DNA of 64,000 nt from Otis tarda (taxonomy: Eukaryota > Chordata > Aves > Otidiformes > Otididae). Below, piece by piece: positions 1 through 64,000 of this stretch (positions are counted from its first letter, which is position 1; every line of letters starts with the position of its first letter). The notes under the pieces are model-generated. The model saw only the letters and a program-made list of their open reading frames with translations, was not told the DNA's origin and searched no databases. The stretch lies in NCBI GenBank assembly GCA_026413225.1, contig CM048553.1:97252190-97316189 (forward strand), in the 5' to 3' direction. Made by a program: the position numbers and the translations under genes.

Positions 1-1684
1 TGATGTCATTATCCAAAACTAAATCAACTGAGACAACATTCATTAGTTTCTAAATAAAGACATTTGAGAGAAATCCAAAGTAACTTAAAAACAAAACAAA
101 AACCCCACATTCCCTCCCCGCCCCCCCCAAAAAAAAACCCGAATAAACCAAAACCAACCCCAACAACAACCAAACAAAAAACCCCAGTCTGAAGACAATG
201 TCCATCTTGTATGCTGGAAGTCTTAATCTGTAGTGACTTTCTAGGTCCCTAAAAGTCCCAAGAAGAGAGATGGAGAAAGTCACATCTGATCCATTGTCAT
301 TAAGGACAGAGGTTTTATTTACTGCCTCATAGCTTTCACTCCTGCTGTGTTCACTTGAATGGCATGTAATTAAAAATATATTTGTTATACCAGAAGGTTG
401 TCAGGGATCAAACCTCTCTACCCATTAAACATATCTCAGCTAACTTCCCTTGTCCTTCATTTACAAAGGAAAGGTGAGCTGCCACCTATACATGGTTGAA
501 TACATGAGGGGAATTAGCTCACTGGAGTGCCAGTTCTCAAACTTATGCAGGAAGTCTACCGGAGTGACTGGTGATAGCATCAAGTCTGTTCAAGTGCAGC
601 AACATGTCCTGCCTTTCCCCTCCATCTGACAATTTCAGAAACCTTGTTTCAGGAATCTGTCAGAAACAGGTTGACTGCCACACTATGCATCATATTAAAT
701 GGAAAATATCTAGCCGTGCTTTTCTTTCCTTATATCAAACTTGATGTCAGTGACTATGTAGGTGAGCTGCCGAAAGTCCACAGTTTTTAAAGGAGATGAG
801 AATAATTACAAAAATGTGAACAGAGTTCTAAGACTAGTGTCCCTGCTTGGTGGTCACTTATTGGCTTTATCTCCAGGGCCATCTGTTTCTTGATTTGGAG
901 AGCCAGAGGCATGAGGATGAGGGCAGAGTGAGTTCTGCCAGTTCCAGATTCAGGTTCAAGTACTTTCCTTGACAATGAGTAGGAATATTGGCTTAGGTAG
1001 GTGAGGTTGTTTCACTAATCTAGGCTGGACTGCCATGGGTCAGTTATAGAATTACTTTGCTTTTTCTTTTCATGCTTTGGGTCTTACGTTCTTTTTCCAG
1101 CTTTCCAATGAAAAAGGTTAATTATATCTTATGACCAGGCACCCATACCTCTCTTCTGAAATGGTGAATATAGAAGTGGAAATAAAATTTATTATTCTCC
1201 AGTAATATGACAAACTTACTTGGTTTGTCAGGTCAACTTTCCTGCAGAACACAAGAGTAAGTTTCTGGTAAGAAATCAGTCATCAGTTTCTTTGAGGAGG
1301 CTACTCATATGACTAATTTGGACTAGAAACATGGCTCTTTTGTTAATAAAGCCTATATAACTTGAATTGTAGACCACAGTTAGACCTGCAGAAATATGGT
1401 GGACCATTTCTTCTCATGCCTTCAGTGAAAGCAAATCTAAGACAGGGATAATTGCATAAAAGGAAAGATGGGGTTATCTCCTTGTTACTCCCAGTGGTTT
1501 ACTCTGAGTTCACAAGGATGTCATTTAATCTCATCAGATGAGACACACAATTATTATATGTGTTGCTTATAGTACACTGTGATGTTCTTGATAAGGTGGT
1601 ATCCTTGCAAAGACTTATTGTTACTGTATCCTTCTGCTTGCAAAGATTGAAATTAATGATTCACAATGTCAATTCTTTGTTCAG
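1..1684 (+). other. GALNT12: GALNT12 intron 5, 3' part
   Basis: Non-coding sequence upstream of the first visible GALNT12 exon; the window opens inside this intron. It ends in a pyrimidine-rich acceptor (TTCTTTGTTCAG). An A/C-rich low-complexity tract lies near the start. I see no exon, RNA gene or recognisable repeat in the rest. The intron number assumes the usual ten-exon GALNT12 structure. Confidence 0.75.
88..185. repeat. A/C-rich low-complexity tract
   Basis: This stretch is almost entirely A and C, with runs of C, runs of A and CAA/CCAAA-like units. It is simple low-complexity DNA with no coding signal. Confidence 0.8.
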
Positions 1685-1861
1685 ATATGGCAGTGTGGAG
1701 GAAGTCTTGAGATCCACCCTTGCTCACACGTAGGTCACGTTTTCCCCAAACAAGCTCCATACTCACGGTCCAAAGCTTTGGCAAATAGTGTGCGTGCAGC
1801 TGAAGTGTGGATGGATGAATATAAAGAGCTTTATTACCACCGAAACCCACATGCTCGCCTG
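1685..1861 (+). CDS. GALNT12: GALNT12 exon 6 (end of catalytic domain)
   Basis: Polypeptide N-acetylgalactosaminyltransferase 12 transfers GalNAc from UDP-GalNAc to Ser/Thr of proteins in the Golgi lumen, the first step of mucin-type O-glycosylation. This exon of 59 codons is phase 0 at both ends. It opens with IWQCGG, the second half of the family's Gal/GalNAc-transferase motif, followed by [13 protein letters not shown] and then [20 protein letters not shown], all hallmarks of the GALNT C-terminal catalytic subdomain. The motif's first half (WGGEN-type) must be on the preceding exon, outside the window. The acceptor is TTCTTTGTTCAG and the donor CTG|GTGAGT. The residues match human GALNT12 as I recall it much better than other GALNTs. 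Exon number is inferred from the usual ten-exon gene. Confidence 0.95.
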
Positions 1862-4100
1862 GTGAGTTCAAGTCCATTGTTCTTGGAATTACAATAGAAT
1901 TTGTTTTCAATTAAATAACTATTAATGTAGCTAATATTTAATATGAAGGGCTTTGTATGTTTATATCTTATTTCTTCTGAAACTTTTTCCCAAACATAGA
2001 AAAAGTGTATATATAGTTAACTTTTAATTCCTTGCGAAAAAATCAGAAATTCTGTAAGACTAGAAGGCCACATTTATGTTACTATTAAATGAATGAATGA
2101 GTAAATGAGAGAATAAAGTTAAGCAAGGTGACCCAAGTAAGGAGAAGCTGTTTTGCCTAGAATGTGCGTGTCTGTGAAACGGCCGATATTGCTAGAACCC
2201 TTTAAAGAATTACAGAAGAGACACACAATTAACGAATGCTAATCAGCAAGGTTCACTGGACAGCAGATCTTTAAGTGAACAACATGGTAATAATCTTTAG
2301 CAAAATTACCTGTCTTGTGATAATTGTAAAACTTTGGACTGATGTAAGACAAAATGGATTTTTCTGTTTGATTTACTACTGAACAACACTTGATTGAAAA
2401 AAAAAAAAAAAAGAAAAACCAAAATCAATATTGCAAAGATTAATTAAAATCAGTCCTGAGAACTCAGATCAAAGTGTAACTAATTAAATGTTTGAAGTAT
2501 CATTTAAGTATCAGTTCTTAGGGGTGGGTTTTTTTTGTGGGGTTTTTTTTTTTAAAGTTAATATTTTTGTTTTCTATGAGGAAGAAAATAGAAGATCTTT
2601 TGTTTGCAGAATTTTTCAGGAGATAAATACTGTGAAAATTGAGTAGGTCAGATGAGTAAAACAGTGTGCAAATTCATAGGTTGGATATATTTACCATGAG
2701 GGGCCTGTAGGCTGGAAGACAGTAACACTGAAGTATCCTCACACTGTCTAGAAATGACTTTTATGAACCGCTGGCACAAAGTCCAAAATTCAGGCCTAGA
2801 AGAAACCAGTTTCTGCTGTTGCTTCTTTCTGGACGAGCTTAATCTCCCCAGGTGCTTCTCTTTGCATGGAAAGTTTTCTGAGTGCCTGGTTTTGTGCATG
2901 GGGAGAAGAACTGCCTTGCAGTGGGCTGCTGGGCATCCGCCTCCAGCTGCACCAGACCAGAGCTTGGGGACCCGGCAGGGGCACAGGGACCTCCCCACAG
3001 GTTTGAGCGGCCTGCCCCTATAGATGTGCCGGAGGACGTCTTGAAATCATTATGCTTTTAAAAGATAGGCTGGAGGACACTGGAGAAGCTGAGTTTGGTT
3101 AGCTTCCACCTCGTGTTCTCTTGGATTCACTGGCTAATTAGATTATTACAGTCCATGCATTTGTAATAATTGTTTCACTTTAACATCATAAAAGCCATTT
3201 ACGTTTTATTATTAGAGTCTGACGTTGAGAGAAATATGGGGTTTGTGTATCCAAAGACAGTAGCTCACAGGGAGTGCCAGGCCGATTCTGCTTGTCATAG
3301 GCAAAGGGAAAACAGCAATAAACACTGATAGTTTTGCTTGTAAAGGTCTGGGCAGCTGATGGCTGTGATGACAGAACTTTAAAGGATATTTGTGTGTTAG
3401 TATTGGAAGTTTTGCATATTGCCTTATTGTAGCACAGTGGATGTAAGCTGAGACCCATGCAGGGTTTTTTTGGTTTGTTTTTGTTTTTTGTTTTTGTGGG
3501 GGTTTTTTTTTCTTCTTTTAATGTACCAAGGCTGCTGGCAGTGCATGCTGGTTTCAGTAATACTCTGTGCACTTCTTGTTACAGCGGCTGAGTTCAGTCC
3601 CTTTTACTTCATTTCACCCAAATATTTAGTTCCATAGCATAATGGAAAAATGATTGATGCTATGGCTGTAGAATTTGGTTCTGTAAAGTTTCACTTCAAG
3701 ATTAATGTTCAGACCTCAGAGCTAATATGTCATGCCGTTTGTTTATTCAAGCAGGCATCTCTGCCTCTATCGTACATCTGCTTGGTGTTTTCAGTGATAT
3801 GTCCACAGCTTTGAGAAATGCAAGTGTATCTATGGTTTGATGAAAGAGTATGGGAAGTGACCTGTAAAAATCTGGGGTCTGCAAATGGTAGCTCGTACCT
3901 GAGTGTCTGAAGTCCCTAGTCAATATAAAGATAGATATTTGAAGACAGACATGAAAAAAGTGAACTCTGCTCCAATGTATAGCCAAGGAAAAGTCTGTAA
4001 TGAAAGCTTTTCTCTGGAGGTTTAAGATTTTGTACTTCCCACCCCTCAAAACTATGAAGTTCAAAGGAAACTTTAGCGGACTTCACAAATTTCATCAGTT

Positions 4101-4127
4101 TGTACAAACAGCAAAACTGTTTGTACA
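4101..4127. repeat. Perfect inverted repeat, 11-nt arms, 5-nt loop
   Basis: TGTACAAACAG (4101-4111) is followed by the loop CAAAA and then its exact reverse complement CTGTTTGTACA (4117-4127). It can form a hairpin in the GALNT12 pre-mRNA, about 430 nt before exon 7. No function is known to me. Confidence 0.85.
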
Positions 4128-4513
4128 GGTAATTTGCAAATAGATGGTGGAATAATTTAAAATTCTCAAGATTCATTCACTGCTTTTGAGATTTTCAATT
4201 ATCCACCTAAAGGAAGTTTTATTTTCTAATATGCCTTCTCAGTTCCCAGCAATCTGTATGCAAGGGCTTCCTTACTTGCAGATTTAGGGAGTTTTCTCAG
4301 ATGAACTGTCTTCTAGAATACTTTGTGTGCACTGTTCCAGTTCTTTTCTGCCAACATTTAACAAATGTAAGGATAATGAAATCAAATCCAGCACCCAAAC
4401 ATGGGGATTTTTCCTGGCTAAAAGTCCTACTCATCGCTTTAGCATACGGTTCCTAATAATTTATACAGATAATTTAAAAGAGAGCATCTGTTCTGGTTGG
4501 GTTTTTTAAAATC

Positions 4514-4541
4514 TTTTTTTTTTTTTTTTTTTTTTTTTTTT
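4514..4541 (+). repeat. Homopolymer T run in the exon 7 polypyrimidine tract
   Basis: A run of 28 T, then GTTTTCTTTCAG and exon 7. The run forms most of the polypyrimidine tract of this acceptor and ends 12 nt before the exon, so its length is likely polymorphic. Confidence 0.85.
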
Positions 4542-4553
4542 GTTTTCTTTCAG

Positions 4554-4685
4554 GAACCATATGGAGATGTGACAGAAAGGAGACTCCTTCGAGAGAAGCT
4601 GAAATGTAAGGACTTCAAATGGTTCTTGGAGAACGTGTACCCAGAGCTGCATGTTCCTGAAGACAGACCAGGCTTCTTTGGAATG
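4554..4685 (+). CDS. GALNT12: GALNT12 exon 7 (catalytic-lectin linker)
   Basis: An exon of 44 codons, phase 0 at both ends, so it joins in frame to exons 6 and 8. The protein carries GDVTER, then the conserved [18 protein letters not shown] block and finally EDRPGFFGM. In GALNT enzymes this region (K-C-x-x-F-x-W-F-L-E-x-V-Y-P-E) ends the catalytic domain and leads into the lectin domain, which in GALNTs modulates use of already glycosylated acceptors. The splice sites are TTTCTTTCAG|GAA and ATG|GTATGT. Reading past the donor adds only three or four residues before a stop, so intron retention would remove the lectin domain. Confidence 0.95.
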
Positions 4686-5751
4686 GTATGTGGCTGCTGA
4701 GAAGGGGCCTTCTCGCGGTTCTCTGACCTCTCCTGCTAACTCAGTATGAAGGTATTTTTATGCTGAAAACAGTTTGGGATTTTGATACAGTTCAGTTAAA
4801 ACTGTAGGCTTTGAGATGTGGTTTCTATCAGAATCTTTATTCTAGAAGGTGCTGTTTATGAAAGAATTCTGTGAAAGGGTAGGAGTGCAGGTAATGTTGC
4901 TGTAAATTACACCTTCCAAGTGACATCTTGGGAGTGTTGAAGGCAGCAATAGATTACTTTTTTCAGTTGTTAAAATGCTGCGTAGTAAAAAAAGAGCACA
5001 TTAAAGTGTCCTGGGTTTTAGGAAAGAGTGTGTTTTGAAACGAGTGTTTGTACACTTCTGATGAAAACGATGACACTCTGATGACAGGAAAAGGAGCTGG
5101 TGCTGTGTGCTCCCAGATCGTGTAGGATTTTGCATGTCAAAACCAACATGTTAATTTTTTATCTGGAGGTCACTTTAGACCAGCACAGCTTCACAAGTGA
5201 TTTTCATTGGTTCAATATCAGAATCCTCTTCTCCTTTTTTAAGAGTTGACAACTTTCTACGCTATTTGCATCTTACAAATAAACATAAACTGTAGCTCCA
5301 TGTGTATCACATTACAGTAACCTCATTTGGAAGGGATGAAGGCAGACATGATGCAGCAAATACCTGCTTCCTCTGGAAAATCAGCAGATACCTACTGCAT
5401 GTCTTATTAGGAAGACAAGACTGTACCTTTTTCTGCCAAGCAAGGATGTATAAAATACCTTCCTAATTACCAGTGCCACATTGACTTAGGAGTACTTGTG
5501 CTGGTAACTCAATTGCTCTGCAGGTCTAGCTAAGCTGCATTCCCACACTGCTGCTTCGCATCCAGCCCGGATCACAACAGTCTTGTCTCGCTGCCATCTG
5601 TGCTTCAGTTACTCAGTCTCTGCTGGATCTCCTTTGGTGCAGGAAAAAACCTGATCGTTGTGGGCGTACCAAACACACAGGAACCAAATCTCCTCGCAGT
5701 GTTCCCTAACAGCTTTGTTACCTGTTGAACAAAAAAAAGATGCTAAACACT

Positions 5752-5808
5752 GCAGTTTCCCATGGGGAGCTGCATTTCCCACGAGGAGCTGCATTTCCCA
5801 TAGGGAGC
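5752..5808. repeat. Minisatellite, three copies of about 19 nt
   Basis: Three adjacent copies of a GCATTTCCCATGGGGAGCT-like unit at 5752-5771, 5772-5790 and 5791-5808, differing at a few bases. The ends are ragged and there is no coding sense. Confidence 0.8.
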
Positions 5809-7515
5809 ATACCAGTCGGCAGCAAAGCCCTTAGGAGCCTCTGAGAGAGCAGCCACCCTCTGTTTGTCTCGGAGCTTGCACTTGAATTTGTATCTCCGTG
5901 TGATCACTGGCTTGAAAGGTAATATCCACCATTATCCAGAACCTTGAAGAGACCATGGTACAACACTGGTTTCTTTTTTTTTCTTGTTTGTCCTGGATCA
6001 TTAACTGACAGTTGAAGCTGTAAGATATTATAAGACTTACCTTGCAGGGGCATTTCAGTAACCGTATTCTCCCCTTCACCTCCATCCTTCACCCTCCAAA
6101 ACAAAGCCTAGACTGACGGCGGTGATAGTGCTTCAGCCTCCTGGGGAGGGGAAGGGATTTGTGCAGTTTCTTTCATGATTTAACGGCACGTGTCATCCTC
6201 GAGAAAGGTGCTGACAATACCTAGAAATATTAATTCTTGTTCAGAGCTGCTTGAGTTGTCTACAGTGTAATTTTGGTGTGCTCTATATATTTCTCTAAAA
6301 ACAATTCTTAAATGCTGTCATCTAGTTGTGAGCATAATAAGAATACACCATTTTTTTGGCAGGAAGAATTTAAAATGTGATTAAAGTACAGTTATACTCT
6401 AAGAAAGAGGCAGTGCAAAAATGACACTTACTGATTTAACTGATTTGTGGATATTGAGTCCCATCTGCTAAATTAAATGAATCACTGATCATGTTCTTTA
6501 CTCCTGTCTTAGCTGTGTAGTGCTTTTCTGGTTCACAAAAATACCATGTTTAAAAGTGTCGGCTTTAACAGCTCCGACTTAGTGTGAGGTTAATTGTTCA
6601 AAGAGATTGCAAAGGGATATGAGGATTTCACCGTCCCTTGAAAATCTTTCACTGAAGTTGAAAAATCTTTCTAAGATTACCCATAGGTCAGCCATATGTT
6701 ATTGTGGCCATAAATAAATGCCAGAATTATTGAGCAGCACTCAGTGCCATGCACTGACAATTAGACACTTGTGCTAAGTTTTTTTTTCTCCTGATACATA
6801 GATAAATTTTTACTGTCTGTACTAAGTTTGGTTGTCTGAAAGGTTAGCTGCCTAAAACGTGATTTAAACATACACAATTTTAAATATTTTTGCCTGAGTT
6901 ATGTTTGCATTCTTATATACTGCCTGAGGCCTAGAAATGAGAGAAATAAATATCCTTACTAGTAGAATTAGTACACTTTCTACCAAAATTGTATAGCATT
7001 AATAAATCTGGAATGCCACAATGCTGATTTCACTCAGTACTCTGAACAAAATAATACTTTGAGAAGGTGTGCTATCAATATTACGAATATTCTTATTCAT
7101 AAAATGTTGTTGTTGTTTTTTTTTTTTTTTAACTTAAGTACATTTTTTCTATAAAAGTTCCAGTCCTGGAACAGTGGAGTGAAGTTCAAAATGTAAAATT
7201 TCAAACATTAAGGCTACAGAAGCCAGTATGAAATGAAATTTTGGAAAATACTGAAATTGCTGTATGAGATACAAGCATTAGATAGAAAGGTAACTGCATG
7301 GACAACTTAATAAATTGCCACAACTTCAAGGGTTATTCCCTCTTTTGGATAGCATCTTTGTAGGAGCACATCGTAAATCCTTATTCACTATTTTAATGAA
7401 ACAGCAAAGAAAACTTGCAGAGGTCAGTCTGACTTCCCACCTGAGCTCCCAATATTGTTTTGTGCAGTGGTGTGTTAAAGCAAGGTGAACTACAAGCTCC
7501 TAGAGCTCTGAGTGT

Positions 7516-8310
7516 GAAAGCATCCAGAGGGACCTTGACAGGCTGGAGAGGTGGGCCCGTGCCAACCTCATGAAGTTCAACCAGGCCAAGTGCAAGGGCC
7601 TGCACCTGGGTCGTGGCAATCCCAGGCACAAATACAGGCTGGGTGGGGAATGGATCAAGACCTTCCCAGAGCAGAGGGACTTGGGAGTGCTGGTGGACGA
7701 GAAGCTCAACATGAGCAGGCAATATGCCCTTGCGGCCCAGGCAGCCAACGACATTCTGGGCTGCATCAAGAGAAGTGTGGCCAGCAGGTCGAGGGAGGTG
7801 ATTCTCTCCCTTTACTCTGCCCTGGTGAGACCCCCCTGGAGTACTGTGTCCAGTTCTGGAGCCCCCAGCACAAGAAGGACATGGACCAGTTGGAGAAGGT
7901 CCAGAGGAGGGCCACGAAGATGATAAGAGGGCTGGAGCACCTCTCCTATGAGGACAGGCTGAGAGAGTTGGTGCTGTCAGCCTAGAGAAGAGGAGGCTCC
8001 AGGGAGACCTTATAGCAGCCTTCCAGTACCTAATGGGGGCCTACACGAAAGATGGGGAGAAACTCTTTAGCAGGGCTTGCTGTGATAGGACTAGGGATAA
8101 CAATTTCAAAATAGAGGGAGGTAGATTTAGATTAGATATTAGAAAAATTTTTTTTTGCAGTGGAACAAGTTGCCCAGAGAGGTGGTGGATGCCCCATCCC
8201 TGGAAACGTTCAAGGCCGGGTTGGATGAGGCTCTGAGCAACCTGATCTGGTTGAAGATGTCCCTGCTTCTTGCAGGTCCCTTCCAACCCTAACCATTCTA
8301 TGATTTTATG
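7516..8310 (+). mobile_element. CR1-type LINE, 5'-truncated 3' end
   Basis: This is the 3' end of a chicken-repeat-1 (CR1) non-LTR retrotransposon. Translated pieces match the C-terminal part of the CR1 ORF2 reverse transcriptase: [35 protein letters not shown], then [20 protein letters not shown]. The reading frame breaks near 7830 and again further on (RFRLDIRK lies in a third frame), so the copy is dead. The element ends with the family's typical 3' sequence, CTTCCAACCCTAACCATTCTATGATTTTATG. It is truncated at the 5' end, as most CR1 copies are, and supports an avian or other archosaur/turtle origin for the window. Boundaries are approximate. Confidence 0.93.
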
Positions 8311-8384
8311 AATGCATTAAATTTCTTCTCTGGGCACCTCAGCTGCCAGATTGGGGGCATAGGCATAGTCTTATATTTATATAT

Positions 8385-8574
8385 AGATAAAAGGAAGAAA
8401 TATTTTTACAATGAGGATGGTAAGGCACTGGAACAGGTGCTCAAGGCCAGGTTGGACGGGGCTCTGAGCAACCTGATCTGGTTGGAGATGTCCCTGCTCC
8501 TTGCAGCAGGATTGGTCTAGATGACCTTTAAAGGTCTCTTCCAGCCCAAACCATTCTGTGGTTGTGTGATTCTC
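8385..8574 (+). mobile_element. Second CR1 LINE 3' fragment, internally deleted
   Basis: Starting near AAGGAAGAAATATTTTTACA and ending at CCATTCTGTGGTTGTGTGATT, this segment repeats the terminal part of the CR1 family (AATGAGGATGGTAAGGCACTGG, GGACGGGGCTCTGAGCAACC, TAGATGACCTTTAAAGGTC). It lacks the block reading CCCAGAGAGGTGGTGGATGC that the upstream copy has, so it has lost about 40-50 nt. It lies 75 nt after the first CR1 in the same orientation. Confidence 0.88.
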
Positions 8575-10962
8575 TCTCCTTGCTTGGCTGAAGCAGCTGC
8601 CATTTTTAAGCCATACAGTGCCTTGGGCAGGTGTACAAGCAGTGTGTTTCTGGTCCTTGGGCTCCATGCAGCTTTGGAACTTTGTGTAGGAGACGAACTA
8701 AACATTTTGACTTCGGGTTTTTTGTTTTGTTTTGGTTGGGTGTTTGTTGGTTTTGGTTTTTTTTTTTTTTTTTTCCTGATATAGCATCTGATTTGGCCAT
8801 TTTTGAATGTGCACTTACCACTATGCTGGACTTGTGCTTCAGCAGGTGTGAAATCTTAGAACCCCAGGTCTGCATGCTGTGTAGATTGCCCACCTAGACA
8901 GCCCAGACTAGACCTGCTTACAGATTGTCACTGCCCTGGGGAGAGATGCCGTGGGTACCACTAGGGACTTGCAGCCATCTTGTGTTTAGTATGAGCACTG
9001 TGACATTGCTGATTGTGCAGCTAGGTGAAGACAGGGGAACTGAGCAGTGCTGTGTTCTCTTCATGTTATTGGTGGCCGTGCAAATCCACAGCTGCAAAGC
9101 CAGGGAATGGTCAGGGTTCCCCTCCCCTCTACGGTGTTCTCTAGGTGCAGATCTGAGGATAAAGATCATGGTCAGCTGGTGAATTTGGCTTTGAACTTGG
9201 CATCCAAATTGCTTTTAAAAGACAGTGTTGACACAAAAATCAGCATTTTTTCTCTCTCCTTTTCTGTAAGTTTGATCACTTGGCAGTGAGACCATATTAT
9301 GTTCTGATATGAGAACTTTTTCTTTGTTCTTCTCGAACAGTTTCTAGTTGGTATTTCTTCCAGCTGAACGTGAAGCAACTAAGCTGATGGATGTCTTTTG
9401 TGACTTACCTAACCGATGGCTCTTTCACCACCTATCCTTAAAGGTGTCTGTGACTGACTGAATCAGTTGGGAGATCAAAAACCAATTTTTCTATTGGTGG
9501 CTTCCTTCCACCTTTTCCCTGAAGACCATCTTGTCTTCAATGAATTTCCAAGTGCTTAGTTGTAATTTTCATTTAATTTAGACCAGATAAAACCTTAAAA
9601 AAAATCAGGAAGAGAAATTTTCAGCCTTTAAAACGATGAAGAATTTTGTTTTGCTTTGACTAGAGACACCATTTTGCAAATGATCTAAATAACACCTAAT
9701 ATATATGGATAGATGTACAAAAGAAGAAATCTCAGCTATGTATTTCAAGTTACGTTATCAAAAAGACTGTTGCATGTCTGGTGTTACAAGTTCTTAGAGG
9801 TATCAGGCTCCAAAACAACCTCCTCTACAGTATACTTCTAAAACTGCATTATAATACAATTTATAGAGCTGCCACTTGAATTAGTACCCAAGGTTATGGC
9901 TGACTAGACTTGGAGATCTGATGCCCATCACAGGACAATATGCACCACTCCATTGGCTGTACAGCCTCTGGAAGCTTGAGAGAGTCTTTTTTTAAAGAAA
10001 GTGGGAGGAATTTGAGTGTTTGATATTAATCTCAAGTGAATGCACCATCACTTGAGACACATACTTGTACATTCTTGAGCCTCCCAGAGAGATCTGGACT
10101 TGCTGGAGTGAGCAACTGAATTCCAACAGCAGTGCCTCATCATCAGTTCTTTCAGAAGATCTTAGTCATCGACATTGCATATCCATTTCAGCATTGCGCT
10201 TAAGAAGTTAACAGAAATCTGAGGATATTCACTATCTTCTTTCCAAAAAGGGTGATGTGAAAATGGCATATACTCAGTAAAATTATTCCCTGTCACTGCT
10301 TGGATTACCTCTGAGGTAAAAGCTTACGCCTGGTCAGTACCATGAAGCTGAGGGCTTGCTACAAATTCACATCTTGCTGTATCCCACAGTATCATCTGCC
10401 CATACCTCTAAAGCATCAGCATCAATGCCACTGTGGTGAAATAAAGAGGATTCTGATCTATTTTGTGGATGAAGAGAAAGGTTGGCTGTGCTCCACTGGC
10501 TGTATTTATCAACTAATGTAATGAAGTTTTAATGTCAAAAATCTATAGTTGATGCTTTGCTTACAGTGACATGAAATGGATTTTATCTTAAAAAAAAAAA
10601 AAACCAACCAAACAAGCACCATACCTAAAAATTATTTACAGTATGCCATCTGTACTGTGTTGTTATATGCAAGTGACCAGATGTTAGGAAACAACAGATT
10701 TAAATTTCTCCAAGCAGTAAGGGATAAAAGTCTGAGGTGAATATCTCAGGAGTTGCTGTTTATTGCCTGTCCCAGCCTCCAAACAGAGTGGTAACTGAAT
10801 GGCATTGTGGAGTACACCTGCAAGGTTTCTGTAGGAGGCAAACGTAGAAAGATGCAGCCAGTAATCCTGCATGGGCAGAACCTTTTAGAACTGAACTGTG
10901 TGTTTTAATGGCAAGGTGATCAACATTTTTTTTTTTTTCTTGCTTCTGTTTCTCTAATGCAG

Positions 10963-10982
10963 CATTCTGCAAAAGAATTAAG
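10963..10982 (+). other. Microexon-like element with consensus splice sites
   Basis: A T-rich tract (10926-10938 and onward) leads into TTTCTCTAATGCAG. A 20-nt segment (CATTCTGCAAAAGAATTAAG) follows, and then a full consensus donor GTAAGT. Length 20 is not a multiple of three. Spliced between exons 7 and 8 it would add HSAKEL and then create S-stop at the junction with exon 8 (AG + CTGA). It is therefore a candidate poison or cryptic exon, not part of the normal protein. This is inference; there is no transcript evidence here. Confidence 0.35.
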
Positions 10983-13728
10983 GTAAGTCACAGAGAAAAC
11001 TTTTTTCTTATTGCATGACTTGTTTATGGTGGATATAGGAAAAAAAGATAGCTTCAGAAGTGAATGGATGATTACTGTTTTGATAGAGCTGTTGCATGTA
11101 AAAGGAATTTAAAGTGTGTATTCTCATTTAACAGGAGAAAAATATTACTTCCACAAATTCTCTCATACTATTTTCTGCCTTGGAACAGGGGGCAATTTTT
11201 TTTTTTATTTTTTATTTTTTTGGGGTTTTTTTTTTTTTTTTCTCCCCATAAATAGTGCTGCAATCAGACTTTGAAATCTGATTATTTTCAAATCTTTGTA
11301 ATTTCAGATCAGGTCATTTAGCAGCTTTGTATACGCTCTTACCACAAATTAGGTCTTGAATATCTACTAGGCTTCCTGATGAAGTGTGGGTATAAAAGAA
11401 TATCTACCAATGTCTGATAAAACAAACTAAAAGAACCAGGTTGAAATATGGACCACATATGGTTAGGAACATGTCTGCACATATCACAGGCATTTACGCA
11501 TGAAAGAGAAAAATGAGAGAACATACATGGTAGCATCCTGGGAGTACAGGCTCGGTTTTAAACCATGTGTAATGAAGCATAAGTTAGTATTCTTTTACAG
11601 AACTTTGTGTTGTGTTGTTGTCTGTATTTGGGCATTGAGTAACATGTGTAGGAGAGTTACCATAGTTTTGGTGGTGCATGGCATTTTAAAATAGGTTATT
11701 TAAAATTCCAGGCCACAAAAAGGAGCACGTGCTCAAACACTTGCTGAGGGCTGACAGCAAAAAGCACTACCACTCTGAGCGTGCAAAGGCGTTGGGTTGT
11801 TTGGAAGGGCACCGTGGATAAGAGCTTTGCTGCATTTATTTTCTCTTGGAACCAGCAGACAGACAGGCGAAGTCATGCGTTGTTAAACATACTAATGAGA
11901 GACCCTCTGATCCTGGGGACAGCCACTGACAACAACAAAAACAGATTTACGTTTTTAGAGATACAATTACCCTTTTTAAGTGGTTATTACTTTAAGTTGA
12001 CATTTCTTGATGTAGACTGTAGAAACAGGAGAAGCTTATTGTTTAGTTTATGTAGTTCCACTGTAGTGTTTTAAAATCACCTGTAAAAGACACTTTATTG
12101 TTTTTGTAAGTGTAATTCTTGCCTAGTGTTGTGAAGATAAACAAAATGTCGTCTTCTGACAACTAGGGAAGGAGTGCAGTGTTCTAGTGAGTTCCCATCA
12201 AACAAAACAGCGCTTTCTGTGGAAGGGCTGCCCAGGGGATTTCTTTTGCTTCTGTTAAACTTGGACACTAAAACTAAGGAAAAATTTTGTGATACACCAA
12301 ATTCAGATGTTGGTTTATCCTTCACAGAGGAATTACGCCAAATGCATAGTGGAACTATGTTCAGGGAGGAATTAAGAGGCAAAGCCTGTAAGGGTAGGGC
12401 TTTCTACATTTATACATTTAGCTCTGACAGGAGAGCCTCACAGCCCCAGCAGCCCTGCAAGGGGCCCCAGGCTGTGGTGGCTCAGTGGTCCTCCCCAGCC
12501 CCCCGATGTATTGCTGTTGTCTTGGGCCAGCAGCCCAGGCACGCAGAGCGCCAAGGGCTTGGCTGTCTTTCAGCAGGAGTGGGCACAAAGAAGTGGAAAG
12601 AAGATGTTGGGTAGCAATAAAACTAGAAGTTGGGAAAGCAAAATATATGTAGAACACAAGTATTTAATTTTCCAACTTGTGTGGTTTGCTCTGTGGTGGG
12701 TTTGGGTCCTGTGGGGTTTGTCTTGTTTGTTGGGTTTTAGCCTTCCGCAATCCCTCTGTGTCCGTTCATTCTCTGCATTAAGAACTGAGGCTACAATTAC
12801 CATGACTAGGGAAGAGCAGTGAAATTACACCTTGCTGAAGTAACTCTTCTGAGATTTACTCTGCTTATCTTTTTTGTCTGTGATATAATTACACTCAGTA
12901 ACAAGGGCATTCAGCTTGAACCTATGTTTGCAGAACCTGTATTGCTCAGTGTAATTTTAAATTTTGTTAAGTGGCTAATACTAGGAGTCAGTAATTGTTA
13001 TGGCATCGTTTAGCTTATTTTCAGTTACTTTCGCCTCCTAAATTCTTAGATGCAAATCCTTACCTGATTTTTTTAAGGTCATGTAATTTAATATTTTAAA
13101 ATTTAATCTAAAAGTTACGCAACTATTTTGTCAGAGATCAGCATCGCTAGTGAACAACTTCTAAAACAATATCTAGTGTTTCTTTCCAAAGATAAATCTT
13201 ACCCAATTTCATGATTTCTGGTCTTAAAATGTGACTGCTTGTTCAGCCTCAAGAGGGTACTGGAGTCCTTTTGAGAACAAATTCTCCTAACATCTCCCAT
13301 TTGACAAACTGAGAAAAGTCTGTAGTCTTCTTTTCTTAAGAAAATTGAACAAGTGGATCCTGAGGGGGGGAAAGTTAAAGACACAGCAGACTCTCTTGTT
13401 CTGCGTGAGTTGCTGGCTTGTTGGGTTTCAACACAGCTTTTCATAGTTCCTACCTACTTCATTTGCAAATAAACTGGAACATGATGTCATTCCTAGGGGA
13501 AGCCATCATGTCTGGCTGCTTTAATGCCCAAACTCAAGGTGGTCCCAACAGTTTTATTTCACTTTAGTCTGAGAGAGATGTTGCCATTGGATCCAGGTGA
13601 TCTATTCCAATTAGTTTGAACCAGCTCTGGGATATAAACCTCACAGCCCAGCAGGATGTGTAAAGTGAGTACAGCATATCTTCCTTACTTTAGATTAATA
13701 TTTTAAAATATTATTTTGTTTTGATTAG

Positions 13729-13842
13729 CTGAAGAATAGAGGAATGGCAGACTACTGTTTTGATTATAACCCTACAAATGAACATCAAATAACTGGACAC
13801 AGGATCATACTGTACCCGTGTCATGGCATGGGACAAAATCAG
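13729..13842 (+). CDS. GALNT12: GALNT12 exon 8 (lectin domain, alpha repeat)
   Basis: An exon of 38 codons, phase 0 at both ends, with acceptor TTTTGATTAG and donor CAG|GTAAGG. The protein opens LKNRGMADYCFDYNP and ends LYPCHGMGQNQ. This is the first (alpha) repeat of the ricin B-type beta-trefoil that closes GALNT proteins: the CFDYN stretch stands for the C-L-D motif, and GQNQ followed by FFEYT on the next exon is the QxW-like end of the repeat. The two cysteines are the expected disulphide pair. ADYCFDYN and CHGMGQNQ are close to human GALNT12 as I recall it, which fixes the paralogue. Confidence 0.95.
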
Positions 13843-14274
13843 GTAAGGTTTATGTTTTCATTTTGACTAATGGTGTGGTTGTAATCTAAAAAGTATGGTG
13901 AAAAGCATTGCAGTAGGGCTTAGAGAATATGTTGCCACAGTGAGATGGTCTTACATCTAGTTTTGATTCTCGCACTAGATGCTTTTGATTTTGATGTTTC
14001 TTGAGGTCAGACATAGGGTAAAAGGTGAAAGCAAAAGAGAAGTATAATTTATAGGAAAATAGTTCTTATGAGATGACATTTTAAAAGTTATCTGTTGTTC
14101 AGCTAGTGCTAAAAGATTAACTGAATTTACTGCATAGATACTGCATCACTGGATATTAATGCTCTTACGTCCCAGCTGATCGTGCAATGCGTTCGCATAC
14201 CTGCCATAGCAGACATCAGGCTGAGAGTAGAGATGCTCTGGGAGCTGTGCAGTCAGTGCTCCCTCTGCTGGCAT

Positions 14275-14800
14275 CCAGGCAGCAGGAGGAGGGAGAAATG
14301 GAGAAACTCCCTGACTGCAATGTAAACCGATAAAAGAAAATATGAGATGACATAAGATAATTGCTGACCCTGAAGAGGGAAGGCCAAACACAGGAAAAGG
14401 GGCAAAACAATATTAGTGAAATAGGCACAAGGCATGGGAGGAGTGAGTGACAGGAGCCAGGGAAAGGAAGCCAAGGTGACAGAGGGCAGAAGTTTGGGAC
14501 AGATAGGGCAACAGGTGAGGAGCAGGACATGTGTGACAGAAGAAGGAGTAGTTAGGAGCTACAGGTAAGGAGTGTGAAACAAGCAGAATCACTGGAGACA
14601 TCTTCAGTGGCAGAGGGACTGAATGTGGGAGCAGAGATACCCATTGGCAAATGAGGGCATGAGTAGGGGTGACAGATAGCAGTTGCAAGAGAAAAAGTGG
14701 ACAGCAGAAAGAGCTGTGGGTGTCGGAACAGAGGGAAGCTAAAATAAGACAAGACGTAGAAGCACAAGTGAAATGGGAAATGGAAGGCAGGATTGCTGAA
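14275..14800. repeat. Purine-rich block (+ strand)
   Basis: Over about 520 nt the + strand is dominated by A and G, with recurring GGAG, GACAG and AGCAGAA words but no exact tandem period. Reverse-strand reading frames through it are open only because the complement is poor in A. No family assignment is possible by eye. Confidence 0.5.
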
Positions 14801-15129
14801 CTTGCACCTCCTTTTTCTGTCTAACAAATAGCTACAAAACCTACTAGCAGGACATTTCTCTCCATTTCCTTCCTGTCCCACCACCCTTTTGATAGTTGTT
14901 CTTAAAAGGTTCTGGTGGTGTGAATTCCTTAGCTCAGCTGGCAGGTGATAGTGGCAGGACAGAAACCATCAGATCTTCCACATATACGTCTACCGCTGTC
15001 AGCTGATGGAACTGATGGTGACAAGGTTGGTTATCCTCTAGTTGTATCAATGCTAAGAAGAGCAAGGTGCTTCACCACAGAGTGTCACAGATGTTTGCTG
15101 GCAACAGGCATCCCTAACTTCTGTCTTGT

Positions 15130-15560
15130 CCCTGGAAGGGAATCTGCCGTCCTAATCCGAAGCTCTTCTGCCTGCTCTCGTCTGGTCTTCTCTCATCACT
15201 CCACTCATTACCTATATACAGCTTTAGTAGCAAACTGAGCCTCACGCCAGTCCCCTGCCCTGCACCACATGTCACAGAGTGTTCCAGTTTCTCCACTCCA
15301 TGCTATTTAATACTTTATTTTCCATGCTGGCTGGCTCCCAGTCTCTCTCTAATGCTCTTGCTCTGTCTCTCCCCTTACTTACTTCTCCCACTGGTTACTA
15401 CCCACATTAGGTCACATTTTGCTCCTTTTCACATGCCTTTCTTCTCTCCTGGCTGTCTCCCATTTTTAATCCTCTAGTCTTCTTAATTCCTCCAGTTGTA
15501 GAGGTTGTTCCACCATTTATCACTTTCTTCCTCAAATAGTACTCTCTGCTGCATGTTCAC
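15130..15560. repeat. Pyrimidine-rich block (+ strand)
   Basis: A C/T-dominated region with CTCTCTCT, CTTCTCTCCTGG and CTCCCC words, opposite in strand bias to the block at 14275-14800. No clear inverted homology between the two blocks was found by eye. Confidence 0.45.
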
Positions 15561-18500
15561 TGCCTAGTGATACAAAGGAATGAAGTTTATTCTCCAGAGA
15601 ACAGCTCAGTGAAGTTATTTTCCAAGAACATCTTGATAGGATTTAACATTAATGAAGGTTAACTTGGTCAGCCATATGTGTCTTACACTCCAGTACGCCC
15701 ATCCTCTGGCATGATACGCTAGTGGCAGGTGGCTGTTTATGTAGGGGAGAACTGCAAAAGCTCTTTTCACTGGAAGCAATTCTCCACTTAAAGTGACCTC
15801 TGAATATCTGTGTGCACTGTGCCGAGAGGAGAGAGCTCTGTGTTCTCGATTATTTATAAGGTCCACCACCTGCTCCCATTTTATATCAGTAAGTAAAACC
15901 ACTCTCAGAAAACTGAGATCCCTGGTAACTTGTTGCTATTTTTCCTTTAGTCCATGGCCTAAGTGAGAAGATTCCCTTTAGTCCTTCCTAATTGTTTTTG
16001 TGTAAGCAGTAAGAAAGCTAACTGTGGGTTGTTTAAAATTAGCATGTTCATTATAGCAAGAAGGTGAGGATACGACTGCGGTGGTAGGAGCTGAGTGTAT
16101 ACAGGAGAGAGGCATAAAATACATAAAACACTGCCTACTTGGTGCTTGCACCTCAGGCTGATGATGTTTTGTGGAAGTGTCTGCCCAGCTAGATGAGAAT
16201 GAAAAGCTTTCAAATTCAATACCAATAAAGCCCATTACCCTTCTTGGTATGGTTGGGAAACACCAACACGTGATGGCAGGAAGCTGACCTGAGGTAGTAA
16301 GAGGATGGGAAAACACTGAGCAGCCTGACAGTACCCCTCCCCAAGATTCCCATTTGCAGCTGATAGAGAGGCAAATAAAGAGTTTATCAAAGCCCTTGGG
16401 TTTTCTGCAAAAAGGGTACCTGGTAACCTTGCTCCTGATTCTGCCTGTCAAGTACAAACTTCTTCCTGCACGCGGAAGAGCAGTACCACAGAACAGAGGT
16501 GTGTTTCAGAGTCTGTGAGGTAGCGTCCATCTCTTGTACCACAGAGCTCTGATGCAGTTGGGGCATATCCCGTCGATTGCCCAGACGTGGTAGGCACTAG
16601 GTAAAAGACCTCATCAAGTTTCCCAGTGGCACTTTGGAGATCTACTGGCTCTCTGAAGGAAAGAAATGCAGTAGGCTACTAGTTACTGGGCCACAGATCA
16701 GCTTGGAAATGCTTCCTTTTGGACTGTGGAAATCCACTGGGCAAGGAAGGAGCGCACTTCACTTTTTGAGGAGGAAGAGGTTTATCTCATGCATTGCTGG
16801 AGCTTGAAAAAGCTCAAAGCCTGAAGTATTTATTCCATTTGAAGCAGTATAGGGTAAAGAACTGTATAACGTTCATTGAGCAAAGAGGCAGGAGTGCTTG
16901 CTTGTTAATACTATAACCCCAATCCTTAATGTTTTCCAGAAATTAGGCATTTTACTTGCTCTTCTCCTCCAAAATCTGGTGCAAGAACTTGAGAGGCTAT
17001 TCAGGAAGGGTGTCAGTACTAAAGAGTCCTGTGACCTAGTAGCTGCTCCATCTATTCTTGATGCATCTGGTACAATTGGCAGGCTTTCGCTGATACTGAA
17101 TACAAATTGCTAAAAAGAGGAGTTACATCTAATAAATCCCCTAGTGAGCAAGACTCCTAGATGTGAACTTGTAAGAGTGGCAGCTGTAAAAAACAGCGTC
17201 CATCCAGACACAAATGAGCAGGAGTGAAGCTTTTTCTTTATTCATGAGTCATAGGCTTAAAATGAGTGCCCTTACAGCTCACTGTGGTGCCCAGGCTTTC
17301 CATGTGCCAATCGGATACTGAACCTGGGAACTAAAGCTTGAAAGCCAAGGAATAGCCCCTGCCTGTTAGGGTAAAAAATAATAATAATTTTTTTAAAATT
17401 GGGCCAATACTGTCACATTTGACTTTTGTTGATGATGAGACATTTCTGGCAAAAAGCAAGTGTCATAAAGGCAGTGCAGCCTACATCGTAGGAACAGCTC
17501 CTAGCAGTAGGTTTCAAGGTGAAATCGGAGTCTCTTGGGTATTACATCAGCAGGCAGACTTCAAACTTGAAGTTGCTTGCCTGAAACACTCACTTCCCTT
17601 TGCGGCATCAGAAATGAATGAAGGCAAACAGGTTAATTCTAGAGGAGTCATTTGGCACCGCTGCCCAGAGGAAAGCCATGGAGCTGACGCAGTGGGCATT
17701 GGTCTGTGGGCGGCTGCGACAGCCACCTCAGCAGAGACATTCCTGATTGTGATGAAAGGAGGGGCAGAGGAGATGTTATGAAACAACTACATCAGTGTAG
17801 TCTAGATCAGAGCTCTCACACCTGGAAATGGATGACTGCAGACTTCCTGTTTACATTAAAAGTCAATTTCCAGTTTCTCTTTCAAGGTTAATTAGCTTTG
17901 GTGGTTTTTAAGGATGGTTTTGTGGTAAGTTCAAGTATATACAACACTTATGAATTGGTACAGCCCCTTTCACGCAGCCTTACAGTCTCTTTCTCCAGGA
18001 GTGAAACAAAAGAAAAGATGATTCCTTCTCTCCTTCATCCTTTTATTGGTTTCCACTTATGCAGCTATACTATTGGTAACAAGCAATTTTCTGATGTGTA
18101 TAAAACTCTTCTCTACTCTACTGAGTATAATCTGGATCAGAGCTAAACACATATCTGTGCGCTGTAGTCATCTAAATTATTTACAAGAGTGCTAAATACA
18201 AACAACTCTCAAACTCCGCCGCTCTTTAATGCAGCCCAAAATTTGGCAAATGTCCATGGTAAATATAAAAATTTTAAGGAAGTCTTCAACCGTAATTGCT
18301 ACAAAAGGCAAGATGTTTTAGAGTGTGTTCAGAACACCTCTGTAGAATATTGTACAACAAGCAAAGACAGTGGAATGTCTTTAATAAAGTTCTGTTCATG
18401 TTTAAAGCAGCTGTAGCTGATTTGCTCCAAGTAATATCTTAAAATGTTACATAATAAAATGCTCACCACCATGCATCCTGAGTACTTTGTAACTGGAAAT

Positions 18501-18774
18501 GAACCTTGACCATACTGTATTTGAGCTATGCAGTGAGCAACTCTTTGATTAAAAGTAATTTTGTTTTGTGACGACTGAATTGAGAAGGCATAATGTCAGG
18601 TTATAAACTGTTTTCCATCCTGTTTTTAAGGGTGATCTAGAATCTGAAAGCAGAATATATAGTCAAACTGTATATATAAGTTCTTTAATGCTGGAATGTC
18701 TGTTTTCCAGGGCACTTATTCAGCATTTCATACATTTTAAGTGCTACCAGAGTAAAGCAGTGCTGTGGTGAGAT

Positions 18775-18777
<3 letters not shown>

Positions 18778-18808
<31 letters not shown>
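18778..18808. repeat. Homopolymer T run
   Basis: 31 consecutive T in GALNT12 intron 8, about 190 nt before exon 9. Probably length-variable. Confidence 0.85.
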
Positions 18809-18995
18809 CTGTAAAATAGTAAGCAAATGGCAGAAGTTGAGGCTCCTTGAATTATTTTTGGCAGGATTTCTCTCCACAATAGCAACACTAATATGTGAAC
18901 TTAATTATAGTATCTTAGTGTATCCTCCTCCTAAATACTTTCTTGTGTACATATGAAATGACTGTTGTCCTTTGTTTCTTCTCTTGGGTTTGTAG

Positions 18996-19151
18996 TTTTT
19001 CGAGTACACGTCCCATAATGAAATACGTTACAACACCCGACAGCCAGAAGTCTGTGCAGCAGTCGATTCAGGGACCGACTACTTGACAATGTACTTGTGT
19101 CAAGAAAATGTCCAAAGTATTCCTGAAAACCAGAAGTTTGTTTTCAGAGAG
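18996..19151 (+). CDS. GALNT12: GALNT12 exon 9 (lectin domain, beta repeat)
   Basis: An exon of 52 codons, phase 0 at both ends, with acceptor GGGTTTGTAG and donor GAG|GTAAGT. It starts FFEYTSHNEIRYNTRQPE, completing the alpha repeat. It then gives the beta repeat: VCAAVDSG in the C-L-D position, YLTMYLCQEN with the paired cysteine, and PENQKFVF at the QxW position. The downstream GT at 19152 is a perfect donor. Divergence from mammals is greatest between the two cysteines, as is usual for the solvent-exposed lectin loops. Confidence 0.95.
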
Positions 19152-21846
19152 GTAAGTGTGCCTGCTTGGGTTTGGTTTTTGGGGTAGCGAGTGGAAGGAG
19201 AATTGCTGAGGTTTTTTTTTGTTGTTGCTTTTGGTTTTTTTATCTTACTGCCTGCACATTGTGCAGGCCAAAAAATCGGCATAGATCTCTGGGAGGAATA
19301 TGTTATCTTGGCTTTTAATATCTGAATGTAGAACCAGACTAGCAGCAACATGCAGGTGAAGAGCGTGCCAGTCATAAAGAATAGGAAGATGAGAGGAGGA
19401 AAGCACCCTTCTTAACCTCAAAGGAGTTGGGAAGTTTGGCAGAGGTCTTTCTTTGCCCTGTCCACATCTAGCGCTTTCTGCAGGTTGCTCAGTTCTCTCT
19501 AGCATCTCACCCCTGCTATCTTCTCCTGAGAACTGAGGTACCTCCACGTACCCCTTCCCCAGCCAGTCTCATGGCTGACCTACTTCTGCTCTCCTTTCAT
19601 TGACTTCTTTTATTTCCCAGTATTTATACCACCATATATCCCTGATACTTTACAAAGCACCATTACTTTACCCTCTTCCCTGCTTTTGAGAAGCTTTCCC
19701 TGCTGCTTCTCCTCTACAAACCATCTCTCGTGACCCTCCCCATGAGCACCAGAAGCGCTCCCTGAGCTTTTCTGCAATGTAATGTGCAGCTGTGTGATTT
19801 GATGCACCATCAAAAAATACCTTCCATCCTACTCCTGCCCCTACACAGGACACATCTTGCTGGCTGTGGGGATTCAGCAAATCTGTACCTCTCTTCTTCG
19901 ACCTTAATGCGTACTCCCAAAGGGGACAAATACTGAGAAGTATGCAGTATATTTAATAAACATAACGTGATCTTAGAAAACCATGTGTTTAGTAGTTTTT
20001 AATCTCTGAAGGAGTTCCTGAATGCCTGAAAGAAAATAAATTGGATCAAAAATTATGGCCTTGGTCAGGTTCTGGAGTGTTATTATTTGTCTAAGGGAAA
20101 AGGTCACATAATATATCAAAATGGTATATTTACATAATATGTCTGCATAATACATCTAAACTCTACAGGCTCCATGGTTGACAAATTTCATGCTTAGAAA
20201 CTACCACCAGTGGTAGGTGACAGAGTAAATTCTGAAGAAAAACAGGGAAACTACTGTCCATTCACTAAATCTAGTCCAGGCTGAAGCTCAGTGATATTAC
20301 TGAGTAAGCCAAAATATTTAAAAGGCTGACTTTATAAGTGGCATTTCATTTTTAATTATTATGACTTGTAATAAAAATTTTCAATGCATTAATCCCTAAG
20401 CTGACATGTATGGAATGACCCTCAGTCACTTCAGGAAATAATTTAGAAATCACAGTTTTGGAACATGTTTCCAGTGCATTCCTAATCATTAACTCCTAGC
20501 ACCTGAAACTTTAGGAATTATTTACAATCTTCTGTCTTTTTTGTGATCACTTTGTGCCAGTGTGTGATGCGAACCTACTGCTCTACTCAAATTCCTTCTC
20601 TTCTGCTGCATTAAATCAAAGTCACCAGTCCCCACCTTTCAAGGCAAGTGATGGGTGAGGTGTCAGTGCCACATTTCTCTTGCTTTGTGCGGAGAAGTGT
20701 CAGACACTGGAAAAGCTGTCCTTATAGATGTAGCATAATCAAGGAGTTGAACAGCCTTCCCAGCAGCCTGGCAAGAATTAAGTTCTTATGGGCACTGAGT
20801 CAAAAAAATGAGTGAGGCAGATATTGATTAGTCTGCTCAAAAATTTGAATTATCACAGCAGAAACGGGAAAGTCATTCAGCAGCTTGGTCTGTCAGCAAG
20901 CACACGCTGCTGAGCATCAGGGGCTGCAGCTAGAGGCGCAATTAGTGCAACACTCTTGATGACGGAAGGAGCAGACTTTCAAAGGAGTCAGGGTTATGCT
21001 CAGAAACAGGGTGTTGACATTTTTCTCTTGAAGACACCAGAGGCTTTGCAAATGGTTATGTGTGGGGATGTCACGTGGGCCAAAGGAAGGGTCTCGGAGC
21101 AGGGCAGTTCACAGCTGGCTACGCCGCCCTTTTGCAGCTCGCTATCCTAGTTGACGGCGCTCTGGACTGGAGGAAGTGATGCGAACTGGAGATGAAGTGT
21201 TCTTGGAGACTCCCATAATAGGAAGGCCTGAGGCCTCAAGATGTGTTCTTTAGGGAATCTGACTCTGGAGGCCTGACAGACCTTACACCTCTGAGGCAGC
21301 TGTGCTGCCCTCTGGCAAAGCAAGCTAACTCCACACGCTTCTGCAGGCAAGGGGCACGCTTAGATATTTTTGCCTTTTGTGCTGAAAATATATGCTGTGA
21401 AAAATATATCTTTTGTGAAGAAAGGGGAAAAAAAGTTGCTGAAAATCAATCCAACATCTACGCTTAACTACCAACATCTACATTTTACTTGCAAGATGTG
21501 CAGTAAGTTGGTGAATTTGGGTAATGCCTGTACTTGGCTTTGGTTTCCTGTGCCCATATTCTCGTGCAGTAACAAAAGGCAATGGAAGTGAATGAAGTTA
21601 GCACATCCTTTACAGGCTTAGATGTCACGACACGAATCGCTCTGAAGCAATGTCAGTTTTTAAAAGCAGTGTCTTTTGATAAAGTTTCAGAGACTGGCAA
21701 GTTAGGCATTTTGGCTTTGCTGCATGGCCCCATGAGAAGGATATGTGTGATATTTGTTAGAAATGTCTTCTGTTACTTTTAAAACACAGTGATATGCCTG
21801 TAATTTTTAAGATCTGAAAAGCAAAAATTATTTCTGTCTTTTGTAG
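19152..21846 (+). other. GALNT12: GALNT12 intron 9
   Basis: A 2.7-kb intron from GTAAGT to TCTTTTGTAG. A pyrimidine-biased stretch lies at about 19550-19860. I see no exon or transposon in it. Confidence 0.85.
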
Positions 21847-21984
21847 GATGGTACCTTGTTTCATCTACAAACCCAGAAGTGCGTACAAGCAGAGTCAAAC
21901 GCTTACAATGGTAACCCAGCACCATTGTTACGACCGTGTACCAACTCGGACTACCAAAAATGGTTCTTCAAAGAAAGAAGTTGA
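21847..21984 (+). CDS. GALNT12: GALNT12 last coding exon (lectin gamma repeat, stop)
   Basis: Forty-five codons plus TGA at 21982-21984. The sequence DGTLFHLQTQKCVQAES supplies the gamma-repeat C-L-D-like site. LLRPCTNSDYQKWFFKERS ends the protein with a canonical QKW (QxW) motif. The gamma repeat is well formed, so the lectin fold should be complete. Human GALNT12 ends WFFKER plus two residues as I recall it; here one serine follows KER, a small C-terminal difference. The five visible exons total 238 residues of an enzyme usually about 580 residues long; the signal anchor, stem and most of the catalytic domain lie upstream of the window. Confidence 0.95.
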   Translation, partial: DGTLFHLQTQKCVQAESNAYNGNPAPLLRPCTNSDYQKWFFKERS

Positions 21985-22584
21985 TCCAGATGTCATCTAG
22001 GATATAGCTGAATAGGAAAATATGCTCTTTCTAGTCAGCCGTTAGTCAGCCTTTTGAAAATCACATAAGTGATATATTTTTGTATGGAAAGAACTGTAAT
22101 TAGTTTACAAGCTGTGGAGCATTAAAAGGGACTAAGCATTGAGAGCTTACATGAAGTAAGTGCAGTGGTTGTATCGTGCCACAGAATCTGCTCCTCTTCT
22201 CCTTTATTTGGCAGCTACATAACTGCTTCTGAAGTGTCTTAGGTTCTTTTCACAAGTGACAATATATTTTTTTTTAAATCTACTGTGTGAAAGTCAGGCA
22301 GTCAAAATAATTGCACTAATGTTATCTGCCAATAACTTAAAATGTTTATTTTTCTACTAAAACATTCTGCAGTTGGGCCTTTTAACAGATCGTAGTTAAT
22401 AATTCTTCTTGTCTTTTAAATACTGAGAAGGTAAAAGTAGGCCAGGTTCTGCCCTAAATGGCTACCACAGGACCCTCACTGAAGACAGTGTGGATTTGCA
22501 CATGAAGGCAGAGTGGGTCTGCATGGTTTTGCACAAATAACAATCCAGATGCATACAGATTGCACATGCTTGACAATACTATAC

Positions 22585-22590
22585 AATAAA
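22585..22590 (+). terminator. Candidate poly(A) signal AATAAA (proximal)
   Basis: Canonical hexamer 600 nt after the GALNT12 stop codon, within ACAATAAATGTCGTG. It would give a 3' UTR of about 0.62 kb. Confidence 0.45.
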
Positions 22591-23606
22591 TGTCGTGACA
22601 ATTTTAGATGCTCATGGCACTTGACGAGTTTCTAATCATGCTTAAGTCTGGTTTTGGAGTAAAGTGGGGATTTTCTCATCTTTCTTAAAGAAGTAAGGCA
22701 ATAATATTTAAAGGTGATGCCGTGGGAAAAGCTATTTAGAGTCACATCGATCTAGCTATGCGTCTGTGTCCCAGACTGCACAACTTTTAACATTATGTGG
22801 ATTTTCAACATGCATAAAACTTGCAAGATCAGACCTAGCAATAATTCTTTTGACAAATTTCAAAATTACAGTTAAAGCAAATGAATCTAAGAAATTGTAT
22901 CTCATTAAATTTTAGATGTTTAAATGGTTATATAAAAATACGATATAAACAAAAATGGTTTTGCAACTAATTGATATGATATGCAGCTGATTCCTAATAC
23001 AAAAAGAATTGTCTTTCAGATATAGCTTGCATTTTGTCCGGGAACTCCTTTTTCTGATAAGTTGGCCATGTCAATGCATGCAGCCCTATTGAAAACATGG
23101 GGTTTAATCTGCATCGCTGCAAGATGTGTTCTGCCATGGTGTGTGGGATCTGCCTTACCCAATCAGACAAAGTAGTATGTATAGCAGTGTATTTGGTCAT
23201 TGACCATCATCATTATAATGCTGATTAAAAGTGTTCTAGCTCATAAGGAAAGTTTCTGTATCAGCTGGAAGTGTGCTTATGTGTAGAAGCATGAAAATTT
23301 CAACCTTTTTCCTCTCAGGAGTCTTGGTATCTGTTTTGATTAGGTTTGGATGTATTTTGTTATTTGCCTTTGTTCATGTTTTCTATTAAAAAATGTACAG
23401 CCTTTTCTTTGAATCCTTATAAGCTCATGCCATTTTGGCATACTTATTTATATGATCAGGGTGTGGGGGGAGGGTCTCTGCCTGTAGGAGGATGCATATG
23501 TAGGTTCTTCCAAGGTCTTTCTAAACCCATGCAGATAGAATGTTTCTGTGAGCACCTTTGAAGTTTTGTCTCTGTGGGCTGGACTGATGAAGTGGATGTT
23601 AGAATT

Positions 23607-23612
23607 AATAAA
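23607..23612 (+). terminator. Candidate poly(A) signal AATAAA (distal)
   Basis: Canonical hexamer in GAATTAATAAACTG. TTTTGTGATT and then a T-rich stretch follow from 23613 to about 23663, a good match to a GU/U-rich downstream element. Confidence 0.5.
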
Positions 23613-23873
23613 CTGTTTTGTGATTCAGTAGAGTGGGAACTGTCTTTACTTTTTTTTTTTTTTCCTTATGGTCAGTCGTTTTCTTTTAATAATTTCTCTG
23701 ATCTCTTAGGCTCTGATCCATGCACCTCTTTGGAGAAGACAGCTTTATTTTATGGTCTCTCAAGTTCCCTTTGCTGAACTCAGTAATGCTTTTGTTCACC
23801 TGTTAGCAGCAGTGGTGTGCACTTTGTGGAGCCACAAACCAAAACTGCGTGGCCGCTTGAGGAGGGAGGGGGG

Positions 23874-23932
23874 AAACAACCAACCAAAAAACAAAAACAA
23901 ACAAACAAACAAAAAAACAACAAAAAAACCCA
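23874..23932. repeat. (CAAA)n-like simple repeat
   Basis: A/C-only tract made of CCAAA, ACAAA and CAAACAAACAAAC units, ending in C runs. Simple sequence, possibly an expanded A-rich tail. Confidence 0.8.
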
Positions 23933-26900
23933 ACCTGTGAGAGCTCCACAAACAACACATCGTATTAAATTCTATAATAGAGATTAAGAAATCTGTCTTC
24001 CACATGCATTTTATTCCTTCCTCATTGCCTGGTTGTGAATACAACCACTCCCATGTTTACTCCCCCTTTTTTTTTTTTTTTTGGCATTCTGCTGGATCGG
24101 CGTGATTCTGCATTCTCCAAGGTTCCTTCCCTTCCCCTTGCCTGATGTTCCTTGAATGTCCCTATGTGTGCGGCATATTTGGCATTGTTGAGGCACAAAA
24201 GATCAAGCCAGGAGAAGTGTTTCACAAAACTGAACTGTGCAAAGTGTCTTCCTGATTTTCCATATCCTGTGCTGGATATACCTCATGAGAGGAACAGGAA
24301 TATGCAAGGAGTCTTTAATAAATTATCTGATGCCAGTATCCCCAAAATGAGAATTTGGGGTTGTAAGTACTGATTGAACTTCCTGATGTTTTGGAATTTT
24401 AAAAAACTATCTTTAAAAAAATGCTTATTTCTTAGTCCTTGTATTCCTTTATTAAAAAAAAATTGCAATCCAGATTGCAGACTGGTGCCTAATTCTTTAT
24501 CATATTTCTTTGAACTCTTCAGGTAACTATTTTGCTGGTTTTTTTTTCTTTTATTCTTCCACCGTTCTCCTTTCATTTAACCATTGTGGGTCTTTAACAT
24601 GGACTAGAACTTACTGGATTTTCACTTCAACAGAAGACAGTATATGAACCTTTCCTCTAAGAAATAAACTACTGAAACCTTTGTACGTGCAGTCTTGACC
24701 GAACCTTTGTGTTGGAGGATTGGTAGAATTTGCACAAACACCCTGGAACAGCAGCCATTATTGTATGTGCATCGGTCAACAAGAGTTGGAAGCAGTATTT
24801 CTTGCTAGCTCTGCTGAAACAAAGACCCAAAGCTGTGTTCAATTTTTGTTTTATTTATAGGAAGTGATAAGATTTACTGGAAGGGGAAATTCATGTTGGT
24901 TGGTAACACCAGGACTGATGGGATTGTGCTCCTATTCCCTATGTATGAAAACATGGGCAGTTACACAGTGATACTGCTGGGTTGGTAATTCAAAATCTGA
25001 TCTTCTTTTAATTTCATTTGGATCTCTTGAAGCCTTCAGATTGGGAAATTAATTTGAAGTTGAGCTTTGTTTTGATTCCCTGATATAAAGATATAGCAGT
25101 CAAGATGTCTAGAGAGACTGTAAGGTTAGGATCATGCAGTTGTGTATGTACACGTAGAACTGTGAGGGTTTTTGTCAGTGTTTGAGAATAAGAATGCTGT
25201 ATAAGCTCATAATAAAGGTAAAATCTTGACTGTGCTAGCAAGTTAGCTGAGGTAGGTGGGAAAGTCCTTGGGAGGGAGGGAAGAGAGGGATAATGGAGCT
25301 CCTGCCATTCTGTTGGGGTGCTGGCAGTTTAACTCCAACAGCCATAGCTGGGTTTGAATTAGAGCATTGCAGTATTCTTCCACTTCCCATTTACAGAGGA
25401 AAACAATTATGTATGTATATGCAGTACTAAAATTACTAAGCCTAGATCAACAGTTTTCAATCTTTTTTTCCATCCATTACTCACTGACATGTATATGAAT
25501 AGACAAAGCTTGTTTAGACCAGTCCTAGTCAGCACCGACAAGAATGACGTGGCTGGAGGTGACATACTTTTAGAGGCTTCCAGGATTTCCATAGCGGGTT
25601 GGAGACAAAACCAGGGTGGGACCTTCTCAGTGTCTTCTCCGAACTCCAAAAGAAAGAAGATGGAAGATGCAGGACATGAGTCACTGGGCTGACAGGCAGT
25701 GTGACATGTTCCATGTAGCATCAGACCATCTCCCAAAGTAGGAGAGGACTTGCAGGAGATGCAATTTCTTTCTTGGTGGTAAGGGAAAAATCTGCCTTCT
25801 CGGTTTCTTGAACTTATGCATGCTCTGAAGGCATTTAACTTGCAGCTGAAGAGAAAAGGGTTAAGTGAGTCACACCAGTATACTTGGACCTGAAATTCAT
25901 TAATAGGTACTCTGTGATGAGCAAATATAAAGAATATATAAAGAACAAAAATGTTAACTGTGCATATGCTGTGAGAAGACTTAGTAATAATGGAGAAAAA
26001 TTGGAAAATATCATTAGCAGGAAGATACTTGGCATAACTGTTTTTACTGAAATACAGTTGAAGGGTTCACACGATTGAAATGCTGAAGTGACTGGGTAAC
26101 ATACTGGGAAGAAAGCGACATTTGATTTTTGACAAAGAGAATAGGATTTACAAATCTTGTGAGCTGATATTTTAGCTAACAAGGAATAAATAGATACAGA
26201 GGGTGTCTGGTGTAGACCACCAAATAAGAATATAAAGCTTTTTTTTTTTGCATAGCAGATAAAGGATGTGTGCTGCTTTAGAAGACTTTATCCTAGGGGA
26301 TGCACTTTACTGATTTTGTGGTAGCGAAACATTCTGGGGATTTCTAAGGAAAAATAAAAGGCAGCCGGGCAGGGGGCTGTGTCTGACACAATCTCTAATA
26401 AGCAGTTTGGTGCAATTCTCCTTTAGACCTCCTTTTATTTAAAATGCGCTGTTACCTGGGCATCGTTACAGACAAACAAAGGATAGTACCTAGGAAAGAA
26501 GAAATTTCTCAGTGCTGAGAACTGGAAGAAACAGGGTTTACAAAATATATGTATACATCATGTTGAAAACTTATGTGTGTACAATATGAAAGTTTTGATG
26601 GAATTGCAAATAAAATATCTTAAAATGTCAGAAATAAAGTTATTTGTTAAATCTAAATTTAGCCTCAGTGCATCTATTACACTGTTGTCTTTAATTACAT
26701 TATTTTCTTGCATTATGTTCCTTTTTTTTTTTTTACAAAAGATGTGGAAACTGTCTTTTTCATGCCTCACTGAGTATACAGGAAGGATTTTGAGAGGCTT
26801 TCTTTGCCTAATCCTCATTGTTCAATACATGGCCTTATTTACTTCCCCATAGTAAATCCCTAGCCTGAAAAATAAAGGTTATTTTCTTAGCTTTTTTTTT

Positions 26901-27899
26901 TTTAAATGGAACATGAATGTTACAGTGTCTTAGGGGTTCCCAAATATTTATTACTCTACCTTCACAGTATGACCATGAAGGAAAAGCACCTCTGTTTTAC
27001 TGACAGGGAATGCAGTAAAATATTAAGGTCAGAAGTACCACATTATTAAATACTCTAACTTGAAGTGTAGCTTTCCTTGGTTTAAATGATATCCAGCAAT
27101 GCTCCAGGCTTCTGCGGTTCAGACACAGGAGCTGGGCTTCCTTTGACCAAAAATAGTCGCCTACAAACCAGAAACACACATACAGATGAACTGTCACCCC
27201 AGGGTTCCCATTACGCCTAGAATGATGCACGGAATGATGTATAGGAAGGATCTTCTGCCAAGCACCCCCAAAATGAGAAAGGTAATATCAGAGATGACCT
27301 CTGAAAAGTCTGCTTTGGCTTTCTGGGCAAATAGGGGTAGATCTTCCCTTCCTGGGCCTGGTTTTAGAACTGTTCTTGTACTCCATGGTAAGCGTTAGCT
27401 CCATGCCATAGCACTTCCCGGCTGCATTTCTCTGAAACCAGCATTTCTACCTCCCCAGCAGCTGACTTCCTGGTGCGCTGCGTGGGCATCACCGACAGCT
27501 GGGCTCTGCATCCCATGCGAGGACAAGCCTTGAGCTTTACACTGAACGGAACTCTGCAATAACTCTTTCCAACCTGTGTGTGGAAAGAAGCAAGAAGATG
27601 TGTTTGATTCTTAAAATAACGAAAGGACGTTTGCTGCTGTGTCAGTAACAAAGAAGGATGTCAAACAGCTGCTAATAATATTCAAGATATGAATTCTGTT
27701 GTACGATATAACTTGGACTCAAGCTTTCTTTCAGAAAGTCCGAGTTCTCAAAAACTGGGAAATTGCCTTTAAAAAAAAAAAAAAAAAAAACAGCTTAGAA
27801 AGCTGGTGACATTCCAAAGACGGTGTGAGTGCGTTTGTTAATATGCTGCCAATATTGTAAAATGATAAGCAAAGTGATCCAAGTAGCTGTAGTCCTGGT

Positions 27900-28830
27900 A
27901 GCCAAGTGCTGGAGAAAATCACAGAATGATACAGGCGACGAGCAGTGAAGAATGATTTGCTGTGAAACAGATTTTGCCAGACAAACTTGGTATCTGTTGC
28001 AGATCTGGTTGAGAATGGTGAAACATCATTTAGCTTATGAAATTCTGTTTAAAAATAATGTGATACAAAATCAATATGGCACCTATTCCTGTTGGCACCC
28101 TAGGAAGATCTGTTATTGATAATAAATTTTCTGGAGGAAAATAAGTTACTGGTAAGTTTGCAGGTGACAAAGAAACTGCTGGACAGGACACTTGTACAAA
28201 TGAAGCACGGTGTTTGATTTATCCTAATGCAAGATGCGGTGCACAGGAGCAAAGAAGTGGGTCATGCTTTTAAGCAGTACGGATTCAAAAATGTCAATTA
28301 CTCCACAAAGAGGCAGCCCCACAAGGACAACAACCTGGCTGGTTTGCCTATAGGGATGGGCTGAGCCAGAAGGGCCAGTTCACACATAGAGCGGAAAAAA
28401 AAAGGAGAGGTGCCTTGGAAATTGCCTCCAAGAATGATCCCTGAGGTGAAGGAAAATCGGTCGCATTGTTTCACAAAAGCAAAATGCAGTGATGAATCGT
28501 AGCAGGGGAGAAGATCACGGATACTACATCCCCTTAAACTGCTAACAGCGTGATGAGAACCAGCAGTTGGAAGCTGGAATAAGACAAACTGTACTCACAA
28601 ACGTGAGGTACACCTCTTGGCAAACTAATTAATGACTGAAATGATTTATCAAGAGATGCAAAGGACCCTTCATTACTGATGCCTTTAAGTCAACACCGTG
28701 GGATGTCATTCCTCGGGAAAGGCTGCAAAGCAGTGAGCGTTACGAGCTTACTGGTTGAGGCCTTTGAGCCCAAGGTCAGATCATGATGATCTTCAAATTT
28801 ACGGAATCTTACGAAGATTCCTTCCAATTT
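27900..28830 (+). mobile_element. Possible ancient CR1/L3-like relic
   Basis: Scattered phrases recall CR1-type LINEs (TTTTGCCAGACAAACTTGG, AAGTTTGCAGGTGACAAAG, GATTCCTTCC near the end), but frames and order are badly eroded and boundaries are guesses. It could equally be unrelated unique DNA. A small perfect inverted repeat (GGAATCTT-ACG-AAGATTCC) lies at 28803-28821. Confidence 0.25.
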
Positions 28831-30177
28831 ACTGCATAGATGCCACCGTCGCGTATGTGCAATAAATTAGATGTGTTAGATTGATCTTCATAGGTGAGTG
28901 CTGGGAGTGACTTCAGGAAAATTATGAATATGCATGAAAAGTGAGGCACCTAAGGCAGGGTTAAGCAAAGCTTTGCATGTTGCCAGTAACGTCTCCTGTG
29001 GGATGTTACTCGTCAGGTGGGATCCACCTGCCTGGAAACACGCGGTCACCTTGGTGGCCTCCTGGGTCTTCTCAGCAGGCTGCGAATTTGTGAGGCGCAG
29101 TCGAGGGTGGGCAATGCGAATGTGTTCCCCCGGATGCGGGGGGACAGGCAGAATAGGTGGGATGTGGAAGTAACTCGTGGGGCAAACAGGCGTGGAAAGG
29201 GCTCATCTGCCCGAGGTTGCTCGCAGAGTTGGGGGGGACTCAAGAGTCCGGCTGCACTCTCAGTTTTTTGTAGCTACGAGCAGAGCCAGACTCCAAAAAA
29301 AGCGCCAATCCTGCGGGGAAAACAGTTTGAAAAAAAAAAAAAAAACCCGACTTCTGCTCTCGCAAAGCGCCCGACTCCTGCGTGCCGCAGAGTTGCTGTG
29401 GCCCGGGCTGTGCGTGTGCGTGTCTGCGAGGGGGGGGGGCGGGGGAGCTGGCGGAGGTGCCAAACCGGAGTGGGAGCATGTTTGCGTCCCGCGTGTGCGC
29501 GGAGGAGGGAGGGCTGTGACGGCGGAGGGGTGGGGGGGGGTCGCGCGCGGGGCAGCGCGTTTGAGGGGGTGGGGGAGAGGGGTGCGGGCGCGTGCCGCGT
29601 CGCGCGTGGGGCGGCTGCGCCTCCGCCGCCGGGAGGCAGCCGCGGCCGCCCCCCACCCCCCCACCCGTGCCTACGAGTGGGCAGCGGCCACAGAAACACC
29701 TCCCCGCATCCCCCCCGTCCCTGTCCCTTGCCCTCGCGTTGAGCGCTCCACCTGCAGAAGGTGCCCGGCCCACGGGCGCTGAATGCTGATGCTGTGAGGG
29801 AAGCTCGGCCCGGCCCGGCCCGGCGGCCCCGCCGCCGCCGCACACTTGGCTCTGCCCCTGGCCCCGCATCTCGCCGAAGGGCTCCCGGGAAATGCGGCAC
29901 TAGCACCCCCGCCCCGGCTCGGCACCGTTCCCCTCCTCCGCCTCCCCTGCTCTACAGCGCGGGGGGGAAGGGGGGGGTGTCCTCTTCGTTTTCTGTCGGA
30001 GCATCTTTTTTTTTTTTTTTCCTTTAGGAGGAGGAGGAGGGAAGGAGGGAGGTGTTCAATGAGGGCTCCTCGGACCCCCCCCCCTCGCCTGAGAGGTGCT
30101 GTCCCTCCCTGAGCGGAGAGGGGGGGGAGAGGAGCCGGGGAGGCAAAGGCAGGTCCTGCTCCTTTGCTCTGCCGCCG

Positions 30178-30231
30178 AGGAGAGAGGAGGAGAAGGAGAA
30201 GAAGGAGGAGGAGGAGGAGGAGGGTGGTGGG
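30178..30231 (+). repeat. (GGA/GAA)n purine repeat in the probable leader
   Basis: Repeats of GGA with a few GAA interruptions, upstream of the GABBR2 start codon. Complementary in sequence to the TCC repeat at 30525-30549. Confidence 0.8.
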
Positions 30232-30461
30232 GAGGGTGTCGGTGTGTGCGTGGTGTGTGTGGGGTTATTTATTTATTTATCGCTCCTGGTGGTTGCAGCT
30301 GGCAGACCTGGGAAGGAGTAGGCGCCATTGCCAGAAGGATTATTGCCAGGGGAGGGAAGGGAGGGAGGAGGGGGGGGGGCAGAGATTGGAGACCCCGAGG
30401 CTCCCCGGGAAGCGGAGACAGGCGGCTCTTTTCCTCCCGCCTCGGCTTCTGCCGCCAGAGG

Positions 30462-30476
30462 ATGCGCCCGGACTGA
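30462..30476 (+). other. Short uORF in the GABBR2 leader
   Basis: ATG CGC CCG GAC TGA encodes only four residues and ends 86 nt before the GABBR2 ATG. If included in the mRNA it could lower initiation at the main start. Its use is not shown. Confidence 0.4.
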
Positions 30477-30524
30477 GAGGGGCTCAGCTCCCTCCCGCCA
30501 CTCTGTCCGTCCCCCCATCCTCAG

Positions 30525-30549
30525 TCCTCCTCCTCCTCCTCCTCCTCCC
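30525..30549 (+). repeat. (TCC)n repeat just upstream of the GABBR2 start
   Basis: About eight TCC units followed by CCCCACCC, ending 13 nt before the ATG at 30563. Probably length-variable. Confidence 0.8.
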
Positions 30550-30562
30550 CCCACCCAGCAGC

Positions 30563-30877
30563 ATGCATCCCTCACCGCGGAGACCGGCCGCTGCCACCTC
30601 CAACCCTGCCATGCTTCTGCTGCTCCTGTGCCTGGGCTGGGCACCGCCGGGCTGGGGCTGGCCGAGGGGCAGCTCCCGGGGGGCGGCCGGGTTGCCCCCC
30701 AACGCCACCACGCCGATCTCCATCATGGGCTTGATGCCGCTTAGCCAGTCCGAGGAGGACCAGAAGAGCAAGATCGGCCGGGGGGTGCTGCCCGCCGTGC
30801 AGCTGGCCATGGATCAGATCCGCAACGAGTCCCTGCTCAACCCCTATTTCCTGGACCTGCGCCTTTACGACACGGAG
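30563..30877 (+). CDS. GABBR2: GABBR2 exon 1, GABA-B receptor subunit 2
   Basis: First coding exon of the class C GPCR that pairs with GABBR1 to make the metabotropic GABA-B receptor at the neuronal plasma membrane; subunit 2 couples to Gi/o and carries GABBR1 to the surface. The exon has 105 codons. An upstream ATG (A at -3) is followed 16 codons later by a second ATG (30611) that directly heads the signal peptide [17 protein letters not shown]; either could start translation, and I chose the first. The mature part begins near residue 36 and enters the Venus-flytrap domain: [41 protein letters not shown], near-identical to mammalian GABBR2. Sequons are NAT (47-49) and NES (88-90). The proline run that human GABBR2 has before its signal sequence is missing. 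The donor GAG|GTAGGG is phase 0, at the position where human exon 1 ends. The frame stays open into the GC-rich intron, which is not coding. Confidence 0.95.
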
Positions 30878-33800
30878 GTAGGGACCGCACGGGCGGGAGG
30901 CACCGCCGCCCCCCCGGTCCCGGGGCGCTGCGGGGGCCGGGGGCGCAAGGGCAGCGCGGGCGAGCGGGCCGGGGTTGCGGTTGCCGCCGGGGCCTCCTGC
31001 CGCCGGGGCAGATGCGGAGGGAGAGGCAGCGGGAGCCGGCGGGGGGGCCGTATCCGGAGCGGCTTCCCCGGCAGCCGGGGCTCGCCCGGGGCCGGCGGGG
31101 GCCGCTTGGCAGCCGGGTGGCTGCTGGTGACTGGGATCCGGCTGCCCTTGGCACGTAGGCGGGTGGGAGGAAGGCTGCCTCTGGCTGCCGCTCCCTTTCC
31201 CCAGCAAAGCTGTGGCCGCATCCCTCTCCCGGCCGCTACCCATTCAGCAACAGATGCACGCCGGCCGCTGCCCCCACCGCCTCACCCCTCCCGCCCCCCC
31301 CCAACCCCGCACCGGCCGTCCCCGTGCAGCGCCGGGACCCCGAGGGCAGCGGCCGCCGCGGTAGCTCCGCGTAGGAGGAGGAGGAGGCGGCGAGGAAGCT
31401 GTAGCAGGGTTTCGCCGGGTCTGTCTCCCTCCCTCTCCTCCGAAAGAGTTAAATTTGCAGTCCCTCTCCCCGCGGGGCGGCGGGGTGCCCTTCTCCGGAC
31501 CCTGCCCGGGGCCAGCTGGACTGGGATGGGCGAGGAGCGGATCTCTGCGCGGTGCTGAGCGGGGGGAACATCCTCCCTTTACCTAGCAAAGAAGAGAGGC
31601 AGGGAAGCGAGGCGAGGGCTTTGTCAAGTTGGTTCCCACCCCCGACTTGCCCCTCACCGCATTTTTGGTTTTGGTCAGAAGTTCGGCAACCGTGCGTGTT
31701 TGCGGAGGGCAGTGCGTGTTGGCTGGTGCGATGTGGGGGCCTCCCTGAAGATGGCACTGCTTTCCCGGGCAATGCCGGCCCCCGGTGAAGCAAGGGGCTG
31801 CTGGAAATCTTCCTGGCTGTGATTTAAGGAAGACCCCAGCTTCTCACCTTCGATGCTTAGCATCCTGGGATGGGCGAGCTGAGGGCAGCAGTGACAGGCT
31901 TCGTGATAGCGTCTCTGTCCCCTCAAAAACGACTACAAGAGCCTCTCCTTGTAGGGTGGCTGCTTTTTATTGACATACATATGTCATAGTATTTTTTTTT
32001 TTCAGATATCTCTGAACAGAAATGTGCAGAGGGCAGTGTTGCTGAAGATGGCATTTAGGAGACAGAACAGGCTGCCGTCGTGTCGCGTTGTGTGTGAACA
32101 AGGCTGAGATGTGAAAGGGGATACGGGCAGGATCAGCCTAGAGCAGCCGTTTGTTTCCTTAAGAAAAAAAAGAATCTGAGGGAACTCCGCAATCATAATG
32201 AAAAGAATTATGGGGGATTTTCTGAATGGCATTACCTGTTTCATAAAGTGAAGTACGTGTTAGAAAAAAAAAAATCACAGTTCTCCTAATCCTGTTTTCA
32301 TTACGTTATTCCATTTAAATCCTTCCCTTGGATGGAATTGTTACAAAAATAACACAGGCATAGGAAGTAGAGAAGCCTAGGCAAGATCTTACTTCTTCAT
32401 ATAGTAACATCATAATCAATAAGGTGCTGCACTTCATTGCAGTCAAAATATTTTGAAGTTCTTAATACAGATTTTGGGTTCTGAACTAGGCAGTTAGCAT
32501 TGAAATATTCAGGAAAAAATGCTCTGTTTCTTTTGGAATGAGTATCGGTTTCTTAAAAATTGCATTTTTACTGTTTTGTACTCTAGGGACATAAAGAATC
32601 AGGGTCATGTTGCCAGCTTGCCGTGCAGCTTTGAATGCTTTTAAGCAATTAATAAATGGATGGTGATGGAATGCTAAGTCAGGCGAACGTATATAACTGT
32701 AGTGTTGTTGGCTCATTATTGCATGCTTAATAGTGACAAGTAAATAACTGAGTGTTCACGAAGAGCGTTAGATTGACTGCACCAAACCAAAATAGACTAA
32801 TGGCTAGAATAGCCATTAAATACATAATGGCAGCGCAAACTTTCTCACCTCAGTTCAGGCATTACCTTTTTCCTTCAGTGCACTTAACGGTAAGCCGAAG
32901 GGTAGATGGCTCATCATGCCCACTTGGTCCTCAGCCTGTTTTCTGAGGTCGCCAAGAAATAGATGTGCCTGAAGTGCCTGGATCCTTATCATTGCGTAAT
33001 CACAGACCAGGGAGCAGTTCTGCCTCCCAGGGCTTCGCAGGTGATGCTTGTGACATTGTCGGCTCTTGAAAAGAGAATGGGGAGCCTTGAACACATGGGA
33101 TTTTTTTAATACCTTCAGAAATAATTGTGGTATATTCATAATGCTTAGGAAATGTGTGGCAGCAATTCAGAAACTCATCTATTCTCCCTCGTGTCTTTCC
33201 AAAACCTCCTGTTGTTGCAATTTTGCGTAATACATTAACAAAAAGCTCATGAAAAAATAATAATGAAAATAAACAAATTGCATTTTTTTTAAAAAATATG
33301 CATTCGGGTAGTTTTCTGTCAGGACTGAACTGAATATTTTAGTTTGCTTGATCTTTCCAGTTTGTATAACAAAGCATTATCATGCTTTACTTTGTGACCA
33401 ACCATCTGAGGATTGCAGTGTGACTTCTAAGTTCGACTGCTGTTTGTCAGCACTTGAACTTGCTAACCTTTGAGCACATCAGCACCAGCCCTAGTGTTTT
33501 TCAAAGCATTTAAACTTGATTAAGCACTTAAGTACAATCCTTCATCTGCACCTCAACCAGTTGCGATTGTGTGAATTGCATCGTTGTTGCAAAATACAAC
33601 CACAGGTTGCAGGAAGCACATAAAAATGCAAAGGCTTCTGTCTTGAGTATTTTTGATGGTTAAATGTATTTGGAGTGCAATCCTGATCCAGTTCGGTGGA
33701 CTCTGCTTTGCTACCTCGTGGGCATGTCTTCATCTATTTGGGCATTCTTCTGTGGGCTCAGCAATAAAACGAAGCTCAGGCGTAGGCATTTGCTGAGCTC

Positions 33801-35407
33801 TGGTCTAAGCTGGTGAATTCAGTTTGTGCTGTTCATGTCAATGAGAGCCGGAGCAAACTCTAGATAAGACTCTTAGGCAAAATTTCGTAATTACATTATT
33901 TTAGAAACTGGAGAATTTATAAAGTGATCATCTGTAAAGAGTCTCATCCAAAACCCATTGAAACTAATGGCAGTAATTCACTGATTCCAACGGCCCTTGG
34001 ACCAGGTCCTAGAAGTTAAGGGTGCTTGATAGTTTATGGCTTTGGATCAATAGCCGTGCTATAATATTTCTTCTTTTTCCTGTCCCTGTGATAATAACTT
34101 TAGTTGGTTGAAAATGCAAATAAATGTTTTGCAAAATAATGAAATAAAAAGCTCTACATACACTAGATGTAGTTCACAACTTCATGTAAATCAGGAAAGA
34201 TGATTTCTGCTTAAGCACCCTGACACACATCTGTTAGAGGAAAAAAGGCAAAATAACCCTAAAATAAAGGAATTAAACATTCTAGTAGACAATATTATAA
34301 ATTTCAACAGTATTTTATTTGCATCAGGCAAAAACTGACCATGTAGAAGCTAGAGGAAGAGGCATAGTGGAAGAAGACAAGGGCTTTAATGCAAGTTGGA
34401 TATCTGCCCTTCCGCATCTGGACATCTTCCCTCCAATATGGGATATATTTTCTGATTTCTCGTAGGAGCAGCGCTGCAAGTGGTGCGCGGACAGGCTGAA
34501 TTTGTTTTGAATCTAAACACCTATAGTCAAGAAAGCTGTGTATGCAAGGTAGAATTCTGTCACTTGTTTCTGAAGATCAAAGTGAGTCTCGACAAGCTGA
34601 AAAAAAATCTTCCAGAAGTAAGTGGGATATATTATCACAAAGAGGGAAGAATATTCATACTGTGGGGATGAGATTATTTCATTTTCTCTAACTACTACAG
34701 ATAATTTGTGGTAATCCTGATATAATCTCATCTTCGTGTAATAATACATTCTAATACCTTTAAATAGCAAGTTGGCATTGAAGGGTGAGCTCTGGAAAAT
34801 GCACGGGACTTCACAAAATCTGGAGGAAAATGTGAACTTACTGACATTTAATACATATTTGCCTTCCATTCTGTAATTAAGTAGAAAGTGCCTTGCCTAA
34901 TTTATCTGACAAGAAGTTCCAGTCTAGGTATATGATAAGTAGACCTTCTCTTTATTTTCTTCTTTTACTAAAAAATTGTCTGTATTTTCAGTATTTTCAG
35001 TAAAACCCTTCTTCCTCAAAGTTTCAGAAAGTTGTACAGGCAGTGCACCAGTCTGTGTCATTCCTACCAGCTATGCTAACTTTAAAAGGACGCTCTGCCT
35101 CCAAATTAAGGATGCCTTTTCTGGAAAGTCCAGTCATGAATGGTGTTGCCAAAGTCAACCCATATCTTGTTCCTGCAAGTGGAATTAAGAGTTGTATTTA
35201 CTTTTACTAAAGATGGGGAACCTATTCTGGAAACAGGAAAGCAGGTTTGTGTCAGTGGTGCAAGATGCGATGTGTATCCAGGAGCGTGGAGCTCTGTGTT
35301 GAATAGCACCTCATGGTCCTCAGAGAGGGACACACAGCTACTGGTCGCCATCTGACAAACTCTGTCCTAACAGAATTGAGCGAGGGCATCCCTTCAGTAA
35401 GAAGTGC

Positions 35408-35460
35408 ACACGATGTGGTGGTTAGGCTTTTTGTCTTAGCAAGCAGGGATTCAAGTCACT
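35408..35460 (+). repeat. Possible MIR/tRNA-derived SINE scrap
   Basis: GATGTGGTGGTTAGGC followed about 25 nt later by AGGGATTCAAGTCACTCC resembles the box A and box B region of tRNA-derived SINEs such as MIR. It is too short and diverged for certainty. Confidence 0.2.
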
Positions 35461-37506
35461 CCAATGGCTGCTGGATTTGCACGGGGAAGTGTGGTGTACC
35501 AAAGCCAAGTCAGGATGCTGGAGGTGAGCCCTGATGCACTCGTGAGTGCTCTGAGTACTAAATTGTCTGGACTTTTATTTTCATTTTTAAAGTAGAGCTC
35601 AAAATGGAACAGATAAGGTGGTGTCATGGTCATCTAAGAGTAACAGTCATCTGAATACACAGGAGATGTCAGGGTCTAAAAGAGGGTCCAGTTTACAGCA
35701 GACTGAACTGGCGGAGATTTGTTCATGTATTGCCAGATGGGCTTGTGTCTGGCATAAGTTGAAGTAGTTGGGTAATTTCTTACCTTTAAATATTACCAAG
35801 TGCTTGGGCTGTCTGATATATGCAAAGAGCGTAGCATTAAAATGCAGTATGCTACGTGTATGGATGACGAGCACTGTCTACTCTGCTGATGACGTTCTGC
35901 TCAGAAGGGACATATTTCTTTAAATAGTCAGTGTCCCCTTTGACTTTCACATAATATGGCTCCATTTGCGACATGACCTCTTCTTGCTTTAGAGTTTTGT
36001 AAACTTGAAGGGAATAATCTAAAAGTTAAGTGTTTATGTTAATTCTATGCTGGCTTCTCCGCTGATGCTAAGATGTGGGTGGGGAGAGGAGAGAAATCAT
36101 GTATTCACTGCACCCACTCCTCTAGGTGCGGATCCCAGACCTGCAGAATGTATATCCTCTAAATATCTCTGCAAAGAGATTAAAGCCAATATATCATTTT
36201 CTGGCATATGTCGTGCGATTTCATGTATAACTTATCCTATGCATACTGCAAAACACAATGTTATGGAATCTTTTTGATTCAAATGCCAAACATGCTTTGT
36301 CATCAGGGAAAAAATATTTTTTTAATAAATCCAGGAAGGAGTTTCCATTTATATTTTGAAGAAAGAGAGGGAAGGCCTTATCCTCTGATATGGTTGTCAA
36401 CCAGAGTGTATTACTCAAGTTTGTGGGAAAGATAGAGTATAATATCCTGGTAATAACAGTGAAGAAAATATTTGTGATAGGAAAAGGGAGAGGAAGGAGC
36501 TAGAAGAGAGAGATTTAATGACAGCATTCACACAAAAAGTTGTCAATGGAATATTGATATTGATTTAATTAAAGACACATAACTGGGACAACAACATAAA
36601 TAGCATCGCATGTCAAGGCTACAAAACACCATCTCACTTTAATGATCTGAGCATGATGATGCATGCATGTCTCAAGCTTCATTCTCTGCTTTAAATTTCA
36701 TTGCTTTATGGGCATTTTCATGGCATATAGTGGAAGAACAATGCCTTTGAGCAGACTGCAGAAGCTGGGAGCCAAACAGCTCTTTCATGAAACTCAAGGG
36801 GAGGCCATTGCTATCACCGGAAAGGAGATACGTTTCCTTAGGAAGGGTTGAACCATTGCATTGGCTCAGGGAATCAAGTGGTTAACAGAGGAAAACCCTC
36901 CATGATCCCTTTTGGCCCAAATAATCTTTGGAGCAGCTGGGGCTAGCAGAGAGGTGTGTTGAGGCCCATCAGCACAGGTGTGACTCAGTCCTGTGGAGAT
37001 GTCTGTTGATACGCAGCAGCCCCATATATCCCAGGAACTCTATTTCAGACTGTGGGGATCTGAACTATGTTAGGGTACATTTCACATACATAACTTTTTT
37101 TTTTTTTTAAATTTATTTTTATACAAGGAATCCTACAACTAAATCAGTGACAGAGCCTGAAGCTTTTCAGGAGCCAGATGCACTGTCTTCTGATTCGTGG
37201 GTCTAGATGAGCTGAAAATGAGATCTGCAGTACTTTCCCGGTCCCCTGGCTCCAGCATTACTGAACCAGTAGCCTGACTCCTGGAGCAAACTGGTTCAGC
37301 CACAGCATCGCTCTGACTTAAAGAAGGAAGTGCCCCTAAGAATAGCTGCAATGTATTTTCCATTGTGCTGTGTCTCCCATCGCCATGCCACTGACACTTG
37401 TGGGATATCTTCTTTGCTAGACAGGGATTCCTCTGTTTGCAGAGGGTTTTGCTCTGGGTAAGGTCTACTGGACTTGGGGGCTGCTTGATACTGCCTGGCA
37501 AACACT

Positions 37507-37536
37507 CTTTTTTTTTTTTTTCTTTTTTTTTTTTTC
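37507..37536. repeat. T/C homopyrimidine tract
   Basis: Nearly pure T with isolated C over about 30 nt. Simple repeat. Confidence 0.8.
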
Positions 37537-39550
37537 TTGTGGTGGAATAACCATGTAATCTCATTGCCAAGTCAGTGATTGATGTCCAATTTCTATGCCA
37601 TTAGTTTTTCATTATCACCGGCCTTTAGTTCTGACAATTTTATCCATAGTATTTTCCAAATAAGTATTCTCAAATGTGAAAATGGAAGCTAACAAATTAA
37701 AAGCAAATATCCACCTTCTCTCTGAAAATAATAGCCACAAAGAACGAAGAATATAAGGGCTAATTCAGCAGGGCTGTCCAAATTGTGGTTACTGAGGTCC
37801 CTGAGAGATGAAGGCCCAGATAATGGACTAATTGCTTTAAAGTGAACATCACGAGATTTGAGAGATAGGATTAGGAAACTTCAGTTTCCTACTATGGCCA
37901 TGGTACTTCTTTTAAATAATTAACGAGTTCTAAGATCAGACGACCATTAGGATTATCCAGCTGTTACGATATAGGCCATCTATTTCACTTGGGGATTTCT
38001 GCCTGCTCGACCATGAACCAGAATACATGCTTTAGAAGGCCCTCCAATCTGGTCTTCAGGATTCCCCAAAATCCTCCTCTCTCGAAAACTTTTCTCTGTG
38101 ATTTGCCTGAGATTCCTTTAAAAGTCCATTGCTATTTCCAGCTTAAACTCTGCTGACCCTGTAACCGCCGATGCTGTGAGAGCAGCAGCTCCCAGCTTTC
38201 GCGTACGCCACTCTCCCTGCAATCCCTTCCTGGCTCCAGAGCTGGAAAATCACCAGAAAGGCGTGCTGTGCGGGGTGACCAAGGCTTCCTGACATTTTAT
38301 GGCTATCCAGGGAACCCAGCCTTGTAAGAAGGGCTCCGATAGATTAGATCCTGCTGGAATCTGAAGTCTTCTTCCCTTCTTCAGATTGTCACAGACCATA
38401 GGCAAAAACCTTGTTGTCTTGCTTCTTGGCAAACTGGGTCTGCTGGATGCCTGTGCTCCTTCACTGGGTAGCTGGTTCTGCAGCATATTTTTTGAATTCT
38501 TGGCTGAACCCCATTTTCTTCTCTACATCCACCTTTTTTATAAGACCACTGTGCCACAATCCCGATTAGAGGAACTCATGCTGTCTGCCTGATTAAGTTA
38601 TTTCCAGAATCTCAGGGTTTTTTTTTTTTATTAAAGAATCACTACCATATATCTTGAAAATAATGTATTTGTTCAATCTCTTGTTTCCTTAAAGTAGTTA
38701 TGTATTTTAATTTATCATTTACCTACAGTAGGCTTCAGCTTCTGCTGCAGCTTCACTGAACTACAGAAGTAGGTGAAGATTCATCCCCACAATAGGTGGC
38801 TAAGTAACCATTTTACATCCAAAACCTCCAGGGAGAAGTAGTGAGAGGCTTCTTTTGGGATGGTAATTAACTTCCTTTTCACTGTTTATTGCTCCTGCTT
38901 TCACAGGGAATTTAATGTTTTTCTAGTGAAGAGCACATATCTTTTGTTACAATTTTTAGTCTATATAAAGTGACCGTTTTTGACAGATTAACACTTAGTG
39001 TGGTACAAAATATAATACATAACATTTTTCAAGCATTGTGATTATCAGACATGCTCCTCCTTATCTTGCTAGCATAAGATAGAGATATTTTAGTATACAC
39101 ATATAGTATTAAAATATTAAACTGCATTTCTGTGGGGTCTTTCATATAATTTTAAAGTTCTGTAAAAGCACCTTGAGTTTTGCTTTCCCCTCTCCCCTCT
39201 CCCCTGTGAATCCAGGGAGCTCTAAGCATTAATAATGTACAGGATGTTGACTGAGATAGAGAGCCAGCTTTCTCTTTTTTTTCCCTCTTCTGCTTTCTCC
39301 CTTTCTAAAAATTATAAGCAGGACCAAATTCCATGTTGTTGGTGAGAATCCAATCTGGAAGGGTGTGCTAGTGGCAGGAAGACTTTATGCGATGTAGTAA
39401 AAGAAATCAAATAGCAGTAGCTGCCACTGCGTAGAGAAAGTGATACAAAAATCTTTGCAGTCCAGGTCTTTGTACTTGGCCAAGCTCCCCTCCGCTCCTC
39501 ATTCCTTGCTGTGAAGAATGCTAATAGTATCAGCTCTAGATAGCTGCTGC

Positions 39551-39581
39551 TTTTTTTTTTTTTTTTCAAAAAAAAAAAAAA
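39551..39581. repeat. T16-C-A14 palindromic tract
   Basis: Sixteen T, one C, then fourteen A. The tract is self-complementary and can fold back with almost no loop. The flanks GCTGC and GAGC extend the symmetry only weakly. Confidence 0.8.
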
Positions 39582-42500
39582 GAGCTTCAAGTTAGATCCC
39601 CGAACTCAAGATTTGCATTTTCTGAAAGCACCGAGTCATTTGCATTTTCTGTCAACGTCAGTGGGAATTGCTGGATGCTCAGCACTTTAGAAAGCCAGCC
39701 CACCTATGACAGTGCAACGTGCTTCTGTGAAGAGGAGACCTATAATTGCCACTTTTAATTACAAACAAAGGCATTCATAGTTACTTGCTTTAAACTTTCA
39801 AATTGCCTAGTGGAATAAAATGCTGATTTTGTTCAGCCTTTGGGATACAGATCCTTTCAAGATCAGTGTCAGTATTATCAGAATTAAATATCCTTTAGAA
39901 TTAGATTATTGCATCTCAAAGATCTTGTAGCTGAGGAATATGCAAGGTACAGGTATTTTTAAAAACCAGTCATTTAAAAATTGGTCATTTTTGTAATTAA
40001 CATGGATCTGGAAATGTTTGACCTTGTCAAAACTAACAGCTTACACTATGTAAACAAAAGGAGTGACACGGTGGGAGTACGGTGTCCCCAGGGCCTTGTT
40101 ACTCAGGGCAGGTCTCTGTGGCTGGCACCAGTGGCTCTCAGGAGGTGTTACCTCAATGTCAGCAGAAGCTCTTTGTGCAGTTAGAGCAGCAGCAGCTCTT
40201 TTAAACTGATCTAATAAAGCTTATTTCATTTAAAGAGGACAGTTCACTGAAGGGTAGAAAGTGTGTTTTCCTTGACCAACAAGTTCAAAAGTTTGATATT
40301 ATTAGAAGTCCTTTTTTTTTCATCGATTATAGAGCAAGTTACAGATTAAGCCGCCTCTGAACATTAAACTAGACAGACTGAGCTGCTGCTCCCTCCAACC
40401 CCCAGCTTTTTATGCATTCCTGTGGCTTTCTTCTGAATCTTTTAGAGTTTGTCATCTTCATTCTCAAAGTGCGGCCGCTAGAATTTGATCTATTACTTCA
40501 GGAATAATCTCACTGATGCTGTATATACTAGTAATTTTATCTCTTTTCTTCAAGCCTTCTGTTCAGAATGGTGGAGATGAATTTGATCTTCGTGCTGCAG
40601 TGCCAGGGAAGAGGGAAAGGAAGCGGAGATGAGATTTCAAGGCTACATGTAAGGAGTGAGACACTAGGATTTGCAGGAAAAATAAATTTTCATTTGCCTT
40701 CTCCAGATGAATCTCACTAGCTACAAGCAAACCTGGTCAGTATTGGTAGGGCAGTTGGAAGTAGATAGCCTGGTCATTTGGATAATGCTGTGGGAGGTAA
40801 ATAATTTTAGCTGAACAGACGGCTACTTAAAAAGCTGGGACATGTTAGAGCAGATAATAGTGTCTCAATATTGAAGCTGATATTGGCATAGGTAGAGGCT
40901 TGGTTTTGATGTTAGAACAGAAGTTGCCATCCAAAATAAATCATAATTGTTTAGAGTGCATTACCAAGGTTTCTTAGGCTGTGTGAGTGCTCTGTACTCT
41001 AATTACACTGAGCGATTAAGCAGCAAGATCAGAGACACATGGGACAAGAGGGGTGAATGATAACCTACTTTGAAAAAACTAACATTTGAGGCTGGGATTA
41101 GAACAGCCTATAAATGCTAGTGGGTGTTACTCAAGGGGGAGGAAGTTCTGCGTGGGTGGCGTGAGGTGACATATAGCTTAAATATACAGCCAGCCTTTAA
41201 CACAGTTAGTACAGTCTGTAGTCAACCTTTTACATGAACTAATAACGCTTTAAGTGATTTATAGTTCAGAAATACTGATCGGGGGATTGAGGACTCAATT
41301 TAAAATGCTATAAAGGCGGAGGCTAATGTGGTAAGGAGAAAAACATGGAAAAGATTTCTCCTTTTGCCTTTAGAAAGCATTGGCTGTAGGCAATATATTT
41401 GTGCCAGGTGTTCAGTTTTTTTTTTCTTTTTTAATGTTGTCAGAGACTGTGCTCCTACAAGGGAGCACAATTTCTTCCTACAGTTTCCCTCTCTGAAAAT
41501 TCCTCAGTTTGTGCAGATCTCACAAAGGAGATGCCAACAGTGAGTCATCTGGTCACCAGCTCTGTCCTAAGGCTTTCAGCTAGCTCTTGCAAAAGCTGTA
41601 CTGACCCTTACCGTGCAGAAGAACAATTATTTACCTTTGGGAAAGCCTCCCAAAATAGTGGGGAAGGCAGGGTTTGAAATGAAGTGGCCTTCATTTTCTG
41701 ACACTGAAATCAAGTTTCAAAATTAGTACTATTTCAAATGACTGTGGAAATTGAATTTAATATTTGAGAAATGCAGATAAGATGCAGTGAGTTGATTTAT
41801 CAGATTAAGATTTCACAATTGTTATGTTTTGGTAGTGAATTCTGAGGGTGTTGAATAAACACGGTTGAAAGACTCTATCTTCAGATGTGTGACAGGGGCA
41901 TAAATATGTGCTTTTATAGGTATTAAGCCTCAGGAGTTGTTATTCTAAACCTGAAAATTATAACTGTATGATCAATCACGTGCATGGCAAACATGGCTAG
42001 TTTTTTTCATCAAAATGAAAACATATGGGCATGTTTTGACACAAGTATTACAGGATTAATTAGCAATAAAAATACTATATAAGAAACAGTGGTCTGGTTA
42101 GATACTTAAATGTTTCTGTCAGGAAGCAGATTTTAAGGCAGCGAGTAACATGAGGCAGCATTAGTACAGTTTGTTGGTCTTGTTTGTTCCTTTGCCAGGC
42201 ATGAGTTAAATGCAGCAATGCTGAGGAGACCCAAAAGTAGCACAAGGAGAAGAAAAGATGGGTCTAGGGTGAAGCTAGTCACCTATCTATTGAATGAGAT
42301 GATGCTCCCCTAAAATGTATGTCCTTAAAATGTATGCCCATCCATAGGGTGCCGAAAATTATTTCATAGCCTCCGATACTCCTGCAGTTTTAAGCCATTG
42401 GTTGGGCAATGAGGGTTTGAATGAGGTGTGGTGACAGATTTGTTTTTTGAACACAGACAAGGATATTGGATATTCAAACCACATTTTTTTTTGTTACCTA

Positions 42501-45001
42501 ACTATGAGCCAAAGCTATGACTCATGGAGCCCCATGTTCCCACTCAGTTGGTGAAAATATTTAGGCATAGGAAGAAGAACAGTTCAGAGCACCTTAGCTG
42601 CTAAGGTTTGGCAGCATGAATGCCTCCCGCTTTCCTCCCCTCCTCTCCCTTAGTCAATGCTGAAATAATGCTGGTAAAGAAGGCTGGTCCAAGGACTATT
42701 CACCAACAAAATCCTGTTTAAGCCTCTAAGAAAGGTATTAAATGGGATTTAAGCAACATCTTGGCCTACACTGGCACTCTGCTCCAGGAAGAATCTCATC
42801 CTGAGTTTAAAAAGTGTTTAAAAAATATATTTTCAATAATCACATTATGGCGTCATAAGACTAAGCAACAGAGAATGCCTTTTAAGCCATTGTGTTAAAT
42901 TGTTGTGCAGGACTGTACTGCCAGAGTGTGCTTCCTACTTAGTGTTGTGCTCAGATAATGTGCTCAATTTCTCAGTCTAGGGAATTCCCGTAATAAATTT
43001 TGACCCTGCTGTGTTTGATTTGGGCATAGCCTTGTACAGGAAGAAAAGCCATATCTCCTTGCCCACACGAAGGACTCCGTGTGGCCTTGCTGCTTTCTGA
43101 CCATGGGCAGTGGTGACGAAGAAAAGCAGTGGTTATGCATCAGGTATTTCCTGATGTGTTTCATCTTGTGTTTGTGTCCAAGAATGAGTGGAGAGGAATA
43201 ATAATTGGTTGGGCTCCTTTCTTGCCCACCAAGTTGCACAAGTGAGCTGGCAAAAGAGTTGCTGTGGACAGTTAGTAATAAACTGAGCATATCTCCTGCT
43301 TTGGGCTATTTGCTGGGCCCAAGGCCCAAGGCCTCTTTATTCAATATTATTTACTTCTTTTTACATTTATTTATCTGTTTACTTCCATGCCCTCATGTCA
43401 TGCAATATATGGATTGTAAGTATAAATTAGAGTGTTTATAATTAGAGTTTATTTGGAGATCTTCTGTAGCAGCTTTTTTGTTGCACATCAGTTTCAAAAT
43501 AACTTATTGACCTGGAACAGTGTGTTTTGAAAATTAAAAAAACACCCTTCCTTTCTGCAGCAAACTAATACTTTGTTTTGAAATGTCAACTATTCACAAA
43601 ATAAATTGCCAAGCTCTGAACATATAATTTAAAATTTAATTTCTACCAAATCAAACTTCTGTCTATGAGCCCTTCCACTTGTTTTTCTTTCAGATTATTG
43701 AGTCATGAAAACCTCTGAGGTTTTGGGTTTCCATCCCAGCTTGGCACAGGGCATTTCTTTTGAAATCTTGAATTTCCACAAGATGGCAAAAGAATTTGCT
43801 GTTCAGCTGCATGTATAATGACACTGCACTAAAAATCTGAGCTTTTTTTTCTTCTCAGACAAACAGGCATCTCCCAGGCCAGATGTTCTTCCCTTTCCTG
43901 TCCTTGGGTTTTGCTCTTGCATTTCCCTCCCTTGCCTATGACAGCATCCCAGGAGGTGCAGGGGGCTTTTTCCTTACCGGAGAGCAGAGTGCATGGCTGC
44001 TGTGAAGGGGACAGGGAGGATGGTGCTTGCCTGAGGGGTAAGGTAGGCTGCAAGTGCTGGGGATCAGAGGTGCAGGTTCTTCTCTGGTGTGGTGGTCCCG
44101 TATATATTACCCTTCTGACCCTGGAGAGTTTTGGTTATCCTGCAGCAAAGAAGATGTTCTGCTGCATTACGCTTTTCTCTGTACTTCTGCATGCACAGCA
44201 TCCCTTCCGTTCCGTAGCCTGGCATATTACGTGGAAAACTGCAAATAGCCTGATGGAATTACTTCACTAGCTACGACCATATGTGAAATGCCTGTCAAAA
44301 GCTGTGTGACTGTACATAGGAGGAGCGGGCCTCAATTCTGTATTTGCTCAGAACTCACATCGATTTCAAGGGAAGCACAGGGTTTCTGAGCAAAGCAGAA
44401 TCAGGCAGAGGATATACAGCCTTGAGCTGATGCAACTTTTGCACTAGAAGTATATAAAATATTACCAGTACTTGAGACTGTGTATTGTCTGTTTGGTCTG
44501 TATGAAGCCAGTTGAAAATGTGATATGTGCAAGATAAAACAAACTGAAGCAATCTTCTGACCCAGTGTTGTACAGATTTCTGCAAATATGAGTTCAGTAT
44601 ACAACCACTCCGATCAATCCCTAGAATATCCATTTTCAAAAGAATCGTGCTAGTTTGTTTATTGATTTGTCACCTATGGATGAGTATTTCTGCTACAGAA
44701 ATGTTTAAAATGACACATGTTTAAAATGAGACTTGGCAGAGCACTTTGCCTGGAGATTATTCTTGTGAAGTATTGATTCACAGCACTGCTGTGAGCTGGA
44801 TTACTGTCCAAATTGGAAAAGCCAGCCGTAGAGAGGTCTTTATCCTTTAATAACAATTAGCTCCTTTCTTAGAGGGACACAGCTGACTGAAGCAAAGGAA
44901 AGCTGCAAAATGTCGGGCAACCAGGGAATCTAAGGCCTGTTCTTCAGGGATGTGGGCTGCAGGGGAAGGGAAGATAAAAAAAGAGAAAAGCCCCAGAAAA
45001 G

Positions 45002-45247
45002 ATGGTTTTCTGGAACTGGAAACTTGACACGCTGGTGCTGTTTGTTTTACTGATAATCAGGTGCTCTGAGGAACGGGATCGCACTCGCCTCTCTCTCCTC
45101 GGGCTTTCACCCTCCAGCTGCCTGATTGATCGGAGAAACCTAACGGCAGGTGTGTTGCCTGCCATCCATCTAGCCTTGAAACATTTATACAAGCACTCGT
45201 GGATGCTGAAGAACTATGAGCTCCAAGTATCGTTCCACGACACGCAG
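45002..45247 (+). CDS. GABA-B receptor-like first coding exon (82 codons)
   Basis: An intact exon inside GABBR2 intron 1. The ATG context AAG-ATG-G is strong. Residues 8-20 (LDTLVLFVLLIIR) form a hydrophobic signal peptide. From residue 30 the protein reads LSLLGLSPSS, then NLTAGVLPAIHLALKHL and NYELQVSFHDTQ. By hand alignment about one third of residues equal GABBR2 exon 1 (GVLPA..LA..., ...Y.L......DT-). The YEL....HD piece also recalls GABBR1, so it is a member of the GABA-B ligand-binding family and not a recent copy of GABBR2. The exon ends at CAG|GTAAAC, phase 0, at the same residue as GABBR2 exon 1. One sequon (NLT, 46-48) and a lone Cys40 are visible. It could be an alternative GABBR2 first exon or exon 1 of another GABA-B-like gene; no partner exon is visible downstream to 64000. 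The frame runs on to 45520 but that part shows no homology. Confidence 0.75.
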
Positions 45248-45559
45248 GTAAACGGATGTAGATGTAGAGCTGTGCAATGTTTGAGCCTCCTCTGTGATCA
45301 TGCTTTTGAAAGCTTGGGACTGAATCCCTTCCTGGCAAATCCCGCTCTGCTGAGATACAGCAAATGTCACTGTCTGGAAAAGTTTGGGCTGTTAGGTGAG
45401 TGCCTGACTGTGACGGGCACCTGGCAGTGCAATCGTGCCCTGCTGGTGCTAGAAGTGGGAATAAAGAGCGTGCAAATTAAGAGGGATGGCAAACACCTAT
45501 GGTTCTTTGGGTGTTTCTGAGGTTCCCAGAAAGCTTTCCCCAAATCCACAGCTTGCTGA

Positions 45560-45655
45560 GTGGCTCTGTTCTTCTGCACCGTCTTCTGCATCTTGCTCTT
45601 CCTGCTTTCTCCGATGGCAGCCCTAGAGATCACCGTCATCTATTTCCACTTCCGC
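45560..45655 (+). other. Hydrophobic coding-like stretch ending at a splice donor
   Basis: Read in one frame this gives ALFFCTVFCILLFLLSPMAA followed by LEITVIYFHFR, then the strong donor CGC|GTGAGT. It lies 310 nt after the GABA-B-like exon and shares its raised GC content. A stop codon immediately upstream (45557-45559) and a poor acceptor argue against a normal internal exon. I do not recognise the protein. Confidence 0.2.
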
Positions 45656-48600
45656 GTGAGTGGGAGAGAGGTTTGTGCTGTGCCAGCCGGGCAGGGGGTT
45701 TGCCTGTGTAAAGCCTTGCTTGCCGGTTCGGCTAAAAAATAAGGGCTGATACAAGAGGTTAGTGTTCTGAGGAGCTAGATATAAAGAGTATTGAGATGAA
45801 GTCTGTTGTCTTAATACTTTCAAATTTGAGAAAAGCTGTGGTTTTAACTTTTTCTTCTAAGACTGAGATACCTCTTTTATCTTCTGTACAGACGTTAAAT
45901 CAAGACAATTAATTTCCTGGCCTGTCTTTTAGGCTGGCCAAAATAACTGTGACAAAATTAAGATGGGAGACTCACATATCAGGGTGATCTGGGACTGTAA
46001 ACCTGTTCTTAAGGAGATTTCCACTGATTTGAGCTTCCGTCTCCTGCATCGGGGGCGTGTTGTGGAGCAGATGCCTTCAGACTCATTCACGCTTACATGC
46101 ATATGTGCACACAGGCTGCATACATGGTAGCAGACCGCTTCATATTTTGAAGTTGCAAAGCAGTGCATCTAAACATATTTGCTTATCTATAAACCTTTAA
46201 ACATGGACTACACTGTTATGATTATGTTATAGAAATTTGACGTTATTCCACAAATAACAGTTGCACTGCATTATATGATGGGAAGAAGGTATTATATGTC
46301 TTCTTTTGAAGCGTTAGAAAATTATCCAAGGGAGAAATTCTAATGTAATTTTAATTGTGTATTTGGTTCATAAGCACTTATGTGCAATTTTTGAAGTGCT
46401 TAACATATAACAAACATGATACCATATGCTATAAAGTTACTTGAGGATAGCTTCCATGTTTAATAGTGTAACACAGAGGTAACAACTGCATATACTCTTT
46501 AAGAAAATGTCTATCTTGTAAATTGCTTCACATACAATTCACTGTTTTATTTATTTGTTTGTAAGTTCCTACTGGAAGTGTAATTATAGATATGCAGTCC
46601 TGAAAAAAAGCGTACATCTTGGTTTCTCATGTAAAAAGATGAAGACATGCAGTAACATATCAGCTTAAATAACTGGAAAGGGTAGATGTAAGTTTAAGTG
46701 GGCAGCAATTAAAACCTACTGGTATTTGCTCAGATTCCTTTTTCTGTTGGGCTGGAGGAGCTGTAGGTGGATGTTTATTTGTTAATTGTGTTTGCATAGT
46801 TTCCAGTTCTAGGAGCAACTCAAAAATATTTTTTCCCACATAAACATTCAATAGATTTGAATGGCAGAACTTCAGCTCTCTCGCACTGACCTCTACAATT
46901 TGAATTGAAATATTGAAGTAATCTGTAATTATCTTTTTGAAACAGCCCCTGGAAAAAGACATGTCATGATGACTTGTAACAGATTAACAAAATGTGGGAC
47001 ATGAAGATTTCTGATTTTTCTTCCTAGTTGTGAGAGTAGGGCACACAGTCTTGAGTTTTAGGTACTGATTACAGGCAAGCTGCAGAGGTCCTTGGGTTTA
47101 ATAGTTTCTCAGGGACAGTATGGATGCGAGAGAGCTGATTCTGTTTATTAATGTTGTAAGCCCAGATCTGCCATATGTGACCTTACACAACCTTTCAATT
47201 AACTCTATTTTAAGTAGAAAATATAGATGCTTGGCTCTTTGGATGTGAGATCTTTCAGGAGTGGGACAGATAATTGGCTTTTTCGCATAGTTAACTAGGA
47301 AGAAAGAAAAGTTATGTCCAAAAATATTTGTGTTGTTTTTGCTGAAAAAAGAAGTGGAAAGAAATCACATCACCCAATACATGGTGTCGCACAGGGCTTG
47401 AACAGCATTGCAAGCTTTATTCATGAGCACAGGGGAGCAGGGTTGCGCTGTGTCCTGTGCCCCTGGGGTTTTGAATCCACGTCCTTTGGCTCCTGTGAGA
47501 AAGTGCTGCCCTGTTGAGTGGTAGAGTGTTTTGGGGAGAGATCTCAGTCTTTTGCTTTGCTACTGTTTTATTTCAACTAATTAAGCCGTCACTACTCCAG
47601 AATGTTAATGGTAACGATGAGGCAAAGGGAGCACTCTTGCAAGAACTGTCTGAGTTCTTTGTATGAAATGAAGCCGTTTCAGCAGGAGCCTTTGGGAAAA
47701 CTTTCTTCAGCAGAGTACTTTATAACCTGGTGGCTTTGGCACTGAGCTGAGAACTGAATGCTTTCTTTGGCTGATTTCTTTCAGGTCTCCTGTGATTTAA
47801 TATGCATTTCCTAATAACTGTGTTGTCAATTCCTTGGAAGTGGGAATCCTTTGAACACTCATGATGCAGCACTTCCACGTAAAAATGTGCTTAAATATTC
47901 ACTGAGAATGACAAACAAGTTAGTGATAATGACCTTCTAGTTTGGCAGATGGCTGCTTATCCCTCAAATGGTACATGTATGTCTGTAATATTTGTTTATT
48001 TATACCAGAAGGACAGTGTTAACAGGACTGATATGTCCCTCTTTTCCAGACACCCCAAGCTGGGGCATCTTGGAGAGGAGTGTGATGTGCTTCCCCCCTC
48101 TAACAGAAGCAGGGCTGAACTTGGGTTGTGTGGAGACACCTAATTCTTGAATTTTTTGATAAAAGGGGTGGGAAGGTAGAAAAACTGCTTCTGCAGATTT
48201 GTGAATCCAACCATTGAGCAGCTTTTTAGTGTAGCAGGGGAAATCATGCCCTTGCGATTTTTACCCGTGGGGGTGGGCAGACAGGTATGATTGAGCTGTC
48301 TGCGTATCACTTTTATTTCTGTCTTTCACCCACCGTATGGCTGACATCTGGAGGCTCTCCTTCTACGTCATCCTCAGGGTGACCAGGCTGATGGATTCTT
48401 ACAGGCTTAGGCAAATCTAAAAATAGTTTTACTGGTGGATAAAGAAGAATATTGTGGTTGTTCAGAGTTATTCTTCTGTTCTTACCTAATTTTCTGTGAG
48501 CTAGTAGCCAATACAAGGACTGTGAAGCCAATGCTTTGATTAGCGAGGATGTTAACAGGAAACATTCACGTGCTGTAACTGGGACATGGCTTGAGCGTAC

Positions 48601-51600
48601 AAATAGACTTAACTCTACCACTGGGATTTTCTGAGTAGTGCTGATTCGCACTCAAATTGCTTGTTGACACTTGGCGGAGTCTATCCTAATGTGTATCATC
48701 TCTGACAGGGATGATACAACATGTCCCAGTCTAACTTAAAGGCTGGTTGTCTTTGGTAATAAGCTGGTTGCTTTGTAATGGAATGACACAATAACATGAT
48801 AGCTATGTGTCAGCTTATTTAAGGCATACCTTTATGTGCTTATTAAAAAAAAAAAACCAAAACAGCAACGGAACAGTCACTGAAAGTGACATTGATACAC
48901 AAATTATTTCTACAGTGAAAATTTCAAGGCATGCTTGTTTTCTTGTTTCAAATAAGAAAAAAAATCTGCTTCAGGCTCAAGATGCAGTAAACTGAAGCAT
49001 TGCTCTAAGGTTTTTGGACTGTACATGTACAGGAATTTCTGCTTAAAAGCAAGTGAAAAAATAGACATTTTGCAATGGCATTAATATACAACATCACTTA
49101 TTAATTAGAATATTATTTCATAAACAAGAAAAAATAGCTATTGGTTTTCATGTGTGCAACTCATTGCATATGATCTGTAACTCCATCTTGTACATTCTTG
49201 TATTCTGAGATGCTCTATGAAACCACCTGCCAGGACAGGCATATTCCTGGTTGGTAAAGACTTGACATTTTGGAAACTTTTGTAAATTGATGTCCTAGGA
49301 AGTTATTAGAAGACCATGTGTTTCTTAAGTCAGTTCTTGACATCTAGCATTCACATGAACAAGGTACTGTATTTTACCTCTTAGATAATACAGTTTCTCA
49401 ATGCAGTATCGTAGGCATGAAAATTGTGAACCATAAAATACTTGTCAAAGGCTAATTTTAGCTTTCCTAAACTGCCGTATCACTATCTCTATTATTAGAA
49501 CTGTCTAACTGAAAACAAGAAGAAAAGGTGTTCTGTTATCTATATTCCCCCCCCCACCCCCAAAAGGCTTTATTATGATTCCTGGCAATAGCTCTTTGTT
49601 TTCTAAATCATATATTTAAGAAAAAGAATAAGTAGATGAACCTGACTAAATTCCTTATAAGCTATTCTTGCGAACTGCCACGAACGGTATCCAGTTTCAG
49701 TTTTATTCTAATGTTTCACTTTTCAGTGCAGCTGAGGTTCAGAGATGTACAAAGGCTACACACAGCTGCCTTATGTTAACCCTTTCTAAATGTTGTTCGA
49801 GCTAATTCTCATACAGCAAAAAGAAATGTAGCCTCTACTACCTTCTGACCCTAAAGGACTCTGTGCTATTCATTGATGTAATTCTGTCTTTTTACTCTGT
49901 ATTCTTAGTGTCACCTTACATTTATTTCAGGCCTTTGAGGTTGCTCAGTGTAATGCGCCTTACGTATATGGATGGTGTATATGCAGACATCTGATGTGAG
50001 AAGAATGATTTGAGCTTGGCATTTTTTTTTTCCCTTTACTGCTTCCAAGCAAAGAGGAATTTGAGCAGAGGGGTTGGTTGGGGGATCCAGTGAGGGCTGA
50101 CAAGCGAGGAGAGGGGTTTGGCGCTGTGAAGACGGGGGTGTTTCCAGGCACGTCCAGGGCAGAAGGGTTCTGCTAGGCCTGGGCTTTGTCTCACCTGGGT
50201 TTGGAGGCTTGGGCTGGGGATATCTTCCTTCAGGTAGTGTGGTGGGGTTTCCTGTACCAACACGGAGTAGGCACTTCTATGTGGAAAAATTCATTTGACC
50301 TATTTTTAGGTGACTATTTTAAGATAAAAAGAATTGTATCCTAGAGAAAGCTTATTTCTCTCTGTGAAGTATAAAGGGAGCCTCGGCTGGCTAGTATAGA
50401 TGTAGATGTCTCCTATGTGGAGATCCGTATTGCGTCAGCTAGAGCCTACCCTTGATGTTTGTGGGAATTTTAATGTAAAAAGCTGTAGTAACAATGCATT
50501 TCCATCACCGCCAGCTTTCAGTGGGATTTCAGCAGACGGTCCAGAGAACTCACTTTGCACAACCCTCACTTCATCTTTATTGATTACAAAAAATCCTTCT
50601 TTGGTGTCTCATGTCGAGCCAGAAAATGTGGAAACCAGGCCAGCAAAGCCGTATTGTGTGCAGGGAAGCAGGGTGGTGGCAGCACTGCGGCCAGGAGTGG
50701 AGGCCAAGGAGCTCCTCCATGCCGCACCTGTGGGCACCCAGGCCACCCCTCACCTGAGCTGATGAAGGGCTTCCTGCTGCCATGTAGCACATGGCTGTGG
50801 CATGGGTATGCCTCCCCATCTATAGCTTTATCATAGGTGAAATTTTGGGATGCTGAGGAAACATATCCTCGTCTTGCTTTTAACTCTTGTTTAAGGAGAG
50901 AATTGTAAGGAGAACTATTCACATACAGTGCAATTTCTTTCAAAATCACAAGGACTGTGCAATCACTTTACTGTCACCAAGTCTTAATTTCCAAAGCCGA
51001 AGGAAAGATAGTTTAGATAGTCTTGACATATTTTTTTTGTAATTACATGTGCTTATATTTTCCTTTCAGAATGAATTTCAATTGAGATGGTAGAGAGTTT
51101 TGAACTCTATTACACCTTAAAATGCAAAATTTTTAAAAAGTCAAAATTTAAATTACTGTTTTAATAAAGATTAAACATTTTAGTCAACATAAAATGGATT
51201 ATTTCCAGAATTCTCTTTCCTGGAGAAATTAAAAGTTTGGGATTTTCTGTTCCTAATAGCATATAAACCTCTTGCAAGATTCTTCACAAAAATCACTTGC
51301 TCCTGTTCTACAGCTTCCTCCTCATGTCTCCTCATGGATATTTTGCTTGTGTGAACTTCAATACAGACACATATTTCATAATCCTTTTGGATTCTAAAAT
51401 GAAAATGGAGATACGTCAGAATAATCAGAGCCTGGAAAAATCAGTACATTTAAGTACACTTTGCTTAGGGCAACTTCAGTGCAAGTTTTTGTGCTTGTGT
51501 GTTGTGTTTGAATGAATTCAAGTCTTTGGTGAAGACTATTGCTTTTGGAGCAATTTACATGATTTTGATTTGTGACTTGTGCAGTCAGCCTCTAAAGAAA

Positions 51601-54600
51601 TACCACCAGTGATGGCTTCATTCTGCTGTCATCCTCAGGCACATCTTGCGATTTTCTTAGCTTTTACTGTAAAGCAATGATAAAACAATGGAGGGACCTA
51701 TTTCTCTTCTGAAGACAAGGAATTTTTTAAAAAATCTTTTAAGTTCTGTATCATTTGCAGCTAGGCTAAAGAGTGGCAGTTTCACAAACTAATCCGAGAA
51801 CGGTGAACTGCTGTAAAACTAATACAGTGTCAGGAGAAGTAAACCAGAGTTTCTTTCAAAGTAAGAAAGAGGCAGGCAGACCACTTGACCAATTTGAGTA
51901 GTTCCACTGAAAGATTAAATATTTTGGTTTTGCATCACAAACTGTATTCTTTTTTTTTTTTTTGCATAGGCAATCTTTTAAAATAAAAACGTCTTTCACT
52001 CTCAGGTACCATCTCTCCATTCAGATACCAACTGATACCACACCATAAAAAGCATTTTCTTGTTTGACACAGAGGCACAGGAAAAATTTTAAGCATACAG
52101 AAGGAATCCTGAATAAAACAAGGAATGAAACACTCTCCTCTGAGGCTGTTCATATGCAGGTCTTCTGGTTATTCTCCAAATCTTCTATGTCCATCATAGT
52201 CAAAGTACTTGGTCCTGCTGCCCATTTCCTCTGTCTGCAGCTCTTATCCTCATTTCCTCCTGAGGGGTCTTCTTGCTCGCAGTTGACATATACATTATCA
52301 CATCATGACTGCTCCAGAGCTCCTTTCTCCCACCCATGACCGCTGACTCTGAGCGCCCTGTGATTTCTCATCTGCCCACAGTAAGCAAGAGAACCAGAGA
52401 TCCAACAGAGAGGAGTCATCAACAGGAGGCTGATGAAATGTTGTGAAGAGGAAGTAGGCGTTTCACAGGATTTTAAAAAGAGAAGGAGCAGGAAAAAGTG
52501 TCACCCCAATAGCTTATGAGCAATTTCCAAGCACGAGAGTCCTTTAGGAGTGCATGGCTTGGTGCCATCTAAACCACAAAAGCTTCAAATACTCAAATGC
52601 GAACAGAGAGCTGTATTTGAAGAAGTGGGGTTTGAAGCTGCAGTGAGGGATGTTAACTCCAGAGGTATTTAGCAACATGAAGAACAGAGAAATGCATTTT
52701 TTATCACATTTCTGTTTGGAATTGGCTTCTTGTTGCTGACTGGATCCAGTATTATTGCAGTACTTTACAGAGGGTAGTTCACAGATTGCAGGCTGGAATG
52801 GAAAATTTTCTGAAAATTATGTTAAATGCATTAAGGAAAATCATGAGGTTTTTGTGATTTTTCTCAGTTTTGTGACTAAATGATGTCCAGTTGAATATTT
52901 GTGCATTTTTTACTATGAAGGCAGGGATGTTGGATTACATCCACCATTTTGTTCCAGTGATGTTCCAATTCCAAACCAACACTAACAGAAAGAAGAACTC
53001 CTCAATACATAAGAAAACTCACATGAAGATCTGACAGGTGCCTGGAATTGGTTTATAATATTTATGTGATACCTTTTAAATTATTAAAGTCTTAGTGATA
53101 CAAGTTATCATCTAGGTACTTGTATTACAATGGGAAAAACACTCCTGATCTGATTCTCATCTACAGAAAGGACTTTTACTGAATGCTGACAAGGTAAAGG
53201 TGCCTCATAAAGGTCTGGTTTTTGAGATTTCATAGCCAGAAATCACAACCACAGCCAGAAGAATGAACTTCAGTGTAAACTTATCTCCACAAAACTTGAA
53301 AGACAGTATTAATAAAGCAAAACATTTAACCTGTGGAATGAGTAGAAATGCAATGATAAGATAGAAGTCAGAGGGTCATTCATCTTAATTTTGAGGTGCT
53401 AGCAGCTGCAGTCGAAGCAGTGCTGTATTACAGGCATGCTTTTGAGCCAAGTGAAGTGCCAAGCCTTTATTTTTGAGACTAAGACCTATTTATAAAGAGG
53501 TCATAGGGAGAACTGTCTAGATGGGAAAACATGGGAGAAATTTGCAAGAATATTGGAAAGCTTCTCTTTTGTAGCACAACTTACATACCAAGCAGCAGAG
53601 AAAACTGGATGACAGAGAAGAAGAGAAAACATGTCGGCCTTGCGAGGGATACTTGCATGTAGATAGTGGTATATCAATAATGGGTTTACTCCAGTACCCT
53701 TGGCAATGATGGGCATGGTGGTAGAAGTGTTAGGAGGCTGAGTGTAGCATGCTTATATCAAGAACGGCTAGTTCTTCATTTCTAATTTTTGTTGTTACTG
53801 CTGCCTGTCCTTACTTGGTCAAAACCTACCAGCAGATTAATTTGCAAAATACGTAAATCTTGACTTGATTAGCCTGAACTTCCACGGTCCACTTACTCTA
53901 TCCATCAAGTGATTCCTACGTCAGGTTCACCAGTCTCCCTCAGAACTGTAATTTATCTTTCTGAAAGGTATGCAATTTTTATTCAGAGTCTCCCGAGGGT
54001 GAAGAATATACTGCATCTTTTGCAAAGTTGTACCAACAGACAATTTCACATGTTATTTCTGGATAAACTTTGCTGATTTTATATTTCAGTTGTAATATAT
54101 AATGCCGTATCTGTTAGGTTTAAGATCATACTGTCATCTCTCTATAGCTGATTGCTGATGATGTTCATTTCACCACTTTCTATTGGCTGTGATAAACAGA
54201 TGAAGTGCTTTTATTTCCTTGCTGCAAGGCAGAATTTCCAGGAGTTACATTATTCATTGAAAGAGCCTTCTGGAGAGAGAGCAGAAGAGTATCGCCATTC
54301 TCCGTTCCCCTACTTGACTCCTACTTCACCCTCGTGCTGTAGAAGCATGGTTCCCATAGCAATTGGCTCTGCTGTTCCTACTGATATGCTGAGGTCCAAA
54401 GAACAAGAGAGATACAAATCCGGTATAGGAAAAGAGCCCTATTTATTTTTAAATTGTATATGGAAGTAAAAATGTCTCTAGAAACTTTGACATGTCCTTG
54501 AGTTGTCAGCACATAGAGAGCACTTACTCTCTTTCTTGGAATAATGCTGAGATACAGGCTGTCTCTTTATAAGGATTTTAAACTGTGATTGTTTCAGTCT

Positions 54601-56524
54601 GAATTTTTTTTGATAGACAGAACCACAGTATGACCTTTTTTGCTTGAGAGAAATTTGAAACCCATCTCCCTGATGTCAACAACAAAAAAAAAAGGCATGA
54701 AAAATGGGATATTTTAAGATTTTAGTGTTTCACATATCAGGGAAAGATTGTTAATCTATATTTACAGAACATTGCATATGTAAATATACAGTTCTCTTGA
54801 TAGAAACGATATGACAGACATGGTGCATCCTTTGACTTTAAGCTTACCTAAAAAGCCTGTATGTGTAAATATGTGTACCTATGTAGTACTATAGGAAAAG
54901 GTATGGGATTGTGGCTAGTTCTGAATACAAAATCCAAATGACTGTTTCTTGCTTTGGGTTTCATCTCTCCTGTATGAGAGCTCTTATTCTTTATAGACAT
55001 TTCTTTAAATCTCTGGAAGAGAGCTACTAATAAAATTACCTAATTTGAAATGATGGTACTTTTAAAACTCCTATTACTTTTTATTAAAACAACTACTTTC
55101 TAATACACTTAACTTGTAGGACTTTCTGCCCTGATAATTATCAAGAATTCTTTCATTCTTACTTTTATCTAAGTGCTGCTAGTTTAGCCTTATAAAGTTC
55201 CTAAATATTTCCTCTCCCTTCTTAAGACCTGATCCATAACCAGGATCCCTATGTATGGATATGACCCAGCAAAGCTGAACTGATCTAAGTGATGCTGCAT
55301 ACAAAGATGATATCTGATTCATCACACCTATTTTTAGATATGTGTGTCTGAGCTGGTCAGCCTTTATAGTCAAGACATTTAGCTGTCTGCTTTAGGATGA
55401 CATGAATCTTGTCCCAGAAAAAGCTCTTTCTTTCCACTGTCTATAAAACTAACCTAGAATATTTAGTGTAACTGTCTAAGTTTGGTCAAATGAATCATGC
55501 TGTGTATCTGGGCATATAGACAGGGATTTGTTGTTTGTGCTGTTCAGATACCTGAAGATCATTAGCTTGTTGATCAGCTGCTTTAAAAAGTTGTGTGTTT
55601 ATAGTTTTCTTACTCATTCCTATTCATTAACTGATCTTCTTTTAATTCAGGGAATACCTTCAAACCTGTGGACGTGGTAATGCAGCACTTGGATACCACC
55701 TAGGTTTTTAGATGAGAGACCGTTCATTTAGTGTCTGAGAATTAAACCCACTAATGGTAATACATCTTTGCACCTGAGGGACTGCTACCTCCCGGCATCT
55801 GCCTGTGTTACCTAATGCATGTTCTGTTTACCTCCACTGCAGATTTCGTGTTTGTCTAATTTTCTGCTTCCAGTGCTTCTTCTAGCACTGTGTTCAGATT
55901 TGTTTTTGTTATTTAGTATCTTCATTTTGCAGGATGTTTTTGCTAATTAATCATTTTGCAGGTTCCAAAATTTAATCTCTTTAATTATTTTCTAAACTAA
56001 ATTCCTTGCTATTATTTCCTTCTCTTTGTTAGTATTCTCAGTAGCACCCAGTTTAATAGCATCAGCAAATTTCCAGCAAATTAACCAGTTGTTTATTCCT
56101 CCCATATAAAAATTAAAATGTTAAACAGGCCTGTTCTGACACGGATCCTTTGACAGTCTAATCATAATCGCCTTTCTCAAACTTACCAATTTGTTGTTTA
56201 GCATCACTGTGGTCCTTCAGCCACAGTTCAGACCATTTTGGCACACATATGTAATCATATGTAATTAATTTAGTGAGATAATATAAAATGATATGCTAAA
56301 TTTCAAATATTCTAAGTGAGCTCAAGTTTAGTTTTCAATTAAAATTCCCACTCAGTGGGCAGATGCATCAGGAAAGCAAATACATTAAAATCAAAGTGCA
56401 ATGCATAACAAATGAAATGGAAAATGGTGAACACAATATTATAAACAAACAGTAGCTAAATCAGTGATTCATCTATACGTGAGCTGTACTCTACTCCATC
56501 ATAAATATGAATACAAGAGCAATA

Positions 56525-56640
56525 GAAGTGGTTCAGAGATGGGTGATGATGCTGGTCAGAGGCCTGCAGATGCTTCAGTCAGAAGAGACACTTGCACAAT
56601 TGGGATCCGATCGAATCCCCATGCTGCCTGATTTGAAAGA
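56525..56640 (+). mobile_element. Possible eroded CR1-like fragment
   Basis: GGTGATGATGCTGGTCAGAGGCCTGCAG followed by an AGAAGAGACAC-like stretch resembles the CR1 region that encodes [16 protein letters not shown]. Too diverged to be sure. Confidence 0.3.
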
Positions 56641-58084
56641 GAAGGCCAATCCCACGTATCATGTTCCAAGAGACTTACTCGACTGAGTTCCCCTAAAAAA
56701 AACTCCACACCAAATGTTCTTTTTTTTTTACTGTTGCATTTTACTTAGGTTCATTAAATACCCATTGGTCAGACATCACAAGTAGAACCCCGTGACTGTG
56801 GTTTCTGGCTTCACTGGAGTATCTACACAGATTTTCAGTATTGCCTGTCTTATTTGAGTGTCAGTCAGTCCACTTTTTGTACTGCCCAATGCATAATGCA
56901 CAAGTGACTCTCACACTCAGACAGTTCTGTCCTGCTCCAGTTCCTCTAATTTGTTTGAACTGATAGATAAAATTGCTGCTTCCATTATTATTTCATTTAA
57001 AAGTTGCCCCAGATCATCCTTTCCTTCTTTTGACTCAGGATTGCCCAAACATGACTTTTTTAGAGCATCAGGAAATGTGATAAAACTCTGGGTTCTCAAA
57101 ATGAAGCTGCTGTCTTGGAGATTATCCATAGCACACAAGAAAAAAACAAGTAGGAGAGAGCTCTGAAGTAAGTGCTGGCAGAGGTGAGGAAGGTGGTGTG
57201 ATGAATGGTCAGGAAGCCACTCTAATGCTTTTGTTTAAAAATAGAGTGTAGTCTCTCATGTGGTTACAGAGTAAAACTTGAAAAGGTAATAGGAATGCAT
57301 TCTGAAATCAAAAGGCAAATGAGCAATAAAAATTTATTATTGTTAGGTTCAGTTTCATGATATCTTGGAGCTTGACTCTTGACTTTTGAATCTCTAATGG
57401 ATGATACTAGAAAAATATGAAAGAGATTCATAATGCATAGCACTCAAGTAAGGAGCAGAGTGCCTGTCAGCCCTTTGCAGTGAAACTTAAATTCCTGCCT
57501 TTATTTCCGGTGCAGAGTAGACCTTTTCTTTGTATTGTTCCATTTGACTTTGAAAAAATGTACCTTGTTAACAACTTCAGACTTATCTTAATGAACACAG
57601 TTTATCTATCTGAAATTTTATTTTGGTTTCTTCTTTGTAATGGTAAGAATGGTAAGAAATTTCTTAAGGGGCTTTTTTAATTTACCTCTGGTAACAGTGT
57701 GCAATTCATGGAGATTGTGCTAAAGCAGAAATATGAGTTGAAATTGTGTGTATAACAGAGCAAGTAATTCAAAAACAAAGAATGAAGTTGGTCAGATAAG
57801 AGTCCTCAAAATTTCTGAAAAAAAGAGATGTAGTATAAGAATACTTCATACTTTAACTTTACTGTAGTGAATGGATTTTATCTGAGTGTGGGGCTCAGTA
57901 AAAATACAGAGACAGATCCTTAAAACAAGTTATAAATACTCTTTTTTTTTTTTTCATTCTAAAACATGTCATTTAGAACTTATCCCTCTAACTAAATATA
58001 TTTCTCTTAAAGAGTGAGAAGACTGGGCATTTAGCAGTGGTGTCCTTTAGAGGTTGACCAACACTGGAGCTGATTTTGTGTAAT

Positions 58085-58320
58085 GTCAATATTGTTGACC
58101 TGGAGGATGGGATGGAGTGCACTCTTAGCAAGTTTTTCAAAGACACCAGATTGGAGGAGTGGTTGATGACTGGAGGCAGGGCTCTATACAGAGGGAACTC
58201 AACAAGACTGCATTCAAAGGAACCAATGTGGGGCTCTTGGGTATAAGGCATTAATGTAATGGTATGAGTTCAGCAGAGGGTTGCCATGATGGTTAATTGG
58301 TTTGGAATACATGACCTACA
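58085..58320 (+). mobile_element. CR1 LINE fragment, degraded
   Basis: CTGGAGGATGGGATGGAGTGCACTC, AGCAAGTTTTTCAAAGACACC and CTGGAGGCAGGGCTCTATACAGAGGGA match the CR1 ORF2 3' region, followed by a deleted version of the GATGGTTAA...GGAATACATGACCTAC block. It overlaps in consensus position with the next element, so the two are separate insertions. Confidence 0.7.
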
Positions 58321-58414
58321 AAATTTAGTTTAAAATTTAGTTTTGAAATACTGTATGTAAGGGAAGGCAAAACAGATGATATCTGGTGAATCACTAGTAT
58401 GATTAATTAATGAT

Positions 58415-59312
58415 CAGGACGATGGGGCAGACTGTACCCTCAGCAAGTTTGCAGATGATACAAAACTGGGAGAAATAGCTGAGATACCAGATGGGTGTGC
58501 TAGAGGGATCTTGACAGGTGGGAGAAATGGGCAGACAGGAACCTTATGAAGTTGAGCAAAAGGAAATGCAAAGTCCTACCCCCAGGAAGCAATAACACCA
58601 GGCACCAGTACACGCTGGGGCTGACCAGCTGGAAAGCAGCTTTCCAGAAAAGGCCTTATGGGTCGCGGTGGGCAGCAACCTGACCATGAGCCAGCAATGT
58701 GCGTTCGCAGCAAAGAAGGCTAACAGCCTCTTGGGCTGGCTGCATTAGGAAGAGCTTGCCAACAGGCTGAAGGAGCTGATCGTTCTTGTCTGCTCAGCAC
58801 TGGTGAGGCCACGTCTGAAGTGCCAGTTGTGGGCAGCCTGGCACAACAGCAAAAACAGACGTACTGGAGCAAGTCCAGCCAAGGGCTACAAGGATGATTA
58901 CATTTCTTATATATGAAGAGGCTGAGGGAGCTGGGATTATATAGTCTGAAGAAGAGAAGAGTCAAGGGAAAACCTGTCTCAGGGGAGAGTGTAAAGAAGA
59001 AACAGCTAGACTCTTCTCATGCCCATTGAGAAGACAAGAGGCAATGGGCATAAACTGAAACACAGGAAATTCTATCTGAATATAAGAATTTTATTTATTT
59101 ATTTATTTTTACTGTTAGAGTGGTTGAACACTGAAACAGGCTGCCCAGAGATGTTGTATGGTCTCCATCCTTGGACGTACTCAAAACACAACTGGACACA
59201 GTCTACAGTCCTGGACCACTTGTTTTTTCTGACCCTGCTTTGAGCAGGGGAGTTGGACTAGATGATCCCCATAGGTCCATTGAACCTCAACCATTCCGTG
59301 GCTCCGTGGTTG
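58415..59312 (+). mobile_element. CR1-type LINE, 5'-truncated 3' end
   Basis: A longer CR1 3' end in + orientation. It begins around CCCTCAGCAAGTTTGCAGATGATACAAAACTGGG, continues through the reverse-transcriptase C-terminal region (GACCATGAGCCAGCAATGTGCG, GAGGCTGAGGGAGCTGGG) and ends with GGAGTTGGACTAGATGATCCCCATAGG...CCATTCCGTGG, the family's 3' terminus. Frames are broken by indels. A (TTTA)n tract lies inside it at about 59089-59110. Boundaries are approximate. Confidence 0.9.
59089..59110. repeat. (TTTA)n microsatellite
   Basis: Five or so TTTA units inside the CR1 copy, apparently grown from the A/T-rich TAAGAATTTT region of the element. Confidence 0.75.
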
Positions 59313-60381
59313 TCTGGCAAGATGAGCTAAGTTGAGCCTGAGTGGGAAGCACTGAAGGAATTTCAGGAATATCTGGGTATTGGAAGTACTGGCAGACTGA
59401 TAATTTCCTGCTTTGTCCACTGTGAAAGCTACCATATAAGAACTAAGTATGAGGTTACCTGGATTTACTGTTTAATAAGAAACCTGAAAGATAATTGAAA
59501 TTGCGAAGAATTGAGTATTTTGCTTAAGCACATTGAAGAGTCAAAGTTATGCATGTCACCCCACTCCTTTTCCAGGTTAAAATTTGCAAAGACTTAGTAA
59601 CGTGAAATAGTAGAGCATAAAAAAACCCAACACCTAAACAAATGGCGAGGCAAGGGAGAAAAGTACATAATGAAATGAATACAAGGAGGGACATTACATT
59701 CTCATAATCCATGTATAACTTGAATTCTCTAAGAAAATTGATTGATGTTAATCAGTTATGAGCAAAACCGTGTTTTACCAATATTTATGCAAATCTGCAT
59801 TTTGCCATAAATATTTTGCAAAAGCACAGTGATGTAGATGAGTATGTTGTTCACTACTCCTGCACTCTGTGTTTCAACAGTCATCTCTCAGATAAACAAG
59901 TTATCTCAATAACAGGCGGATGAAAAAATCACCCCAACAAAGCAAACAACCTGAGAAGAGTTCTGTGTTTCAGTATGCTGCTAATTCCTCAGCCTGTCAG
60001 AGAAGTAATATTTTGCAACTTTCACAAGTCACTGAACATGTTAACGTAACTGGAGCCAGTCAGCAGTTGGGTTCATCTATTATATTAAACCTGACTCAAA
60101 TGTCAATCCATATGTAAGATTAACAGTGGTAGAATCACAGTTACTTATCATGAGACTCCAAATGCTTTTAGCAAGGAATTTTTAAGACACATCAGGAAAA
60201 AAACTGTGGAAAAATATTTATTAGTTGAAAACAAGATATTTTCTAGGAAAAAAAAATAGAAAATAACTTTTCTGGTTATTATGAAAGCGTCTCCAGTCTG
60301 GAAGTTAGGGTTGTTTTAAATCTGAAAGAATGGCATTTCATTATAAAGGGAGATCATTATTACATATTTATTGTTTCTGGC

Positions 60382-60413
60382 AGTAATAGCAGTAGTAGTT
60401 GTAGTAGTAGTAT
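60382..60413. repeat. (AGT)n microsatellite
   Basis: AGT/GTA trinucleotide units with one or two interruptions (AGTAATAGCAGTAGTAGTTG then GTAGTAGTAG). Confidence 0.75.
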
Positions 60414-61565
60414 ATTCTCACACAACATGTACTCCTGGGGAGAAGAATCTGTCAAGTTCCTCATCATCCTGAATCATCAGATGAGTACTGTTCAGTTCCT
60501 CTGTACAGGGGAGCCCACAATATCAGTACATGTTGGTTTGCAAGCTGTGGTTTGGGTGAATGCTCTTGTGGCGTTTCTTATAGGCCACAGGAGTCCACAG
60601 AGTTATACACTGGTCTATGTATGGTAGTGGCGGTGCCATTGTCTGGTATAATCCGTGCTGCGACCTGACCCTCTTCTGTGTGGGGTACTGCAGGATGAGA
60701 ACTTAGTAATGGGTCTCGCAGAAGCCTGTGTGGACAGTGTTTGGAGAGTGAAACAAGGGTGTATCTATGAGACACAAAACAAACACAAAATTGTGTGAAG
60801 GAAATTCTGCCAGTGTGGCTAGAGCCTGGGAACCTTCAGATGTATCCTGTCTGGTGAATGCTTGGTCCAAACCAAAGAGTTTGTGGGAACAGTGGCTGCT
60901 TTGTTTGTTTATCGAAGACTCCATATGTAACAGGTCTGGTAACTGACTTTTCGGTGTATCCTGTAGCTTCAAGTTGCTTTTGTGGTTGGACTTCTGTAGC
61001 TATTGAAGTGAATTGAGCAGTTTAGAGTAATATATTTTAAATCCTTCTGAAGGTCAGAAGGAGGGAAACTTGGGACCATAACCTGTGAACATTTCTGCTG
61101 GAATCTAAGAATAAAAATACAATGTGTTCTTCACACCTGACATCTGCACAGAAGTTCAGGACACAATCTGGAGATTTGTCTTGATGTTTTTTCCTTGGTG
61201 TTAGCTGGAGGATGGAATTAAAATTGAATATGATCTTGATAAATTGGATAAACAGTCTTGCAAAAAAATAGGCACAATTCAATACAGACAAGTGCAGAGT
61301 TCCAGCTTTAGCAATAGACAAAGGTAATAAATACTTTCTTTACTTGTTTCTAGGTCTTTGATGCATGTGCCTTAATTTGGCAGTTTTCCTCAGTTTTAGA
61401 TAAAGGGTTAAATATATCTTTGTTCATTTCTGACAGGGGGACATATATTTTAACAAAAAGATTATTAGAGAGGGTTTAGGACCATCAGTTCTTTCTACAC
61501 CAATTGTCACATTTTTGCATTGGCTGTAACACATCAGCTACCCAAAGAATCCCTAAATCTTCATT

Positions 61566-61599
61566 AATATATATTTTTATTTATTTTATATATATATAG
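61566..61599. repeat. AT-rich simple repeat
   Basis: TA dinucleotides and TTTA units over about 34 nt. Confidence 0.75.
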
Positions 61600-64000
61600 T
61601 CAAGATTTTTTACCTTGAATACATCAAAATCTTATAAGAAGCTGTCAGAGCAAAGACCTATAACAACATTCACTTAAATCTGAAGTATGCTTAAGAAATG
61701 GTCATATGAAGGACCTATATTTTTCTTTGCTTATCTCTTTCATGCCTCATTTCTGCTGCTTTTTCTCAGTTCTTCAATATTGTACAGCTCATTCACTGAA
61801 GATCTGCACTTCTTCTTGTCTTACCATACATGAATTCACATATTAACATCTGGCAAATTCTGCCAGATGTCACTGAAATTGTTTCTTAGCTTCAGTGCTG
61901 GAGATATTATCTCAGCTTCAGATACACAGGAGGTTTGTGATTGCTGTGATGTTCTGTCCTGCTGCTTCTATGTTCTCCATGCACAGGGTGTTCTGTGGGG
62001 GAGCTCCCGAAGGAAGGGAAATGCCAGGGGCATAAAAGTACTTGCTGTATCATACAGAACAAACAGCTCCTCATTCCCTCTCCCTTTTCACTGTGAAACA
62101 GGTAGGAAGAAGATTAAAAACTATGGAACAGATCTTTCAACCTGTGGAACTTAAATATACTGGCTTTTTGTTGTGCCAGGAGTAGTGAGACATGGAAGCC
62201 TCTCGGATCACTTAATTTCTAGATCATTAAAAAAGAATCCACAGTAGGGGGCTATGCCTTTACCTGTTTAGAGGGCAATCATCTTTTCTGCACCTCCTGT
62301 TCCTTTCAGTTCTGACAGCAACCCCCTGTGTTCTTACTCTGCTCATGACTTGACATCCTTACTTTTACCTGCATCTGCTTAATTATTCTGTCACCTACTT
62401 CTCGCTTTCCTTCTCTGCACTTTTTCTTTCACGCACACTGCCATTTCACCTTGCCCTTGTAATTAGCCAGATAATTATCTATAAGGTTTTATATTCTGTG
62501 CATAAAAATAATATCAGGAAATTAGCTTGCCACTTAAACAGCCCCACTGGTCTGCAAAAGCCTGCTGAATCAGTCACTCAAAATATAACTGGAAACATTG
62601 ATTGCTGCACTATTCCTAAATGAAATACAAATTTATGTACTTTGTCTTCTCATGATAACGGTAGTCTTAAATTATACTTTTGAGGACACTTTATTTTACT
62701 GTAGTTTATTTTGGGTGGGTAAATGGCTTTTGCACATAAATCACTTCATTGTTCCTCCAGCTAGCCTCGCTGGGAGGCATAAACTGAATATTGTAAGGTA
62801 GAGTCAGACATGTTAGAATATACTGCATCACTGAAATTAGAGGTGGAAGAAAACTGTTTTGCTGCAGTAGTGATGAGGTAGTGATTTCCTAGTTGAGGAT
62901 ATTCTGACAGTACATTATCATGCTTTTCACTCAGGAATAGGGTAATTCAGATCCTTACGTTTAATCATCTGGTAGAAGTTACATGGAGAGGTAGCCTATT
63001 CCACGTGTAACAGACTGCAAAATGTTACCTCTTTGCTGCTGATGGGGGATCTAGAGTTAACATTTGGCATTAAAATGCCAAAGGAAATGGCTGATCTTTC
63101 AATGAAAGGACACAGATAATTTTTTGCAGCAGGAGGCTGATTCTGGATGATCACGTGTTAAAGAGTTATACCAAGGACTTAAAAATTACTGGTCAGCCAA
63201 ATAAGCAAATAAATAAACCAGATGTCATTATGAAATCATCTTCTGTCACTTGGCTTAGATTTTATGAAATACACAGTAGAGAAAAAAAAAAGCAAAGTCA
63301 TTGTGAAAGGCTTACATGTGCCTTGGTAAAGAGAGGAAAATTGAAAAGGAGCATTTGTGTGTAGTGCCAACAGAAAGTAAAGTTATACAGAGTTAATCCT
63401 AGGAGCTACTGCACACATTTTACACAGCAGCAGTTCTGCAGGAATTCAAGCAAACAAAAGTGGCATCACGGCTTTTGTGGTAAGTTTTCATGTCCCACAG
63501 ATTTTTTTCAAGAAGTTGAAGTAGCATCATTGCTTAGAAAGCTGTGTGATCTTTGACTGGTCTAGTAATAAAACATGTAGTGTAGCCTCACTGCAGATCT
63601 GATAAGAAAAAAAAAAAAAAGAGAATGGGTACTTTGATGTATGCAGCATGGTGCCAGAAAAGACGTAACATATATATCCAACCTTAGATTTCGCAACCTC
63701 CATTTCAGTCTTCTGATTTGGAAGGTAGACAGTATGCTCCCTGATTATATTTTTTCAAGCTCCCTGATTTGTGTATATTTAATAGCTCACTGCTATCAAA
63801 AGGTTATCAACCTAATGTTGTACTTTTTTTTTCTTGCTTTTGGAGTCATAAATTGGGGATGGAGGAAGGGGAGAGCAAATGAATTGGTCTTTCTGCAATC
63901 TGAAAGAATGTTACCTACTATCCACTTGTACCCTGCGAGGTGAAAACATTCCCTCACCAGACAGCATCTGATCTCCATGGGCAGATAGATCCATCAAACA

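Follow-up and report, generated by a model that had tools for sequence, protein, structure and literature searches.

Within the 64,000-bp stretch of Otis tarda DNA analysed here (the window), intron 1 of the GABBR2 gene contains a second GB2-type first exon of 82 codons, exon 1B, which is probably an alternative first exon of GABBR2 that would be spliced to exon 2. The window sits in a contig of 164.8 Mb, part of a genome of 1.198 Gb, and a genome search placed the GABBR2 exon matches on the same strand of this contig, from 97.28 to 97.78 Mb. The features of the window on which the analysis is built are the following:

30563..30877, + strand: coding part of the canonical exon 1 of GABBR2 (exon 1A), recognized by its translation, its phase-0 donor and the genome search
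44910..44977, + strand: upstream stretch limiting translation, with out-of-frame ATGs at 44910 and 44950 and the nearest in-frame stop at 44975
45002..45247, + strand: exon 1B, the second GB2-type first exon, 82 codons ending in DTQ, recognized by its translation, phmmer, shuffles and HMM
45248..45253, + strand: splice donor of exon 1B, GTAAAC after CAG, phase 0, PWM score 7.55

General features of the GABBR2 locus

Exon 1A, whose start was taken to be the in-frame ATG picked in this analysis, displays 60% identity with positions 4-112 of human GABBR2 in a whole-genome search. It lies in GC-rich and CpG-rich surroundings (CpG o/e of 0.69 over 29500-31500) and ends with DTE at 30877, in phase 0. 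Exon 1B is located 14.1 kb downstream on the same strand, in agreement with the 14 kb given by a first-pass annotation made from the sequence. Downstream of 1B, the next GABA-B-like exon detected was exon 2, positioned at 97,395,578 of the contig, 98 kb from 1B and again on the same strand; it opens in phase 0 with TGTGAC (CD), the beginning of CDNAKG, behind the pyrimidine-rich TCCTCCAG, and the phase of the 1B donor fits the conserved cysteine with which it starts. The GABBR1 gene of the same genome has an intron at the identical phase-0 position, between HHDSK and CDPG, so that the exon boundary shared by 1B and 1A looks like a family feature.

GABBR1 itself is found on a 1.1 Mb contig (698.8-706.4 kb), with its matched exons lying within about 8 kb, compared to 500 kb for GABBR2, and the GABBR1 exon piece examined has a GC3 of 1.0. 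Elsewhere in the window, open frames at 7551-7985 (+ strand) resemble, by eye, a fragment of a CR1-type retroelement, and the approximately 500 bases past the 1B donor (45248-45740) have an elevated GC content of about 0.5, elevated CpG counts of 5 and 8 per 246 bases, and a frame open to 45520.

The start codon of exon 1B (ATG at 45002) has A at -3 and G at +4, which is a good Kozak context. The translation begins with a hydrophobic leader, in which the stretch LVLFVLLII was read by eye as a putative signal peptide, and continues as LSLLGLSPSSC...GVLPAIHLALKHL...MLKNYELQVSFHDTQ. In order, it comprises the leader, a first strand, the GVLPA helix, a second strand and DTQ, the strand and helix labels being assigned by alignment to GB2. 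AlphaFold, with 1B aligned with 1A, gave a weak mean pLDDT of 51.9 and a helix at 47-65, the expected position of the GVLPA helix. The intact 82-codon exon, the Kozak ATG and the GVLPA-containing flytrap start announced in the first-pass annotation were all confirmed from the sequence and its translation, and so was the phase-0 donor at the residue where exon 1 of GABBR2 ends, DTQ being followed by GTAAAC in 1B and DTE by GTAGGG in 1A. In the PWM scoring the 1B donor reached 7.55, within the best 1.8% of the GTs over 144 kb, versus 7.82 for the donor of 1A. A search of the species' own genome found one convincing place for 1B; the second listed match (E 0.89) contains a stop.

The frame of 1B continues past the donor for 90 further codons, up to a stop at 45518-45520 (172 amino acids overall), and because it stays open beyond the donor, its openness alone is weak evidence for the exon. 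On this basis, read-through of the donor could yield a short secreted product of 172 amino acids, either independent or truncated; this is very improbable, as the match with GB2 reaches exactly to the donor and has the same end as 1A.

Homology of exon 1B with GABBR2

The resemblance between exons 1B and 1A goes beyond chance. Nineteen of 54 aligned residues are identical (35%), bearing out the match of about one third that had been estimated earlier by hand; the BLOSUM62 local score is 70, and both alignment gaps span whole codons. None of 20,000 shuffles reached this score (maximum 48). When all six frames of 144 kb were read for open stretches of 30 residues or more (2,853 in all), 1B came second to 1A itself, the next stretch scoring 40.

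In a phmmer search of 1B against PDB chains (20 matches, E up to 10), GABA-B subunit 2 occupied the first eight places, and the remaining twelve matches, from E 0.48, were all to one kinase. The best match was 9jqx_B (E 0.0079), followed by seven further GABA-B subunit 2 chains (E 0.015-0.04), the printed segment of which is presumably that of human GB2. Entry 9JQX is identified as the Drosophila GABA-B receptor in a passage of PMC12499500. The Pfam model ANF_receptor (PF01094) matched 1B with E 0.21 and 11 bits, under the curated cut-off of 25.4; the canonical exon 1A has no match whatever to this model, so that for a piece of this length the test carries little information. A GABA-B HMM built from human GB2, human GB1 and fly GB1 scored 1B at 12.6 bits (iE 0.0067), against 6.2 for the next real stretch and 4.3 for the best of 4,971 decoys. 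In a tblastn search with GABBR2 over 144 kb, 1B was retrieved at E 0.089.

A chance likeness of an intronic open frame would be in keeping with the shortness of 1B, its moderate identity and the Pfam and tblastn E values, but it is barely credible given that the score of 70 stands above every shuffle and above the next stretch in 144 kb, and that gene, strand, phase and boundary all coincide with GABBR2. Taken singly, the numbers for homology are moderate; they become convincing when the agreement in gene, strand, phase and boundary is added.

Subunit type and age of the split

Judged by its segment scores, 1B is GB2-type and not GB1-type: it scores 83 with human GB2, 81 with fly GB2 and 67 with GB2 of its own genome, versus 34 with human GB1 and 25 with fly GB1. 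The likeness of the YEL..HD segment to GABBR1, to which the first-pass annotation had drawn attention, is real but minor by these scores. Human and fly GB2 score 62 with each other, below the values that 1B reaches with either. Ahead of the second strand, 1B carries one residue that is absent from bird and human 1A; fly GB2 and the GB1s are likewise longer by one residue at this point. This hints that 1B branched off before the residue was lost from 1A.

Four tree topologies were compared for seven sequences and 55 columns. The best tree places 1B beside bird and human 1A and outside both; it is 6.1 lnL above a tree with 1B beside bird 1A alone (z 1.46), and 2.2 lnL above those that group 1B with fly GB2 (z 1.05) or place it outside GB2. 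A split between 1B and 1A that predates the bird-human split is favoured by these sequences, not significantly; the great age claimed for it at first is thus supported by the best tree and unproved, a bird-only origin being weakly disfavoured. We tentatively propose that the two first exons of GABBR2, used in a mutually exclusive way, may predate the bird-human split and have been retained since then, so that the resulting pair of GB2 subunits would differ in the upper flytrap lobe, and that mammals may have lost the second exon, which would be why it went unnoticed.

Selection, composition and upstream region of exon 1B

Exons 1B and 1A are identical at 25, 41 and 17 of 54 sites for codon positions 1, 2 and 3, respectively (position 1 versus position 2, Fisher P 0.003). 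Neutral drift was simulated from 1A to the same amino-acid identity (4,000 runs; kappa of 2, 4 and 6), with today's 1A standing in for the ancestor and a model without indels. The observed similarity score was reached in 0.18-0.25% of the runs for each of the three kappa values and the observed position-2 identity in 0.8-1.6%, 17-18% of the runs stayed stop-free, and drift alone needs 0.54-0.61 substitutions per site. Given the omission of indels and the use of today's 1A as ancestor, the simulation disfavours drift without proving that 1B is used. The selection that had been deduced from the intact frame is favoured by this result, on the basis of a single genome.

Codon-position composition gave no coding signal when 1B was compared with 165 stop-free intronic stretches: GC3-GC2 was as extreme as in 1B in 20 of them (14 of these of similar GC) and position asymmetry in 51. 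Exon 1B contains 11 CpG, compared to a mean of 1.95, and 0.9% of 246-base blocks reach this count, which is nonetheless not specific to the exon because the count is elevated in the two following 246-base blocks as well. No clear promoter was detected upstream of 1B, where the CpG o/e is 0.2 directly upstream, the flank is not CpG-rich and the nearest TATA-like word is 282 bases away. In the flank examined from 44801, the frame of the upstream ATG at 44950 reads across the start of 1B.

These observations bear on the possibility that 1B is a relic, a once-used first exon that is now silent or rarely transcribed and whose frame has remained open by luck or through recent disuse. Such a history, which we regard as rather unlikely, would account for the lack of a visible promoter, the upstream ATGs, the large divergence from 1A, the undistinctive coding-type composition, and the share of drift runs that remain stop-free. 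It is harder to reconcile with a start codon, leader, conserved core, donor and phase that are all intact together, or with a conservative similarity whose score was reached in about 0.2% of the drift runs; over the number of substitutions per site that drift requires, frameshifts, which lie outside the simulation, should also have collected.

Shared exon 2 or separate gene

Two readings had been offered in the first-pass annotation, an alternative first exon of GABBR2 or a further GABA-B-like subunit gene in tandem or nested at this locus. By tblastn over 144 kb (intron 1), no flytrap-type exon other than 1A, 1B and exon 2 was found above noise, and the GABA-B HMM, applied first to 144 kb and then to 224 kb (intron 1, and intron 2 up to its last kilobase) with a minimum of 20 residues per open stretch, detected solely the same three exons above noise. 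Introns 3 onward were covered by genome-wide searches only, in which very divergent exons could be missed. Pfam 7tm_3 matched 32 places in the genome, four of them near the locus (97.6-97.76 Mb) and all four overlapping GABBR2 exons; this search caught these four places of the GABBR2 7TM region, short of all such exons, and a divergent copy could escape it.

The second set of Venus-flytrap and 7TM exons that was to be looked for downstream did not appear, either in the scanned parts of introns 1 and 2 or as an extra 7tm_3 place near the locus. It is quite improbable that 1B opens a distinct GABA-B-like gene nested in or interleaved with GABBR2: an old paralogue could score with fly and human GB2 above the level at which these two score with each other, as 1B does, but with no further flytrap-type exon in the parts of introns 1 and 2 that were scanned and with all nearby 7tm_3 matches overlapping GABBR2 exons, a third-subunit gene is unsupported. 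With no rival exon found there, and with one convincing place in the genome, 1B most simply shares GABBR2 from exon 2 onward. The reading as an alternative first exon of GABBR2 fits the same strand, the same phase, exon 2 as the next GABA-B-like exon and a scan that brought up no competing exon.

Proposed mechanism

On the reading of 1B as an alternative first exon, GABBR2 would have a second promoter within intron 1, from which transcription would begin near 45 kb. Exon 1B would bring its own start codon and putative signal peptide, and would be spliced in phase 0 to exon 2, so that ...YELQVSFHDTQ would be joined to CDNAKG... at the junction. The predicted product is a GB2 subunit whose body, seven-helix domain and coiled coil would be the usual ones, with a different leader and with the first strand-helix-strand of the upper Venus-flytrap lobe replaced. 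Any functional difference might lie in tissue-restricted expression and in changed trafficking or GB1 pairing, rather than in the binding of ligand.

Comparison with known systems

GB1 isoforms and auxiliary proteins are credited with the diversity of GABA-B receptors, and GB2 is commonly regarded as one invariant partner. If expressed, 1B would represent a new N-terminal variant of the known GB2 subunit. A second GB2 front end would, if true, place diversity on the G-protein-coupling subunit, and it is possibly absent from the mammals used in most GABA-B work. No N-terminal or first-exon variant of GB2 was found in the titles, abstracts and passages covered by our literature search; genome annotations might hold one. 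In the passages retrieved, the variants treated in PMC2987798 are GB1 variants and GB2 first exons are not mentioned in PMC2670285 or PMC9138782, the word exon being absent from those of PMC2670285. The statement in PMC5143684, as found there in a passage, that each GABA-B subunit is encoded by one gene in mammals, birds and amphibians was counted against our reading of 1B, though it concerns genes rather than exons.

The closest comparison within the locus is exon 1A, which like 1B encodes a leader and the first strand-helix-strand with GVLPA, and ends in phase 0 with DT(E/Q) before the cysteine of exon 2; the two differ in that identity is limited to 19 of the 54 aligned residues, 1B is one residue longer from helix to second strand, and its flank is not CpG-rich. 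Drosophila GB2 (9JQX chain B) ends this segment with NDTQ, where 1B has DTQ, and its helix-strand segment is of equal length; unlike 1B, it represents a whole receptor. GABBR1a and GABBR1b arise from alternative promoters, which provide different N termini on one receptor body, and the proposed use of 1B would resemble this arrangement in having alternative starts and one receptor body. In GB1a, however, the added sushi domains precede the complete flytrap, whereas with 1B a portion of the flytrap would be exchanged, and this in GB2.
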